From the NCBI RefSeq assembly GCF_016863435.1, contig NZ_BOOW01000007.1, positions 62,001-126,000 of the forward strand: 64,000 bases of DNA, in the 5' to 3' direction. The position numbers and the translations under genes were made by a program. The stretch comes from Sinosporangium siamense. Lineage in GTDB: Bacteria; Actinomycetota; Actinomycetes; Streptosporangiales; Streptosporangiaceae. Positions within the stretch are counted from its first letter, which is position 1. Each line of letters starts with the position of its first letter. The notes beneath the pieces were generated by a model. The model did no database searches and had not been told where the DNA came from. It was given only the letters and a program-made list of their open reading frames with translations. Shown one piece after another: positions 1 through 64,000 of the stretch.

Positions 1-591
1 GTGCCCGACGTCGCCAAAGAGGTCATCCCGCTCGGCTCGACCATCGACGACGCGGCGGGTGAGGCCTTCGACAAGGTGGCCCGCCTTCTCGGGCTTCCCT
101 TCCCGGGCGGCCCCTACATCGACCGCGCGGCCACGTCCGGGTCGGCCACCGCCATCCACTTCCCCCGGGGGAAGTACAACGACGGGACCTATGACTTCTC
201 CTTCTCCGGGCTCAAGACGGCGGTCGCTCGGTGGGTCGAGGCGCGGCTGGCAGCGGGGGAGAGCATTCCCGTCTCCGATGTCGCGGCGTCTTTTCAGGAG
301 GCCGTTGTCGACGTTCTCACGCGTAAGGCCATCGCGGCCTGCCGCACCCATGGTGTCCGGGATCTGCTGATCGGTGGTGGGGTGGCGGCCAACTCGCGTC
401 TGCGGGCTTTGGCGCAGGAGCGTTGTGACGCCGCCGGCATTCGTCTGCGGGTGCCGCGTCCTGGCTTGTGCACCGACAACGGTGCGATGGTGGCCACTCT
501 TGGCTCCGATCTGGTCGCCGCGGGGGTCGCGCCGTCGCTGATGGATATTCCGGCGGACTCCTCGATGCCGGTCACGACCGTGCACGTGTGA
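1..591 (+). CDS. tsaD: tRNA N6-threonylcarbamoyladenosine synthase TsaD, C-terminal part
   Basis: This is the C-terminal 196 residues of the ASKHA-fold TsaD (YgjD/Gcp) subunit. With TsaB and TsaE it transfers the threonylcarbamoyl group from TC-AMP to A37 of ANN-decoding tRNAs in the cytoplasm. The family is about 340 residues long, so the GTG at base 1 is an internal codon and the N-terminal metal-binding HxxxH lies upstream of the window. Visible family motifs are the glycine-rich [11 protein letters not shown] stretch and CTDNGAMVA, whose Asp is a metal/nucleotide ligand. The frame ends at a TGA at 589-591. In Mycobacterium tsaD also lies just upstream of groES-groEL1, so the context supports the call. 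Confidence 0.95.
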
Positions 592-1203
592 GGCTTTCCC
601 TGCTTCGGGGCCGAGGGCTCAGGCCCAAGGCTGCGCCTCCATCGGCGAGGTGCCGGCCGGGCAGTATCCGACTGGATTCGTGCGGCGATCGCCGAAGGGT
701 TGCGTTCGACCGGGGTGGGCGTGCAAGTTCCTCGCGCAGCGTCGCGTCCAACGCTCGTGCCCGACTGGCCGGATCACCAGGGTCCAGCGCGTCGGGCCAC
801 GGGCCGCCGACGGACTTCTGGCGGGGTTGTTCGCGGGGTTCTGCGCACGCGGTGATCTCAAGGCGCTCGGGTTGACGCTGCCCGCCTACCTCGCCGACCT
901 TGGGACGGACGATGACCTGGTGCGGCTCACCACGGCCTTGCACATGGTGCACGCCGGCCGATGGTCGCCGGAGGGCGAGCAACGCGTTCTGGGGGCGGCC
1001 ATCGGCACGCTGAGCGGCGCCGCCACGGGCGCCTGAGGCGGCCCCGCGGGTGGTTTAGGGCTCCACGCCGTTCTGGTCGCCACAGTCGATTTGAGGCGGC
1101 CCTGCCGGCGGCGGGGTCAGGACCTCGGCTCGGAAACCGGGCTGTCCTTGTCGCAGGGGCCGGAGGAACCTCTGCCGAACTCGGCCGGGGGACCGGGGCC
1201 GGG
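592..1203 (+). pseudogene. Possible decayed or frameshifted gene downstream of tsaD
   Basis: Two protein-like stretches lie here in different forward frames. From about 661 to 800, in the tsaD frame, the translation contains SDWIRAAIAEGLRSTGVGVQ. From about 800 to the TGA at 1034-1036, one frame over, it contains DGLLAGLFAGFCARGDLKAL and later YLADLGTDDDLVRLTTALHM. Both look like coding sequence with GC-rich third positions. Neither half has its own convincing start or ribosome site. A +1 frame change near 795-810 would join them. I do not recognise the family. It may be a pseudogene, a sequencing error or chance. Bases 1037-1203 hold nothing I can support. Confidence 0.35.
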
Positions 1204-3108
1204 TCAGTCCTTGGTGACGCGGCTGGGGCGGAGGAGGGCTTCGGCGAGGGCCAGCATGGTTTCCTCCAGGGCGCCGAGGCGGCGGGTGAGGTCGGTGTGG
1301 GCGGGTTTGACGATGCCGCTCAGGGTCTCGGAGAGCTGGTCGCAGTCAGGGCGGGTGCTCACGGCGGTGATCAAGGTGTCGGCGGCCTCGGTCAGGCGCT
1401 GGTCGAGTGAGTCGAAGCGCTTGTCGTGTCTGCCGCCCTGAGAGTCGATCAGCTCGCCGACGCGCTCGGTGATGCCGAGGCTGGCCGGGAGCCGGCTGAC
1501 ACTCTGGTTGACGGCCTCGACGCGGTCGTCGACGGTCTCCAGGTGCTCGTTGGTCTTGTCGGCCTGGCCGGACAGGTGCACGAGGCGTGTGTCGACGTTG
1601 TCGAAGCGGCCGGTGAGCTTGCCCTGCACGTCGCCGAGGCTGCCGGTCAGGGTGCCCTGGATGTCGCCGAGGTGCTCGGTGAGGCGGCCCTCGACCTCGC
1701 CGAGGTGGCCGTTGAGCTCGCTGAGCCTGCCGTCGGCGCCCACGATGAGGTCGTCCTGCCGGTTGAGGTGGCCGTCGACGGTGGTGATGCGCTCGTCGAG
1801 GGTCGTGAACCGGGTGTCGACCCGCCCGTCGAGGGAGTCGAAGCGGTCGTTGTGGTGGGCCAGGCGGGTGTCGATCGTGCCCAGCCTGCCGTCGACGGAG
1901 GCCAGGTGGGTGCGGACCTCGCCCATGGCGCCGTCGAGGGGGCCGAGCCGCTGGTCGACGCCCTGGAGCCGGCTGTCGACGGAGGCCAGGTGGGTGCGAA
2001 GGTCGCCTATGGCGCCGTCGAGTGGGCGCAGGCGCTGGTCGACGCCGTCGAGGCGGCCGTCCACGGAGGTCAGGTTGGCCCGCACCTCACCCACCTGGCC
2101 GTCGACGCCGGCGAGGCGGGCGTCGGCGGACACGAGCAGGGTGTCGACGGCGGACAGATGGCCGTCGACCGAGGTCAGCCGGGTGTCGACGGCGGTGAGC
2201 CCGCGGCCGAGGTCGGCGAGGCGGCTGTCGAGGCCGGTCATGCGGGTGTCGATGTCGGCGAGATATTCGTCGGTGGTCTCGATGCGCCCGTCGACGGTGG
2301 AGAGGTGGCGCTCCACCCCGGCGAGGCGGCCGTCCATGCGTTCGACGCGGTGCTCGACGCCTTCGAGGCGGGTGCCGAGCCGGAGCTCGACCGCCTCCAC
2401 CGTGCCGGTGACCTGCTCGACCGCGCTGACCACCCGCTCGGTGGCCGCGCCCACGGCCTTGCCCAGCCCGTCTGACATATCGGCCAGTCCGCTTTCGAGG
2501 CGCTCTGTGCGGGCGGTGAGGTCGGTCAGCGATTTGTCGAGGCGGGTGAACCTCGTGGCGGCGGCCTCCATGCTCGCCTGGAGCTGCCCGAGGCGGGCGC
2601 TGAACTCGCCTATCTGCTCGGTGACGGTCCTGGTGCCGTCGATGACGGCTTGGAGCCGGGTGAGCGCCTCGTCGACGCTCTCGCCCATCGTGCCCACGTC
2701 GGCCCAGAGGCTGGGCAACTCGGCGACCGGTTTGACCTGCTCTCCGATGGTCTCGACGCGCTCGCCCACCGTGCCGACCCGCCCGCCAACGGCGTCGACG
2801 TGGTCACGCACGGCCTCGACGTGCTGAGCGAGCCCTTCCGCCCAGGCGGGCGGGCGTGTGGTGATGTCGTCCAGTCTGCCGTGCACGGACTCCAGCGTGC
2901 CGCTGAGCCCGCCCAGCTCGCGTTCGCGCACTTCGCGTAGCAACCACTCCATCCCTTCCAGCCTTTGGCGTATCTCGTCGAGGACCGCCCCCTGGGTGCG
3001 CTGCTCATAGACGTGGTCTTGAGCCGCTCTGGCGAGAAGCTCGCGCATCCTGTCGGAGATGGCGGTCTGATTGCCTGCCTGGAGCAGGGTGTGGCTGGAG
3101 TGATCCAC
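1204..3108 (-). CDS. Long repetitive coiled-coil protein (apolipoprotein/tropomyosin-like)
   Basis: The protein has 634 residues and is almost wholly predicted coiled coil. After a short N-terminal segment (VDHSSHTLLQAGNQTAI) it runs in heptads. Around residues 330-420 these become near-identical 28-residue units (four heptads) of the type VDSRLQGVDQRLGPLDGAM. There is no signal peptide or membrane helix, so it is probably a cytoplasmic structural or scaffold protein. The GTG start at 3108 is chosen because AAGGAG lies a few bases upstream; a longer frame reaches 3399 but its extra part looks non-coding. It lies downstream of the methyltransferase gene on the same strand with a 309-bp gap. 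The specific function is unknown, and similarity to apolipoprotein A/E-type repeats would be structural only. Confidence 0.75.
   Translation of the reverse strand: MDHSSHTLLQAGNQTAISDRMRELLARAAQDHVYEQRTQGAVLDEIRQRLEGMEWLLREVRERELGGLSGTLESVHGRLDDITTRPPAWAEGLAQHVEAVRDHVDAVGGRVGTVGERVETIGEQVKPVAELPSLWADVGTMGESVDEALTRLQAVIDGTRTVTEQIGEFSARLGQLQASMEAAATRFTRLDKSLTDLTARTERLESGLADMSDGLGKAVGAATERVVSAVEQVTGTVEAVELRLGTRLEGVEHRVERMDGRLAGVERHLSTVDGRIETTDEYLADIDTRMTGLDSRLADLGRGLTAVDTRLTSVDGHLSAVDTLLVSADARLAGVDGQVGEVRANLTSVDGRLDGVDQRLRPLDGAIGDLRTHLASVDSRLQGVDQRLGPLDGAMGEVRTHLASVDGRLGTIDTRLAHHNDRFDSLDGRVDTRFTTLDERITTVDGHLNRQDDLIVGADGRLSELNGHLGEVEGRLTEHLGDIQGTLTGSLGDVQGKLTGRFDNVDTRLVHLSGQADKTNEHLETVDDRVEAVNQSVSRLPASLGITERVGELIDSQGGRHDKRFDSLDQRLTEAADTLITAVSTRPDCDQLSETLSGIVKPAHTDLTRRLGALEETMLALAEALLRPSRVTKD
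1880..2140 (-). repeat. In-gene tandem repeat encoding 28-residue coiled-coil units
   Basis: Within the coiled-coil gene, about three 84-bp units repeat in tandem. Each encodes four heptads of the pattern (G)xLRTHLASVDxRLxGVDQRL. The periodicity explains why an open frame also exists on the opposite strand here. Confidence 0.7.
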
Positions 3109-3417
3109 CGAAAGCTCCTTCACGCGCCGGCGATCAGCCGAACGTCCGGTTTGCTGAGGAAAAAGAGAACTGTGCGGCGGCGCGTGACTGCGCTCGGGGG
3201 AGAGATCCCGCGCGCTCACTTTAGCCCTACGGCCCAAGCTTTTTGGGGGTGACTGGGAAAGATCGCGATTGTGGTCGTATCGCCTGAATCGACGATCGTC
3301 CCAGGTCAGAGCGGGTTGTACGGTGCCCCTGTGCGGCGTCCACCCAGGCTTGCGAGGTGTGAGTGACCTGCTTCGGTCCGCACTAACTGCGCGGATCATT
3401 CATTAGGCGATAAACAG
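3109..3417. other. Intergenic region upstream of the coiled-coil gene
   Basis: This 309-bp stretch separates the methyltransferase stop from the coiled-coil gene start, both on the minus strand. It should hold the coiled-coil gene's promoter, but I see no convincing -35/-10 pair. The only clear element is the ribosome site next to 3108. Confidence 0.5.
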
Positions 3418-4611
3418 CTATTGCGGCGTGCAAATAAGGGCGAAAGGGCGGTCGTGGATACGGGTGAGAATCACGGTCGCGGAATTGCCGCCGGACAGTT
3501 TGAGGTCCTTCCTTAGTTTCTCGATGTCCACCGCGGAACCCCGCTTCTTGATCGTGACACTGCCCACGCCCTCGTCGCGCAGGACCGCCCGCAGCCGCTT
3601 CAGGGAGAAGGGGAGCACATGGCCGATCTCGTAGCACGACGCCCACGGTGTGGAGACGCGGGCGTCTGACGTCACATAGGCGATCATGGGGTCCATCAGC
3701 CTCCCCTCGACCAGGTGCGCCACGTCGGCGACCAGATGGGCACGCACCGCGGCCCCATCGGGCTCATACAGAAATTTCCCGATCTCGCCCACCGGTGCGG
3801 CCTCCTCGACCCCGGTCGGCCCCAGCGTGAGCCCCGGCGGCAGCAGCGTCGCCCGCCGCACCGTCTCCCCGGGGCCGGCGTCCGCCAAGGCGCCGCACCA
3901 CAGGACGGCCTCCTTCACCTCGCCCTTGTAGGACACCCACTCGGCCTCGGCGCCCTCGGGGAGGAAGTCGTAGGGGATGCCGGGCGCGACCTTGAGGCAG
4001 GCCGACCGGGAGCGGGCCACGATCTCCATCACCTCGGGCCAGGTGGGGGAGTAGGCCATGGGGTCGAAGGTCCTGCCCTTGGAGGTGCGGCGGGCCGGGT
4101 CGAGGAAGGTCACGTCGTAGGAGGACACGTCGATCTCGCGGGCGTCCGCCGTACTCACCGTCACGCGGCCGGCGAGGCCGAGCGCCTCGGCGTTGGCCGC
4201 CGCCACCGCGGCGGTGAGCGGGTCGGCGTCGACGGCGTGCACATGGCAACCCGCGCGGGCCAGGGCGATCAGGTCGCCGCCGATGCCGGAGCACAGGTCG
4301 GCCACCGACGGCGAGCCGCCGCGTGCGGCGACGCGGCGGGCCCGGTGGTCGGCGACCTCGCGGCGGGTGGACTGCTCAAGGCCGGCCCGGGTGAAGAACA
4401 TGACCCGGGCGTCGGCGCCGAACTTTTCTGTGGCGCGTTCGCGCAGGGCTGACTGGGTGAGTGCGGCCGAGGTGAGGCCCTGATCGTAGGTTTTGCGAAG
4501 TTTTGTGGCGGCTGCCACCGGATCGAGCCCGGCTGCGGTCGCCTCGACGGCCTCCGAGAGGGCGCGTCGTCCCCGGTCGGTGAGGAGAGTGCGGAAGTCG
4601 TCGAGGTTCAC
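3418..4611 (-). CDS. Class I SAM-dependent methyltransferase with THUMP-like C-terminal domain
   Basis: The 397-residue protein has an N-terminal helical part. A Rossmann methyltransferase core follows, with SAM motif I DLCSGIGGD at residues 105-113 and motif II acidic residue in VHAVDADP. The presumed catalytic loop is FLDPARR, which takes the place of the NPPY-type motif. The C-terminal third (from about residue 320) resembles the THUMP-like domain found in this actinobacterial family and contains the basic GVGSVTIKKRGSAVD stretch. This suggests RNA, perhaps rRNA or tRNA, as substrate. The exact target is unknown. In actinobacteria this gene is often found near groES-groEL, here transcribed divergently from it. 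Confidence 0.85.
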   Translation of the reverse strand: MNLDDFRTLLTDRGRRALSEAVEATAAGLDPVAAATKLRKTYDQGLTSAALTQSALRERATEKFGADARVMFFTRAGLEQSTRREVADHRARRVAARGGSPSVADLCSGIGGDLIALARAGCHVHAVDADPLTAAVAAANAEALGLAGRVTVSTADAREIDVSSYDVTFLDPARRTSKGRTFDPMAYSPTWPEVMEIVARSRSACLKVAPGIPYDFLPEGAEAEWVSYKGEVKEAVLWCGALADAGPGETVRRATLLPPGLTLGPTGVEEAAPVGEIGKFLYEPDGAAVRAHLVADVAHLVEGRLMDPMIAYVTSDARVSTPWASCYEIGHVLPFSLKRLRAVLRDEGVGSVTIKKRGSAVDIEKLRKDLKLSGGNSATVILTRIHDRPFALICTPQ

Positions 4612-4896
4612 GCTGCCCGACGTTAGCGCCGCCTTCCCCGCCGGTCGATCCGTGAAGAGGTGGTTTCCGCTCTCATCTGGGGTTATGGCCGCATCGGCTC
4701 ATGCCGTACGGCACAGCCGGGAGGGCCGGCGTGCGTGGCGGCGGGACCGGGCTCGGCGTGACGTGTGGGACGAGAGACGGTGCGAATCGGCGGGTTCGGT
4801 GGATGGTGGCGGGAGTCCACATGCGGGGCGAACGGGATGGAGTGGTCGCCTGTGGTGCTTATCTGACCTGCGAAGAGCTGCCGAGAGCGGTTCGTG
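4612..4896. other. Intergenic region, divergent methyltransferase/groES, upstream part
   Basis: GC-rich spacer with no convincing gene. Short open frames here lack ribosome sites and protein-like composition. The recognisable control elements for groES lie in 4897-4958. Confidence 0.6.
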
Positions 4897-4925
4897 TTGA
4901 CTGTCCAGGCGGGACTGCATACTGT
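4897..4925 (+). promoter_or_regulatory. groES promoter, housekeeping sigma type
   Basis: TTGACT at 4897-4902 (-35) and TACTGT at 4920-4925 (-10) are separated by 17 bp, close to the actinobacterial HrdB/SigA consensus. Transcription would start at about 4932, exactly where the CIRCE operator begins, so HrcA binding would block initiation or promoter clearance. Confidence 0.7.
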
Positions 4926-4931
4926 TTCGTG

Positions 4932-4958
4932 TTGGCACTCTCCTGGGGAGAGTGCCAA
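4932..4958 (+). promoter_or_regulatory. CIRCE operator (HrcA binding site)
   Basis: TTGGCACTC, nine bases, then GAGTGCCAA form a perfect 9-bp inverted repeat. It differs from the classical CIRCE (TTAGCACTC-N9-GAGTGCTAA) by one symmetric base pair. Its position just downstream of the -10 element and about 90 bp before the groES start is typical. It indicates heat-shock control by the HrcA repressor, whose gene is not in the window. Confidence 0.93.
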
Positions 4959-5048
4959 ATCAAAGCGACGAGGCAGGTCTGACACCCGCGACGGCAGGCC
5001 GCTGGTCGCCTCTTCTAGATCATCCAAATCTGAAGGGGAGGTCCGATC

Positions 5049-5360
5049 GTGACGACCGCCACTAAGGTTCCCGTTAAGCCGCTTGGTGACCGCATTGTGG
5101 TCCAGCCTCTTGAGGCCGAGCAGACCACCGCCTCCGGCCTGGTCATCCCGGACACCGCGAAGGAGAAGCCCCAGGAGGGCAAGGTCCTCGCTGTGGGCCC
5201 GGGCAACTGGGACGAGGACGGCGACAAGCGCATTCCGCTTGACGTCAAGGAGGGCGACATCGTCCTCTACAGCAAGTACGGCGGCACCGAGGTGAAGTAC
5301 AGCGGCGAGGAGTACCTCGTGCTCTCCGCTCGCGATGTGCTCGCCATCATCGAGAAGTAA
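5049..5360 (+). CDS. groES: Co-chaperonin GroES (Cpn10)
   Basis: This 103-residue heptameric lid protein of the GroEL chaperonin acts in the cytoplasm. It has the typical N-terminus [17 protein letters not shown], the mobile loop [20 protein letters not shown] that contacts GroEL, and the conserved C-terminal region containing [16 protein letters not shown]. The GTG start at 5049 is preceded by a GGGGAGG ribosome site. It is the first gene of a CIRCE-controlled groES-groEL unit, with groEL following after 106 bp. Confidence 0.98.
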
Positions 5361-5385
5361 GCAGCCCGCGGGGCCTTACCCGTTC

Positions 5386-5433
5386 GACGCCTCAAGCCCC
5401 GGGTCGCACTGAGCGCCCGGGGCTTGAAGCGTC
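5386..5433 (+). other. Strong stem-loop between groES and groEL
   Basis: Arms at 5386-5403 and 5416-5433 pair over 18 positions with one mismatch (C opposite A), enclosing a 12-base loop. The arms read GACGCCTCAAGCCCCGGG and its complement. No T run follows, so it is probably not a full terminator. It may be a partial attenuator, a processing site, or a 3' stabiliser that sets the groES to groEL ratio. The groEL ribosome site lies just downstream. Confidence 0.7.
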
Positions 5434-5454
5434 CGGAGCACCGACGCTCCCTGA

Positions 5455-7089
<1,635 letters not shown>

Positions 7090-7139
7090 GGGTTCGTCCC
7101 GCGTTCCACATCGTCTGTTTTGAGGTGTGGTGCGCTCAT

Positions 7140-7189
7140 GGGCATGTTGCACGGACATGTTGCACGGACATGTGTATGGACATGGGTAC
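7140..7189 (+). repeat. Short 12-13 bp tandem repeats after groEL1
   Basis: Four imperfect head-to-tail units of the form GGACATGTTGCAC lie at 7140-7152, 7153-7165, 7166-7177 and 7178-7189. The last runs into the terminator hairpin. No function is evident. Confidence 0.6.
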
Positions 7190-7218
7190 GGCTCGCGCCA
7201 AGTTGGCGCGAGCCGTAC
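7186..7218 (+). terminator. Terminator hairpin of the groES-groEL1 unit
   Basis: The two 16-base arms GTACGGCTCGCGCCAA and TTGGCGCGAGCCGTAC are perfectly complementary, separated by one base, so the functional loop is a few bases wide. It is followed by GCGTTTCTC rather than a long T run, as is common in actinomycetes. Confidence 0.85.
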
Positions 7219-7398
7219 GCGTTTCTCGGTAAACCAGCATGGGGGTTCAAGCGTCTAGACATGTCTCGTGGTTCTGACTAATTACCGCAGATGGAAGTAA
7301 TGATCCGAAAAACGCGGCCAGGTCAAAAACCCGAGTGTCGCTGATCGATTACGGCCCGTCGCCGTCTCCTCAATGTAACCAATCCGTAGCCGTTCGCG
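7219..7398. other. Intergenic region between the groEL1 terminator and the sigma factor gene
   Basis: Together with the repeat and hairpin this makes a 309-bp non-coding stretch. It should hold the sigma factor promoter. It is slightly AT-richer than its surroundings (for example TTCTGACTAATTACC near 7271), but I see no clear promoter pair. Confidence 0.4.
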
Positions 7399-8067
7399 AT
7401 GACGACAGGTCCGATCAGGACGGGCATCATGCCTAACGTGACCGAGGGATGCGTCGCCGACGCCATAAGTGGGGTAGGGCTTGCGACGAGGTCGGACGGG
7501 GTTGCTCCCAAGGACGATCTACGGGAGCTGACTAACCTGGCCGTGCAGGGAGATCGCGAAGCGATCGAATCCCTGCTCGGCGAACTACGTCCGATGGTGG
7601 TGCGCTATTGCCGCGCCAGACTGGGCCGTGTTTCCGGCCAATATCACATCGCCGATGACGTGGCGCAGGAAGTGTGTATCGCTGTCCTGTCCGCGTTGCC
7701 GCGTTATCGGGATATGGGGCGTCCGTTCGCCTCCTTCGTCTTCGGCATCGCCTCCCATAAGGTGGCCGACGCCCTGAGGAGTTCTGTGCGCTCCGCCGTA
7801 CCCACTCAGGATCTTCCTGACGGGCCGGACGAGGGTCCGGGGCCGGAGGAGACCGTTGTGCGCTACATCGAGGCTGAGCACGCCCGGCGGCTGCTCTCCC
7901 GCCTTCCTGACAATCAGCGCGAATTACTCATGTTGCGGGTGGTCTCCGGGCTTTCCGCGGAGGAGACAGGTAATGTACTTGGCATGTCACCAGGTGCGGT
8001 ACGGGTGGCCCAGCACCGGGCCCTGGCCCGATTGCGGCAGATGGCCGAGCTGGAGTCGATCGCTTGA
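7399..8067 (+). CDS. ECF RNA polymerase sigma factor, SigD/ShbA-like
   Basis: A sigma70-family protein with only regions 2 and 4. Region 2 includes [20 protein letters not shown], and region 4 includes [20 protein letters not shown] followed by [15 protein letters not shown], the helix-turn-helix that reads the -35 element. The longest frame gives 222 residues. An internal ATG at 7429 (212 residues) has an AGGACGGG-like ribosome site and is an equally good start. The position between groEL1 and guaB matches mycobacterial sigD and Streptomyces shbA. ShbA drives the principal sigma gene hrdB in Streptomyces, and a similar role here is inference. It is coupled to the next small gene. Confidence 0.9.
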
Positions 8068-8273
8068 CGGCTGTCCACCCAAGGCGTTCCGCGCGCCGAC
8101 GCGGGTCTGACGATCAGGCCGACGAGTTCGTCACCGACGCGATCCTTGACGCGATCTCCCGCCGGGAGATCGTGTCGGACACGGGGGATCCGGTGATCAG
8201 GATGCTCGCGGCGCTGGTCGCCGACGTGTCGTGCGCGCAGGGCTCATGCGACGCCACCTGCGGGCGTCAGTGA
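8064..8273 (+). CDS. Small RsdA-like sigma-factor-binding protein
   Basis: A 69-residue protein whose TTG start overlaps the sigma factor TGA (TTGA at 8064-8067), which implies translational coupling. The core containing [13 protein letters not shown] and [15 protein letters not shown] resembles the short SigD-binding helix region at the N-terminus of mycobacterial RsdA, the anti-sigma-D protein. Unlike RsdA it has no membrane segment or extracytoplasmic domain. It ends in a cysteine-containing tail ([10 protein letters not shown]). It could be a minimal cytoplasmic anti-sigma or sigma-partner protein. The motif similarity is weak and judged by eye. Its last 7 bp overlap the convergent DUF5319 gene. 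Confidence 0.6.
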
Positions 8274-8644
8274 CGTTCCTCGGTGTCGATCACACCGTCG
8301 ACGTAGCCCCTCGCGTATTCCCAGCTCACGTAATCTGAGGGGTCGGGCTGGAAGGCCGGCTCGTGCACTTGCGGCTGGCCGTTGTCGATCATCTGGCGCA
8401 GGTTGCCCCGGAGGAGCTCCCAGTCGAAGTAGTGCCTTTCACCGCACTCAGGGCAGTCCAGGACCAGCCCCAGCACGCCTTGCGGCTCCAGCAGGGAACG
8501 GAAGACCTCGACGTCTGCCAGGTCCGTCAGAGCCTCATCCCGCTCGGCCGCTGTGAGGGGCTCGGGATCGTCGAACTCGCCCAGCGCCGACGCCGGGTCA
8601 TCGGGATCGTCCGCGAACGGGTCGCGAGGGACGTCTTCCAACAC
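8267..8644 (-). CDS. DUF5319-family conserved actinobacterial protein
   Basis: The 125-residue acidic protein contains DPFADDPDDP near its N-terminus and a CPECGERHYFDWELLRGNL segment with a CxxC pair, followed by a C-terminal SWEYARGYVDGVID. This matches the conserved hypothetical (Rv3412 type) that sits between sigD and guaB2 in Mycobacterium. The GTG at 8644 is chosen because a GGGA element lies a few bases upstream and because family length is about 120-130; the frame extends to 8794 with a low-complexity, probably untranslated, leader. The function is unknown, though zinc or metal binding by CPEC is possible. It is convergent with the sigma operon, overlapping by 7 bp. Confidence 0.8.
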   Translation of the reverse strand: MLEDVPRDPFADDPDDPASALGEFDDPEPLTAAERDEALTDLADVEVFRSLLEPQGVLGLVLDCPECGERHYFDWELLRGNLRQMIDNGQPQVHEPAFQPDPSDYVSWEYARGYVDGVIDTEERH

Positions 8645-10470
<1,826 letters not shown>

Positions 10471-10476
10471 TGTTCG

Positions 10477-10510
10477 TGTACGGCGCGCGCTTCCAGGCGC
10501 GTGCCGTACA
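10477..10510 (+). other. Intercistronic stem-loop between guaB and guaB3
   Basis: Arms at 10477-10490 and 10497-10510 (TGTACGGCGCGCGC pairing with GCGCGTGCCGTACA, one G-U) enclose the loop TTCCAG. No T run follows. It may be a partial terminator or RNA-processing element lowering guaB3 relative to guaB. Confidence 0.65.
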
Positions 10511-10537
10511 TGTGTGATGATCTTGGAGATGGCCACA

Positions 10538-11653
10538 ATGACACAGGTGGAGATCGGGCGCGGAAAGAGCGGACGGCGGGCCTACTCGCTCGACGAGATC
10601 GGCATCGTGCCCTCCCGGCGCACCCGCGACCCCGAAGAGGTGTCGATCGCCTGGCAGATCGACGCCTACCGGTTCGAGCTGCCCGTGGTGGTCAGCCCGA
10701 TGGACAGCGTGGTCTCGCCGAAGACCGCCATCGAGATCGGACGTTTCGGCGGCCTCGCCGTGCTCGATCTGGAAGGGCTCTGGACCCGCTACGACGACCC
10801 GGCGTCTCTCCTGTCCGAGGTGGCCGAGCTGCGGGGCGAGGCCGCGACACGCCGCCTCCAGGAGATCTACAACGCGCCGATCCAGGATGAGCTCATCGGC
10901 AGGCGCATCGCGGAGATCCGCGACGCGGGCGTCACGACCGCCGTGCGGCTCTCCCCGCAGCGCACCGTCCAGCACCACAAGGCCGTCATCGACGCCGGTG
11001 TCGACATCTTCGTCATCCGCGGCACCACCGTCTCCGCCGAGCACGTCTCCGGCCGGGCCGAGCCGCTCAACCTAAAGCAGTTCATCTACGAGCTCGACGT
11101 GCCCGTGATCGTCGGCGGCTGCGCCACCTACACCGCGGCCCTCCACCTCATGCGCACCGGCGCCGCCGGTGTGCTCGTCGGCTTCGGCGGCGGCTCCAGC
11201 CACACCACCCGCACCGTCCTCGGCGTCGCCGTGCCCATGGCCACCGCGATCGCCGACGTCGCCGCCGCCCGCCGCGACTATCTCGACGAGTCCGGCGGCC
11301 GCTACGTCCACGTCATCGCCGACGGCGGCATGACCCGCTCAGGCGACATCGCCAAGGCCATCGCCTGCGGCTCCGACGCCGTCATGGTCGGCTCCCCCCT
11401 CGCCCGCTCCTCCGAGGCCCCCGGCCGGGGCTTCCACTGGGGCTCTGAGGCCCACCACGGCGAACTCCCGCGCGGCGCTCGCGTGGAGGTCGGCACGATA
11501 GGGACCCTGAGCGAGATCCTGCACGGGCCGTCCAGCGTGGCCGACGGTTCGATGAACCTCATGGGCGCTCTCAAGCGCACCATGGCCACTGCGGGTTACT
11601 CCGACATCAAGGAGTTCCAGCGGGTCGAGGTCGTGGTGGAGCCTCACGGCTGA
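10538..11653 (+). CDS. guaB3: GuaB3-type IMP dehydrogenase family protein (no CBS domains)
   Basis: The 371-residue TIM-barrel protein belongs to the IMPDH/GMP reductase superfamily and lacks the CBS insert. The SPMDSVVSPKTAIEIGRFGG region and the phosphate loop [19 protein letters not shown] are conserved. At the site of the IMPDH catalytic loop it reads GGSSHTTR, so the Cys of GuaB is replaced by His. GuaB3 proteins are widespread in actinobacteria and cyanobacteria. Their reaction has been debated, with IMPDH activity reported for a cyanobacterial member. The ATG at 10538 is chosen for its GGAG ribosome site nine bases upstream; longer frames start inside guaB. A strong terminator follows. 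Confidence 0.9.
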   Translation: MTQVEIGRGKSGRRAYSLDEIGIVPSRRTRDPEEVSIAWQIDAYRFELPVVVSPMDSVVSPKTAIEIGRFGGLAVLDLEGLWTRYDDPASLLSEVAELRGEAATRRLQEIYNAPIQDELIGRRIAEIRDAGVTTAVRLSPQRTVQHHKAVIDAGVDIFVIRGTTVSAEHVSGRAEPLNLKQFIYELDVPVIVGGCATYTAALHLMRTGAAGVLVGFGGGSSHTTRTVLGVAVPMATAIADVAAARRDYLDESGGRYVHVIADGGMTRSGDIAKAIACGSDAVMVGSPLARSSEAPGRGFHWGSEAHHGELPRGARVEVGTIGTLSEILHGPSSVADGSMNLMGALKRTMATAGYSDIKEFQRVEVVVEPHG

Positions 11654-11666
11654 TCCAGCCTTCCTC

Positions 11667-11704
11667 GGACCCCCGGCGGATCCCGCCGGGGGTCCGTCGT
11701 TTTT
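11667..11704 (+). terminator. Rho-independent terminator after guaB3
   Basis: A perfect 13-bp stem (GGACCCCCGGCGG with CCGCCGGGGGTCC) and a three-base loop are followed within five bases by TTTTT. It is the clearest intrinsic terminator in the window. Confidence 0.95.
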
Positions 11705-11910
11705 CCGGGGGGTTGCAAGGCGGGCTCCTATTGGAATGGGGGGGAAATGCAATGCGCGGAGGTATGGCGGTGCGCGTTCGGTTGCGCCGCCGCCCCGGCC
11801 ACGTCCACAGGACCGTCGTCGACATCCGGCCCTGCCCAACCGGCCTCTTGAGGGGACAAGAATAGAAATGGGGTAATGACGCATACGAGAATGGTTAAGG
11901 GGGGCTCCGG
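11705..11910. other. Intergenic region after the guaB3 terminator
   Basis: No supported gene. A 33-codon frame starts with ATG at about 11764, too close to its GGAGGT to be convincing. The region leads into the small open frame at 11911. Confidence 0.4.
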
Positions 11911-12054
11911 GTGGCGGTGGAGTTGGCGACCGACCATAGGAACCCAGTGGTCAGGGGCGGTTTCAAACCGTCGGGAGGAGACGGGGCGTACGACGGCTCC
12001 TGCACGGTATACAAGCAGGACGGTGGACCGCTGCTTCTGGACATCATGATGTAA
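11911..12054 (+). CDS. Possible small protein of 47 residues
   Basis: This GTG-initiated frame has an AAGGGGGGC ribosome site six bases upstream and an in-frame stop just before it. The product begins VAVELATDHRNPVV and ends DGGPLLLDIMM. It has no signal peptide, membrane helix or motif that I recognise. It lies 40 bp before the WXG100-like gene and could be co-transcribed with it. Composition is less GC-biased at third positions than in clear genes. The call is tentative. Confidence 0.35.
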   Translation: MAVELATDHRNPVVRGGFKPSGGDGAYDGSCTVYKQDGGPLLLDIMM

Positions 12055-12093
12055 AGACGTCGTCGGCCTCTGTGGGGGAGGGGTGAGGTTGCG

Positions 12094-12394
12094 GTGGCGG
12101 AAATGTTGCCTAATCCGCTTTGTCGGGAATTGAGTGAGGCGCTGCGTTTGCTTGAGCCGTTGGGCGCGGAGGTGCAGCGGGATCTTGATGAGCCTGTGCG
12201 GATGTTTCGGGCCGGTGGGGTGTGGACCGGGCCGGCGGCGCGGCGGTTTGATGCGCAGCTCGCGCAGTATGGCACGCGGGTTCGGGTGTCGGCGGACAGG
12301 GTGATCGCGGAGTTGCGGGGGGGCGTCGGCGCGGGCGCCGGAGCAGGTGACGGTTGAGGAGGCCAAGGCGATCTCGGCCCGCTATGGGTTGTGA
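12094..12394 (+). pseudogene. WXG100-like (ESX-type) small protein, frame broken in a G tract
   Basis: The in-frame product from GTG 12094 is 87 residues ending at 12357. It is helical with a VWTGPAARRFDAQL turn that carries the W-x-G motif of WXG100 proteins, the small helical hairpins exported by type VII (ESX) systems. The last residues GVGAGAGAGDG are atypical. Seven Gs occur at 12317-12323; with six, the frame would continue through RAPEQVTVEEAKAISARYGL to the TGA at 12392-12394, a natural-looking C-terminus. So the gene is either frameshifted, subject to slippage, or mis-sequenced. A purine-rich GGGGAGGGGTGAGG lies upstream of the start. Confidence 0.6.
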
Positions 12395-12504
12395 GGGGAG
12401 GCACTCCGTGGGTTCTCGTCCTTGGTGGAAAGTTCTTCTTGTGTTCGCTGGCCATCGTGCTTCCGGGGTGTTTTTGGGGACGTGTTTTCGCAGGTCAGGA
12501 AAAT

Positions 12505-12521
12505 GTGAACGCTACATTCAC
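12505..12521. promoter_or_regulatory. Possible operator upstream of the NmrA-like gene
   Basis: GTGAA at 12505-12509 and TTCAC at 12517-12521 form a 5-bp inverted repeat with a seven-base spacer. It lies about 110 bp before the start of the NmrA-like gene in a locally AT-richer stretch. The binding protein is unknown. Confidence 0.3.
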
Positions 12522-12627
12522 GTTTGCTTTCTCCGATTGGCGTGGGCAAAAATGAGGCATTCACGAACACGCCCCCGATCCGGGGTCTGTTCGCCATGCC
12601 CGACAGTTGTCTGCGAGGGGGAAAACG

Positions 12628-13473
12628 ATGCCGATCCTGGTCGCCGGGGCCACGGGAACCGTGGGGGGCAGTCTTGTGCGGCAGTTGGTCGAGGCCGGGC
12701 ACGAGGTGCGGGCACTGACCAGAAATCCCGAGTCCGAGGCCGCAGCCGCTCTGCCCGCCGGGGTGGAGGTGGTCAAGGGGAGTTTTCTGGAGCCGCAGAG
12801 CCTCGTGCCCGCGTTGCGGGACGTCGAGCGCATGCATCTGGTCTCCATCGAAGGGTCCGCCGAGAACTGGGCGGAGATGCTGGAGCTCGCCAAGAAGGCG
12901 GGGGTGCGGCGGCTCACGCATCTCGGGCACAACGACGAGAGCAAGGACGACGACCATCCCCTGGAGGCGTGGCACCGTCAGGTGCACCGGGCCATCGAGG
13001 GGTCGGGGCTCGAATGGACGCACCTTTTTCCGGGCGAGTTCATGGCCAACACGTGGCAGTGGGCGGAGTCCATCAAGGGGAAGGGGGAGGTGCGTTCTCC
13101 GTTCGGGGACTGGAACTCCGCGCTGGTCCATGAGGCCGACATCGCCGCGGTCGCCATGGTGGCGCTGCTGGAGGACGGTCACGCGGGGAAGACCTATCAG
13201 CCGACCGGGCCCGAGCCAGTGCGGCGGCGTGATGCGGTGAGGATGATCGGGGAGGCGCTCGGCACCGAGATCCGGTTTGTCGAGCTGACGCCGGATCAGG
13301 CTCGCCGGGAGTGGGCCGACGTCTATCCGCCGGACATCATCGAGTGGTTCCTGGAGATGGGGACCGACTATGAGGGGGTGGGCTGGGTGTCACCCGACGT
13401 CGTGGAGGTGACGGGGCGCCCTGGGCGCACTTTCGCCCAGTGGACGAGGGAGCACGCCGGCGATTTCCGCTGA
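12628..13473 (+). CDS. NmrA/NAD(P)-binding Rossmann oxidoreductase
   Basis: The 281-residue atypical short-chain dehydrogenase starts with the dinucleotide motif ILVAGATGTVGG, followed by the LTRNPES loop typical of NmrA and quinone-oxidoreductase (QOR2) families that bind NADP(H). No signal peptide is present, so it is cytoplasmic. Family members reduce quinones or sense redox state; the substrate is unknown. The ATG at 12628 is chosen because GAGGGGG precedes it at good spacing and the dinucleotide motif begins there. It is a single gene, convergent with the NYN-FHA gene, with a 164-bp spacer that has no clear terminator. Confidence 0.85.
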   Translation: MPILVAGATGTVGGSLVRQLVEAGHEVRALTRNPESEAAAALPAGVEVVKGSFLEPQSLVPALRDVERMHLVSIEGSAENWAEMLELAKKAGVRRLTHLGHNDESKDDDHPLEAWHRQVHRAIEGSGLEWTHLFPGEFMANTWQWAESIKGKGEVRSPFGDWNSALVHEADIAAVAMVALLEDGHAGKTYQPTGPEPVRRRDAVRMIGEALGTEIRFVELTPDQARREWADVYPPDIIEWFLEMGTDYEGVGWVSPDVVEVTGRPGRTFAQWTREHAGDFR

Positions 13474-13637
13474 ATGGGCCGGCCTTCCGGTTTGCGCTGA
13501 GGCAGTCGCCCCAGTTCGTCCGCAGGTCAGGCCTGCGCTGGGTGTCGTGGGGCCTCTTTCACGGGCCACGGCTGCGGATCGGTGGTGGCCCTGAAGCCGA
13601 TAACCCGCACAGGCGCCAAGGCCAGGCGGTTTTCTGA

Positions 13638-14801
13638 CTACCGCTTTCCCCGGCGGGGCTGTTTCGAGGGAATGAAGCGCCGGTTCTCCACCATCGTGGC
13701 CTGCCGGAGCGCAGGGGGGACGGGGTCGTGGACGCCGACCTCGTCGTCGGCGAAGGCGAATTCGCGGCCGCTCATGCTCAGGGTGACGAGGTCGTGGAGG
13801 AGCACTTCCTCGCCGTGGCGCAGGGGGCGGGCTTGCCGTGGGCGGAGTTTGATGATGTCGCCCCCGCGGCCTGCCTTGCGCACGCGGGTGCCGTTGGTGC
13901 TGAGGTCGCGGACGACGACGGCCACGGCCTCGCGGGAGATCTCGACGTGGCTGCGGCTCACCTTGTAGATCGCGGGGGTGCCCTCCAGCCAGCGGGCCAG
14001 GGCGACGCCGTTGTTGAGGGGGGCGCGGCCAACGGTGGTGCTTTCGCCGACGGCGAGGGTGAAACGGGCGACGACGTCGCCGTCCACTTTGACTTTGAGC
14101 TGGGTGCGGGCGGGACGGGGGCCGAGGTCGATCAAGGGCAGTTCGTGGGCGGGGCACCGTACGACGCCCCGGCGGTGGGTGGGGATGGCGTGGCCGGGGC
14201 CGAACATCGGGCAGTCCTGCTCGGGGCATTTCCACAGGCGATTCAACAGGTCCCGGCGGGGGCCGGCGTCGCGCCGGTCGTAGAGGCCCGCTTGAAGCAG
14301 GAGTGCTTCCTCTTCTTTCCTGGCGATTTCCCGCTCGGCGAGAACCCGGATAATTCTTCGCCTTATGGAGATGGTGCCGCCGTCGACCGAGTAAGGGCTG
14401 TAGAAGGCGTCGCGATTGCCGGACAGCCAGGGATAGGTGCGGTGGTAGTCCCCGAAGTTGTCGTCGCTGATCACCGGCAGGGACGACACGTTTCGCAGTT
14501 CCAGGACGCGGTCGTCGGCGGTCCGCAGCACTTCGATGAGACCGTTTTCGAACCACGAGGTCAGCATGGCGCGCTCGTCCGCGGTGAGGTTTCCGTCGCG
14601 CAGCACGGACCTGTCGCACACCGCGTAGATCTTGACGGTCTCGTCGCGGGTGAACTGCTTCAGCCCGTTGACCAGGGCGACGAGCCGCGAGAGGTCCGCG
14701 CGCCGCATCGTGAGCAGACCGTCATTTCGCACCACGTTCGCCATGTCCACAATGAAGTCGGCGCTATTGACGTCGAGAGTTAAATGCCGATCAATGCTCA
14801 T
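13638..14801 (-). CDS. NYN/PIN-like nuclease domain, zinc ribbon and FHA domain protein
   Basis: This is a 387-residue cytoplasmic protein in three parts. Residues 14-135 look like a NYN/Zc3h12a-type PIN RNase, with candidate metal-binding acids in IVDMANV (D19), VCDRSV (D63) and VISDDNFGDY (D113/D114). Residues 190-220 hold a Cys-rich patch (C192, C197, C216 and H219), probably a zinc ribbon. Residues 235-350 are an FHA phosphothreonine-binding domain with TVGR, SRSHVEI and DLSTNGT. The combination suggests an RNase controlled by, or targeted through, Ser/Thr phosphorylation. The nuclease assignment rests on motifs read by eye. A Ser/Thr kinase is encoded 9 kb away. Confidence 0.7.
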   Translation of the reverse strand: MSIDRHLTLDVNSADFIVDMANVVRNDGLLTMRRADLSRLVALVNGLKQFTRDETVKIYAVCDRSVLRDGNLTADERAMLTSWFENGLIEVLRTADDRVLELRNVSSLPVISDDNFGDYHRTYPWLSGNRDAFYSPYSVDGGTISIRRRIIRVLAEREIARKEEEALLLQAGLYDRRDAGPRRDLLNRLWKCPEQDCPMFGPGHAIPTHRRGVVRCPAHELPLIDLGPRPARTQLKVKVDGDVVARFTLAVGESTTVGRAPLNNGVALARWLEGTPAIYKVSRSHVEISREAVAVVVRDLSTNGTRVRKAGRGGDIIKLRPRQARPLRHGEEVLLHDLVTLSMSGREFAFADDEVGVHDPVPPALRQATMVENRRFIPSKQPRRGKR

Positions 14802-14915
14802 GTATGAATATTAGTAGGCGGTCAGTATGTGGGCAAGGTCACCGTTTTAAGTGCTTTGACAAGTGGTAGCCAAAAATAACCACATTACCCCAACGCCTTA
14901 AATATCGCGATAAGG

Positions 14916-16055
14916 TCAGGCAATGGGTTCCTTAACCCATGTGCCCTGCTTCATCACTCCAGCCACGGTCAGGTCCTCGTTCAGCACCACCAGGTCGGCG
15001 TCCTTCCCCACGGCGATCGAGCCGATCCGCCCGTCCTGGCCCAGCACCCGCGCCGGGGTGAGCGAGGCGACCACGGCGGCCTCGGAGATGGACAACCCGA
15101 CCTCCTGGACCGTGCGGCGGAACGCGACGTCCATCGTCAGCGTGCTCCCGGCGATGGATCCGCCCTCGGTCAGCCTGGCGACGCCGTTCTTCACGTCGAC
15201 GCCCATGTCGCCCAAGACGTAGCGCCCGTCGCCCATGCCGGCCGCCGCGATGGCGTCCGTGATGAGGGCGGTACGGCTCGTGCCCGCGGCCGTGATCGCC
15301 AGCCTCATCATGGCCGGGTGCACATGGACCCCGTCGTTGATCAGCTCGACGGTGACACGCTCGTCCTGGAGGAGAGCGGCGATCGGACCCGGATCGCGGT
15401 GGTGCAAAGGGGCCATGGCGTTGTAGAGATGGGTGGCGACCCTGGCGCCGGCGTCGACTCCGGCGAGCGTCTGCTCCAGGGTGGCGTCGGTGTGGCCGAG
15501 GGCGGCGATGACGCCTTCGCCGGTGAGGAAGGCGATGGCGTTGAGCGCGCCGGGGAGTTCCGGGGCGATGGTGAGCATGCGCACGTGGCCGCGACCGGCT
15601 TTGACGAGATCGCCGAGCTCGGCGGGGTCGGGGCTGCGGAGCTGGGCGGGGTCGTGGGCGCCGCAGCGGGCGGCGGAGATGTACGGTCCCTCGTAATGGA
15701 TGCCGGCCAGCAACCCCTCCTCGCAGAGCTCGGCCAGAGCCGACGCCGCCGAGGTGAGCTCCCTGGCGGGCCCGGTCACGAGGCTGGCCACGAGGGTCGT
15801 GGTGCCGTGGGCGGTGTGATAACCGACGGCTTTCCGGGCCTGTTCGAGGTCGCCGGTGGGGAAGGAGCCGCCCGCCCCGCCGTGGTTGTGGATGTCGACG
15901 AAACCGGGCACGATATGCCGCCCGGCCAGGCGGTATCCGTTCCCTGGAGCCGTGCCATGCCCGATGTGGGTGATCCGACCGTCCTCGATCGTGAGCCAGC
16001 CCTCGTGCACACCGTCGGTGGTCACTATGCGGGCGTCGGCGAGTGTGATGCTCAT
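14916..16055 (-). CDS. nagA: N-acetylglucosamine-6-phosphate deacetylase
   Basis: The 379-residue amidohydrolase-family enzyme converts GlcNAc-6-P to GlcN-6-P and acetate in amino-sugar catabolism and wall recycling. It has the metal motif VDIHNHGG, the HYEGPY segment with a metal-ligand Glu, GHTDA, and the catalytic Asp in LITDAIAAAG. Length is typical. It is transcribed divergently from glpD across 114 bp. No DasR-type site was recognised in that region. A palindrome (ATGGGTTCCTTAACCCAT, 14923-14940) spans its last codons. Confidence 0.95.
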   Translation of the reverse strand: MSITLADARIVTTDGVHEGWLTIEDGRITHIGHGTAPGNGYRLAGRHIVPGFVDIHNHGGAGGSFPTGDLEQARKAVGYHTAHGTTTLVASLVTGPARELTSAASALAELCEEGLLAGIHYEGPYISAARCGAHDPAQLRSPDPAELGDLVKAGRGHVRMLTIAPELPGALNAIAFLTGEGVIAALGHTDATLEQTLAGVDAGARVATHLYNAMAPLHHRDPGPIAALLQDERVTVELINDGVHVHPAMMRLAITAAGTSRTALITDAIAAAGMGDGRYVLGDMGVDVKNGVARLTEGGSIAGSTLTMDVAFRRTVQEVGLSISEAAVVASLTPARVLGQDGRIGSIAVGKDADLVVLNEDLTVAGVMKQGTWVKEPIA

Positions 16056-16091
16056 AAGTAAAGGATCACAGATGGAAGTTGCACACCGAGA

Positions 16092-16114
16092 CCCGGTAAG
16101 GGGCTACTACCGGG
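16092..16114. promoter_or_regulatory. Inverted repeat in the nagA/glpD divergent region
   Basis: CCCGGTA and TACCGGG at 16092-16098 and 16108-16114 form a perfect 7-bp inverted repeat with a nine-base spacer. A further half-like CGGGTAG follows. It is a candidate operator for glpD and/or nagA. The regulator is unknown. Confidence 0.4.
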
Positions 16115-16169
16115 TAAGGGAAACGGGTAGGAAAGAGATGCAAGCGAAGCTGTACCCGGGGGGAAGCAC

Positions 16170-17888
16170 ATGACTGCCGGACTGGGCACCGCGGGGCTGG
16201 GCCCCGCCGATCGCGGCGACGCGCTGAGGTGGATGAGTTCGAACGAACTCGACGTCGTGGTGGTCGGGGGCGGGGTTGTCGGCGCCGGGGTCGCGTTGGA
16301 CGCGGCGACACGGGGGCTGAGCGTGGGGCTGGTCGAGGCGCGGGATTTCGCCTCGGGCACGTCGTCCCGCTCGTCCAAATTGATTCACGGTGGGGTTCGT
16401 TACCTGGAACAGTTGAACTTTGACCTGGTCAGGGAGGCGCTACAAGAGCGTGCGCTGCTCATGCAGCGGATCGCGCCCCATCTGGTGCGGCCGGTGCCGT
16501 TCCTCTTTCCACTCACCCATCTCGGCTGGGAGCGGCCCTATGTGGGGGCCGGGCTCGCTCTTTATGACTCCTTGGGATTTTCTTTTGGGTTCACCCGGGG
16601 GGTGCCGGTGCATCGGCACCTGTCCAGGACACGTGCGCTGAGGCTCGCGCCCGCGCTGCGCAGGAGCGCCTTCACCGGGGCCGTGCAGTACTGGGACGCC
16701 CAAGTGGACGACGCGCGCTATGTGATGACCATGCTACGCACCGCCGCGACCTACGGCGCGCGGATCGCCTCCCGCAACCGCGTGATGGGCTTCCTGCGGG
16801 AAGGGGAGCGGGTCACCGGTGTGCGGGCGCGGGACCTGGAGAGCGGCACCGAGATGGACATCCGCGCCCGTCAGGTGGTGAACGCCACAGGCGTGTGGAC
16901 CGACGACATCCAGGCGATGGTCGGCGGACGCGGGCAGATCCACGTGCGGGCCTCCAAAGGCATCCATCTGGTGGTGCCCCGCGACCGCATCCACTCGTTG
17001 ACCGGCATCATCCTCCGCACGGAGAAGTCGGTTTTGTTCGTCATCCCGTGGGGGCGGCACTGGATCGTCGGCACCACCGACACCGAGTGGACCCTCGACA
17101 AGGTCCACCCGGCCGCGTCCCGGGGCGACATCGACTATGTGCTCGACCACGTCAACGCCGTGTTGTCGGTCCCGCTGACCAGGGACGACGTCGAGGGTGT
17201 CTACGCGGGTCTGCGGCCGCTGCTCGCCGGGGAGTCCGACGAGACCTCCAAACTGTCGCGTGAGCACGTGGTCACCCACCCCGTGCCGGGCCTGGTGATG
17301 GTGGCCGGCGGGAAATACACGACCTATCGGGTGATGGCCCGTGACGCGGTGGACGCCGTGGCACACGGCCTCGACCAGCGTGTGCCGCCCTCGTGCACCG
17401 ACCGCATCCCGCTCGCCGGAGGCGAGGGCTACCAGGCGCTGTGGAACGCCCGGCATCGCCTGGCTCACTCCTCGGGGCTGCACGTGGCCCGGATCGAGCA
17501 CCTGCTCCGGAGATACGGCTCGCTGATCGACGAGGTGCTCCAGCTCATCGAGCAGGACCCCTCCCTCGGGCGTCCGCTCAGCGGCGCCGACGACTATCTC
17601 CGGGCCGAGATCGTCTACGCCGCCACACACGAGGGCGCACGTCACCTGAACGACGTGCTCACCCGGCGCACCCATATCTCCATCGAGACCTTCCACCGCG
17701 GTCTGGCCGTCGCCGCCGAGGCCGCCGAACTCATGGCCGGGCCGCTCGGCTGGGACGGTGAGCACATCAAACGCGAGGTGGAGTACTACACGAAGCGCAT
17801 CGAGGCCGAACGCCTGTCCCAGGAGCAGGACACCGACCAGGAGGCCGACGCCATCCGGCTGGGCGCACCGGAGATCGTCTCCTACTGA
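16170..17888 (+). CDS. glpD: Glycerol-3-phosphate dehydrogenase (FAD-dependent, GlpD)
   Basis: The 572-residue enzyme oxidises sn-glycerol-3-phosphate to dihydroxyacetone phosphate, passing electrons to quinone at the membrane. The FAD-binding fold starts with VVVVGGGVVGAGVALDAATR. It is followed by the family signature SSRSSKLIHGGVRYLE, then ATGVWTDD and the DAO C-terminal region with GGKYTTYR. The ATG is preceded by GGGGGAAG. No glpF or glpK is adjacent. It is convergent with the M36 protease gene, and a strong hairpin lies between them. Confidence 0.96.
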   Translation: MTAGLGTAGLGPADRGDALRWMSSNELDVVVVGGGVVGAGVALDAATRGLSVGLVEARDFASGTSSRSSKLIHGGVRYLEQLNFDLVREALQERALLMQRIAPHLVRPVPFLFPLTHLGWERPYVGAGLALYDSLGFSFGFTRGVPVHRHLSRTRALRLAPALRRSAFTGAVQYWDAQVDDARYVMTMLRTAATYGARIASRNRVMGFLREGERVTGVRARDLESGTEMDIRARQVVNATGVWTDDIQAMVGGRGQIHVRASKGIHLVVPRDRIHSLTGIILRTEKSVLFVIPWGRHWIVGTTDTEWTLDKVHPAASRGDIDYVLDHVNAVLSVPLTRDDVEGVYAGLRPLLAGESDETSKLSREHVVTHPVPGLVMVAGGKYTTYRVMARDAVDAVAHGLDQRVPPSCTDRIPLAGGEGYQALWNARHRLAHSSGLHVARIEHLLRRYGSLIDEVLQLIEQDPSLGRPLSGADDYLRAEIVYAATHEGARHLNDVLTRRTHISIETFHRGLAVAAEAAELMAGPLGWDGEHIKREVEYYTKRIEAERLSQEQDTDQEADAIRLGAPEIVSY

Positions 17889-17923
17889 CGGCCCGGGGGT
17901 GTACGGCGAAGCCCGGCAGGCGT

Positions 17924-17963
17924 TCTCCCCCGACGCAGCCCGCGGGCCTCGTCGGGGGAGAAC
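17924..17963. terminator. Bidirectional terminator hairpin between glpD and the protease gene
   Basis: Perfect 13-bp arms TTCTCCCCCGACG and CGTCGGGGGAGAA surround a 14-base loop that contains an inner palindrome GCCCGCGGGC. It serves the two convergent genes. The rest of 17889-18139 is GC-rich with nothing else recognised. Confidence 0.85.
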
Positions 17964-18139
17964 CCCGGGGAGGCCGGCACCGCGGGGCCGCCGTCCAGAC
18001 GGCCCGAGCGGCCCCGGGGCGTTCGCGGCGGCCTGTGCGGCCCGCTCCCGGCCGCGGAGAGAGCCCGCGGCCCGGAAGGCCGGGGCCCGCTCGATCGGCT
18101 GCGGGGAAGGCCACCGGGGCCCGGAAGGGCCCCGGTGGC

Positions 18140-21100
18140 TCAGTCGCCGAACGCCTGGAACTCGGCGGCCCGGACGTGGTTGCGGAACGCGCTCGCCGTG
18201 GCGCAGTCGGTGGCGGAGTTGGGGTCGTTGTCCTGTTCCCCGGCGTAGGCCGGAGCGCCGGTGCACTGGGACTGGACGACGCGCAGGGCCAGGTGGGTCG
18301 CGGTCGTCGGACGCACCTTGAACGACTTGGCGATCAGGTCGATGCTCCGCGGCCGCGGCACACGGGCGTCGAAGGCGTTGTCCGGGCTCGTGTAGACGAC
18401 GCTATACGATGCGGGGTCGGCGCAGTCGGCCCGCACCGAGTTGCAGGCGAGCACCTGGAAGGCGCGCAGCGCGCTGAAGCGGTTCTGCGGCCCGGGGTCG
18501 GCCGGGTCTGCCGCACCCGCGGCGGGCCTGAGCAGGGCGCTGACCTGCACTCGGTTGATCTTGACCGGTTCGGTCCCCGCGAGGTCCACGGTGACGGCCT
18601 TGCCGCTCACCGGGGCGGCGAGCGACGCCCAGTTGGTGGCCTCGGTGCCGTCGATGAGCTTGCCGTGGTTGACGCCGTCGCCCACGGCGGTGGCGCCCGC
18701 CGCGGCTGAGGCGTGGTCGCGCGGCAGCGTGACGTCTAGCGTCTCGCTCTCGCCCTTGTCGAAGGACTCGGTGAACCTCGTGTGGCCGAAGCCGGGACCG
18801 GTGGCGAGGAAATTGTGCTCGCCCGGCACGATTTGGAAGGTGTCGCCGAGCGGCGTGGCCGGGTCGGTGTCGGCCACGGGCACGCTGCGGGCCTCGTAGC
18901 TCCCGACGTACAGCTTGACCGGCGCGCCCGCCGCCGCGCCCTCGGGGGCGAGCTTCACGGTGGCGTTGCGGGCGTGCGGCGAGGCGAAGCCCGGCGTCGG
19001 GTTGGCGTCGTTGGAGCCGTTGCTGGCGGCGCCGAGGCCGAGGCCGCGGGCGGCGAAGGCGTTCCAGATGATGTCGTGGTTGCGCCCGCCGAAGCGTATG
19101 GCGTCGGCGGCGAGGATCGCGTCGCGGTGGTCGACGTAGGACACCGCCCCGCTGGTCATCAGCAGCAGCGCGTCGAAGGAGAGCTGCACCCAGCGGCGGT
19201 TGCCCGGGCACCGGTCGACCGGGCGTTCCCCGTCGGCGCAGGCGCGCTGCACGGCGGGCGTGGCGGCGCCGTACCTCTGCAGGAAGGCCTTGCGCACGTC
19301 GAACTGGGCCGCCGACCAGATCTCGCCGTCGGCGTGAACCTGCTGCCCTACCAGGTCGTAGGCGACGTTGCTGTAGTTCAGCGGCGACTTCGACATGTCG
19401 AAGTTGCGGATGCCGGCCTTGGCGTCGCCGGTGACGTAACCGCCCGTGACGTACGGCGTCTCGCCACGTGGGCGGAAGCCGTACTCGAAGAGGTGTTCCA
19501 TGGCGAACAGGTCGGATGTGCTCTCGTTCATCGCCCCGGCCTGGGCGCCCTGCCAGCCCGAGTTGGGGCCGCCGATCATACGGCCGGAGATGGCATGCGT
19601 GTATTCATGCCCGATGACCGACATGTCGTAGTCGCCGTCCACGCAGGGCCCGTAGAACGAGCCCGCCGACGGCTGCCACAAGTACATGTTGGTGATCGGC
19701 GCGACCCCGTCAGGACCGGTGATCTGGTTGGCGTTGTTGCGCACCGAAAGGTCGCGCGCGCCCGCCTGGGCGTTGCCCTGTTCGGGGTCGTTGCCGAGGC
19801 CGCCGCGGGTGCCGTTGTCCGCCTGCATGTTCCACGCCGTCTCGGTGAACCCGAGGCGGTAGGACCAGTCGTGGAGGCGATTGTGCATGGCGTGCAGGTT
19901 GGAGATCGCCGCCTCGAGGTCGGCCTCACCGGCCTGGTCGAACATGGCCGGGTCGCACTTGCCGGCGTTCCACATGTTGGACCACGGGTAGCGGTACTTC
20001 CGGTCGGAGACGTGGGTGTTCGTGCGGTTGCCGACGGTGTAGGGGTTGCCGCTGGCGCGGTTCTCATAGGTGCGGGCCGCGTTGCCGAGGCTGGTGCCGG
20101 TGCCGGCGTTGTCCGTGTGGTCGACGTCCCATTCCTTGCCGGTGGCCGGATCGGTCACCTTGACCTGGTCGCACCCCGGCTGGCGGCTGTCCAGACACCA
20201 CAGCCGGCGCGTGTCCCGCGACGAGTAGTCCGCCGGCGGGTTCGCGGGGAACACCTGCCACACCGGCCCTTCCGGGTCGCCGTGCGCCGAGGTGCCGTGC
20301 TCGTGGTCGAGGTAGTCGACGAGGTTCTCCCGCGTCAGCAACTCGCCGCTCACCGCGTCCACGTGCGAGGTGTACGCCGCGGGCTCGGCTGCCGTGCCCC
20401 CGACAAGTGTGACCTGGAAGGCGCTGCGCACCCCGTCGGGCGCGGGCACGGCCACCGTCTTGACCGTCTTGGTCGCGGCGGTGGCGAGGTCGACGCCGCC
20501 GTCGCGGGCGGCGATCTCCAGGGCCCGCTGCTCGGTGATGCGCGCGGCGGGCGGCGCCCCGGTCTCGCGCGACAACGTCGAGGTGACGTGAATGATCTTG
20601 CCGTCCACGACGCCGAGGGTCACCGTACCGTCGTGGCCTGCGGGCAGGTCGCCGAAGCGCTGGCGGAGCATGACGGCGTGGCCCTGGCCGATGGGGTTGA
20701 CCGCGACCTTCTCCAGGGCGTCCACAGCGGCGGCGGGCAGGCCGAAGAGCTGCTCGCTTGCCTTGAGGTAGGCGCGGGCCGCCGCCTCGGGGTCGGCCCC
20801 GAGGCCCTCGGCCAGAGGGGCCGCTCCCGTGATCACCGCGGGGGTGCCGAGGGCGTTCCACCGGATGGTCGTGTCGTCCGCCGTCCTCGCTTTGGCGAGC
20901 GCCGCGGCCGGCGGGGCCACCTTGCCCTTGCGGTTGTCGAGGTCGGGTTTGGCATGCTCCTCGCCCTGGAAGTCGAAGGGCTTGGGGGCGGCCCCGGGCT
21001 CACCGGCGGCGATCCCGGGGGTCGCGACGGCGAGGGGTAACGCGAGTGACGCCGCCGCAGCGGCGAGAGCAGATGCTTTTAACCAGGGTCGGGTGGACAC
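18140..21100 (-). CDS. Secreted M36 (fungalysin-type) zinc metalloprotease
   Basis: A 986-residue precursor with a clear Sec signal peptide (MSTRPWLKASALAAAAASLA). An FTP/PepSY-like propeptide covers about residues 60-300, and an M36 catalytic domain follows. HEYTH at residues 498-502 supplies the two His zinc ligands and catalytic Glu, and E526 in NESTSD is the third ligand. The last 250 residues are beta-rich, with a discoidin-like region from about residue 815 that may bind polymer or surface. It is an extracellular protease for protein degradation. It stands alone, convergent with glpD. Confidence 0.92.
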   Translation of the reverse strand: MSTRPWLKASALAAAAASLALPLAVATPGIAAGEPGAAPKPFDFQGEEHAKPDLDNRKGKVAPPAAALAKARTADDTTIRWNALGTPAVITGAAPLAEGLGADPEAAARAYLKASEQLFGLPAAAVDALEKVAVNPIGQGHAVMLRQRFGDLPAGHDGTVTLGVVDGKIIHVTSTLSRETGAPPAARITEQRALEIAARDGGVDLATAATKTVKTVAVPAPDGVRSAFQVTLVGGTAAEPAAYTSHVDAVSGELLTRENLVDYLDHEHGTSAHGDPEGPVWQVFPANPPADYSSRDTRRLWCLDSRQPGCDQVKVTDPATGKEWDVDHTDNAGTGTSLGNAARTYENRASGNPYTVGNRTNTHVSDRKYRYPWSNMWNAGKCDPAMFDQAGEADLEAAISNLHAMHNRLHDWSYRLGFTETAWNMQADNGTRGGLGNDPEQGNAQAGARDLSVRNNANQITGPDGVAPITNMYLWQPSAGSFYGPCVDGDYDMSVIGHEYTHAISGRMIGGPNSGWQGAQAGAMNESTSDLFAMEHLFEYGFRPRGETPYVTGGYVTGDAKAGIRNFDMSKSPLNYSNVAYDLVGQQVHADGEIWSAAQFDVRKAFLQRYGAATPAVQRACADGERPVDRCPGNRRWVQLSFDALLLMTSGAVSYVDHRDAILAADAIRFGGRNHDIIWNAFAARGLGLGAASNGSNDANPTPGFASPHARNATVKLAPEGAAAGAPVKLYVGSYEARSVPVADTDPATPLGDTFQIVPGEHNFLATGPGFGHTRFTESFDKGESETLDVTLPRDHASAAAGATAVGDGVNHGKLIDGTEATNWASLAAPVSGKAVTVDLAGTEPVKINRVQVSALLRPAAGAADPADPGPQNRFSALRAFQVLACNSVRADCADPASYSVVYTSPDNAFDARVPRPRSIDLIAKSFKVRPTTATHLALRVVQSQCTGAPAYAGEQDNDPNSATDCATASAFRNHVRAAEFQAFGD

Positions 21101-21187
21101 CCATCCTCCTGTGAAAGACGCGGCCGCCGTCGGCCTTGCCGTGCGGAGAGCGCGGGCGAGGTTTCCGCCCGCGCGAGCACACCGCCA

Positions 21188-21203
21188 CGCGTGTGATCAC
21201 GCG
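21188..21203. promoter_or_regulatory. Palindrome upstream of the M36 protease gene
   Basis: CGCGTG, TGAT, CACGCG forms a perfect 6-bp inverted repeat about 90 bp upstream of the protease start. It is a possible operator; nothing else supports it. The remaining 21101-21303 shows no gene. Confidence 0.3.
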
Positions 21204-21303
21204 CCGCACAAGAGGTAGCACTTAGCGCCGAAACATGACAAGCCTTGTAAAGGCTCACATGAGGGTGTAAGTGGGATCTGTAAGCATCTCCCGCCCATGA
21301 GGG

Positions 21304-23433
21304 CTATTTGTGGAAGGGCACCCACGCCTGATCGTCGAGGTTCGAGGCGTGGCTGGCCTTCAATCCAAGGTCGGAGACGGTCCACAGAGTGTCCCCGATG
21401 ATCAGAGAGCGGCGGATCGTCGCGTCCACCGGGACCGTGTCCGCGATGCGGCTTCCGTCGATCTTCGGCGTGGGATGCTGGACAAGCCCCAGTTTGGTGA
21501 TGCCCGACGGCTGGATGCGCAGCCCGAGCGCCCCGCTCTTCGCCGCCCCGTTCTCCTGCCACGAGCTCAAGGGGAGTACGGCGAGGCCCGACTCCGGCCA
21601 ATACAGGAAGGCGTGCGGGTCCCACTCGGCCTCAGAACCGGAATCCTTCTGGAAGTACTGCGCCAACCGCGCCGGCTTGGCCGGGTCGCTCACGTCGAAC
21701 AGCGAGATCTGCGTGCCGAGGGTGCGCCCCTTGGTGCTGGCCTCCTGCCCGACACCGATCAGCCGCCCGTCGCCCGCCGGGTGCAGATAGGCGGAGTAAC
21801 CGGTGATCTTCAGCTCGCCGGTCACCTTCGGCGCCGCCGGGTCGCGCAGGTCAAGTGTGTAGAGCGGGTCCACCTGGCGGAAGGTCACCACATATCCCAC
21901 CGGGCCGATGAAACGCACGGCATAGATGCGCTCGTCCTTGCCGAGCCCGCCCACCTCGCCGACCTTGGCCAGCGTGTCGGCGTTCAGCACGTAGACGCTG
22001 CTGGAGCTCTCCGGACCCGAGGGGCCGGCGTTCTCGTTGATCGTCGTCGCGATCCGCAGATGGCCCTCGTGCTCCGACATCGCATACTGATTCAGCAGCC
22101 GCCCCGCCACCTTGCCCGACGCCACATACCGGGGGGCACCCGGCTGGGCGATGTCGAAGCGGTGGATCTCCGTCTCCTCCACCGGCGTCTCCTCAGCCGG
22201 GGTGGACGCGGTGGGGGAGGGCGGCGCGGGCTCGTCCGGCGTCGGCGCGACGTCGGGCGCCACCCCGCTCTCGGAGGGCGTGACCGTCTTGTCGGGGGCG
22301 GGCAACAAGGAGGGTTGCGCGGGGTCCGGCGAATCCGCCGGAGGCACCGGGTCCACCGGTATGGGGTCGATCGGCATCGGGAACCACCAGCGCGGGTTGC
22401 TCGCGACATACAGGCTGCCGGCGCTGCCGTACACCGTGTCGCCGTCGGCGGCCACCGCGATTGGCGAGGTGGCGGCCACGGCTTCCCCGGCCAGGTCGAG
22501 CGAATGCACGGTGAGCAACGAGGTGCCGGTGTAGTTCTCCGGGTGGCTCACCGCCTCGCACTTCACACTCTCGGTGCGGCTCGCGCCCGACGCGTCGGCG
22601 ATCTCATAGCTCGGCAGCCACGCGCTGATCGGAGCCTTGCGCACCGCCTCCTGGCTGCGCCGCATCATCTCGCCCTGCGAGGCCCCCGGCCTCGGCTGAG
22701 GGAAGTCGATCTCCGGCTGGCTGCGCACCACCAGGCGTACGGTGGAGCCCACCATCCTGGCGTCCACATGCATGCCCTTGGCGCTGAGGGACCCGGTGAC
22801 CTTCGGCTGCCCCGACAGGTCCACCGTGACGTAGTGCGGCCCGGAAAGCGGCACCCGCTTGGCCTTCGCCCCCGCCAGCACGACGCCGCCGCCCGCGAAC
22901 ACCACCAGAGCGCGGTCCCCGCTGACCAGCAGGTCGGCAGGGGCGTAGGTCTGGTCCGATCCGACCACATTGAGCGTCGCGGTGACCTTCTTGCTCTCCG
23001 CGTCGACGACGCGGAGCACACCCTGGTTGACGGTGATGATGCGCTTGCCGTCGGTCTTGACCAGGTCGGGCTCGTCGACTCCCGCCTCCTGGACGTTCGT
23101 GGTGGAGTGGGCGGGTGCGGCCGGCGCGCCGGCCCCTCTCGCGCTGTCGGCCGCTTTGGCGGAGACGGCGACGTCACCCGTCTCGGCCATGAACATCCCC
23201 GGCCCGCCGAACCCCCACGGCCCGACGTGCTCCACGGCCTTCTCCCGGATACCGCCCAGCATGTCGTCGCAGCTTGAGTAGGCGACGAGCCGTACATCGC
23301 CGAGGGACACGGTGTCGCCTCCGGGCTTGGTGGCCGGGGGAAACGTCCCCTGGTCGCCGCTGCAGGCGGCGGTCGACGCCGTGAGCACCACCGCCGACAG
23401 TGCGGCGACAGCCGTACGCATCGATGTCTTCAT
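21304..23433 (-). CDS. Secreted beta-propeller domain lipoprotein
   Basis: A 709-residue exported protein with an N-terminal signal (MKTSMRTAVAALSAVV) ending in STAAC. That is a lipobox-like site which would anchor it to the outer face of the membrane; Thr at -3 is non-canonical. The body matches the bacterial beta-propeller domain family, with NVQEAGVDEPDLVKTDGKRI at its start and repeated blades later. A Pro/Ser/Thr/Glu-rich insert of about 60 residues (about 365-425) interrupts the propeller. The function is unknown; such proteins are often envelope-associated. It lies immediately downstream of the Ser/Thr kinase gene on the same strand (70-bp gap), so it may be co-transcribed. Confidence 0.85.
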   Translation of the reverse strand: MKTSMRTAVAALSAVVLTASTAACSGDQGTFPPATKPGGDTVSLGDVRLVAYSSCDDMLGGIREKAVEHVGPWGFGGPGMFMAETGDVAVSAKAADSARGAGAPAAPAHSTTNVQEAGVDEPDLVKTDGKRIITVNQGVLRVVDAESKKVTATLNVVGSDQTYAPADLLVSGDRALVVFAGGGVVLAGAKAKRVPLSGPHYVTVDLSGQPKVTGSLSAKGMHVDARMVGSTVRLVVRSQPEIDFPQPRPGASQGEMMRRSQEAVRKAPISAWLPSYEIADASGASRTESVKCEAVSHPENYTGTSLLTVHSLDLAGEAVAATSPIAVAADGDTVYGSAGSLYVASNPRWWFPMPIDPIPVDPVPPADSPDPAQPSLLPAPDKTVTPSESGVAPDVAPTPDEPAPPSPTASTPAEETPVEETEIHRFDIAQPGAPRYVASGKVAGRLLNQYAMSEHEGHLRIATTINENAGPSGPESSSSVYVLNADTLAKVGEVGGLGKDERIYAVRFIGPVGYVVTFRQVDPLYTLDLRDPAAPKVTGELKITGYSAYLHPAGDGRLIGVGQEASTKGRTLGTQISLFDVSDPAKPARLAQYFQKDSGSEAEWDPHAFLYWPESGLAVLPLSSWQENGAAKSGALGLRIQPSGITKLGLVQHPTPKIDGSRIADTVPVDATIRRSLIIGDTLWTVSDLGLKASHASNLDDQAWVPFHK

Positions 23434-23503
23434 GCCCCGTAGACGTGTGGCGGGGCGCGGTGGTTCAAGGTGCGCGCCGAGCGGGTCCGGCGGTCGCGCG
23501 GCG

Positions 23504-26269
23504 TCAGCGTGGTGGGGTCGCGGTGAAGGCGGGGCTGAACTCGGTGGTCTTCGGGGTTTCCAGGAGCGTGCGCACGAACTCGCCCCGGAAGTTGACGACC
23601 TCGACCCGGTCGACCTTGGGCTGCCCGCTGTCCCAGCAGAAGAGGTGATCCTCGTTGTACCACCCGAGCACCTTGTCGCACTCGGAGCTGAATCGGGTGA
23701 GCTCCTTGCCGCCGTCGGTGGCCCAGATGCAGTGTTCCTGGTTGCTCGCCCCGGGGCAGCTTGAGGTGAAGCGGGTGCCCGCCGGGGAGAAGATGTTGAG
23801 CGTGTCGCTGGGCAGCACGCCGATGCGCAGGTCGGGGCGGCTCGGGGCGACGTCGGAGAGGAACCGCAGGCCCCTCTCGGAGCCGTTCGTGGTCTGGATC
23901 ACGGCGCCGGTGCCCCGTTCGTCGAAGCTGTAGAGCGAGCCCTTGGTGTCGTTGAACGTCTTGTCGGACACCGTGGCCTTGCCGGTCTTGACGTCCACGA
24001 TGACGTAGCCCGCGGCGAGCCCGTTCGACCGCGCGACCGCCAGCAGGACCCGGTTGCTGTCCCGCGACCAGTCGCGCACACTGGCGATCATGGGTCTTTT
24101 GACCGTCTTGACGACCTTGTCGGTGTTGGTCGTGCGGTCGGTGATCGTCAGGGTGTCGTAGTTGTCCTCGCTGTAGCGCTTACCGCGGCTTGCGAGGTAG
24201 CGACCGTTGGGGGAGACCCTGCTCTCCCAGTTGTTGGGATATAGCTGGAACTTCCCGGTCAGGGTGGCGGAGGCGCGTGCGTAGTCGATCCAGTCGTTCT
24301 TGGCCTTGTCCCGGATCTCGTAGGAGGTGAGCCGGATCGCGTCGTCCGGATGCTCAAAGAGCCTTCCGCGGCCGTCGGGCAGTTCGGTGACGGTGAGACC
24401 GGTGACGGGCACCGGGTGCGTCGTCGTGGGGGAGGGGGTCGGGGTCTTCGTGGTCCGGGCCGTGGTGTTGCCCTTGCCGCCGGTATTCCCCATGATCAGC
24501 ACAGCCGCCACCAGTAGCACGATGACGGCGGCGGCACCCGACAGCGCCGCCAGGAACATCCCGGTCCGCGATCCGGGCGCTCTGATCCCGCCCGCGTGGA
24601 TGGCGGTGCGCTGCACCCGGGGCGGGGTCGCGCTGGGGGCGGCCCACGGGGACGGTTGCTGCTGAGGCTGCCGGTTCGCCTGCGGCCCGCCGGGGTTGTT
24701 CCACTGAGCCTGAGCCGGGGGGTTGCCCGGCACGGGCGGGTTCGGCGGCGGCTGGCTCGGCGCGGACCAGCTCTGCCCCTGAGGCGGCCTGCCCTGGGGA
24801 GGCGGCTGCGACGGGTGCGGCCTGCGGGCGTGTGATCCCGCTGCCGGGTTTTGAGGCGACGGGTTTTGCGGCGATGGAGCGTGCGGCGACGGGTTTTGCG
24901 GCGATGGAGCGTGCGGCGATGGAGCGTGAGACGAGGGGGTGTGCGGCGGCAGGGGGGGCGGCGAGAACGCGTGCGGGGACGGCGTATGCGGCGGCAGGGG
25001 ATGCGGCACCGGGTGGTGCTGCCCGGGTGCCCCCGCCGCGGGTGGCGCCGCCGGGTGCGGAGCGGCGTGCGGCTGCCGCGGGTGCCCGCCCGGCCCCCAG
25101 CCGGGGGGCGGCGGGTTCCAACCGTGCGGCTGTACGGCGGTGCCAGGTTTGGGAGGCGGCGGATAGCCGCCGTGGCCGGGCCCGAGCGGCGGGTGCTCGG
25201 GGGGAGCCTGCTCGGCCGGTGCGTGGCCTGCGGGCGCGGACCCGTCCGCCGGTTTGTGGTCGACCGGCGTGGGATGGCCGGCCACGTCCCCCGGGGCCTC
25301 CTTCGAGTGGGATCCCTCCTCGGGGGGCGTCTGGTCGGGGGACTCCGGGTCGAGGAGCGTCCCCGATGGCGCCGCGGGAGGGAGCGCGGCAGGGGGCGCG
25401 GGCGGCAGTGCCGTGGCCGCCGCCGTGGCCGCGTCGCGCAGGTCGGCGGGCATGGCGACCGGGTGCTGGATGAGCCGCAGGATCACCTGTTCCGCGGTCG
25501 GCCGGTTGGCGGCGTCCTTCTCCATGCAGGAGCCGACGATGTCGCGCAGCGGACCGGGCAGCACGCTGAGGTCGGGCTCGGTGTTGAGCACGCGGTTGAT
25601 GACCGCGGGGAGGGTGTCGCTGCCGAACGGCGCGGCCCCCGAGGCGGCGAAAACCATCGTGCTGGCCCAGGAGAACATGTCGGTCACGGGGCTCACCGGC
25701 TGCCCGAGGATCTGCTCGGGCGCCATATAGGCGGGCGTGCCGACCGGCATGGAGGAGGTCAGGGTGGAGGTCGCGTCGAGCGCGCGGGCGATGCCGAAGT
25801 CGATGACGCGCGGGCCGTCGTGGGCGAGCAGGACGTTGGCCGGCTTGAAGTCGCGGTGCACGATGCCGGCCTGATGGATGGCGGCGAGAGCGGTCGCGGT
25901 GCCGATGGCGAGGCGGTGCAGGGCCGCGCCGGCGCGCACGCCCTGCGTGACGACGACCGCCTGCAGGGAGCGGCCGTGGACGTATTCGCTGATGATGTAG
26001 GGCCGCTCGTCCTCGACACCGGTCCCGATGACCTGAGCGGTGCAGAAGGGGGCGACGCGCTTGGCGACGGCGACCTCTCTTACGAACCGCTCCACCATGA
26101 TGTCGTCGCCCGACAGGTCGGGACGGAGCCATTTGATGGCGACTTCGTTGCCCGCGGAGTCGACCGCTAAGTAGACAACTCCCTGTCCGCCTTCGCCCAG
26201 CCGACCACGGAGGTCATACTCTCCGAGCCGGGCCGGGTCTCCCGACCTCAGCGGTGCTGAAGTTGACAT
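23504..26269 (-). CDS. Membrane Ser/Thr protein kinase with extracellular propeller-like domain
   Basis: The 921-residue protein has an N-terminal Hanks kinase domain: GEGGQG (25-30), catalytic K46, HRDFKPAN (138-145), DFG (157-159), APE (183-185). A very long Pro/His-rich linker of about 290 residues with PHAPSPQNPS repeats follows. One membrane helix sits at about 570-592 (LSGAAAVIVLLVAAVLIMG). The 330-residue outer domain looks like a WD40/TolB-type propeller and contains RDWSRDSNRVLLAV. It probably senses an envelope signal and phosphorylates cytoplasmic targets. The ATG at 26269 begins where kinase homology starts, though its ribosome site is weak. The frame extends to 26380. Confidence 0.92.
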   Translation of the reverse strand: MSTSAPLRSGDPARLGEYDLRGRLGEGGQGVVYLAVDSAGNEVAIKWLRPDLSGDDIMVERFVREVAVAKRVAPFCTAQVIGTGVEDERPYIISEYVHGRSLQAVVVTQGVRAGAALHRLAIGTATALAAIHQAGIVHRDFKPANVLLAHDGPRVIDFGIARALDATSTLTSSMPVGTPAYMAPEQILGQPVSPVTDMFSWASTMVFAASGAAPFGSDTLPAVINRVLNTEPDLSVLPGPLRDIVGSCMEKDAANRPTAEQVILRLIQHPVAMPADLRDAATAAATALPPAPPAALPPAAPSGTLLDPESPDQTPPEEGSHSKEAPGDVAGHPTPVDHKPADGSAPAGHAPAEQAPPEHPPLGPGHGGYPPPPKPGTAVQPHGWNPPPPGWGPGGHPRQPHAAPHPAAPPAAGAPGQHHPVPHPLPPHTPSPHAFSPPPLPPHTPSSHAPSPHAPSPQNPSPHAPSPQNPSPQNPAAGSHARRPHPSQPPPQGRPPQGQSWSAPSQPPPNPPVPGNPPAQAQWNNPGGPQANRQPQQQPSPWAAPSATPPRVQRTAIHAGGIRAPGSRTGMFLAALSGAAAVIVLLVAAVLIMGNTGGKGNTTARTTKTPTPSPTTTHPVPVTGLTVTELPDGRGRLFEHPDDAIRLTSYEIRDKAKNDWIDYARASATLTGKFQLYPNNWESRVSPNGRYLASRGKRYSEDNYDTLTITDRTTNTDKVVKTVKRPMIASVRDWSRDSNRVLLAVARSNGLAAGYVIVDVKTGKATVSDKTFNDTKGSLYSFDERGTGAVIQTTNGSERGLRFLSDVAPSRPDLRIGVLPSDTLNIFSPAGTRFTSSCPGASNQEHCIWATDGGKELTRFSSECDKVLGWYNEDHLFCWDSGQPKVDRVEVVNFRGEFVRTLLETPKTTEFSPAFTATPPR

Positions 26270-26473
26270 AGAGCGATTGTTACGCCTTGGAGTGTCATGG
26301 GCCAACGAATGCACTTGTGTGTGCACGTATTCGGACGAGCTGGTGAGCATGTCGGCATGAGGCTGACGCAAATAAGACAAATCATCAGTCCTTGCCGTGG
26401 GTGAGCATACTGCGCTCTCGCGTTAATGGCAGCCGATCTGGCAACTCCACTCTTAACCGAATAGGATTCGGAC

Positions 26474-28048
26474 ATGTCTGGCGCTCTCGCGATGTCTAGA
26501 ACCCACCGTGCACTCGACCAGGAAATGATCAATCGGGTAGCCCGTTACGTGACCTCAAGCGGGAAAACCCAGCAGATCGTCGCCCCCTTCACCGGTGAGC
26601 CCTTCGCCGAACTCCCGATCTCCTCCGCCGACGACGTGCGCGCCGCCCACGCCCGGGCCCGCGCCGCACAGGAGTCGTGGGCAGCCCTGCCCCTGAGGGA
26701 GCGCGTCCGCCCCTTCCTCCGCCTGCACGACACCATCCTTGAGCGGCGTACGGAGATCCTCGACGTCGTCCAGTGGGAGACGGGCAAGGCGAGGAGCCAC
26801 GCCTTCGAAGAGGTGCTCGACGTGGCCGGGTGCACGCTCTACTACGTCCGCGAGGCCCGCGGGCTGCTCAGGCCCAAACGGCGCAGGGGGGTCTTCCCGC
26901 TGGCCACCGGGGTGATCGAGCTACGCCACCCCAAGGGGGTGGTCGCGGTGATCTCACCGTGGAACTATCCGCTCACCCTCGGCGCCACCGATGTGATCCC
27001 CGCCCTGATCGCGGGCAACGCCGTCGTCCACAAACCCGACACCCAGACCGCGTTGTCGACCTTGTGGCTCATCGACCTGCTGGTCTCCCTCGGCATGCCC
27101 CGCGACGTCTGGCAGGTCGTGGCAGGCGATCCGGGCGAGGTCGGCGACCCGCTCATCGAAGGGGCCGGCTACGTCGCCTTCACCGGTTCCACCCGCGCGG
27201 GCCGCAAGATCGCCGCCGCCGCGGCCTCCCGGCTGATCGGCGCGTCCCTGGAACTCGGCGGCAAGAACCCCATGATCGTGCTCCCCGACGCCGACCTCGG
27301 CCGGGCCGCCCGCGGAGTGCTCAGGGCGTCCTTCGCCAACGCCGGTCAGCTCTGCCTCTCCATGGAGCGCATATACGTGCACGAGTCCGTGTGCGAACCC
27401 TTCACCCGGAAGCTCATCGAACAGGTCGAGGGCATGAAACTCGGCGTGGGGCTGGACTGGAGCGTCGACATGGGCTCCCTGACCTCCTTCCGCCAGCTTG
27501 AGCAGGTCACCGCGCATGTGGAAGACGCGGTGGCCAAGGGCGCGACCGTCGTCACCGGTGGCCGGGCCAGGCCCGACCTCGGCCCGATGTTCTACGAGCC
27601 CACCGTGCTCACCGGCGTCACCGAGGAGATGGCCGTCTGCCGCGAGGAGACCTTCGGTCCCGTGGTGGCGCTCCACCCCTTCAAGAGCGAGCACGAGATC
27701 GTCGAGCGCGCCAACGACACGGTCTACGGCCTCAACGCATCGGTCTGGACCCGCGACGTGGCCAAGGGGCGGGAGATCGCCTCGCGGATCAAGGCCGGCA
27801 CGGTCAACGTCAACGAGGGCTACGCCGCCGCCTACGGCTCCTACGACGCCCCCATGGGCGGCATGAAGGCCTCCGGCCTCGGCCGCCGCCACGGTGCCGA
27901 GGGCCTGCTCAGATACACCGAGGTGCAGAACATCGCGAGCCAGGCGTCCTGGCTCGGCTTCGAGGCACCGGCCGGCATGACGCACGAGACCCACGCCGCC
28001 ACGCTGGCCTTCCTGCTCAAGACGATGCGGCGGCTGCGGGTGAAGTGA
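26474..28048 (+). CDS. gabD2: Succinate-semialdehyde dehydrogenase-type aldehyde dehydrogenase
   Basis: The 524-residue NAD(P)-dependent ALDH superfamily member resembles actinobacterial GabD2, which oxidises succinic semialdehyde to succinate. The cofactor motif SPWNYPLTL, the catalytic base E260 in LELGGKNP and the nucleophile C294 in NAGQLCLS are all present. ATG 26474 follows an AGGA element about 10 bases upstream. It is followed after 199 bp by a PLP decarboxylase on the same strand; the pair could oxidise the aldehyde made from a decarboxylated amino acid. Substrate specificity is inferred from overall resemblance only. Confidence 0.85.
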   Translation: MSGALAMSRTHRALDQEMINRVARYVTSSGKTQQIVAPFTGEPFAELPISSADDVRAAHARARAAQESWAALPLRERVRPFLRLHDTILERRTEILDVVQWETGKARSHAFEEVLDVAGCTLYYVREARGLLRPKRRRGVFPLATGVIELRHPKGVVAVISPWNYPLTLGATDVIPALIAGNAVVHKPDTQTALSTLWLIDLLVSLGMPRDVWQVVAGDPGEVGDPLIEGAGYVAFTGSTRAGRKIAAAAASRLIGASLELGGKNPMIVLPDADLGRAARGVLRASFANAGQLCLSMERIYVHESVCEPFTRKLIEQVEGMKLGVGLDWSVDMGSLTSFRQLEQVTAHVEDAVAKGATVVTGGRARPDLGPMFYEPTVLTGVTEEMAVCREETFGPVVALHPFKSEHEIVERANDTVYGLNASVWTRDVAKGREIASRIKAGTVNVNEGYAAAYGSYDAPMGGMKASGLGRRHGAEGLLRYTEVQNIASQASWLGFEAPAGMTHETHAATLAFLLKTMRRLRVK

Positions 28049-28059
28049 ACCCGGCGTCC

Positions 28060-28087
28060 GGGGCTTGTGCCGTACGGCATGAGCCCC
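28060..28087 (+). terminator. Terminator-like hairpin after the aldehyde dehydrogenase
   Basis: GGGGCTTGTGCCG and CGGCATGAGCCCC pair with two internal mismatches around a TA centre. It is followed by GCTCGTTCTCC. It may partly separate the dehydrogenase from the decarboxylase gene. Confidence 0.55.
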
Positions 28088-28247
28088 GCTCGTTCTCCGG
28101 GTGCCGGAGGGTTCGATCTCCCGGCGGAGGGCTCGTTTTCCCGGGGAAAGCCGAGCCCGGCGGCGTGTTGCGGCCTTGACGGAGGCGGATTTTGTGCCTC
28201 CGAAACGCTCCAAAGCGCCATGATGGTTCGGCATAGGAGGTCGAACC

Positions 28248-29663
28248 ATGTGGGATCTTGACGAGTTCGCCCGGGCAGCGGAGATCACGACCGAGGCGCT
28301 CGCGACATATGTGGCCGAAAGCCGGAAGGGCGTCGGCCCCGTTCTGCGCCGGAGTCCACCGGATGAGTTGTCGGAACGCCTCAGGCTAAGACGCTGGATT
28401 AGTGAAGGGGGGATGACACCGGAGAGCTACCGGGAGTTCCTCGAAGGATTCCTCGATGAAAGCACGAGGATGCATCACCCCTTTTATATGGGCCACCAGA
28501 TCGCTTCACCTGATTTTCCCGCCGCGCTGGCGGAGTTCGTGCACGGGATCGTCAACAATCCCGTCGCCGTCTATGAGATGGGGGCGCCGGGCGCCACCGT
28601 CGAATTCGAGGTCCTGCGCTGGATGCTGGACAAGGCCGGGTTCCACTCCGGCAGCGGGGTGCTCACCCACGGCGGCTCCCTCGCCAACCTCACGGCGCTG
28701 CTGGCCGCGCGGGCTCATGCCGTACCCGACGCGTGGACCGAGGGGGTGCCGCGGGATCTTGTGCTGCTCGTGCCGCCAAGCGCGCACTACTCCGTCGCGC
28801 GGGCCGCGGGGATCATGGGGCTCGGCGCGCGTGCCGTCGTGCCGGTCGGCGTCGACCCGCTCGGGCGCATCGACGTGGGCGCGCTGCCCGCCACCCTCGC
28901 GGCATTACGCGCTGAGGGACGCAGGCCGCTCGCCCTCGTCGCGAGTGCCGGCGCCACCGCCACCGGGCTCCACGACGACCTGCGCGGTCTCGCCGGGATC
29001 TGCCGTGCCGAGGGCGTCTGGCTGCACGTCGACGCCGCACACGGGGCGTCCGCCCTGCTCACCGAGGGTTACCGCTATCTGCTCGACGGCATCGACCAGG
29101 CCGACTCGATCATCTGGGACGCGCACAAGATGCTCCGCACCTCGGCCCTGAGCGCCGCCGTGCTGGTGCGCAGGGAGGGCGATCTGTCCCGCGCCTTCCA
29201 GCAGGAGGCGAGTTACCTCTTCTACGGCGACCAAGGTCACGATCTGCTCGGCCGCGCCGTCGAATGCACCAAGGCCGAGATGGGGCTGAAGATCTTCCTC
29301 AATCTGGCGTGGCGCGGTGAGCGCGGCCTTGGCGACTACGTCGCCGCGAGATATGCCACCGCTCACCGCTTCTGGGAACTCGCGATGAAACGCCCGGACT
29401 TCGTCTGCCCCTACGAGCCCGAGTCCAACATCGTCTGCTTCCGCTACGCGCCGGGCGGGCGCGACATCGACCACGCCGCTCTCAGGGAGGACCTCCTGCG
29501 GGACGGCACGGCCCAGCTCACCTCCGTCGAGCTCGCCGGGGTGCGCCATCTGCGCCTGGTCGTCATGACCCCCGCCACGGACGACCACACCCTGGAGACC
29601 CTCCTCGACACCGTCGCCGAGGCCGCCGCCGCTAGATCAGCCAATCCCTCAGGGACCCCATGA
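28248..29663 (+). CDS. PLP-dependent group II amino-acid decarboxylase
   Basis: The 471-residue fold-type I enzyme belongs to the glutamate / 2,4-diaminobutyrate / aromatic amino-acid decarboxylase family. The PLP lysine is K294 in WDAHKMLRTSAL. Upstream are the GGSLANLTALLAAR phosphate-binding motif and the cofactor Asp in VDAAHGAS. The AGGAGGT ribosome site is excellent. Substrate cannot be told from sequence alone; glutamate, diaminobutyrate, cysteine sulfinate and tyrosine are all family substrates. Proximity to a succinate-semialdehyde-type dehydrogenase favours a GABA-like product. The 3' end overlaps the convergent hydrolase gene by 32 bp. Confidence 0.85.
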   Translation: MWDLDEFARAAEITTEALATYVAESRKGVGPVLRRSPPDELSERLRLRRWISEGGMTPESYREFLEGFLDESTRMHHPFYMGHQIASPDFPAALAEFVHGIVNNPVAVYEMGAPGATVEFEVLRWMLDKAGFHSGSGVLTHGGSLANLTALLAARAHAVPDAWTEGVPRDLVLLVPPSAHYSVARAAGIMGLGARAVVPVGVDPLGRIDVGALPATLAALRAEGRRPLALVASAGATATGLHDDLRGLAGICRAEGVWLHVDAAHGASALLTEGYRYLLDGIDQADSIIWDAHKMLRTSALSAAVLVRREGDLSRAFQQEASYLFYGDQGHDLLGRAVECTKAEMGLKIFLNLAWRGERGLGDYVAARYATAHRFWELAMKRPDFVCPYEPESNIVCFRYAPGGRDIDHAALREDLLRDGTAQLTSVELAGVRHLRLVVMTPATDDHTLETLLDTVAEAAAARSANPSGTP

Positions 29664-30339
29664 ACCGCTCGAACGTGTCGCGGTGGATCGTGTGATCGGA
29701 CCGCTCGACCGTTCTGACCTCGAAGCCCCGGCTTTCCAGCTCGGCGGCGAACGCGGGCGGCACCAGGAAGCTCGGGTCGGCCACCTGCACCAATGAGGGC
29801 ACGACCGGGGCCGGTGTGAAGTCCCGGTCGGCCGCGGTTTCCAGCAGCCGGGCCGTCTCGGGATCCCAGCCGGCCAGCATCTTGAGCTCCAGATCGACCT
29901 CCTCGTCCGGCCAGGTGGGCTGGACGGCTCTGATCTGGTCCCGGGTGGAGTGCTTGGCCGCCATCAGATTCTCGGCTACGCCGGCTCCGGGAAGGCGGAA
30001 GGCCGGGTCTGAGTAGATCGCCCGATACGGTCGCAGCCGCTCCACCGCAAGAGCAAGGGTGAGTCCGCCGATCGAGTGCCCAATGGCCAGCACCGGGTCG
30101 CGGGGCACGCTGTCGATCACCCGCTCGGCGAGCAACTCCGGGGTGTAGTCCGGCTCCCGGTCGCTCTCCCCGTGCCCGGGAAGGTCGACCGCCACCACGT
30201 GGTAACCCAGCTCCGCCAGGGCCGGGCCGACACGCCACCAACACCGGGAATCGGCCATGATCCCGTGGATCAGTACCGCCACCCGGTCGCCCGTGCCCCA
30301 CTCGCGGGTAAACAACTGTTTAGGTTTCACGATCTCCAC
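29632..30339 (-). CDS. Alpha/beta hydrolase
   Basis: The 235-residue cytoplasmic hydrolase has the nucleophile elbow GHSIGG (S89), the oxyanion region LIHGIMADSRCWW, VDLPGHGESD, and a C-terminal His in RSDHTIHRD that completes the triad. The substrate is unknown; the family covers esterases, lactonases and peroxidase-like members. Its stop lies inside the decarboxylase gene, a 32-bp convergent overlap. It diverges from guaA across about 120 bp. Confidence 0.85.
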   Translation of the reverse strand: MEIVKPKQLFTREWGTGDRVAVLIHGIMADSRCWWRVGPALAELGYHVVAVDLPGHGESDREPDYTPELLAERVIDSVPRDPVLAIGHSIGGLTLALAVERLRPYRAIYSDPAFRLPGAGVAENLMAAKHSTRDQIRAVQPTWPDEEVDLELKMLAGWDPETARLLETAADRDFTPAPVVPSLVQVADPSFLVPPAFAAELESRGFEVRTVERSDHTIHRDTFERFMGSLRDWLI

Positions 30340-30417
30340 ATATCACACCGATCCCGGCATGCGCTCGGGTCCTGCGTGGGGTGTCGGCGCGGCAGTAAGC
30401 AGTGCAATCGGTACAGC

Positions 30418-30423
30418 TAGACT
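30418..30423 (+). promoter_or_regulatory. Possible guaA -10 element
   Basis: TAGACT lies about 36 bp upstream of the chosen guaA start and resembles actinomycete -10 elements. No good -35 hexamer sits at 17-18 bp. Confidence 0.35.
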
Positions 30424-30458
30424 GACGGGGTCCAGTGCAGACATGGGGGGTTTCTTCG

Positions 30459-32009
30459 GTGTCAGAGTTCGACACTGTCCTCGTCGTTGACTTTGGCGCG
30501 CAATACGCGCAGCTCATCGCGCGGCGCGTGCGTGAATGCCACGTTTATTCGGAGATCGTGCCCTCGACCATGCCGGTCGAGGAGATCCTCGCGAAGAACC
30601 CCAAGGCGATCATTCTGTCCGGCGGCCCGTCCTCCGTCTACGCCGAGGGTGCACCGGTGCCCGCCGAGGGGCTGTTCGAGACGGGTGTGCCGACCTTCGG
30701 CATCTGCTACGGCTTCCAGGCCATGGCCCTCGCGCTCGGCGGCGAGGTGGCCCGCACCGGCATCGCCGAATACGGCGGCACCGCACTGGACGTGATCGAC
30801 GAGGGAGTGCTGTTCGCCGGGCTGCCCGCCGCGCAGAAGGTCTGGATGTCCCACGGGGACAGCGTGGCCGCCGCGCCCGCGGGGTTCCTCGTCAATGCGT
30901 CGACGGCCGACACGCCGGTCGCGGCGTTCGAGCACCCGGAGCGCGGGCTCTACGGCGTGCAATTCCACCCTGAGGTGCTCCACTCCGAGCACGGCCAGGA
31001 AGTGCTCAAGCGGTTCCTCGACGCGGCCGGGTGCCGTCCTTCGTGGACCATGCTCAACATCGTCGAAGACGCCGTCGAGGCGGTCAGGGAGAAGATCGGG
31101 CCGGAGGGCCGGGCGATCTGCGCCCTGTCGGGCGGCGTGGACTCGGCCGTGGCCGCCGCGATGGTGCAGCGGGCCATCGGCGACCGTCTGACCTGTGTTT
31201 TCGTTGATCACGGGCTGCTGCGCAAGGGCGAGGCCGAGCAGGTCGAGCAGGACTTCGTGGCGGTCACGGGGGTCAAGCTGCGGGTGGTTGACGCGGCCGA
31301 CAGGTTCCTGAAGGCGCTTGACGGGGTGACCGACCCGGAGGAGAAGCGCAAGATCATCGGCCGGGAGTTCATCCGCGTCTTCGAAGACGAGCAGCGGGCG
31401 ATCCTCGCCGACGGTCCCGTCGACTTCCTCGTGCAGGGCACCCTCTACCCCGACGTCGTCGAGTCGGGCGGCGGCACCGGCACCGCCAACATCAAGTCGC
31501 ACCACAATGTGGGCGGCCTCCCCGACGATCTCGCCTTCGACCTGGTCGAGCCGCTGCGCACGCTGTTCAAGGACGAGGTGCGCCGGGCCGGCGAAGAGCT
31601 CGGGCTGCCCGCCGCGATGGTGTGGCGCCAGCCGTTCCCGGGGCCGGGGCTCGGCATCCGCATCGTGGGCGAGGTGACGCGCGAGCGGCTCGACCTGCTG
31701 CGCGAGGCCGACGCGATCGCCCGCGAGGAGCTGACCCGCGCCGGGCTCGACCGCGACATCTGGCAGTGCCCCGTGGTGCTGCTCGCCGATGTGCGCTCGG
31801 TCGGGGTGCAGGGCGACGGCCGCACCTACGGCCACCCGGTGGTCCTGCGTCCGGTCAGCTCGGAGGACGCGATGACGGCCGACTGGTCCCGCGTCCCCTA
31901 CGACGTGCTGTCGCGGATCTCCACCCGGATCACCAACGAGGTCCGCGAGGTCAACCGGGTCGTGCTCGACATCACGAGCAAGCCGCCGGGCACCATCGAG
32001 TGGGAGTAG
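30459..32009 (+). CDS. guaA: GMP synthase (glutamine-hydrolysing)
   Basis: The 516-residue enzyme aminates XMP to GMP using glutamine and ATP. The N-terminal class I amidotransferase domain has nucleophile C83 in GICYGFQ and the His-Glu pair in [11 protein letters not shown]. The ATP pyrophosphatase domain has SGGVDSAV, and the C-terminal dimerisation domain ends in the conserved PPGTIEWE. The GTG at 30459 is chosen because GGGGGG lies eight bases upstream; a longer ATG frame starts at 30435. With guaB 20 kb upstream it completes the GMP branch. Confidence 0.97.
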
Positions 32010-32574
32010 CGGTCCCTTTTCCGGTCGCCGCCTTTGATCGTCCCCGGTGAGGGCCGAGGCACCCGGTCTTGTCACTCGGACGATCCGGGGGATGTCGCCG
32101 GGCCGCTGAACACTTGGGACGAAGAACGGATCGCCTCACCGCGCCGTGGATGCCGGCCACTGCGACGTCAATGTCGGCCACCGTGACTGGATGTCGGCCA
32201 CTGCGACGTGGATGCCGGCCACCGTGGCTGGATGTCGGTCACCGTGACTGGATGTCGGCCACTGCGACGTGGATGTCGGCCACTGCGACGTCAATGTCGG
32301 CCACCGTGGCTGGATGTCGGCCACCGCGACTGGATGCCGGCCACTGCGACGTGGATGCCGGCCACCGTGACTGCCAGGCCGATCCCCTCACTCGAGGCGA
32401 TGAGCCCAGGACATGGGCGAAAATGAGCGCCCCCCTGAGGTTTCAGGGGCGGTGTGGTTTTCGGGGCTCTTGGGCGGCGGTGATCGCCACGATCGTGGGC
32501 GGCCCCCACGGCGGCCTGCTCGGCGAGGCCCTGCCGGGTGGCGGTTCGATCCGCCGTTTAGGGCGTGGGTTCGC
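32010..32574. other. Intergenic region holding a minisatellite, guaA to deacetylase
   Basis: A 565-bp gene-free stretch between two convergent genes. It contains the 11-unit tandem repeat at 32151-32375 and a bulged hairpin at about 32428-32451 followed by GTGTGGTTTT, possibly a terminator. Open frames across the repeat exist on both strands but read through non-multiple-of-three units and lack ribosome sites. Confidence 0.6.
32151..32375. repeat. Minisatellite: 11 units of 20-21 bp
   Basis: Eleven head-to-tail units of the type TGTCGGCCACYGYGACTGGA. They come in two interleaved variants: 20-bp units ending in (A/G)CTGGA and 21-bp units ending in GACGTGGA or GACGTCAA. Unit starts fall at 32151, 32172, 32192, 32213, 32233, 32253, 32274, 32295, 32315, 32335 and 32356. 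There are no spacers, so it is not CRISPR. Confidence 0.93.
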
Positions 32575-33333
32575 TCACTTGCGAGGGGGATAGGTCTCTC
32601 CCGGCGACAGGGGCCTGCCACGCAGCAGTGCCGACACCGTGACCAGGTGATATCCGCGTTTCTTCAGCGCGGCCAGAATCGACGGCATGGCCTCGACGGT
32701 GGCCGGCACGGGGTCGTGCATCAAGATCACGCCGTTCCTGCGGGCCATCGACAACACGGCGCGCCGGATCGCCCGTTCCTCCCGCAGCCGCCAGTCCTCT
32801 GTCGTGCCGGTCCACATCACCTGCGCGAGCCCCAGCGACTCGGCCACCGACAGGACCCGGTCGTCGGTCGCTCCGTACGGTGGGCGCATGGTGGCCGGTG
32901 CCCGCCCCGTGGCCTTGGCGATCAGCCGCTGGGTGCGGTCGAGCTGGTGGGCGATGTCCTCGCCCGGGAGTTCGGTGAGGCGCGGGTGGCTGTAGGTGTG
33001 GTTGCCGATCTCGTGGCCTTCACGCGCGATGCGCCGCGCCAGGCCGGGGGAGCGGGCGACGGATCTGCCGATCAGGTAGAACGACGCTTTCGCCCGGTGT
33101 TTGGCGAGGATGTCCAGCAGGGGGCCGGTGGTCTTCGCGGGGCCGTCGTCGAAGGTCAACGCCAGGCACTTCACCACCGCGCAGTTGACGGAGGGCGCCT
33201 GCTTCCGGGGTGGTGCCGTGGTTAAGGCCGCTTGTGCCGTACTCGATGTGGCCTGGGCCGGGCTGGAGGTGGCGTGTGCCGTACTCGGGATGAGGAGTGC
33301 GGTGGCCAGGACGGCTGCGGCGATGAGCCTCAA
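32575..33333 (-). CDS. Secreted polysaccharide deacetylase (NodB domain, CE4)
   Basis: The 252-residue protein has a signal peptide (MRLIAAAVLATALLIPSTAHA), a short Ser/Thr/Ala linker and a NodB-type domain. TFDDGP (60-65) provides the catalytic base and a metal ligand, NHTYSHP gives the two His metal ligands, and RPPYG and a C-terminal LMHD complete the CE4 motifs. It deacetylates GlcNAc or MurNAc residues in peptidoglycan or another glycan outside the cell. It is convergent with guaA and lies beside the envelope-polymer genes. Confidence 0.93.
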   Translation of the reverse strand: MRLIAAAVLATALLIPSTAHATSSPAQATSSTAQAALTTAPPRKQAPSVNCAVVKCLALTFDDGPAKTTGPLLDILAKHRAKASFYLIGRSVARSPGLARRIAREGHEIGNHTYSHPRLTELPGEDIAHQLDRTQRLIAKATGRAPATMRPPYGATDDRVLSVAESLGLAQVMWTGTTEDWRLREERAIRRAVLSMARRNGVILMHDPVPATVEAMPSILAALKKRGYHLVTVSALLRGRPLSPGETYPPRK

Positions 33334-33741
33334 CGGCGGGTGTCCCTCCGGTTGGTGGAGCCGGTGTGCGGGTGTGCTGGATGGATCTTGGCTTTACCGT
33401 CCCACATTCCGATGAGAACCGGCTGGGTGGGGCGCTTTCAGCGGGAAGTGTATGGATTTGACCTCTGCGGCGGGCCTTGATGTGCCATATCGGCATGTGC
33501 CGCCGCGGCTCTCGGTTGTTCGGCCCGTGCGGGTCAAGTGACCGCCAAGGAAGGGGTCACAGCCGACCATGTCCGGTGCCGGGGCGGGCCGGGGCCGCCA
33601 TGCTCTCCGGCGAGGTTCCCGTCGGCCGCCCGGTGCCCGTCCCACCCGGCTGTGCCGTTCCCGCAGCGTGACGAGCCAGACCCGTGTCCGATCCCCCGAC
33701 CCCCACCCGGACCGCAAGACCGATCCAAAAGGAGCTCCGCC
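33334..33741. other. Divergent region between the deacetylase and the first GT2/TagF gene
   Basis: 408 bp without a supported gene. The GT frame is open back to 33538, but the upstream part is Pro/Arg-rich and unlike the family. I see no convincing promoter. Confidence 0.5.
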
Positions 33742-36700
33742 ATGGCGCCCTTGCTCAGTGTCGTCGTCCCCTTCCACAACGTCGAGGTCTACCTCGACGA
33801 ATGTCTCGCCTCACTGGCGGGCCAGACTCTCGAAGACGTCGAGTTCGTCCTGGTCGACGATGGATCCATGGATTCGAGCGCGGTCGTCGCCAAGGAGTGG
33901 GTGGAGCGCGATCGGAGGTTCCGCGTCGTCAGCCAGGGCAACCAGGGGCTCGGCCCGGCGCGCAACACCGGCGCCGCCCACGCCACGGGCACCTATCTCG
34001 CCTTCGCCGACAGCGACGACGTGCTCCCCCGGGCGGCATACGAGATGCTGGTCGGTTCCCTTGAGCGCACTGGCTCCGACATCTCCTGCGGCGGGGTGCG
34101 GCGCATCGGCTCGGCGGGCATCACCAAGTCCTGGTCGCATATCGAGCCCTTCCGCAAGACCCGTAGAAAAACACACGTGCGCGAGTTCACCCCGCTGCTG
34201 CAGGACCGCACGGTGTGGAACAAGGTCTATCGCCGCACGTTCTGGGATGTGCACCGTTTCGAGTTCCCGCCTGGGCTATATGAGGACTCGCCGGTGACGG
34301 TCGCCGCCCACGTCATGGCGCAGTCGGTCGACGTGTTGAGCAACGTGGTCTATTACTGGCGCATCCGGGAGGACGGCGACCGTTCCATCACCCAGCGGGC
34401 CAGGGAGCTGCCCAACATCGCGCACCGCATGGCGGCGGTGCGCAGGGTCGGCCGGTTCCTCTGCGACAAGGCCCCCGAGCTGAAGCCGCTCTACGACCGC
34501 TACATGCTCGACGTCGACCTGCACGTGGTCGTCGACGCGGTGGCCGCGGTCCCCGCCCACGAGCGGGAGAGGCTGCTCGATCTCGCCGACTCCTATCTCG
34601 TCGACATCGACCGGGAGGTCTTCGAGGGGCTGACCTCGATCCGGCGGCTCAAGTTCCACCTGGCCCGCAGGCGCATGGTGCCGGAGCTCATGGAGGTCAT
34701 CGCCTATGAGGCGCGCGGCGCGGCCTCGGGGCGGGTCAGGAGCGTCGGGCTGCTGCGGCCGAAGTGGTTCGTCGAGCATCCCTTCTTCAGAGACCGGACC
34801 CGGGGGGTGCCCGACAGCGTCTATGAGTTCAGCCGTGAGATGGTGCTCGACGCGCGGGTCGAGGAGGCCGTGCCCTGCGAGGGAGGGCTCAAGCTGATCG
34901 GCCGGGCCTTTGTCAGGGGGCTCAACGCGGCCTCGGCCGACCAGACGAGGATCCGGCTCTGGCTGGCCGATCCGGCCGGCGGCTCGAGTGTGGAGCTGCC
35001 CGTGGTCCGCACCGCGCGGCCGGAGATCACCGCCGACGCCGGGGACGCCGCGCACGTCTACGACTGGGCGGGGTTCGAGGCCAGTGTCGAGTTCGCCGCG
35101 CTGCGCACCGGGCGCCGCTGGCGCAGATGCACCTGGGAGCTGCACGCCGAGGTGGCGGGCAAGGGCGTCGTCAGGTCCGCCCGCGCAGCGGGGCCCCGGC
35201 AGTCGCACCGCCGGCTCTTCCACGGCAGGGAGGTGGTGCCGCGAGTGTGGGTGCAGCCGCTCTGCACTGAGGAAAACCTGTTCTCCCTCCAGGTCAACGA
35301 GGTCAGGGCCATGGTGACGGCGGCGTCGGCCGGCGACGACGGCATCGAGCTCAGCGGGTGGGTCAAGAAGCCGCGGCCCGGCGCCCGGCTCGCTCTGGTG
35401 CGGCGGCAGGCCCGCAGCAGGGTCGACATCCCGGTCACGCTGACCGCCGAGCTCGGCAGGTCGGCCGAGTTCCACGCGCGCATCCCGCTGTCGGCGCTCC
35501 CCAGCACCGGCCCGGCCTCCGCCGTGCCGCGGCTGCCTGTGGTCGGCGACGGCGTGCTCTGGGACTTCTGGATGCTCGGCGCCGGCAAGAAGAAGCGTGT
35601 GGCGGTGGTGGGCGAGCTGACGCTTCCCCGGCACGCCGACGGCGTCAGGGAGGCCGCGCTCACCCGCACCATGTCGGGCTGCCTCAGCCTCGTCGAGCGT
35701 GCCCCGAGGCTCGTGATCAGGCAGGTGCACTGGACCGACGACGACCGGCTGGTGCTCCGGGGCGACGTCGCGGCCGGTGGGCTGCGGCCCAAGGTCGTGA
35801 TCCTGCGCCGCCGCCGCAGCGGCGAGCAGCGCGAGGTGCCGGTGCGGTTCTCCGGCGGCCGGTTCACCGTGGAGCTCGCCCCCGCGCGCATGCCCGGCCT
35901 CGCGGGGGAGGTGCCGCTCGGCCACGGCATGTGGGATCTGACGGTCGACAGCGCCGAGGGCGAGGTGCCGGTGGTGGCCGACCGGGCCGTCTACCCCGAT
36001 CTGCCCGCCGCCCGCCGCGCCGGGCTCCACGAATACGCGGTGGGCACCCACCACTCCGACTCGGCACACCTTCGGGTGCGCCTCGCCCTCGACCGCGACG
36101 AGCGCGGTGTCCGCGCCCAGACGGCGCTGCGCACCGTCGCCTACCCCCGGGCCCGCCGCGCACCGCTGCGTGACCTCGTGGTCTTCGACAGTTATGCCGG
36201 GTCGCAGTTCTCGTGCAACCCACGCGCGATCTTCGAGGGGCTCAGGGAGCGCGCCCCCGAGCTCGCCACCGTGTGGGTGACCAGAGACGGCCAGTTCACG
36301 GTGCCGCCCGGCACTTCCACGGTCCTCGCCGGCAGCAGGGCACATTACGAGGCGATGGCCAGGGCGCGTTACGTCGTGGGCAACTACGGCCAGCAGCCGT
36401 GGTTCGACAAACGCGGCGGCCAGCTCTACTTCCAGACCTGGCACGGCACACCGCTCAAGCTGATGGGCCACGACCTCGCGACCATGCCATACCCGCGGGC
36501 CGAGAAGCTCGACTGGATGGCCTCCGAGGTGCCGAAGTGGGATCTGCTGATCTCGCCGAGCGAGTTCGCGACGCCGATCATGCGCAGCGCCTTCGGCTAT
36601 GAGGGGGAGGTGCTGGAGATCGGTTATCCGCGCAACGACGTCTTCTTCCGGCCGGACGCCAAGAAGCGGGCCCGCGAGGTCCGGAGCCTTCTCGGTCTCC

Positions 36701-37248
36701 CAGAGGGCGCCCGCGTGGTGCTTTACGCGCCGACGTGGCGCGATGATCGGCACCTGGCCGCCGGGAGGCGGATGTTCAACCTCGAGCTCGGCCTCGCCCG
36801 CCTGTCGGCGGTGCTGGGCGACGACACGGTGGTGCTGCTGCGCACCCACTATCTGATCACTGACAGGGGGCGGCTGCCGCTGCCCGCCTCCGTGATCGAC
36901 GTCTCCCGCTTTCCCGACATCGCCGAGCTCTATCTCGTGGCCGACGTGCTGCTGACCGATTACTCCTCGGCGATGTTCGACTTCGCCAACACCGGGAAGC
37001 CGATGGTGTTCTTCACTTACGACCTCGCGCGCTACCGCGACGAGGTGCGGGGGTTCTACTTCGACCTCTCGTCTTGCGCGCCCGGCCCACTGGCCGCAAC
37101 CTCCGACGAGGTGATCGACATCCTGGCCGACCTCGACCGGGTGTCGTCTTCCTACGTCGCTGCCTATGGCCGCTTCCGAGAACGCTTCTGCCCCCACGAC
37201 GACGGCCACGCCACGGAACGTGCGCTCGACCGTCTGCTGTGGGGGTGA
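33742..37248 (+). CDS. Bifunctional GT2 glycosyltransferase / CDP-glycerol glycerophosphotransferase
   Basis: The 1168-residue protein has an N-terminal GT-A family 2 domain (about 5-230), with UDP-sugar motifs LVDDGS (D39, D40) and the metal-binding ADSDDV (90-93). A long beta-rich middle follows. The C-terminal TagB/TagF-type domain spans about 810-1160, with QTWHGTP (898-904), the CDP-binding RTHY and LLTDYSS. TagF-type enzymes polymerise or prime poly(glycerol or ribitol phosphate) at the cytoplasmic membrane face, so this is probably a wall teichoic-acid-like polymer enzyme that also adds sugars. The start is set by AAAGGAG eight bases before ATG 33742. A paralogue lies at 43513-46284. 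Confidence 0.92.
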   Translation: MAPLLSVVVPFHNVEVYLDECLASLAGQTLEDVEFVLVDDGSMDSSAVVAKEWVERDRRFRVVSQGNQGLGPARNTGAAHATGTYLAFADSDDVLPRAAYEMLVGSLERTGSDISCGGVRRIGSAGITKSWSHIEPFRKTRRKTHVREFTPLLQDRTVWNKVYRRTFWDVHRFEFPPGLYEDSPVTVAAHVMAQSVDVLSNVVYYWRIREDGDRSITQRARELPNIAHRMAAVRRVGRFLCDKAPELKPLYDRYMLDVDLHVVVDAVAAVPAHERERLLDLADSYLVDIDREVFEGLTSIRRLKFHLARRRMVPELMEVIAYEARGAASGRVRSVGLLRPKWFVEHPFFRDRTRGVPDSVYEFSREMVLDARVEEAVPCEGGLKLIGRAFVRGLNAASADQTRIRLWLADPAGGSSVELPVVRTARPEITADAGDAAHVYDWAGFEASVEFAALRTGRRWRRCTWELHAEVAGKGVVRSARAAGPRQSHRRLFHGREVVPRVWVQPLCTEENLFSLQVNEVRAMVTAASAGDDGIELSGWVKKPRPGARLALVRRQARSRVDIPVTLTAELGRSAEFHARIPLSALPSTGPASAVPRLPVVGDGVLWDFWMLGAGKKKRVAVVGELTLPRHADGVREAALTRTMSGCLSLVERAPRLVIRQVHWTDDDRLVLRGDVAAGGLRPKVVILRRRRSGEQREVPVRFSGGRFTVELAPARMPGLAGEVPLGHGMWDLTVDSAEGEVPVVADRAVYPDLPAARRAGLHEYAVGTHHSDSAHLRVRLALDRDERGVRAQTALRTVAYPRARRAPLRDLVVFDSYAGSQFSCNPRAIFEGLRERAPELATVWVTRDGQFTVPPGTSTVLAGSRAHYEAMARARYVVGNYGQQPWFDKRGGQLYFQTWHGTPLKLMGHDLATMPYPRAEKLDWMASEVPKWDLLISPSEFATPIMRSAFGYEGEVLEIGYPRNDVFFRPDAKKRAREVRSLLGLPEGARVVLYAPTWRDDRHLAAGRRMFNLELGLARLSAVLGDDTVVLLRTHYLITDRGRLPLPASVIDVSRFPDIAELYLVADVLLTDYSSAMFDFANTGKPMVFFTYDLARYRDEVRGFYFDLSSCAPGPLAATSDEVIDILADLDRVSSSYVAAYGRFRERFCPHDDGHATERALDRLLWG

Positions 37249-37744
37249 TCGTCTGCTCAGGGGGTGGCCGTTGGGCTGAGTGCCCATCTGGCCGTCACCC
37301 GGTCACCGTCCGGCCGGGTCACGGCGGCAGGCCGCCTCTTTGTGCGCTTCGTGGGGTGCGCGCCAGGGGTGACCTGTTCGCAGCGCTCGAACCTCGGCAT
37401 GCCTCGCCGCACCCGGGGTGGGTGCCGGGGGACCTGTTCGCAGTGCCCGGCCTTTTTTGCCCCGCGAGCGGGCTGAGCGGTGTTGCGTGTGGGGTTTTGC
37501 CTGCCTCGGGGACGGGTGCCGCGGCTGGGGTTTCGCCTGTCCCGTCAGAGGGGTGAGGGGTGTTGCCGGCGGTGCTTGACCTGTCCCGGGAATGGGGGGT
37601 GGGGTGCTCGTCTAACCGCGTGAAAAATGATCACAAGCAGGCTTATGGGCGCTTCCCTATTTGGCAGGGGAAGCGCCTTTCGTCGTGGCTGTCATCCCGT
37701 GAAGGTCAAGAAGCGGCATGGAGATCGCCTAAGAGTCACAGAGA
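37249..37744. other. Intergenic region after the first GT2/TagF gene
   Basis: About 500 bp with no supported gene. It holds a 13-bp direct repeat GACCTGTTCGCAG at 37371-37383 and 37431-37443 (exactly 60 bp apart) and the terminator hairpin at 37648-37680. Confidence 0.55.
37648..37680 (+). terminator. Rho-independent terminator
   Basis: A perfect 10-bp stem (GGCGCTTCCC with GGGAAGCGCC) and a 10-base loop are followed by TTTCGTCG. It lies 400 bp downstream of the glycosyltransferase stop and 65 bp before the next gene. Confidence 0.85.
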
Positions 37745-39049
37745 GTGACAGAGAGTGCGGCGAGCGTGGCCATGCTGGGGCTCATGAGGACCTTTTCCCT
37801 GGAGGACATCCACGCCGCACGCAAGCGGCGCGATTCGTGGTGGACGGTGTTCGTCGTCGACCCCCCGGCCTGTCGTCTGGCCCTGGGCGTCGCGAACCGG
37901 ACGCAGATCACGCCCAACGCACTCACGGTGTTCGCCCTGGTCCTTGGGATGGCCTCCGCCGCCTTGCTGGCGGCCAACCAGCTGTGGGCCGGCGCCCTGC
38001 TCTTCTACCTCAGCTTCATGATCGACTGCATAGACGGCAAGATCGCCCGGCTCAAGGGCACAGGCACACCGTTCGGCCTCTGGCTCGACTATGTCGGCGA
38101 CCGCATTCGCGTGGTGTTCTGCGCTGCGGGTCTCGCCTACGGGCAATACGCGGCGACAGGGGACATCCTTTTCGTGCTGGTCGGCGCGGGCATCGCCGTT
38201 CTCGACCTGTTCCGTTATGTCAACGCGCCGCAGATGAAGCGTGTGCGCGACACGGTCAAGCGGCACCGCCGCGCCCTCTACGCCCCACGTCCCCGCGAGG
38301 AGGCATCCATGACAGGTGCCGAGACACTCGGCGAGGCGGGTGCTCCGGCTGGTGCCCAGGCGGGCACGGCCGTTCCCGCGATGCGGTTCGCCGCCGCCGG
38401 TGAGGGGCTTGCCGGTCATGCGCACGACCGGGTGCACCTCTCGCTCATGGACACCGTCCAGATGGAGGCGGTGCGGGTCGACACACCTCACCCGGGCAGC
38501 GCAGCCACGCGGCAGACGGCGCACGCGCAGGCCGTGCATCCCCAGACCATGCATCCCCGGGCCGTGCACGAGGCTGAGACGGGTCATGGCGTGGCGACCG
38601 GACACCCGCAGGGGTCGGCGGGGCAAGGTGGTGGCCCGTTCGCCCCGCATGCGCACGCCGTGCACGGGGCTGAGACAGGTCGTGACGCGGGGCAGGCCGG
38701 GGGGCCGTTTGTCGCGCACTCGCACGTCCTGCACGAGGCTGAGACGGGTCGTGATGTGGCGACCGAGCACGCACAGGATCCGGCGGAGCAGGGTGGGGGC
38801 CCGTTCCGCCGGTTTGACCGCTTTCTCGCCCGGCATCGGGTGCGGAGCCACCTCATCAGCGGCATCGAGTTTCACGCCGCGGTGTTCGTGGTCGCCCCAC
38901 TGATCGGCGCGCACGCGCTCGTCCCCGTCTCGGTCGGAGCCGGTGCCCTGCTCCTGGCCAACGAGATCTTCCTTGTCTATCGGATGTGGCTCTACACGAG
39001 GGGGGCGGGCGTGCCCGCCGAAAAGAGCCACGAACACGCGCTCGCCTGA
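37745..39049 (+). CDS. CDP-alcohol phosphatidyltransferase with His-rich repeat insertion
   Basis: The integral membrane enzyme carries the full CDP-OH-P signature D94-x2-DG-x2-AR-x8-G-x3-D-x3-D (residues 94-119, DCIDGKIAR then GLWLDYVGD). It transfers an alcohol phosphate from a CDP-alcohol. Membrane helices flank the motif at about 60-92, 122-155 and 375-420. Between them, residues 185-355 form a hydrophilic His/Gly/Ala-rich insert with repeats of HEAETGRDVATEH type, which is not usual for the family (about 200 residues). GTG 37745 gives 434 residues; ATG 37772 or 37784 are alternative starts. Its neighbours suggest a role in polyol-phosphate lipid or wall polymer synthesis. Confidence 0.85.
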   Translation: MTESAASVAMLGLMRTFSLEDIHAARKRRDSWWTVFVVDPPACRLALGVANRTQITPNALTVFALVLGMASAALLAANQLWAGALLFYLSFMIDCIDGKIARLKGTGTPFGLWLDYVGDRIRVVFCAAGLAYGQYAATGDILFVLVGAGIAVLDLFRYVNAPQMKRVRDTVKRHRRALYAPRPREEASMTGAETLGEAGAPAGAQAGTAVPAMRFAAAGEGLAGHAHDRVHLSLMDTVQMEAVRVDTPHPGSAATRQTAHAQAVHPQTMHPRAVHEAETGHGVATGHPQGSAGQGGGPFAPHAHAVHGAETGRDAGQAGGPFVAHSHVLHEAETGRDVATEHAQDPAEQGGGPFRRFDRFLARHRVRSHLISGIEFHAAVFVVAPLIGAHALVPVSVGAGALLLANEIFLVYRMWLYTRGAGVPAEKSHEHALA

Positions 39050-39074
39050 ACGGAATTAACGGGGGTCTACAGTC

Positions 39075-40121
39075 ATGCAATCAGACAGGCCGGTCTTCGT
39101 CATCGGTTGCCCGCGCTCCGGCACCACGATGTTGCAACTCATGCTGCACTCGCATCCGCGGATGGCCGTGCCGCCGGAGACCCGGTTCCTGCTTCCCGCT
39201 TATTACCGCCGCCGCGTGTTCGGGGACATGCGTGAGGCGTCGGCCAGGCGTGGGCTGGCCGAGTGGATTGTCAACGACCGCTCCACCAAGTTCCGCGACC
39301 TCGGTGTCGACGGTGAGGAGTTCGTCGAGCACGCCGAGGCCGGGCCGGGCTCCCTCGGCTCGGTGATCGGCGCCGCCTTCCGCGATTACGCCGATAAATA
39401 CGGCAAGGCCCGTTGGGGCGACAAGCGGCCGAGCTACATCAAGCAGATCGACATTCTGCTCAGGCTCTTCCCCGACGCGCAGTTCGTGCATTTGATCAGG
39501 GATGGGCGTGACTGCGTGGCCTCTCTGAAAGAGATGCCGTGGTACACCCTGGATGTCTACCACGCCGTCGCCACCTGGGCCGAGGCCATCGACTTCGGCC
39601 GCCGATATGCGCGCCGTCTGCCCGCCGACACCTACTACGAGCTGCGTTACGAAGACCTGACGGCCGACCCCGAGACCGAGCTCAAAAGGCTCTGCGTCTT
39701 TCTCGGCGAAGACTTCGACCCCGCCATGTGCTCACCGCGCGAGGCCGCCAGCGTCGCCGTCCCTGTGCACAAGGTGTGGCACAGCAACACCCACGCCGAT
39801 GTGACCCGCGCCAAGGTGGGCAGCTGGGTGACCCGCCTGGAGTCTTGGGAGATCGCACTCTGCGAGCAGATGTTCGGCGGCCGGCTCGTGGCCAACGGCT
39901 ACGAGTTGTCCGGTGTTCCCCGCCTCCCCAGGGATCAACTCCTCACTTACCAGCGCACCGCCCAACGCCGTCGCGCCGGTCGCGTCCGCCGCGACGTCCG
40001 CGACCGCCTCAGCCGCATGCGCGAACCCGCCCCCATCGCCGCCCTCCTCACCTCCGGCCAACGCGCCCTCGCCGGCATCCCCCAACAGGCCACCCCGGCA
40101 CGCGAGTTGGTCACGCATTAG
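39075..40121 (+). CDS. PAPS-dependent sulfotransferase
   Basis: The 348-residue P-loop-like sulfotransferase has the 5'-phosphosulfate loop CPRSGTT (12-18) and the 3'-phosphate-binding region with VHLIRDGRDCVASL. Both are hallmarks of PAPS-dependent enzymes. A later ELRYEDLTADPE fits the bacterial Sulfotransfer family. No signal peptide is present, so it acts on a cytoplasmic or membrane-proximal acceptor. It starts 25 bp after the CDP-alcohol transferase stop, likely in one operon. The acceptor is unknown; a glycolipid or the wall polymer is possible. The C-terminal 60 residues are Arg/Ala-rich. Confidence 0.9.
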   Translation: MQSDRPVFVIGCPRSGTTMLQLMLHSHPRMAVPPETRFLLPAYYRRRVFGDMREASARRGLAEWIVNDRSTKFRDLGVDGEEFVEHAEAGPGSLGSVIGAAFRDYADKYGKARWGDKRPSYIKQIDILLRLFPDAQFVHLIRDGRDCVASLKEMPWYTLDVYHAVATWAEAIDFGRRYARRLPADTYYELRYEDLTADPETELKRLCVFLGEDFDPAMCSPREAASVAVPVHKVWHSNTHADVTRAKVGSWVTRLESWEIALCEQMFGGRLVANGYELSGVPRLPRDQLLTYQRTAQRRRAGRVRRDVRDRLSRMREPAPIAALLTSGQRALAGIPQQATPARELVTH

Positions 40122-40649
40122 CGACTCACAGCTCAGGCAGATCACGTGGCCCCCTCCCGGAACGTCACGTGATCTGCCGAGCCCTGACTCAGTGCAGGCA
40201 TACCGTTCCAGGTCACATGGTCCTCTTTCGGGGTGCCGCGTGGTCTGCTGAGCCCTCGCTCGGGAGGAATGCGGGCGAACCGTTAGGTTGTGTGCTCCTC
40301 CTGGCCCTCTTTCGGGACGACATGTGGTCTGCCAAGCCCTGCCTAGCGCGAAGCCGGACAATGCGGCTCTCTTTCCGGGACGCCATGTGGTCTGTCGAGC
40401 CCTCGCTCGGGACGAGCGCGTGTGTCTTGCCGGGGGAGGCGTTGTGTTGGCTGGAGAAGTGAGGAGTGAGCACGTCACACTCTTTGTTTGGCCTGAGGGC
40501 ATCTACGACGCCGGATCACAGGTAGGGCAGATGGGACCGGGGAGCGGACAAGGCGCTGTCGTGCGATCGGGGTGCGTCCGGTAGGAGGCCGGGTTTAGCC
40601 GGATGGGTGGTGGCCAGTCAGGTGGCCAGCGGGCGTCTGATGGGGCGGT
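40122..40649. other. Intergenic region with dispersed repeats, sulfotransferase to TetR gene
   Basis: A 528-bp gene-free stretch between convergent genes. It holds four degenerate copies of a ~44-bp repeat at 40155-40412. Beyond 40413 nothing is recognised. Confidence 0.6.
40155..40412. repeat. Four dispersed copies of a ~44-bp repeat
   Basis: Copies at about 40155-40191, 40223-40265, 40307-40350 and 40368-40412 share CTCTTTCGGGRYGCC, RYGTGGTCTGCCGAGCC and CTCGCTCGGGA blocks. Unique DNA of 17-42 bp lies between the copies. The CGAGC-CCTC-GCTCG part can form a small hairpin in the best copies. Confidence 0.75.
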
Positions 40650-41234
40650 TTAGTCGGACAAGGCGGTGATCAGGCGGGTGACCAGGGTGCGGGTCTCCTC
40701 GTAGGAGGCGTTGTGTAGGGCGGGGGTGTTGAGAATCGTGCGCATTACGCCCATGCCGATCAGTAGGGCGCCTACCAGTTCGGCCCGTAGGGCGGGGTTG
40801 TCGCCGCCCAGTCGCTCGGCGAAGTCGGGTAGGTAGCCCTCGCAGAGTTGTTGCCGCATCTGGTCGCGGATGGTCGGGCGTCCTGCGGAGCGCAGCATCA
40901 CCAGTAGTGGGTGCTCGCCGGCGAACTGTTCCCAGTCGGCGAAGACGACGTCGTGTAGCAACGTGTCGGTGATGTGGGTGAGTGGGCGCGCCGGGTCGTC
41001 TGTGAGGCCGGTTGGGATCTCCACGCGCAGGGCTTCCTCGTGAAGTTGCTCCTTCGAGCCGAAGTAACGGAAGACCAGGGCCGGATCGACGCCCACATCC
41101 GCCGCGATGTCGCGCACTCCTGTGCCGTCGAAGCCGTGGCGGGCGAAGCGGAGGCGGGCGGCGTCGAGGAGTTTGGCGCGGGTGGCGGCCTTGTCGCGGC
41201 GTTTCGGCTGGTCCATGAAGTCATCGTAAGTCAT
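40650..41234 (-). CDS. TetR-family transcriptional regulator
   Basis: The 194-residue protein has an N-terminal TetR helix-turn-helix: KAATRAKLLDAARLRFARHG, then TGVRDIAADVGVDPALVFRYFGSKEQL. A variable ligand-binding C-terminal domain follows. ATG 41234 or the in-frame ATG at 41216 (MDQPKRRDK) could be the start; neither has a strong ribosome site, and the operator-like repeats overlap this region. It is transcribed divergently from an SDR gene 69 bp away, the usual arrangement of a local repressor controlling itself and its neighbour. Confidence 0.93.
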   Translation of the reverse strand: MTYDDFMDQPKRRDKAATRAKLLDAARLRFARHGFDGTGVRDIAADVGVDPALVFRYFGSKEQLHEEALRVEIPTGLTDDPARPLTHITDTLLHDVVFADWEQFAGEHPLLVMLRSAGRPTIRDQMRQQLCEGYLPDFAERLGGDNPALRAELVGALLIGMGVMRTILNTPALHNASYEETRTLVTRLITALSD

Positions 41235-41291
41235 CGGACGTTGACTTATCTATGCGATGTGCCTAGCATTCTTGTCATCGGTCGATGACTT
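41218..41291. promoter_or_regulatory. Candidate TetR operator repeats in the divergent region
   Basis: AAGTCATCG occurs at 41218-41226 and 41228-41236, and its complement CGATGACTT at 41283-41291. GTCATCG at 41274-41280 pairs with CGATGAC at 41283-41289 to give a 7-bp palindrome with a two-base centre. TTGACTT at 41241-41247 may be another half. The cluster fits autoregulation of the TetR gene and control of the SDR gene. Confidence 0.65.
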
Positions 41292-41303
41292 AGGGGCTTT
41301 GGG

Positions 41304-42146
41304 ATGCGCACATACGTGATCACTGGCGGCACGGACGGCATGGGTAAGGGGCTGGGGCTGCATTTTCTGCGGCGTGGGGACAAGGTGATCGCCGTGGCCA
41401 GTGGGGAAGCCAAAGGGCGCGCTTTTCTCGCCGAGGCGCGCGGGCTCGGCGCCGAGGGCCGGGCCGTGTTTCTCCGGGCCGATCTGAGCACCGTCGCGGG
41501 AATGCGGCACGTGGTGGAGGAGGTGAAGGCGACTACCGAGGCCGTGGACGGCCTGGTGTTCGCGACCCAGCGTTTCCGTTCAACGCGCGAGGAGACGGTG
41601 GACGGGCTGGAGTTCACCTTCGCGCTGGCCTATCTGAGCCGCTTCGTCATCTGCCACGGTCTGATGGAACATCTGGAACGCGCCGAGGCGCCCGTCGTGA
41701 TGAACATCGCCGGACCGGGTGGCGTGCCGGGGCACGTCAAGTGGGACGACCTTCAGTGGCGCAAGGGCTATACGGGGATGCGGGCGGCGATGCAGGCGTC
41801 TCGCTGCAACGACCTGCTTGGAGTCGCGTTCCCCGCTCGCTATCCGGCGGCCCGCACGCGTTATGTCCTCTACAACCCCGGCTTCGTGAACACGAGTCTG
41901 GCCGATCCGTTGCCGCAGCCCAAGCGGGCTGTCGTCAAGGCGTTCGCCCGGCTCTTCGCCACACCGGTCGGCAAGGCGATTGTGCCGATCGCCGCGCTGT
42001 TGGACAACGCGCCGGGACCCGCCATCACCGCCTACAAGCAGGGCAAACCTCTGCGGCTGACCGCCAAGGAGTTCGACCCGGCCAATGCGGCCCGCCTCGA
42101 TAGCGTGACAACGAACCTGCTTGAGCAGATAACCGTAATTCGGTAG
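41304..42146 (+). CDS. SDR-family oxidoreductase, atypical active site
   Basis: The 280-residue Rossmann protein starts with the NAD(P) motif TGGTDGMGKG (7-16). It also has LRADLSTVAGM and the conserved YNPGFVNTSL. Where classical SDRs have YxxSK, it reads MQASR (163-167), so the catalytic Tyr is Met and the Lys is Arg. It may therefore be a non-canonical or binding-only member. Resemblance is to the protochlorophyllide-reductase/retinol-dehydrogenase-like branch. It is probably controlled by the divergent TetR regulator. The substrate is unknown. Confidence 0.8.
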   Translation: MRTYVITGGTDGMGKGLGLHFLRRGDKVIAVASGEAKGRAFLAEARGLGAEGRAVFLRADLSTVAGMRHVVEEVKATTEAVDGLVFATQRFRSTREETVDGLEFTFALAYLSRFVICHGLMEHLERAEAPVVMNIAGPGGVPGHVKWDDLQWRKGYTGMRAAMQASRCNDLLGVAFPARYPAARTRYVLYNPGFVNTSLADPLPQPKRAVVKAFARLFATPVGKAIVPIAALLDNAPGPAITAYKQGKPLRLTAKEFDPANAARLDSVTTNLLEQITVIR

Positions 42147-42326
42147 CGCATTCCGCGGCACGCGCAAGATCAAAGTTTCGGCCACTGCGATTCCCGTCAG
42201 GGAGTGACAGCTCAGCGGGTCGTCGGCTGTTGAGGACCGCCGGCCTGGTTTCGGTGGCTTCCGCCGTACCGGCAATCGGGGGCGGGTGGAGAATCCGCAG
42301 ATCACCAGACGGGTCCTGACCCACGT

Positions 42327-42412
42327 CATCCTGCGGTCTCAGGGGGAGGTCAGCGGGTGGTACGGATGCCATCCTGCGGTCTCAGGGGGAGGTCAGCGGG
42401 TGGTACGGATGC
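42327..42412. repeat. Perfect 43-bp tandem duplication
   Basis: Two identical 43-bp units at 42327-42369 and 42370-42412 begin CATCCTGCGGTCTCAGG and contain GGTGGTACGGATGC. A partial third copy (CATTCGCCGAGGTCAGCGGG) runs into the stop codon of the GT4 gene. The rest of 42147-42424 shows no gene. Confidence 0.93.
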
Positions 42413-42424
42413 CATTCGCCGAGG

Positions 42425-43513
42425 TCAGCGGGCGATGTGGGTGAAGAGTTGTTCCCACTCGTCCAGCACCTGGTCCAAGCGGAAATGTCTGGCGTTGAGA
42501 CGCGCGCTGTGGCCGAGGGCCCGGCGCTTGGCGGGGGAGAGCATCAACGAGGTCAGCGCCGTGGTGAACCCCTCCACATCACCCGGGGGGACGAGGATGC
42601 CGCCGTCGGCCACTGCCGTGCGGATGCCCCCCGAGATGTCGAACGCCACCGAGGGCAGGCCGTACGAGGCGGCTTCGCCGAGGACCAGGGGGTGGCCTTC
42701 GTGTTCGCTGGACACGGCGACGAGTGAGGCCTTGGTGTATTCGCCCGCCATCTCATCGCCGGCGACCCGGCCGCGGAAGACGACGCGGTCGGACACGCCG
42801 TGGTGGGCGGCGTGAGCGGCCAGGCGGTCGTGTTCGGTGCCGTCGCCGATGAGGTGGAGTTCCCACGGGTCGGGTACGGCGCGAGCCGCGTGGGCGAAGG
42901 CGGTGATGAGGCGGTCGAAGCGTTTGACGCCTTCCAGGCGGCCGACGCCCAGGACCCGGCGGGTGGTCAGGGGGGAGACGTTGCAGGGCCAGGTGGCGAG
43001 TGGGTTGGGAATGTGGTGCGTGTTGGGGAGCAGCGCGTGGTCGGCGAAGCGCCGGGCGTCGTCGTCGCTGAGGAAGACGGCCTGGGCCAGGTGGCCGTAG
43101 TGGCGGCGGATCGACCCCAGGTGCCATGAGCCGCGGGCGTGTTCGTAGGAGCCGTGGTATTGCCCGATGCGGTGCAGGTGGGGCGGCACCAGGTCGCTCA
43201 CGCGGGAGACCACGCTGGGGGAGGTCATGATCGTGTAGCCGGGGGACAGGCGGCTGAGGAGTCTCTTCAGGGTGCGGTCGCCAGCGCGGCGCATGAGACG
43301 GCCCGGCGTGGAGCGGTGGATGACGTGGTGCCGATAGGCCGGGGTGCGGATGTAGCGGAAGGGGTGGGTGGCCTGGTGCAGGCCGACCACGTGCACCTCG
43401 TAGCCGCGGGACGCCAGGCCGTGGGCCACGGTGTGGGTGACGCGTTGCATGCCGCCCAATGTGTCGGCGTCCAGGCAAATGAAGGCCAGGGAGAGGCCGT
43501 TCGCGGCGATCAT
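42425..43513 (-). CDS. GT4-family glycosyltransferase
   Basis: The 362-residue GT-B enzyme has an N-terminal acceptor domain containing GGMQRVTHTVAHGLASRGYEV. Its C-terminal nucleotide-sugar domain contains LGVGRLEGVKRFD and the EX7E-like motif in SSEHEGHPLVLGEAASYGLP. It acts in the cytoplasm or at the inner membrane face. The ATG at 43513 overlaps the TGA of the upstream gene by one base (TGATG), so the two are translationally coupled. The frame extends upstream to 43999, but that part lies within the coding region of the upstream gene. It probably adds sugar to the polymer made by its coupled partner. Confidence 0.9.
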   Translation of the reverse strand: MIAANGLSLAFICLDADTLGGMQRVTHTVAHGLASRGYEVHVVGLHQATHPFRYIRTPAYRHHVIHRSTPGRLMRRAGDRTLKRLLSRLSPGYTIMTSPSVVSRVSDLVPPHLHRIGQYHGSYEHARGSWHLGSIRRHYGHLAQAVFLSDDDARRFADHALLPNTHHIPNPLATWPCNVSPLTTRRVLGVGRLEGVKRFDRLITAFAHAARAVPDPWELHLIGDGTEHDRLAAHAAHHGVSDRVVFRGRVAGDEMAGEYTKASLVAVSSEHEGHPLVLGEAASYGLPSVAFDISGGIRTAVADGGILVPPGDVEGFTTALTSLMLSPAKRRALGHSARLNARHFRLDQVLDEWEQLFTHIAR

Positions 43514-46284
43514 CAGCGGCCTCCGGCGGATGCGGGGACCAGCAGGGGGCGGCGTTGCAACGTGACCCTCGGGGGGCCGGTGTCGAAGAAGGCCTCCACC
43601 ACGCGGGCCGCCGCGTGGCCTTTTTCGTCGGCGCACCAGAGGCGGCGGAAGCGTACGTAGCGTTCGGCGTGGTCGGCGCTGACCTTGCGCAGGTCGTTCA
43701 GGGCGGCGACGATCTCCTCGGTGGTGGTAACGCAGGGGCCGGGGGCGATCGCGGGCAGGTCGTGGTAGACGCCGCGGGCGGTGAGCCGGAACTCGTCCCA
43801 GTCGTCGACGAGGAAGATCATGGGCCGGCCGGTGACGGCGTAGTCGCACATCACCGAGGAATAGTCGGTGAGCAGCGCGTCGGCGGCCAGCATCAGGTCG
43901 TTGATCTCCGGATAGGCTCCGGCGTGCCGTACGAAATGCCGCAGGTGTTCCGGCACACGGTAACGCTCCACGGGGTGGGGGCGGAGCGCCACCACCCACT
44001 GGCCGGCCAGGTGCCGCGCCATCTCCTCAAGGTCGGCTCGGACGGACCGGCCGGAGCCTTTGGCCTGGTCGCGATAGGTCGGGGCATAGAGCAGCAGCCG
44101 GGTGCCGGGAGGGATCTCCAGGCCGGCCCTGACCCGGTGGGCGGCGCCGTCGTCGCCGTGTACGAGCACGTCGCAGCGGGGGGAGCCGAAGCGCAGCACC
44201 GGGCCGGTGTAGTCGTTGGAGGGGAGGAAGACCCGCTCGAACTCCGCGCCGGGGGAGACCAGCGCGTCCCAGCGGGCCACCGCGGCACGCCACGTTCGTC
44301 TCGGGCCCGGGAGGTCGGCGCGCAGGTCGGGTGAGTCGTAGCCGACCGTTTTGATGCCCTGACCATGCCAGGTCTGCAAATAGCGGGTGCCTTTGGGCTT
44401 GGGGAAGTCGAGGGGGAGGTTGTGGCTGTCCACCCAGACGCCGGCGCGGGCGAGGGTCCAGACATAGCGCCAGCTCATCCGGCGCACCAGCGTCACCTCC
44501 GGGGGGAACGCCGCTCGACCCTTGGACACCGACCACACGGCCCTGAGGGGGAGCCCCCGGCGGCGGATCTCCTCATAGATGTAGCGGGGATTGCCCGTGT
44601 AACCCTTGCCGCAGTCGGCCTCGAAGAGCGCCAGGTCAGCTTTGACGGGTACGACCCGGATCAGGCCCTTGTAGACCTTGAGTTTGACCTCGGGGCGGCC
44701 GAGCTCCTTGATCACTTTGCGGCCCAGGGGCACGATCCGCCGTGCGTGGCGCAGCAGGCCCGCCCGCTGCCACCGCATCCGCAGCCACCCGGCGGGAGCC
44801 TGGCAGCCGATCGTCACCGTGTGGGAGCCGGCCTTCACCTGGACGGATTCGAGGTCGTGGTTCATCAGGAGGCGGTCCGCGGTCCTGTGGCGGTCGGCGT
44901 GGCGGGTGATGGAAATGCTTGGATCATGTGACCCGTCATAGCCCAGCTTGAATCGTCCCGGTCTCGGCATGGCCGCCAGGTCGAGCCGGATGTCGGTGAG
45001 GTAGGTGCCGTTCGGCTGGCGCCGTGGCTTGAGCCGTACTTCGCCGGTCTTGAGACGGAGATGCGCTGACCAGCTGGAGAGGTCGCACAACACCCCGAAG
45101 GGGTCGAACGTGCGCACCCGCAACGTCACCGCCGAGCCTTCCGCGGCCAACTCCTCCACCTCGTGGCGCAGCCGCGAGGCGCTGAACGGCAACTCGGCCA
45201 GGCGCAGCGGCGTGATGTCGAGCCGCTCGTCGGGCCGAGACCCCCAATGGGTGCGGCCGTCGCGCACCAGCGCCACCCGCGGCGGCGCGTTCGGCCCGGT
45301 CAGGGAGGCCGCCGCCACTCGCAGATCGTCGATCCGGTCGGCCATGATGAGGTGGCAGCACACCCGCATCATGGGGTCGGCCCGCTCCACGACCTCCTGG
45401 CCGATCTCCTCCAGATAGGGCCGCATCATCGCGGCGAACTCCTTCACCCACGGCCGGTCGCGCAGCGCCAGCGGGCTCAGATAGACCCGCAGATCCTGGC
45501 GGATGAAGCGGTCGTGCCGCTCGGGCACCAACTCGGGCAACCCGTGGCGGCGCAGAATGTCGTCGCTGATCCGGGCGGCCTCGACGCGGTGGCGCACATT
45601 GTCCATCTCCCGGATGCTGAGGGAGATCGAGGTGCGCGGCCCCTCGCCGTCGGGTGCCCGATGCCACAGATAGACCGGCCACGGCACGACGGCGAAAGTC
45701 TTCGCCACGGCGAACAGCTCCGCGGTGAACACATGGTCCTCGTAATGCAGGTCCTCACGGAACCTCAACCCCCGTGCACGCAGGAAATCGGTGCGGTAGA
45801 GCTTGTTGGTGGAGAAACTGTCGAGGAACATCTCGGGGGCGTTCGCGATGCCGCGCACGGTCCGGCGCCGATAAAGCCGGGAATAATAACGCTGGGTTTT
45901 GCCCGTCGTCTCGAACAGGCGGGATATCTGCCCGGTCACAAAATCGGCGCCGGTCTGTTCGAGCTCGGTCATCATGCTTTTGCAGGCGTGCGCGGTCAGC
46001 TCGTCGTCGCTGTCCACGAACATCACATAAGGCGAGCGAGCCTCGTCGAGTCCCTCGTTGCGCGGCGCTCCGCATCCCCCGCTGTTCACGGGCCGCCGCA
46101 CATATCTGACCCGCGTGTCCTCCTCGGTCAGCGCCCGCGCCACGCACTCCGTGCCGTCGGTGCTCGCGTCGTCGACGACGATCACCTCAAGATCGTGCAA
46201 CGACTGCCTGAGCACCGACCGCACCGCACGCGGCAGCCGCTCCGCATCGTTGTAAACGATCACGACCACGCTACAGCTCGGCAT
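43513..46284 (-). CDS. Bifunctional GT2 glycosyltransferase / CDP-glycerol glycerophosphotransferase (second copy)
   Basis: The 923-residue paralogue of the 33742-37248 gene has a shorter middle region. The N-terminal GT2 domain has VVDDAST (D38, D39) and VDSDDE (91-94). The C-terminal TagF-type domain, about residues 540-915, has QTWHGQG (H640), RPHPVERY and [11 protein letters not shown]. It is expected to build a poly(polyol phosphate) wall polymer at the membrane. GGGGGG precedes the ATG. The upstream 163 bp is AT-richer than average and should contain the promoter. It is coupled to the GT4 gene. Confidence 0.92.
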
Positions 46285-46447
46285 GCGTCCCCCTGATTGA
46301 CCCGACCTGAGCTAATCCCGAGCGTAAGTCCAAAGTTGTCCGGCCTTATGAACTGTCGACTGTTTCTTTGTCAGTACATAATTCGCAGGACATGGTTGTT
46401 TACGCTTATCGGACTGATCTGGTCGATCAGGGGAATGGCGCCGCCGT

Positions 46448-47227
46448 TCAGCCGCGGCGGGTGAAAAGCCGGCGGAAGACCCAGAGCAGCGCGACAAGGG
46501 CGGCGAGCCCGGCGAGGACCGGGGCGGCGCGTTTGAGCAGGGGGGCGCCGGCGATTTCGAGCAGGTCGAGGGCCTCCTCCTCGGCGGAGCGGCTGGTGCG
46601 CACGGTGCCGGCGGGACGCGGGTCGGTCGGGAGGTGTCGCACGGAGGCGCGTTCGCCCTCGTCGGCGGCGTTGATGTTGTGGGCGGGGTCCACGGACGGG
46701 ACGGTGACGGGTACGGCGGGAGCCGAGCCGTTGGACTCGGCCGTCGTCATGAGGGGCTGCTCGGCGGTCTCAGGCACGCCCTCGCTGAGCAGAGCCGAGA
46801 GGTTCTCGGCGAACCGGTCGATCAGTTTTCCGCCGACCTCGGCCATGACACCGCGCCCGAACTGCGCGGGCCGGCCGGTGACGTTGAAGTCGGTCACCAC
46901 GGTGACCTTGGTGCTGTCCCCTTGGGGGTGCAGGCGCGCGGTGACGGTGGCACTGGCCGTGCCCGTGCCTCTGGACTCCTTGCCCGCCGCCTTGATGGAC
47001 AGGGAGTAGTTGTCCTTGTCGACCTCCTGGAAGCTGGCCTCGCCGCGGTAGGTCACGGTGATCGGCCCCACTTTGACCTTCATGCGGCCGGTGAAGTCGT
47101 CACCCTCGACGCTGTCCAGGGCCGCGCCGGGCAGACAGGGAGCGACCCGCTCGACGTTCCGCAACACCGACCAGGCTTGCTCAACCGGGACCGGTACCGA
47201 GAATTCATGCTCGAATCGCATCGCCAT
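46448..47227 (-). CDS. coxG: CoxG-like SRPBCC protein with C-terminal membrane anchor
   Basis: The 259-residue protein has an SRPBCC/START-like fold at residues 1-150, starting MAMRFEHEFSVPVPVEQAW and containing CLPGAALDSVEGDDFTGRM, as in the carbon-monoxide dehydrogenase subunit G family. A linker and a C-terminal helix (PVLAGLAALVALLWVFRRLF) follow. CoxG is thought to help anchor or recruit molybdenum hydroxylases to the membrane. The ATG at 47227 is chosen for its GGAG site. It follows coxM by 69 bp and closes the operon. Confidence 0.88.
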   Translation of the reverse strand: MAMRFEHEFSVPVPVEQAWSVLRNVERVAPCLPGAALDSVEGDDFTGRMKVKVGPITVTYRGEASFQEVDKDNYSLSIKAAGKESRGTGTASATVTARLHPQGDSTKVTVVTDFNVTGRPAQFGRGVMAEVGGKLIDRFAENLSALLSEGVPETAEQPLMTTAESNGSAPAVPVTVPSVDPAHNINAADEGERASVRHLPTDPRPAGTVRTSRSAEEEALDLLEIAGAPLLKRAAPVLAGLAALVALLWVFRRLFTRRG

Positions 47228-47296
47228 GGGACGGCTCCGTTCTGTCTGCCCTAATAACACTATCTGCGCGGCGCCCGATGGGCATTGTCCATCAGA

Positions 47297-48166
47297 TCAA
47301 CCTGGCTCCAGGTCGGCGGCCCGGCGGATCGCGCGCCGCGTGAGCACCCGGGCCAGATGCCGCCGGTAGTCGGGCTGGGCGTGCAGGTCGGCCGGCGGGC
47401 TGGTGCCCTGATCGGCCTGGTCGCAGGCGGCGGCGAGCGACGTCGCGTCGTGCGGGTCGAGCCCCCGGACCGCCGTTTCGACCGCGCCGGCCCGCACGGG
47501 GGTCGACCCCATGTTCGTCAGCGCGACCTTGACGTCCTGGATGGTGCCGTCGTCCCGGTGTACGGCTGCCGCCACGCCGACCGTCGCCCACGACTGGGCC
47601 GTGCGGTGGAACTTCTCATAGTGATAGCCCCACCCCGCCCCGAGTTTGGGCACCTTGACCGCCACGAGGATCTCCCCGGGATCCATCGCCGTCTCCAGGT
47701 AGTCGACGAAGAACTCGGCGGCCGGGATCTCCCTGCCCTCCGAGGCCGAGCGGGTGAGGAACACGCAGTCGAGCGCGAGTGCCACCGCCGGGAGGTCGCC
47801 CGCTGGGTCGGCGTGGGCGAGAGCCCCGCCGAAGGTGCCGCGGTGGCGCACGGCGGGGTCGGCCACCGTGGCCGTGGCGAGGGCGATCAACGGGCATGCG
47901 GCGTTGACGAGGGGTGACCGTACGACGTCGTCGTGGGTGGCCATGGCGCCGATGCGGATGTGGTCGCCCTCGTCCGCGATGCCCTGGAGTTCGGGCACCC
48001 TGCCGAGGTCGATGAGAACGGTCGGATAGGCGAGGCGCAGCCGGAGCAGCGGCAGCAGCGACTGGCCGCCCGCGAGCACCTTGGCGTCCTCCCCGGCGTC
48101 CGTGAGGGCCTCGACGGCGTCGCCGAGGGAGGACGGCCGGGCATAGTCAAAAGCCGCTGGAATCAT
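47297..48166 (-). CDS. coxM: FAD-binding medium subunit of a molybdenum hydroxylase (CoxM-like)
   Basis: The 289-residue FAD subunit belongs to the xanthine dehydrogenase/CO dehydrogenase family. It shows the N-terminal FDYARPSSL and the FAD-binding motifs LAGGQSLLPLLRLR and TVADPAVRHRGTFGG. It passes electrons from the FeS subunit to an acceptor. Its ATG overlaps the coxL stop (ATGA, 48163-48166), which shows translational coupling. The order S-L-M-G differs from the M-S-L order of classical form I operons. Confidence 0.93.
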   Translation of the reverse strand: MIPAAFDYARPSSLGDAVEALTDAGEDAKVLAGGQSLLPLLRLRLAYPTVLIDLGRVPELQGIADEGDHIRIGAMATHDDVVRSPLVNAACPLIALATATVADPAVRHRGTFGGALAHADPAGDLPAVALALDCVFLTRSASEGREIPAAEFFVDYLETAMDPGEILVAVKVPKLGAGWGYHYEKFHRTAQSWATVGVAAAVHRDDGTIQDVKVALTNMGSTPVRAGAVETAVRGLDPHDATSLAAACDQADQGTSPPADLHAQPDYRRHLARVLTRRAIRRAADLEPG

Positions 48167-50520
48167 GACGAACTCCCGTGAATCGCGCGCCAGACACGCT
48201 CGGGGGTGCAGGGCATGCGGACGTCGGTCACGCCATACGGCCTGAGCGCGTCCACGATCGCGTTGACCACCGCGGGTGTCGAGGCGATCGTGCCGGCCTC
48301 GCCCACGCCCTTCACCCCGAGCGGGTTGGTCGTGGCGGGCGTCTCGGTGCGGTCGGTGATGAAATCCGGCAGGTCAAGCGCCGTGGGCAGCAGATAGTCG
48401 GCCATAGTCGTGGTGAGCAGATTGCCCTCCCCGTCGTAGACGGCCTCCTCGTAGAGCGCCTGCGCGATGCCCTGCGCGAGCCCGCCGTGCACCTGCCCTT
48501 CCACGATCAGCGGATTGACGACGTTGCCGACGTCGTCCACCGCGACGTAGGACCGGATCTTCGACATGCCCGTCTCGGTGTCCACCTCCACCGCGCAGAG
48601 GTGTGTGCCGTGCGGATAGGAGAAGTTCTCCGGGTCGAACGTGGCGTCCGCGTCGAGCCGGGGCTCGAAACCGTCCGGCAGGTTGTGCGCGGCGAACGCG
48701 GCGAACGCCAGTTCCTGGATGCTCTTGGCGGCACTCGTGCCCTTCACCCGGAACGACCCGGCGTCGAATTCGATGTCCTCCGCCGCGGCCTCCAGCATGT
48801 GCGCGGCGAGCCGCCGCGCCTTCTCCTTCACCTTCTCGCACGCCCGGAGTACGGCGACGCCACCGACGACAAGCGAGCGCGAGCCGTATGTGTCCATGCC
48901 CTTGTGCGACACGGCCGTGTCGCCGTGCAGCACCGTGACCGCCTCGAACGGCACGCCGAGCGCGTCGGCCACGATCTGGCTCCAGGAGGTCACGTGGCCC
49001 TGGCCGTGCGGGCTGGTGCCGGTGACGACCTCGACCGCGCCGGTGGGCAACATGCGCACGGAGGCGTGCTCCCACCCGCCCGCGGAGTAGGCGAGCGCGC
49101 CGAGCACCCGGGAGGGAGCCAGGCCGCACATCTCGGTGTATGTCGAGACGCCGATGCCGAGCTGCACCGGATCGCCCGCCTCCCGGCGCGCGGCCTGTTC
49201 GGCCCGCAGCTCCTCATAGCCGAAGAGCTCCATCGCCTTGGCGGTTGCCGCCTCGTAGTTGCCGGAGTCGTATGTCAGCCCGGCGATCGTGGTGTAGGGA
49301 AACTCCTCGTGGGCGATCCAGTTGCGCCGCCGCAGGTCGAGGGGGTCGAGGCCGAGCTCGGCGGCGAGCTCGTCCATGATGCGCTCGATGGCGAACGTGG
49401 CCTCGGGCCGGCCCGCCCCGCGATAGGCGTCGGTCGGCATCTTGGTGGTGAACACCCCGGTGCAGGTGAAATCGTAGGCGTCCATCTTGTAGATCGCGTT
49501 GTACATGAACGCCCCCAGCACCGGCACACCCGGCGTCACCAGCATCAGGTAGGCGCCCATGTCGGCGAGGAGATCGACCTTGAGGCCGCGCAGGCGGCCG
49601 TCCCTGTCGGCCGCGACAGTGATGCGCTGCAGCTGGTCGCGGCCGTGGTGCACGGTCAGGTTGCCCTCGCTGCGCGACTCGGTCCACTTGACCGGGCGCC
49701 CCAGGCGGCGGGTGATCAGCAGGGCGAGGATCTCCTCCGCCGTGACCTGGAGCTTGGAGCCGAAGCCCCCGCCGACGTCAGGGGCGATCACCCGCAGCTT
49801 GTGCTCGGGGATGCCGGTGGTCAGGGCCGCCATCACCCGGAGGATGTGCGGGATCTGGGTGGCGGAGTAGAGCGTGAAGGAGTCGCCGTCGGTGGTCGCG
49901 ACCACGGCGCGGGGCTCCATGGCGCTGGGGATGAGCCGCTGCTGCACATAGGTGCGCTCCACGACCACGGGCGCGTCCTGGAGCGCGGCGTCGATGTCCC
50001 CGCCGGCGAACTTCCAGGTGAACGCCTTGTTGCCGGACTCATGCACCTTCGGAGCGGCGTCGGTGAGCGCGCCGGTCATGTCGAGTACGGCGGGCAGCGG
50101 CTCGTAGTCGACCTCGATGGCCTCTAGAGCGTCCGCCGCCCGATATCTGTCGGTCGCGACCACGCAGGCCACCGCCTCGCCCGGATAGCGCACCCGGGAG
50201 ACGGCCATCGGCGGGTGCTCGGGGATCACGCAGTCGTCGCTGACCGGCCACGCGCACGGCAGGCTGCCCTGCTCGGCGGCGAAGTCCTCGCCCGAGTAGA
50301 CCGCGACGACACCGGGCAGGCCGCGCGCCGCCGAGGTGTCCACACGGAGGATCTTCGCGTGAGCCATCGGGCTGCGCAGGAACGCCACATGCAGCATGCC
50401 GGGCAGGTGGATGTTGTCGGTCCACTGGGTGCGCCCGGTGATGAGCCTGGCGTCCTCTTTGCGGCGGCGGGCCCGGCCGACCTCACCGGTGGCCGGTTCG
50501 CGGGTGAGTTGTTCGGTCAC
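48163..50520 (-). CDS. coxL: Molybdopterin-binding large subunit, form II CO-dehydrogenase-like (CoxL)
   Basis: The 785-residue subunit belongs to the xanthine dehydrogenase/CODH family and binds the Mo cofactor. The active-site loop reads AYRGAGR (365-371). This is the form II signature; true CO-oxidising form I enzymes have AYxCSFR, so CO need not be the substrate. Conserved segments include VAPDVGGGFGSK and GVKGVGEAGTI, which contains the catalytic Glu. The GTG at 50520 overlaps the coxS TGA (GTGA). The frame extends to 50877 antisense-like through coxS and that part is not used. Confidence 0.93.
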   Translation of the reverse strand: MTEQLTREPATGEVGRARRRKEDARLITGRTQWTDNIHLPGMLHVAFLRSPMAHAKILRVDTSAARGLPGVVAVYSGEDFAAEQGSLPCAWPVSDDCVIPEHPPMAVSRVRYPGEAVACVVATDRYRAADALEAIEVDYEPLPAVLDMTGALTDAAPKVHESGNKAFTWKFAGGDIDAALQDAPVVVERTYVQQRLIPSAMEPRAVVATTDGDSFTLYSATQIPHILRVMAALTTGIPEHKLRVIAPDVGGGFGSKLQVTAEEILALLITRRLGRPVKWTESRSEGNLTVHHGRDQLQRITVAADRDGRLRGLKVDLLADMGAYLMLVTPGVPVLGAFMYNAIYKMDAYDFTCTGVFTTKMPTDAYRGAGRPEATFAIERIMDELAAELGLDPLDLRRRNWIAHEEFPYTTIAGLTYDSGNYEAATAKAMELFGYEELRAEQAARREAGDPVQLGIGVSTYTEMCGLAPSRVLGALAYSAGGWEHASVRMLPTGAVEVVTGTSPHGQGHVTSWSQIVADALGVPFEAVTVLHGDTAVSHKGMDTYGSRSLVVGGVAVLRACEKVKEKARRLAAHMLEAAAEDIEFDAGSFRVKGTSAAKSIQELAFAAFAAHNLPDGFEPRLDADATFDPENFSYPHGTHLCAVEVDTETGMSKIRSYVAVDDVGNVVNPLIVEGQVHGGLAQGIAQALYEEAVYDGEGNLLTTTMADYLLPTALDLPDFITDRTETPATTNPLGVKGVGEAGTIASTPAVVNAIVDALRPYGVTDVRMPCTPERVWRAIHGSSS

Positions 50521-50993
50521 GGGGTGTTCACCCCCATCTCCTGGGCGCCGCGGCGTACAGCGCGGACGATGTTGCAATATCCCGTGCACCGGCAGAGATT
50601 GCCCTCCAGGCCCTCCCTGATGGTGGCGTCGTCGGGGTCGGGGTCGGTGCGCACGAGGTCGATCGCCGCGATGATCATGCCGGGGGTGCAGAAGCCGCAT
50701 TGCAGCGCGTGCTCTTCGTGGAAGGCCCGCTGCATGGGGTGCCAGACGCCGTTCGCCGAGAGGCCCTCGACGGTGGTGATCTCCGATCCATCGGCCTGCA
50801 CGGCCAGAACGGAGCAGCTCTTGACGCTCTTGCCGTCCATGAGCACGGTGCAGGCGCCGCAGTTGGTGGTGTCGCACCCGATGGGGGTGCCGGTCTTGCC
50901 GAGTGTGTCCCTGAGCAGGTGAACGAGCAGAAGACGAGGTTCAACCTCTTCCTCATAGCCGACTCCGTCGACGGTGACGGTGATCCGTGGCAT
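50517..50993 (-). CDS. coxS: [2Fe-2S] small subunit of a molybdenum hydroxylase (CoxS-like)
   Basis: The 158-residue iron-sulfur subunit has a plant-ferredoxin-type cluster motif GCDTTNCGACTVL near residue 40. A second, all-helical cluster domain has CGFCTPGM and GNLCRCTGYCNIV. It relays electrons from the Mo centre to FAD. The ATG at 50993 has GGGAG just upstream; an earlier ATG at 51005 is less well placed. It is the first gene of the coxS-L-M-G unit. Confidence 0.93.
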   Translation of the reverse strand: MPRITVTVDGVGYEEEVEPRLLLVHLLRDTLGKTGTPIGCDTTNCGACTVLMDGKSVKSCSVLAVQADGSEITTVEGLSANGVWHPMQRAFHEEHALQCGFCTPGMIIAAIDLVRTDPDPDDATIREGLEGNLCRCTGYCNIVRAVRRGAQEMGVNTP

Positions 50994-51134
50994 TGGTTCT
51001 CCCATGAGCGAGGGGGGACCGATACAGCGAAACTACGCTCCGGATCTTCCCGGTCCAACCCCCTGACCGCTCACGCGAGGCGCACTCCCGCCGTGACCTG
51101 CCAGCTTAGCCAGCACGCGGCCGGCTGCCGAGGA

Positions 51135-51356
51135 TCAGCGCTCCGGTCCTCTGATCACTCGCGCGATGATCGCCACAACCCCCGCAAACCCCAGGCCGAC
51201 GACCAGAATCGGGAAAAGCACCACCGCGTCGGTCGCCTCGCCCGACATGACCGCGATGCCGATGGCGATGAAGAGCAGCCCGCTCAGCAGGGCCATCCAG
51301 TCGGTGCGGTGCCGTTGACGCGGACGCCTCTCAGCGTGTTCGACCTCAGGCGGCAC
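51135..51356 (-). CDS. Small membrane protein with two helices
   Basis: The 73-residue protein has a basic N-terminus (RRPRQRHRTDW) and two hydrophobic helices (ALLSGLLFIAIGIAV and VVLFPILVVGLGFAGVVAII). The GTG at 51356 overlaps the end of the PspC gene by 11 bp and has GGAGGT five bases upstream inside that gene, so it is translationally coupled. It probably works with the PspC protein. I recognise no family. Confidence 0.7.
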   Translation of the reverse strand: MPPEVEHAERRPRQRHRTDWMALLSGLLFIAIGIAVMSGEATDAVVLFPILVVGLGFAGVVAIIARVIRGPER

Positions 51357-53073
51357 GGCGCACCTCCACGTCGCCGACCCCGGCCCGGACCTCCAGCACG
51401 ATCGTCGGCACGGCCCCCTTCGGCCGCACCTCCGGCTCCAGGATCTTGTGGTGCCGCACATCCGTGCCGCCCACCACCGCGTGGTCGATCTGCACGTCGC
51501 CGAACCGCACGTATCCGGTGACCTCCGCCCGCGCCGTCGGCGGGAGGATCACGGTCATCTCCCCGAAGGAGATCGAGGCGTTGAAGGTCGTCCGGCTGCC
51601 CGGCTCCAGCCTCAGATCGCTGAGGTCGAGGGTGCCCTCGCCGATGCCGAGCGCATAGGTCTTCTCCGCCTCCGCGACTGTCGTCGGCATCCACCGCGCC
51701 GAACCGACCTTCTTCTGCACACCGCCCACTGTGGCTCCTATCACCAGGACAACCGACATGATGGTGCCGGCCGCCACGAGCGCGGCGCCCCGGCCGAACC
51801 ACGTGGCCACCAGCAGACCCAAGCCGATCGTGACAAGCATGGCGCCGCCGGCCACGGAGGGAAGCACCGGGCCGGGAACGGATTCGTTGGCCACGACAAC
51901 GCCTCCAACGATCATCGCCAGGCACAGGGTCAGCGCGCTGACGTAGGACTTCGGTCGCTTCCGTTTCTTCTTCTTCGCCGGTGGGGTGGCCGGGGCGGCG
52001 GGAAACAAGGGGGCGTCGTACTGACGGGGGTAGGGGGTGGAGTAGTCGTAGCCGGCGGGCCCGCCGTACTGCTCGTGGTGCGCGTGCTGCTGATAGGGCC
52101 CGCGCGGGGCGAACGGCTCGCTGGCCGCGCCGTACCCCACGCCGTCGGCGGTCCGCTCATAGTGGGGCCGGTCGTCGGGCGGCGGGGCGTGGCCGGGCGG
52201 AGGTACGGCGAAGCCCTGCGGAGGTGTCACCGGGGGCTCGTCCGCATGAGCCGCGGGCGCCGAGTGTGCCCTTTCGGTCCTCGTCCGCTCCGTCCGCTCC
52301 GTCTGCTCGGTCCGCGCGGGTTCCGGTGCGGCGGGTTCGCGGTCCACGAGTATCGACACCGCGGTGTAGGCCCCGGTGTCCTGCCGCGACGGCACCGGCC
52401 GCGGCCCGGCCGGGGTGGGGGCGTCGGCCCACGCGGCCGCCGTGCCGTACGGCACAGCCGAGTCCATCGGGTCGGTCGGGAGCTTGGCGCCGCGCGAGCG
52501 CCACGTGCCGATCCACTCGGGCAGCGAGCGCACCAGGGCGGGCAGTTCGACGCCGCGGCTGCGGGCCGCCAGCAAGGTGATCGCGAGCACCGTGCCGAGT
52601 ATCAGCGTGCTTATCCCGATGCCGCCGGAGGCCAGGCTGATGATGATCCCGAAGGCGAAGACCGCGGTCAGCAGGGCCAGCACGATCTCGGTGTCGAAGG
52701 CCCGGCGGGTCCACTGCTCGATCAGGCCGGGTCGCCCCTGCGCGTTGCGCATGAGCAGGAAGGCGGCGGCGTAAAGCATCAGGCCGGTGCCGGAGGCGAC
52801 GCTCAGCAGGGCGAACGTCACGCGGAACAGGACCGGGTCGATTCCGGCGTGGCGGCCGAGGCCGGCGCACACGCCGGTGAACACCCGGCCCTGGTTCGAC
52901 CGCAGCAGTGGCTGCGGCCGTGCCGCCGTGGTGGTCGCTGTATTGGTGCTCGCCGTATTGGTTGTCGCCGCCTCGGGGCTGTCGGCGCCGGCCGATCCCT
53001 GGGCGGTCAAGCTGGGATCGGGCCCGCTGTCCGTCATGTCACTATCGTCGCCTCTGACAAGGGCGGTCGGCAT
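51346..53073 (-). CDS. PspC-domain membrane protein with LiaF-like C-terminal domain
   Basis: A protein of about 575 residues. The PspC domain (about 55-115, starting RSNQGRVFTGVCAGLGRHAG) has a membrane helix. More helices follow at about 125-170, then a long disordered Pro/Glu/His-rich region. Three further helices lie at about 380-460. The C-terminal beta domain containing SISFGEMTVILPPTARAEV resembles the LiaF/YvqF cell-wall-stress family. ATG 53073 is placed by an AGGGGT site; ATG 53037 (MTDSGPD) is also possible. It is transcribed divergently from a PspC-fused histidine kinase, so it is probably part of the same envelope-stress module. Confidence 0.85.
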   Translation of the reverse strand: MPTALVRGDDSDMTDSGPDPSLTAQGSAGADSPEAATTNTASTNTATTTAARPQPLLRSNQGRVFTGVCAGLGRHAGIDPVLFRVTFALLSVASGTGLMLYAAAFLLMRNAQGRPGLIEQWTRRAFDTEIVLALLTAVFAFGIIISLASGGIGISTLILGTVLAITLLAARSRGVELPALVRSLPEWIGTWRSRGAKLPTDPMDSAVPYGTAAAWADAPTPAGPRPVPSRQDTGAYTAVSILVDREPAAPEPARTEQTERTERTRTERAHSAPAAHADEPPVTPPQGFAVPPPGHAPPPDDRPHYERTADGVGYGAASEPFAPRGPYQQHAHHEQYGGPAGYDYSTPYPRQYDAPLFPAAPATPPAKKKKRKRPKSYVSALTLCLAMIVGGVVVANESVPGPVLPSVAGGAMLVTIGLGLLVATWFGRGAALVAAGTIMSVVLVIGATVGGVQKKVGSARWMPTTVAEAEKTYALGIGEGTLDLSDLRLEPGSRTTFNASISFGEMTVILPPTARAEVTGYVRFGDVQIDHAVVGGTDVRHHKILEPEVRPKGAVPTIVLEVRAGVGDVEVRRAA

Positions 53074-53215
53074 CGGGGACACCCCTGAGACGTCCCCGAG
53101 TCGCCGTGCGCGTGTGCCCCTCCTGCCCCGGCCTCACCTAGAGCATCGGGTCAGGGGGGTCTCAGGGCCAAGCCCTGATGCGATCAATGGGCTGACATGT
53201 GACGATGCTGGCAAT

Positions 53216-54442
53216 ATGGCTGACCGACAGACCCTCCGCGACGCGCCGACCCCGTCGCCTGAGGACAACCCCGGATATCCACGGCTGACCCGGCCGGTGG
53301 AGGGACGGCTGGTGGCCGGTGTGGCGCAGGGGGCCGCCGAGCAGCTCCGGCTGGACCCCGTCGTGCTGCGGCTGACGTTTGTCCTGCTGACGATGGCCAA
53401 CGGCCTGGGGGCGGTGGCCTATGCGGCGTTGTGGCTGTTCACCCCGCAGCGTGAGCACGAGGGGCCGCCGCCGAGCCGCGATTGGAGCCAGCTCGCCGCC
53501 TTCGGAGCGATCGCGTTCGCGCTGCTGGCGATCGGCTGGTTGACCGGTTCGCCCGGTTCGCCCAATCAGAGCATCACGGCGTGGCCGGTGGCGGTCGCCG
53601 GCATCGGCGCGTTGATCCTCTGGCAGCAGGCCGACCCGAACCGCAGGCAGCGCTGGATGCGCGGGGCCTCCTCCGGTGCGGGCAAGAACCGCGTGCGCAC
53701 GGTGCTCGGCATGGCCCTCGTGGTCATCGGGGCGATCGGTGTGCTCGCCGCCGAGGGCGGGCTGGCGCAGGCGCGCAACGCTCTGCTGTTCACCGCGGTG
53801 GTGGTCGGCGGGCTCATCCTGATCGCCACCCCCTGGCTCGCCGGGCTCTGGAAGGAGCTGCGGCAGGAGCGGCGCGAACGTATCCGCCAGGAGGAGCGGG
53901 CCGAAATGGCCGCGCACGTGCACGACTCGGTGCTGCACACACTCACGCTGATCCAGCGCAACGCCCACGACTCCCGCGAGGTGAGCCGCCTGGCGCGAGC
54001 CCAGGAGCGCGAATTGCGCAACTGGCTCTACCAGCCCAAACAGGACGCCGACGCCACGCTGGCCGCCGCCGTACGCAGGGTCGCGGCCGAGGAGGAGGAC
54101 GCGCACGGGGTGCCCATCGAGGTGGTCTGCGTGGGCGACCGGCCGCTGGACCCGCAGCTCTCCGCGATATTGCAGGCGGCCAGACAGGCGATGGTCAACG
54201 CCGCCAAATACTCGGAGTCGCCGGTAGTGTCCGTTTATGCGGAGGCAGAACCGGAGGAGATTACGATCTTTGTCAGGGATCGCGGCAAGGGCTTCGACCT
54301 GGACGCGGTGCCGGCGGACCGGATGGGCATTCGCCAATCCATCATCGGACGCATGGAGCGGCACGGCGGAACCGCCCGCATTCGCACAGAGCCAGGTGAG
54401 GGTACGGAAGTGATGTTGACCATGAAGCTGGAGACGCAGTGA
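53216..54442 (+). CDS. PspC-fused sensor histidine kinase (NarL/DesK-LiaS type)
   Basis: This 408-residue membrane kinase has an N-terminal PspC domain (23-80) and further helices at about 92-135 and 160-210. The HisKA_3 dimerisation domain carries phospho-acceptor H236 in HDSVLHTL, and the HATPase domain has NAAKYSES and DRGKGFD. It phosphorylates the overlapping LuxR-type regulator. ATG 53216 has only a weak ribosome site, and the frame is open far upstream through the divergent gene. The intergenic space to the PspC gene is only about 140 bp. It is probably an envelope-stress sensor; the ligand is unknown. Confidence 0.93.
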   Translation: MADRQTLRDAPTPSPEDNPGYPRLTRPVEGRLVAGVAQGAAEQLRLDPVVLRLTFVLLTMANGLGAVAYAALWLFTPQREHEGPPPSRDWSQLAAFGAIAFALLAIGWLTGSPGSPNQSITAWPVAVAGIGALILWQQADPNRRQRWMRGASSGAGKNRVRTVLGMALVVIGAIGVLAAEGGLAQARNALLFTAVVVGGLILIATPWLAGLWKELRQERRERIRQEERAEMAAHVHDSVLHTLTLIQRNAHDSREVSRLARAQERELRNWLYQPKQDADATLAAAVRRVAAEEEDAHGVPIEVVCVGDRPLDPQLSAILQAARQAMVNAAKYSESPVVSVYAEAEPEEITIFVRDRGKGFDLDAVPADRMGIRQSIIGRMERHGGTARIRTEPGEGTEVMLTMKLETQ

Positions 54443-55077
54443 GCCTCGTCAAGGTCCTGATCGTCGATGATCACCGCCTGTTCCGGGCGGGTGTCCGTGC
54501 CGAACTCGGCAACGCCGTCGAGGTCGTCGGCGAGGCCGAGGACGTCGAGTCCGCGGTGGCGGAGATCGCGAGACTTCAGCCGGACGTAGTGCTGCTCGAC
54601 GTGCACATGCCGGGAGGCGGCGGCCAGGAGGTGCTGCGCCGGGTGCTCGGCTCCGGGGCGCAGGTACGGTTCCTGGCGCTTTCTGTGTCGGACGCGGCGG
54701 ACGACGTCATCGGGGTCATCCGTGGGGGCGCCAGGGGATACGTCACGAAGACGATCAGCGGGCGGGAGCTGGCCGACGCCATCCGGCGGGTGGCCGAGGG
54801 GGACGCGGTGTTCTCGCCGCGCCTGGCGGGCTTCGTGCTTGACGCCTTCGCCTCCACCGAGGCGCCGCCGATCGACCCTGAGCTCGACTCGCTGACCCAG
54901 CGGGAGCGCGAGGTGCTGCGTTTGATCGCGCGTGGGTATGCCTATAAGGAGATCGCGAGGGAGCTTTTCATCTCGGTCAAGACCGTGGAGACGCACGTGT
55001 CGTCCGTTTTGCGGAAGCTTCAGCTCTCCAATCGGCATGAGCTCTCCCGCTGGGCCAACGCGAGACGTCTCGTCTAG
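54439..55077 (+). CDS. LuxR/NarL-family response regulator
   Basis: The 212-residue regulator has a receiver domain with acidic pocket DD (10-11) and phosphoacceptor D54 in VVLLDVHMPG. It has a C-terminal LuxR-type helix-turn-helix with LTQREREVLRLIARGYAYKE and SVKTVETHVSSVL. The GTG start overlaps the kinase stop by four bases (GTGA), giving translational coupling. It probably regulates the adjacent PspC genes. Confidence 0.96.
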   Translation: MSLVKVLIVDDHRLFRAGVRAELGNAVEVVGEAEDVESAVAEIARLQPDVVLLDVHMPGGGGQEVLRRVLGSGAQVRFLALSVSDAADDVIGVIRGGARGYVTKTISGRELADAIRRVAEGDAVFSPRLAGFVLDAFASTEAPPIDPELDSLTQREREVLRLIARGYAYKEIARELFISVKTVETHVSSVLRKLQLSNRHELSRWANARRLV

Positions 55078-55117
55078 GTTGCTGGGTCTGGTCCGTTTCT
55101 CCTGAGCCGTCTGGCCT

Positions 55118-55138
55118 GGGGCTGGGGCTGGGGCTGGG
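55118..55138 (+). other. G-quadruplex-forming motif
   Basis: GGGG-CT-GGGG-CT-GGGG-CT-GGG, four G tracts with two-base loops on the plus strand, lies between the response regulator and the next gene. Such short loops fold very stably. It may act as a transcription pause or terminator, or be a by-product of CTGGGG repeat expansion. Confidence 0.7.
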
Positions 55139-55267
55139 TGTCCGGCCTGGGGTGCGTGGCCTATTTGGCTTCTGCCGTACGCACCCTTTGGGGTGTTTGG
55201 GATAAGAACTTGCACTCTGGGTAAGGGGATTGGTGGATCACTTGGTGCCCACCCGGAGGTCTGCCAT

Positions 55268-56740
55268 ATGGGTCGCGATGTGCCAGCTCGAGTGTTCAGT
55301 CGGGAGGATCGGCGGATATATCGCGACAAAGTGCGGCGGTGCCTAGACGTCTTCGCACGTATGTTGCGCGAGTCCAAGTTCGACTTCGAACGTGCCATGA
55401 TCGGCCTGGAGATCGAACTCAACCTCGTGAACGAGCGCGGCGAGGCCGCCATGCGCAACGCCGAGGTGCTTGAGGCCATCGCCCAGCCCGACTGGGCGAC
55501 CGAGCTCGGGCAGTTCAACGTCGAGATCAACATTCCGCCGCAGTCGCTCGCCGGGGACGCCGCCCGTCACCTGGAGGAGTCGATCAGGCAGCGCCTCAAC
55601 CGCGCCGAGGAGATCGCGGCGTCCGTGGGGGGCCACCTGGTCATGGTGGGCATTCTGCCCAGCCTCCAGGAGTCCGACGTGCGCGAGGGGACACTGTCGG
55701 CCAACCCTCGGTACAAGCTGCTCAACGAGCAGATCTTCGAGGCCCGGGGCGAGGACTTCCATCTGTCGATCGACGGGGTCGAGCGGCTGGACACCTACGC
55801 CGACTGCATCACCCCCGAGGCGGCCTGCACCAGCGTGCAACTGCACCTCCAGGTGACGCCCGAGGACTTCCCCACCCATTGGAACGCCGCGCAGGTCATC
55901 GCCGGGCCGCAGGTGGCCCTGGCCGCCAACTCGCCCTACCTCTTCGGCAAGGAGTTGTGGCGCGAGACCCGGCTGTGCCTGTTCGAGCAGTCCACCGACA
56001 CCCGGCCCGCCGAGCTGAAGGCGCAGGGGGTGCGGCCCCGGGTGTGGTTCGGCGAACGCTGGATCACCTCGGTCTTCGACCTCTTCGAGGAGAACGTCCG
56101 CTACTTCCCGGCGCTGCTGCCGATCTGCGAGGACGAGGACCCCGTCGAGGTCGCCGACCGCGGCGACACCCCCGAACTCGCCGAGCTCACCCTGCACAAC
56201 GGAACGGTCTACCGGTGGAACCGCCCCGTCTACGACGTCGTCGGCGGCCGCCCCCACCTGCGGGTCGAGAACAGGGTGTTGCCGGCCGGGCCGACCGTGC
56301 TCGACGTCACGGCCAACGCCGCCTTCTACTACGGGCTCATGCGGGTCCTGCCGTTCGCCGAACGGCCGCTGTGGACGCGCATGTCGTTCGCCGCCGCGGA
56401 GGACAACATGTTCGCGGCGGCCCGCTACGGGCTCGACGCCCGCCTCTACTGGCCGGGCGTCGGCGAGGTGCCCGCCTCGGAGCTGATCCTGCGCCGCCTG
56501 CTGCCCCTCGCCCACGAGGGGCTGGACCTGTGGGGGGTCGACCCCAAGGTGCGCGACCGCCTGCTCGGGGTCATCGAGGGCCGCTGCCTCACCGGCATGA
56601 CCGGCGCCGGCTGGCAGGTCGCCACCGCGAGGGCCTACGAGGGCCTCGGCAGGGAGGAGGCGCTGCGGCGGATGACCCTGGACTACGTCGAGCGGATGCA
56701 CAGCAACGAGCCGGTCCACACCTGGGGCACCCCCGGCTGA
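55268..56740 (+). CDS. Glutamate-cysteine ligase family (GCS2) protein
   Basis: The 490-residue protein belongs to the GCS2 carboxylate-amine ligase family. It shows MIGLEIELNLVNERGEAAMR near the start, the metal/ATP-binding ELGQFNVEINIPPQSL, and LRVENRVLPAGPTVLDVTAN. Such enzymes ligate glutamate and an amine with ATP, as in gamma-glutamylcysteine synthesis. The mycothiol-based actinomycetes do not need glutathione, so the true substrate is uncertain. The ATG at 55268 has GGAGGT seven bases upstream. Confidence 0.85.
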   Translation: MGRDVPARVFSREDRRIYRDKVRRCLDVFARMLRESKFDFERAMIGLEIELNLVNERGEAAMRNAEVLEAIAQPDWATELGQFNVEINIPPQSLAGDAARHLEESIRQRLNRAEEIAASVGGHLVMVGILPSLQESDVREGTLSANPRYKLLNEQIFEARGEDFHLSIDGVERLDTYADCITPEAACTSVQLHLQVTPEDFPTHWNAAQVIAGPQVALAANSPYLFGKELWRETRLCLFEQSTDTRPAELKAQGVRPRVWFGERWITSVFDLFEENVRYFPALLPICEDEDPVEVADRGDTPELAELTLHNGTVYRWNRPVYDVVGGRPHLRVENRVLPAGPTVLDVTANAAFYYGLMRVLPFAERPLWTRMSFAAAEDNMFAAARYGLDARLYWPGVGEVPASELILRRLLPLAHEGLDLWGVDPKVRDRLLGVIEGRCLTGMTGAGWQVATARAYEGLGREEALRRMTLDYVERMHSNEPVHTWGTPG

Positions 56741-56861
56741 CTTCCCCGGCCACCCGCGAGGTCGCCCTGGGACTGTTCTTTTGGTGCCTGGTGCCTGGTG
56801 CCGCCGGATACAACCAGGGTGTGGACGTCTGTACCTGGACCACCGCATTAGGCTTGCAGGA

Positions 56862-57800
56862 GTGCTGGGAAGATCGCTGGCCGTGCTCGTAGCGGCGAAC
56901 GTGCTGAACAACCGGGTCGCGCCCCGCCTCGCGCCGCTCACCTCCGCCGTCGCGGGGGCCGCGCTCGTCGCGATGGCCAGGAAGTCGGGGCTCACCTGGG
57001 ACGAGCTGGGTTTCCACCGCACCTCGCGAGGGGCCAAGGTCGGCGGCGCGCTGGCCTGCGCGGTGGCCGGGGTCTACGGCGCGGGCGTCACCATCCCCTA
57101 CACCCGGCCGCTGTTCCGCGACGAGCGCGCGTTGTCCCTGTCGCGCGCCGAGGCCCTTGAGGCGGTGCTCTTGCAGGTGCCGGTCGGCACCGTGCTGCTG
57201 GAGGAGGTGGCCTTCCGCGGCGTGCTCCACGGCCACCTCGCCCGACGGCACGGGGACCGTACGGCTATCGCCCTCTCCTCGGCCTTGTTCGGCCTGTGGC
57301 ACGTGCTACCCGCGATCGACATGGCCAAGTCCAACCCCGCCCTGGCACACCTGGTCTTCGGCCAGGAGGAGGCCACTGGGGAGCCGGGCTCAGGCGAGGT
57401 GCGCTCGGGCGGGACGGGGGCGGGCACGTTGCGCCTGAGCGAGGCGGACTCGGGCGAGGCAGGGGTGGGCGAGGTGCGTTCGGGCGAGTCAGGCCCGGCG
57501 CCCGTGTCCGTGTCCGTGTCCGTGTCCGCGCCCGTGCCCATGTCCGCGCCCATGTCCGCGCCCGCGCCCGTGTCCGCGCCCGTGCCGAGCGTGAACGGCG
57601 TCGTCCGGACGGTGGCAGGGACGGTGGTGTCCACGGGGTTGGCCGGGGCGCTCTTCGGCGAACTGCGGCGCAGGCACGGGCTGCTCGGCCCGTCGATGTT
57701 GCACCTCGCCACCAACTCCCTGGGCTATGTCTTCGCCCGGCTCACCTTCCGCGGCGGGCGCCGCCACGTTGGGGAGCCGGGAGCCGCGACCTCGGTCTGA
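56862..57800 (+). CDS. CPBP-family intramembrane metalloprotease with low-complexity insert
   Basis: The roughly 312-residue membrane protein has CPBP (Rce1/ABI) motifs: LLEEVAFRGVLHG (motif 1, EExxxR), ALFGLWHVLPA (motif 2, FxxxH type) and PSMLHLATN (motif 3). Between motifs 2 and 3 it carries an unusual 75-residue Gly/Ser/Glu then Pro/Val/Ser/Ala insert encoded partly by hexanucleotide repeats. The start is uncertain: GTG 56862 abuts AGGAG, a later GTG at about 56883 has GGAAG, and the frame opens at 56781. CPBP proteins cleave prenylated or peptide substrates in the membrane. The target is unknown. Confidence 0.8.
   Translation: MLGRSLAVLVAANVLNNRVAPRLAPLTSAVAGAALVAMARKSGLTWDELGFHRTSRGAKVGGALACAVAGVYGAGVTIPYTRPLFRDERALSLSRAEALEAVLLQVPVGTVLLEEVAFRGVLHGHLARRHGDRTAIALSSALFGLWHVLPAIDMAKSNPALAHLVFGQEEATGEPGSGEVRSGGTGAGTLRLSEADSGEAGVGEVRSGESGPAPVSVSVSVSAPVPMSAPMSAPAPVSAPVPSVNGVVRTVAGTVVSTGLAGALFGELRRRHGLLGPSMLHLATNSLGYVFARLTFRGGRRHVGEPGAATSV
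57503..57590 (+). repeat. Hexanucleotide microsatellite inside the CPBP gene
   Basis: About 14 in-frame hexamers of type GTGTCC, GCGCCC, GTGCCC and ATGTCC encode alternating Val/Ala/Met with Ser/Pro. The repeat keeps the frame when it expands or contracts. Confidence 0.85.
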
Positions 57801-57817
57801 CGCCGGGCGACTGGGCT

Positions 57818-57925
57818 TTGGGCCGGGGAAGCCTGCGGGCGCGAGGATGCGGCTTGCATGACCTTGGGCCGGGGAAGCCTGCGGCGGCGAGGATGCGGCT
57901 TGCATGACCTTGGGCCGGGGCAGGC
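57818..57925. repeat. 46-bp tandem repeats after the CPBP gene
   Basis: Units at 57818-57863 and 57864-57909 differ at only a few bases, and a partial third copy starts at 57910. Each begins TTGGGCCGGGGAAGCCTGCG and ends GGCTTGCATGACC. The region 57801-58059 is otherwise gene-free between convergent genes. Confidence 0.9.
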
Positions 57926-58059
57926 ACCACCACGGCGGGCGGAAACCTGCGGGCGAGCACCGGAGCCGGCATGGCGCCCACAACGGTGGCGGCCCCCGTC
58001 GGGAAGAACACACCCCCGTCGGCGGTGGGCAGCTCACGCGATCTGGGGCCGCTGGAGGG

Positions 58060-58779
58060 TCAGGCTGTTGTGACGGTCTGGAACGCTTCGGCGTAGCGGT
58101 CTTCGCCGTAGCCGGCGGCTAGTGCGGCTTCGCCGAATCGGCTTCGTACGAAGGACTCGAAGTCCTCGACGTGGCTCACCTGGCTCGCGTGGGAGTGGAG
58201 GGCGGCGAGTTTGCGGTCGATGGTGTCGGTGATGTCCACGTAGTGGTTGGGGGTGGGGCCGCCTGTCAGCCAGACTTCGCGGACGGTCCACGCCTCAAGG
58301 CCTTCGTCCTTGAACAACTCGGGGAACGCGTAGGGGTTGCGCGCGTCGGGGTAGACCGCGTCCAGTGCCGCGCCGCCGACGGCTCGGTGGTCGGGGTGGC
58401 TGGGGGCGATGAAGCGGTAGTTGCGCTCGGGGCTGTGGGTGATCAGGAGGTCGGGGCGCACCTGGCGGATGACGCGGGCGATGTCGCGGCGCAGGTCGAG
58501 TGTCTGCACGACCGTGCCGTCGCTGTAGCCGAGGAAGCGCACGTCGTCCACGCCGACCGCCTTGGCGGCGGTCCGCTGCTCGCCGCGGCGCAACTCGGCC
58601 ATGCCGGAGTTGTCGAGCTCGCGGTCGAATCCGCCGGCGTCGCCGTCGGTCACCACGCAGTAGGTCACTTTGACACCCCTGCCGGTGAACAGTGCGACTG
58701 TGCCCGCCGCGCCGAAGTCCACGTCGTCGGGGTGCGCGGTCACCACCAGGACCTGCTCGATCTCGGCTGCGTCCAGCAT
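58060..58779 (-). CDS. PIG-L family deacetylase
   Basis: The 239-residue zinc-dependent LmbE/PIG-L deacetylase has the metal motif VTAHPDDVDFGAAGT and the later HPDHRAVG. The family includes MshB (GlcNAc-inositol deacetylase), Mca and antibiotic-glycan deacetylases. The sequence has the short form without MshB's extra segments, so the N-acyl sugar substrate is unknown. It is divergent from pcrA across 119 bp. Confidence 0.9.
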   Translation of the reverse strand: MLDAAEIEQVLVVTAHPDDVDFGAAGTVALFTGRGVKVTYCVVTDGDAGGFDRELDNSGMAELRRGEQRTAAKAVGVDDVRFLGYSDGTVVQTLDLRRDIARVIRQVRPDLLITHSPERNYRFIAPSHPDHRAVGGAALDAVYPDARNPYAFPELFKDEGLEAWTVREVWLTGGPTPNHYVDITDTIDRKLAALHSHASQVSHVEDFESFVRSRFGEAALAAGYGEDRYAEAFQTVTTA

Positions 58780-58898
58780 GATCGCTCTTTTCGTCGGCGC
58801 TCGGCGCGGGGGAGTTCTTCGATCTCCAAACGCGCGTGTCGGGAACGACTATTCCGTGACGTGCGGCGGTTGTCAGTGGGCGACCGTACGCTAGGGAC

Positions 58899-61151
58899 GT
58901 GCCCACCCGAGTCTCTGCTGACCACCCCTTGCTCGACGGTCTCAACCCGCAGCAGCGCGAAGCCGTCATCCATACCGGCGGCCCCGTGCTGATCGTCGCG
59001 GGCGCCGGATCGGGCAAGACCAGGGTGCTCACCCATCGCATCGCCTACCTGCTGTCTGAGCGGCATGTCCAGCCCCAGGAGATCCTCGCGATCACCTTCA
59101 CCAACAAGGCCGCGCGAGAGATGAAGGAGCGGGTCGAGGCCCTGATCGGGGCCCGGTCCCGGGCCATGTGGGTGATGACGTTCCACAGCGCGTGCGTGCG
59201 CATCCTGCGCAGGGAGGCCAAGCGGCTGGGGTTCCCCACGAGTTTCTCGATCTACGACCAGGCCGACTCCCAGCGGCTCATGGCGATGGTCTGCCGTGAG
59301 ATGGACCTCGATCCCAAGCGTTATCCGCCGCGTTCCTTCTCCAACCAGGTCAGCGACTTCAAAAACGAGCTGATCGACTATGAGGCCGCCGCGGAGAAGG
59401 CGGGCACTCACCTTGAGCGCAAGGTCGCCGAGGCCTATCGGAGCTATCAGACGAAGCTCACCGAGGCCGGTGCGATGGACTTCGACGACCTCATCATGCT
59501 CACGGTCAACCTGTTCCAGATCTTCCCCGAGGTCGCCGAGCACTATCGGCGGAGGTTCCGGCATGTCCTGGTCGACGAATACCAAGACACCAACCATGCG
59601 CAATATGTGCTGATCCGTGAGCTGGTGGGGCGGCCGGAGCTGCTCACCGTCGACGGCGACGTCGTGCGGGAGGGCGCGGTCGAGCCCGCCGAGCTCTGCG
59701 TCGTCGGCGACGCCGACCAGTCGATCTACGCCTTCCGGGGTGCGACGATCCGCAACATCCTGGAGTTCGAGCGCGACTATCCCGACGCCACGACCATCCT
59801 GCTGGAGCAGAACTACCGCTCCACTCAGACCATCCTGTCGGCGGCCAACGCCGTCATCTCCCGCAACGAGGGCCGCAAGCCGAAGAACCTCTGGTCCGAC
59901 CAGGGCGCGGGGCCCATGATCGTCGGATATGTCGCCGACAACGAGCACGACGAGGCGATGTTCGTCGCCGGCGAGGTCGACCGGCTCAGCGACGACGAGA
60001 ACGTCAGGGCGGGCGAGGTCGCGGTGTTCTACCGCACCAACGCCGCCTCCCGCGTCTTCGAGGAGATCTTCATTCGCACCGGCCTGCCGTACAAGGTCGT
60101 GGGCGGTGTGCGCTTCTACGAGCGCAAGGAGGTCCGCGACCTGCTGGCCTACCTGCGGGTGATCGCCAACCCCGGTGACATCGTGTCGCTGCGCCGCATC
60201 CTCAACGTGCCGAGGCGCGGCATCGGCGACCGCGCCGAGGCCATGATCGAGGCGTTCGCCTCGCGTGAGCGCATCACGTTCTGGGACGCGCTGCTCCGCG
60301 TCGACGAGGCGCCCGGTGTGGCGACCCGGTCGGCCAACGCGGTCAAGGAGTTCACAGCGCTCCTCGACGAGCTGCGGGCCAAGGCCGCGGAGGTCACGCC
60401 GGCCGAGCTCGCGGGCGAGGTGCTGACCGTCACGGGCTACCGCGCGGAGCTGGAGGCGTCGGACGACCCGCAGGATGAGAGCCGCCTGGAAAACCTCGAC
60501 GAGCTGATCTCGGTCGCGGGGGAGTTCGAGGAGGCCAATCCCGAGGGCACGCTGGTCGAGTTCCTTGAGCAGATCTCGCTGGTCGCCGACGCCGACCAGA
60601 TCCCCGAGGCCGAGGGCGGGCAGGGCGTCGTCACCCTCATGACCCTCCACACCGCCAAGGGGCTCGAGTTCCCCGTGGTGTTCCTCACCGGCATGGAGGA
60701 CGGCGTCTTCCCCCACATGCGTTCGCTGGGCGAGCCGCGGGAGCTGGAGGAGGAGCGCCGCCTCGCCTACGTCGGCATCACCCGGGCGCGTGAGCGGCTT
60801 TACATGACCCGCGCCGCGGTGCGCAGCTCGTGGGGCTCGCCGGCGTTCAACCCGGCGTCGCGGTTCGTCGCCGAGGTGCCCGGCGAGCTCGTCGACTGGC
60901 GCACCCCGCCGGAGAAGACCGCGTGGTCGGCCGCCACCCGCAGGGAGTCCGCGCCCGCCACCGCGCGCAAGTCCACCGGGCGTGAGCTGCCCTCCCTGAA
61001 GCCCGGCGACCGCGTCACGCACGACAAGTTCGGCCTCGGCACGGTGCTCACCGTCGACGGGGTCGCGGAGAAGACCAAGGTCAAGGTCGACTTCGGCAGT
61101 TCGGGGGAGAAGACGCTGCTGCTTCTCTACGCGTCGCTGGAGAAGCTCTGA
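58899..61151 (+). CDS. pcrA: ATP-dependent DNA helicase PcrA/UvrD (UvrD1 type)
   Basis: The 750-residue SF1A 3'-5' helicase acts in nucleotide-excision repair and removal of RecA or stalled complexes. Walker A is AGAGSGKT (34-41), the DExx box is VDEYQDTNHAQ, and motif III is VGDADQSIYAFRGA. Motifs IV-VI are NYRSTQTIL, VTLMTLHTAKGLEFPVVF and AYVGITRARE. The C-terminal tudor-like domain begins GDRVTHDKFGLGTV and binds RNA polymerase or UvrB. A 15-residue insert precedes motif III, as in actinobacterial UvrD1. GTG start; GGGAC precedes it. Confidence 0.96.
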   Translation: MPTRVSADHPLLDGLNPQQREAVIHTGGPVLIVAGAGSGKTRVLTHRIAYLLSERHVQPQEILAITFTNKAAREMKERVEALIGARSRAMWVMTFHSACVRILRREAKRLGFPTSFSIYDQADSQRLMAMVCREMDLDPKRYPPRSFSNQVSDFKNELIDYEAAAEKAGTHLERKVAEAYRSYQTKLTEAGAMDFDDLIMLTVNLFQIFPEVAEHYRRRFRHVLVDEYQDTNHAQYVLIRELVGRPELLTVDGDVVREGAVEPAELCVVGDADQSIYAFRGATIRNILEFERDYPDATTILLEQNYRSTQTILSAANAVISRNEGRKPKNLWSDQGAGPMIVGYVADNEHDEAMFVAGEVDRLSDDENVRAGEVAVFYRTNAASRVFEEIFIRTGLPYKVVGGVRFYERKEVRDLLAYLRVIANPGDIVSLRRILNVPRRGIGDRAEAMIEAFASRERITFWDALLRVDEAPGVATRSANAVKEFTALLDELRAKAAEVTPAELAGEVLTVTGYRAELEASDDPQDESRLENLDELISVAGEFEEANPEGTLVEFLEQISLVADADQIPEAEGGQGVVTLMTLHTAKGLEFPVVFLTGMEDGVFPHMRSLGEPRELEEERRLAYVGITRARERLYMTRAAVRSSWGSPAFNPASRFVAEVPGELVDWRTPPEKTAWSAATRRESAPATARKSTGRELPSLKPGDRVTHDKFGLGTVLTVDGVAEKTKVKVDFGSSGEKTLLLLYASLEKL

Positions 61152-61334
61152 CGCGGCCCTTGTAGACAGGCCCTGCCGGCAGACCCTTTGATCGGGGATC
61201 TGTCCGGCGGGGCCTTGCCTATAGGTCCCTCTCCATAAGAACCGGTGATCGGCGCCTGGTGGCCGGTCTCCGGCGATGGCCACCCGCCGGTAGGTGCCAC
61301 GGCGATGGGCGCCAGTCGGCGGGCTTTGCGGTGA

Positions 61335-61423
61335 CGGGCATCCGAGGCCAGGGCTCTACCAAGCGGGCATCCGGCACCAGGGGCTCTATGAAACGGGTGT
61401 CCGGCACCGGTGCTCTGTGAAAA
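61335..61423. repeat. Three degenerate 29-30 bp tandem units
   Basis: Units starting at 61335, 61364 and 61394 share CGGGCATCCGGCACCAGGG and GCTCTATGAAA blocks. Confidence 0.75.
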
Positions 61424-61428
61424 GGGAA

Positions 61429-61462
61429 CGGCCCGTGCCCCCGGGGAGGTAGGCACGGGCCG
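61429..61462. terminator. Bidirectional terminator hairpin
   Basis: Perfect 11-bp arms CGGCCCGTGCC and GGCACGGGCCG flank a 12-base loop. It sits between convergent pcrA and the LppX-like gene. Confidence 0.8.
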
Positions 61463-61485
61463 CGGTCCGGGTTCCCGGCTGGTTG

Positions 61486-62424
61486 TCAGCCGATGGAGTT
61501 GGTCGACATGTCCCAGGGCTTGAGGTTGCCAAGGCCCTCGGTGTCGAGGTCGGCGAGCTCGACCACCTGGTCGGCCGGGGGTGCCGTCACCTTGACGCCC
61601 TTCGCCCATCCGGTCAGGTTGGTGGTCTGGCTGAGCGTCGTCGTGACCGCGGTGTCGCCCTTACCCTGCTTCTGAGCGATCGTGGTGGTTACGCGACGGG
61701 GCAGCTGGTCCGCGCCGATCCAGATCTTGATGGTGACCGGGATCTTCGCCTGAGCAGGGGTGAGCTGGGGGAAGGCCTGCTTGATGTCCGAGACCTGCCG
61801 TAGTTTGCCCAGCGTGATGCTCCCCTGGAGGAGGGTGGTCTTCACACCGTCGAGCGTGCCGCCAGGCGACTTCTTCGTGGCGACGGCCTGCACGGCGTTG
61901 TACGTCTTCAGGTTGAAGACGTTGACCAGCGAGCCGTTGGTGACCGGAAGCGGAGCGGGCAGCTTGGTGTGCACCCACTTCTTGCCCTCGGGCAGCTTGT
62001 CCGCGTAGTACGCGCCGCTGTAGTAGAGCGACGTGCCGACGGCGACGGTGCGGGAGGGCTTGAGAAGCTTCTCGATCTGAGCCGCGTCGGTCTTGAATTC
62101 CTTCTTGAACTCCGCGGTCAGCGCCTGCTTGAACACCGGGGAGAGTGTCCAGCGCCGCTTGAGGTCGTGGGAGTTGACCTTGCCGGCACCGAAGGCCAGC
62201 GTGCCGTTGGCCGTCGTGCTGAATCCGGCCTTGTAGCCTCCGGCGTTCACCGACGTGTTGAGGCGGTCGGTGATCTTGACCCCGTTGCCCGGCACCACGA
62301 ACGCCTTCAGCGCGGCACTGGGAGTCTTGGGGGCGGCCTGGGCGCTCTTGGCGCTTGCCGGGGCTGCCGCGGCGATCGCGGGGAGAGCGACGGCCACGGC
62401 GGCCATGGCGATCCAACGCTTCAT
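61486..62424 (-). CDS. Secreted LppX/LprG-like protein, copy 1
   Basis: The 312-residue exported protein has a signal peptide (MKRWIAMAAVAVALPAIAAA) without a lipobox Cys. The mature part has the LppX/LprAFG-type (LolA-like half-barrel) pattern, with the conserved segment PVTIKIWIGADQLPRRVTTT before the end. This fold carries lipids across the envelope in mycobacteria. ATG 62424 is chosen because it begins the signal peptide and has GAAGGAAG upstream; the frame is open to 62469. It is the last of three tandem paralogues on this strand. Confidence 0.8.
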   Translation of the reverse strand: MKRWIAMAAVAVALPAIAAAAPASAKSAQAAPKTPSAALKAFVVPGNGVKITDRLNTSVNAGGYKAGFSTTANGTLAFGAGKVNSHDLKRRWTLSPVFKQALTAEFKKEFKTDAAQIEKLLKPSRTVAVGTSLYYSGAYYADKLPEGKKWVHTKLPAPLPVTNGSLVNVFNLKTYNAVQAVATKKSPGGTLDGVKTTLLQGSITLGKLRQVSDIKQAFPQLTPAQAKIPVTIKIWIGADQLPRRVTTTIAQKQGKGDTAVTTTLSQTTNLTGWAKGVKVTAPPADQVVELADLDTEGLGNLKPWDMSTNSIG

Positions 62425-62485
62425 GAGAGGGGGACTTCCTTCTGAAATGCCTCGCTGTGGCGAAGGCATGAGGGATGGTTGCCGG

Positions 62486-63436
62486 TTAGGAGAGCACCCG
62501 CTTGGGGTCGAGGCGGAGTGCGTCGTCCAGGAGGCCGGGGAACAGCGGCTGCGGCAGGTCCTCAGCGCTGATCACCAGCGACGGGTCGGGAGCCGTGATG
62601 TTCACGGGCTTACCCCACGCGGTGAGATCCGTGATGCTGTTCTGCGTCAGCGTCGCCCGCCCGATCTTCATCGAGAGGCTGACCTGAGCGCGGCGGGGGA
62701 GCTGGTCGGAGCCGAGCCAGATCTTGATGGTGACGGGCGACTTCGCCTCCTTGCCCTTGGGCACGTAGACCGGCTTGCCCCCCTTCGAGGCTTCGGCCTT
62801 GGCGAGCTCGCCCATGGTGGTCTTGATGCCGTAGACGGTGGTCTTGACGCCGTCGTACGTGCCGCCCGGCTTCTTGGTGCCCTTGCTCGTCAGGAGGTTC
62901 CACATGCCGTTCAGCGAGGCGGGGTCCACGGCGTTGGGGTTGGTGTCGAGCGGCCAGACGGCCTGGCCCTTGGTCGGCGAGCTCACCCACGTCTTGCCGG
63001 TGGGGAGATACTGCGCGAAGAACTCGCTGTTCACGTAGTTCACGTTGCCGACGGAGATCACGTGGACGGGCTCAAGCGCGAGCTGCGCCAGCTCCTCGTC
63101 CGCCTTCTTGATCTCCTCGCGCACCTCCGGCGCGACGACCATGCGGGACTTCAGGTCCAGCGCGGTCACCTTGCCGCCGCCGAACCCCAGGACACCCGAG
63201 GTCACCTGTCCCGGCGCCTTGAAGTCGGACAGCCGCTTGTCGCCCTTGACGGTCAGCCGGCTGCGCTGGTTGATCGCGACGCCGCCGGTGCCGCTGAGCA
63301 CCCGCTTGACGGCGTCGCCGGGGGTGAGCGCCGCCGACCCGGACTTCTGCGGGGCGGCGGTAGCCGTGCCGGCACCGGCCGCGACCAGGGCGGGGGCCGC
63401 GAGTACGGCGGCGGCAAGGGTGGTCCATCGCTTCAT
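62486..63436 (-). CDS. Secreted LppX/LprG-like protein, copy 2
   Basis: The 316-residue paralogue of its neighbours has a signal peptide (MKRWTTLAAAVLAAPALVAA). The same C-terminal pattern appears in SPVTIKIWLGSDQLPRRAQ and ITAPDPSLVISAEDL. AGGAGG precedes the ATG at good spacing. There is no lipobox, so it is secreted or loosely surface-bound. It is separated from copy 1 by 61 bp and from copy 3 by 95 bp, consistent with one operon. Confidence 0.82.
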   Translation of the reverse strand: MKRWTTLAAAVLAAPALVAAGAGTATAAPQKSGSAALTPGDAVKRVLSGTGGVAINQRSRLTVKGDKRLSDFKAPGQVTSGVLGFGGGKVTALDLKSRMVVAPEVREEIKKADEELAQLALEPVHVISVGNVNYVNSEFFAQYLPTGKTWVSSPTKGQAVWPLDTNPNAVDPASLNGMWNLLTSKGTKKPGGTYDGVKTTVYGIKTTMGELAKAEASKGGKPVYVPKGKEAKSPVTIKIWLGSDQLPRRAQVSLSMKIGRATLTQNSITDLTAWGKPVNITAPDPSLVISAEDLPQPLFPGLLDDALRLDPKRVLS

Positions 63437-63531
63437 GAGATTGGCCTCCTGGAAGTGCCTCGCTGCGGGTGAGGCTCCATTGCTTGTGGAAGAAGTTCGC
63501 GGTGCTTGCGCACGATGCCTACCGGCGCCGC

Positions 63532-64000
63532 TCAGGGGATGCGCTGGAGGTCGGCCTTACGGGGTGGGTCCGAGTCGAGCGGCGGATCGACGAGGAGGCT
63601 GAACGGAGAGGAGAGGTGCTCGGGCAACGTGATCTCGTCTCTCCGGACGACGAGTGAGGGGTCGGGAGCCGTGACCGTCGCGGGGCCGCCCCATCGGGTG
63701 TAGGCCGTGGTGGTCTTGGTCGACTCTTCCTCCTCGGCGACGCTCACCTGGCTGCGGCGCGGAAGCTGGTCGGGGCCGAGCCAGACCTTGACGGTCGCGG
63801 GCCGGCGCAACACCCTGGGCGTGGCCTGGCCGGTCTGCCGGAGGTTCTCCAGAAGCGGCGGAGAGATCTTGCTCAGGGCGCCGACGGTCGTCTTCACCCG
63901 GTAGAGAGTCGTCCTCGTGCCGTTTTCGAACACGGCGCCGGGGCTCTTCTTGCCGCCGAGCCTCATCACACCGTCGAGCGTGATCGGGTCCAGCACGTCG
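63532..64000 (-). CDS. LppX/LprG-like protein, copy 3 (N-terminus beyond window)
   Basis: This is the C-terminal part of a third paralogue. It runs off the end of the window, so the apparent ATG at 63996 is internal. It has TVKVWLGPDQLPRRSQVSV and VTAPDPSLVVRRDEI, matching the last 150 residues of copies 1 and 2. It is the upstream member of the tandem array. Confidence 0.85.
   Translation of the reverse strand, partial: DVLDPITLDGVMRLGGKKSPGAVFENGTRTTLYRVKTTVGALSKISPPLLENLRQTGQATPRVLRRPATVKVWLGPDQLPRRSQVSVAEEEESTKTTTAYTRWGGPATVTAPDPSLVVRRDEITLPEHLSSPFSLLVDPPLDSDPPRKADLQRIP

Follow-up and report, generated by a model that had tools for sequence, protein, structure and literature searches.

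A putative NYN nuclease–FHA protein family linked to Ser/Thr kinase genes in Actinobacteria

The gene at 13638..14801 and its three-part product

The window, by which we mean the whole 64,000-nucleotide stretch of Sinosporangium siamense DNA analyzed here (C7:62001-126000 of an 8.86-Mb genome), carries on its minus strand, at 13638..14801, a gene for a protein made of an NYN/PIN-like domain, a putative zinc-binding stretch, and an FHA domain. It starts with ATG and encodes 387 amino acids. The coding-potential caller kept this ORF. An earlier note, made from the letters alone, had placed the ORF exactly and had proposed the same three-part architecture, which is confirmed by structure comparison, profiles, and residue conservation. 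The gene is flanked by what we take, from recognition of their sequences, to be a NagA-like gene (14916-16055, minus strand) and an NmrA-like gene (12628-13473, plus strand). Profile searches of the 8.86-Mb genome found one NYN member, and a B-type profile retrieved the same gene only. With a G+C content of 67.0% against 69.1% for the window, the gene bears no compositional sign of recent foreign origin. At the right end of the window, three tandem paralogous genes form one cluster (61486-63996).

The NYN/PIN-like nuclease domain occupies residues about 9-150 (14352..14777, minus strand). The structure prediction that the earlier note had proposed as a check, an AF2 model built from 17 sequences with a mean pLDDT of 85.5, contains an NYN/PIN-like fold. 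In VIA-align comparisons, residues 9-149 of the model align with the metallonuclease domain of PRORP2 (5ft9; Z 12.4, 3.5 Å, 137 residues), residues 12-150 with ZC3H12A (3v34; Z 11.2, 131 residues), and residues 13-150 with ZC3H12C (Z 11.3). PRORP2 is also the best PDB match of a family profile restricted to the NYN part (E 0.009); the weaker matches after it are a VapC toxin, KHNYN, several unrelated chains, and ZC3H12A/C. The NYN parts of 12 of 30 relatives match RNase_Zc3h12a, with E values up to 1 and a best value of 8e-6. The N-terminus of the window protein itself has no NYN or PIN match in Pfam and none in NCBIfam or PADLOC, and the B proteins of loci L040 and L056 score 20.4 and 18.0 against a Pfam NYN/PIN cut-off of 23. 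The assignment is thus based on the structure comparison, the PRORP2 profile match, and the RNase_Zc3h12a matches of relatives. A PDB search with the single window sequence returned only nucleosidases near E 1; this identity was discarded as chance.

Residue conservation was counted over 52 full-length members, which are also those of the tree. Several loci were set aside before this count: L067 (truncated) and L149 (interrupted), both with a kinase; L111 and L112, which are divergent with broken acidic residues and have no adjacent kinase, one lying about 6 kb away; L113, where only the paralogue type is present; L115-L117, which are fragments or have no called gene; L143, a duplicate of L062; and the fragments L162-L164, which lack a kinase in their 19.5-kb stretches. 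Position 19 is D in 47 of the 52 members and E in the other five, all from Streptomyces; N22 is kept in 48, two members having P22; and R39 is invariant (52/52). D63 and D96 are each found in 50 members and D114 in 51. The window protein has all four acidic residues together with the D-x-S/A-N motif. The earlier note had proposed an acidic pocket of D19, D63, D113, and D114. Three of these residues are indeed conserved, but D113 varies, and the fourth conserved acid is D96, absent from its list. In the profile alignment, D19, D96, and D114 fall on PRORP2 aspartates; D63 has no acidic counterpart in PRORP2 in the printed alignment. The N-terminus is therefore predicted to adopt an NYN metallonuclease fold, whose substrate would presumably be RNA.

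The putative zinc-binding stretch (residues 190-219; 14145..14234, minus strand) reads W-x-C-x4-C ... C-x2-H, with C192, C197, C216, and H219 as conserved candidate ligands. W190 and the three cysteines are identical in all 52 members, and the fourth ligand position holds H in 40 members and C in the other 12. A 75-residue model of the stretch alone (pLDDT 79.8) matched no known fold in a fold search. The four Cys/His ligands thus bear out part of the previously suggested zinc ribbon, but the name ribbon rests on the sequence.

The FHA domain (residues 229-350; 13752..14117, minus strand) is the only domain that Pfam recognizes in the window protein (24.6 bits against a cut-off of 20.7), and VIA-align places the same residues on known FHA domains, the highest Z being 13.3. 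Its full core is present: G258-R259, the S-R-x-H motif formed by S282, R283, and H285, and N303-G304. The first five of these residues (G258, R259, S282, R283, and H285) are found in 52/52 members. The FHA asparagine N303 is found in only 28, a tyrosine taking its place in 17. A low-confidence C-terminal tail follows (13641..13751, minus strand; pLDDT under 50 for residues 347-384), in which T369 is a possible phospho-acceptor, offered as a lead only. A GarA-like switch in this tail was not confirmed: with the motif fixed in advance, 7 of 17 new tails carried it against 4.0 in shuffled sequences (p 0.058). The same tail-threonine motif had been seen in 16 of 34 members of the original set, on which it was chosen and from which L047 was excluded (expected 7.0, p 0.0004). 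Post hoc, a threonine lies within the last eight residues of 13 of the 17 tails, against 8.5 (p 0.017). Among 35 members, L047 alone has a printed tail devoid of threonine.

Distribution and genomic context of the family

The family is patchily distributed. Relatives, which show 23-46% identity in the family alignment, occur in 23 of the 345 genomes examined from the order, among them that of the window, and in 22 of 392 genomes of a single genus known as a carrier, which we judge to be Streptomyces. In the class sample, at least 14 of 394 genomes, again including the window's own, have a relative at E 1e-20 or better among the matches listed. The raw tally of 309/394 was rejected as a family count, most of the listed matches covering the FHA part only. 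The phylum sample gave two of 396 genomes, one of them the window's own. Named carriers are Microbispora, Acrocarpospora, Actinomadura, Nocardiopsis, Streptomyces, Kitasatospora, and Trebonia. Single-protein searches of genome contigs, plasmids, and phages detected no distant relatives, and a profile search of viral contigs detected no relative.

According to the gene-neighbor survey of homologues, which the earlier note had also suggested, a Ser/Thr kinase gene accompanies 42 of the 52 members, adjacent to the family gene in 29 and within the same multi-gene locus in 13. These are manual labels reflecting our own reading of the neighborhoods. Over the 52 rows of the tree they distribute as adjacent kinase (29), system II (8), system III (5), and none (10). 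L057, whose kinase is apparently frameshifted, and L058, where only a kinase tail remains at the contig end, were both labelled kinase-adjacent. Some kinase and family genes overlap by 4 bp; in L050, L103, L107, L144-L148, and L156 the kinase lies on the opposite strand. Of 38 loci supplied, 37 have a called family gene; in these, kinases make up 20 of 82 called genes directly beside the family gene, 13 of 309 genes located two to six genes away, and one of 147 at seven or more, a count that includes the B paralogues, whose system II neighbor is also a kinase. In a later sample of one genus, a kinase-profile match was found beside or in the locus of all 17 full-length copies. As background, the genome of the window has 44 Pkinase matches in 8.86 Mb. 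The context labels require 12 changes on the tree against a mean of 21.2 after shuffling, which indicates that contexts are clustered yet repeatedly exchanged.

The partner kinases carry diverse putative sensors. WD40 propellers are found in those of L104, L105, and L110, and Sel1 repeats with sub-threshold TPR matches in that of L066. By eye, the L057 kinase has a hydrophobic membrane-like segment and a long tail, and TPR-like kinase tails are common to the clade of the window protein. One constant nuclease-FHA output combined with several kinase sensors is the main new finding of this analysis.

The linkage has exceptions in both directions. Eight of the ten members without a kinase label, including the window protein, keep all four acids, so that the coupling of nuclease and kinase is not absolute. 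Conversely, L149 (interrupted) and L067 (truncated) have an adjacent kinase, which therefore does not guarantee an intact nuclease.

Two larger arrangements were distinguished. In system II (L039, L040, L042, L045, L046, L151, L153, and L159; L113 has the B-type gene only), the family gene is divergent from an operon encoding a PP2C, a vWA protein, a second NYN-FHA protein, a kinase, and a very large protein. The PP2C-type (SpoIIE) and vWA domains of L042 score above the Pfam cut-offs and an S1 match below; the kinase is below the cut-off in L042 and above it in L040. In system III (L048, L052, L054, L160, and L161), the family gene is accompanied by two proteins that Pfam does not clearly match, one vWA protein, and one that is kinase-like. 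The Pfam scan in system III covered the L048 proteins and the L160 kinase, which scores 28.6 bits against a cut-off of 31.7. In L151, L153, and L159-L161, the system labels rely on gene order combined with profile scores or likeness by eye and not on Pfam, the L160 kinase excepted. Pfam gave no GAP1-N2 match for the scanned proteins of systems II and III and does not support assigning these systems to GAP1-N2 or VMAP. TerY models, which we assume the PADLOC library to hold, were not among the matches shown at E 0.01 for the system II vWA, PP2C-type, and kinase proteins.

Several features of these loci are recorded in their own right. The 1753-aa protein that ends the system II operon of L113 (1793-7051, minus strand) has no Pfam match, and its L042 homologue has the sub-threshold S1 match. 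In L048 (6582-9289), with homologues in L052 and L054, conserved proteins of 473 and 429 aa, the second Cys-rich, are encoded next to the vWA and kinase genes; neither has a clear Pfam match. In Actinomadura formosensis, about 1.5 kb separates the system II locus (L045, 13516-19500) from the cas3e and cas8e genes of a type I-E CRISPR-Cas system. In L152, L157, and L158, the NYN-FHA gene is divergent from rpsL and rpsG, and in L152 and L157 also from fusA (gene names that we presume by recognition), with the kinase on its other side. Beyond this kinase lies a convergent pair encoding a small protein, with a Pfam FHA domain in L157, and a larger kinase.

The window copy and decayed relatives

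The window protein belongs to a clade of seven members (support 100/100). The other six all have an adjacent kinase; the window copy alone has none, the nearest kinase gene being 8.7 kb away. Searched against the window genome, the partner kinase of L037 gave generic matches only (best identity 37%, none extending past residue 373 of 471). The link between Ser/Thr kinases and this nuclease that the earlier note had suggested is thus found in the gene neighborhoods of relatives but not in that of the window copy. The end branch of the window protein measures 0.56 and is shorter than those of four of its six clade mates.

The start region is also shared within the clade. Six bases before the ATG lies a candidate −10 element of leaderless type, TAATAT (14808..14813, minus strand), separated by a 17-base spacer from TTGCCC (14831-14836, minus strand). 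A strict sigma-70 promoter scan gave no match. The pattern TAnnnT is located 5-8 bases before the start codon in all seven clade members and in 13 of the 52 family members, against a mean of 1.15 and a maximum of 6 in 2000 shuffles. It had been noticed in seven of these thirteen before counting, the additional ones being L036, L038, L042, L152, L157, and L158. A loose Shine-Dalgarno-like pattern occurs in 31 of the 52 members, L037 and L042 included. The start arrangement of the clade may accordingly be read as leaderless-type, with TAATAT as a candidate element.

Decay of the nuclease domain was seen in four full-length copies with broken acids (L047, L106, L111, and L112), none of which has an adjacent kinase. 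L047, sister to the kinase-linked L041 (support 100/100), has lost the kinase as well as N22, D63, and D96. The L106 contig is only 5.5 kb long, so that a kinase may lie beyond its end. Both L047 and L106 retain the FHA core. L111 (G525, about 9340-10491) and L112 (G434, about 9039-10190) have lost N22, D63, D96, and D114, and may be FHA adaptors whose nuclease domain is dead.

Proposed function and relation to known systems

We propose that the protein is a phospho-reading ribonuclease combining an NYN metallonuclease, a zinc stretch, and an FHA domain, and operating in most relatives within a sensor-kinase signalling cassette; we assign this reading a probability of about 0.6. A sensor Ser/Thr kinase, with membrane-like, WD40, or Sel1/TPR-like parts, would phosphorylate itself or a partner. 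The FHA domain would bind the resulting phosphothreonine or a threonine in the NYN-FHA protein's own tail, and this docking would recruit, switch on, or release the nuclease, which would then cut RNA. Control would thus pass from kinase to nuclease. In the window organism, the cassette kinase is absent from the neighborhood, so that the gene would either have to answer to one of the other kinases of the genome or be an orphan. More tentatively, and with the odds somewhat against it, the family may be viewed as a bacterial "split Ire1", in which interchangeable sensor kinases (membrane, WD40, TPR/Sel1) would connect diverse stress or infection signals to RNA cleavage by one constant phospho-gated NYN ribonuclease through a phosphothreonine-FHA handshake. 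On this view, the larger loci with PP2C and vWA genes, some of which have two NYN-FHA nucleases, would be forms that can be regulated and reset.

The same gene sets might instead serve abortive anti-phage defence, the kinase sensing infection, the NYN-FHA protein degrading host or phage RNA, and systems II and III being larger versions. The sporadic distribution (23/345 in the order, 22/392 in one genus), the type I-E cas genes beside system II in L045, and, on the G065 system II contig, the type I methyltransferase gene and that of a DEAD helicase bearing an MrfA zinc domain would fit such a role, and the PP2C-vWA-kinase sets resemble the TerY-P defence triad. However, the window protein has no PADLOC match. 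In a defence-gene scan covering two neighborhoods (one PP2C, two vWA, two kinases, and one large protein), PADLOC returned nothing for the vWA and large proteins and one weak model for the PP2C; the kinases matched mainly PD-T4-6, mad6, and MkoA, which could be expected of any kinase. Relatives were also not found in phages and plasmids (single-sequence searches) or in viral contigs, and some copies adjoin rpsL-rpsG-fusA. We therefore regard defence as doubtful. Much less credible is a housekeeping activity such as PRORP-like trimming of tRNA or rRNA, the FHA domain only localizing the enzyme. Although the PRORP metallonuclease is the best NYN match by both structure and profile, a family whose frequency is about 4-7% in three genome samples and 2/396 in the phylum sample does not perform a core function, and this explanation leaves the kinase linkage unaccounted for.

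Some proteins with a PIN-like fold cut DNA and others are inactive, and L047 and L106 keep an FHA core without intact acids, so that the domain might be a DNA-cutting enzyme or a non-catalytic scaffold. We hold this to be improbable, since 50 of the 52 members have the four acids (E instead of D at position 19 in five) and the closest matches are RNA nucleases. A further explanation, which concerns the window copy only, is that it no longer functions and is left over from a kinase-nuclease cassette. It lacks the kinase of its six clade mates, and the broken Streptomyces fragments L162-L164 likewise have none in their 19.5-kb stretches. The ORF is full-length, though, with all conserved NYN, zinc, and FHA residues retained, its end branch is shorter than those of four of six clade mates, and the clade-wide start-proximal TAnnnT is still present. 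These observations make a remnant unlikely.

A phospho-reading ribonuclease would share parts with several known proteins. PRORP has the same fold (Z 12.4) and a similar placement of D19, D96, and D114 but, in the printed profile alignment, no acidic counterpart of D63; to our knowledge, it carries PPR repeats and no FHA domain. Regnase-1/ZC3H12A-C and KHNYN share the NYN fold (Z 11.2-11.3 for ZC3H12A/C) and the D-x-S/A-N start motif. As far as we know, they have a eukaryotic-type CCCH finger, different partners, and no FHA domain. GarA and OdhI are, like the window protein, actinobacterial FHA proteins, and their FHA domains match in the structure comparison. Both are controlled by Ser/Thr kinases; GarA, whose phospho-switch lies at its N-terminus, is not known to carry a nuclease.

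The earlier note knew of no named system with this architecture. This holds for part of it only: joining an FHA domain to a PIN-type nuclease has been published for the plant proteins AtPS1 and PSL and for bacterial vWA components, but the zinc stretch and the pairing with a kinase gene appear in neither in the text available from these sources. AtPS1, a 1477-aa protein for which a role in RNA decay was suggested, has its FHA domain first and its PINc domain last, the latter being nearest to SMG6/Swt1, and the 2008 paper, in its accessible part, reports no close FHA-PINc homologues outside plants (PMC2581889). The PSL proteins likewise combine FHA and PINc (PMC3071787, as far as its available text goes). 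Compared with this plant order, that of the window protein is reversed, NYN coming first and FHA last, and its structural matches are of the PRORP/NYN and not the SMG6/Swt1 type. In bacteria, Kaur et al. (2020) describe, in the sections at hand, vWA components of VMAP ternary conflict systems that join an RNase PIN domain and an FHA domain (PMC7159879). The window protein similarly has both in one polypeptide; theirs come with a vWA domain in MoxR-VMAP systems, whereas Pfam finds no vWA in the window protein. An actinobacterial GAP1-N2 theme with kinase, PP2C, and vWA genes, outlined in the same sections, resembles the trio of system II, but that account, in the same part, does not include an NYN-FHA protein (PMC7159879). 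PIN and FHA domains appear in separate contexts in the available text of PMC8195603, and PrsW fusions in that of PMC3482391.

In the literature searched, from which most subscription journals fall outside so that absence from print is not established, we found no description of an NYN-zinc-FHA protein paired with a kinase. The combination of FHA with a PIN-type nuclease was already known; we have not met in print an NYN-zinc-FHA protein with interchangeable kinases. Actinobacteria possess dozens of Ser/Thr kinases with few defined outputs beyond metabolism and the cell wall. A conserved phospho-reader carrying its own nuclease would constitute a direct kinase-to-RNA output, and the family suggests a little-known route from signal to RNA cleavage in bacteria. 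Bacteria would thereby have an equivalent of plant AtPS1, for which an FHA-nuclease logic has been proposed in the part of that work available.

A different NYN fusion was observed on the G065 contig C57, which also carries one system II locus. In L114 (8069-10078, minus strand), a 670-aa protein fuses HSP70 (195.5 bits) to an RNase_Zc3h12a-type NYN domain (35.1 bits), both above the Pfam cut-offs. Its gene adjoins that of a DEAD helicase of 1538 aa that includes an MrfA zinc domain, and the type I methyltransferase of the same stretch is located at 16231-18174.
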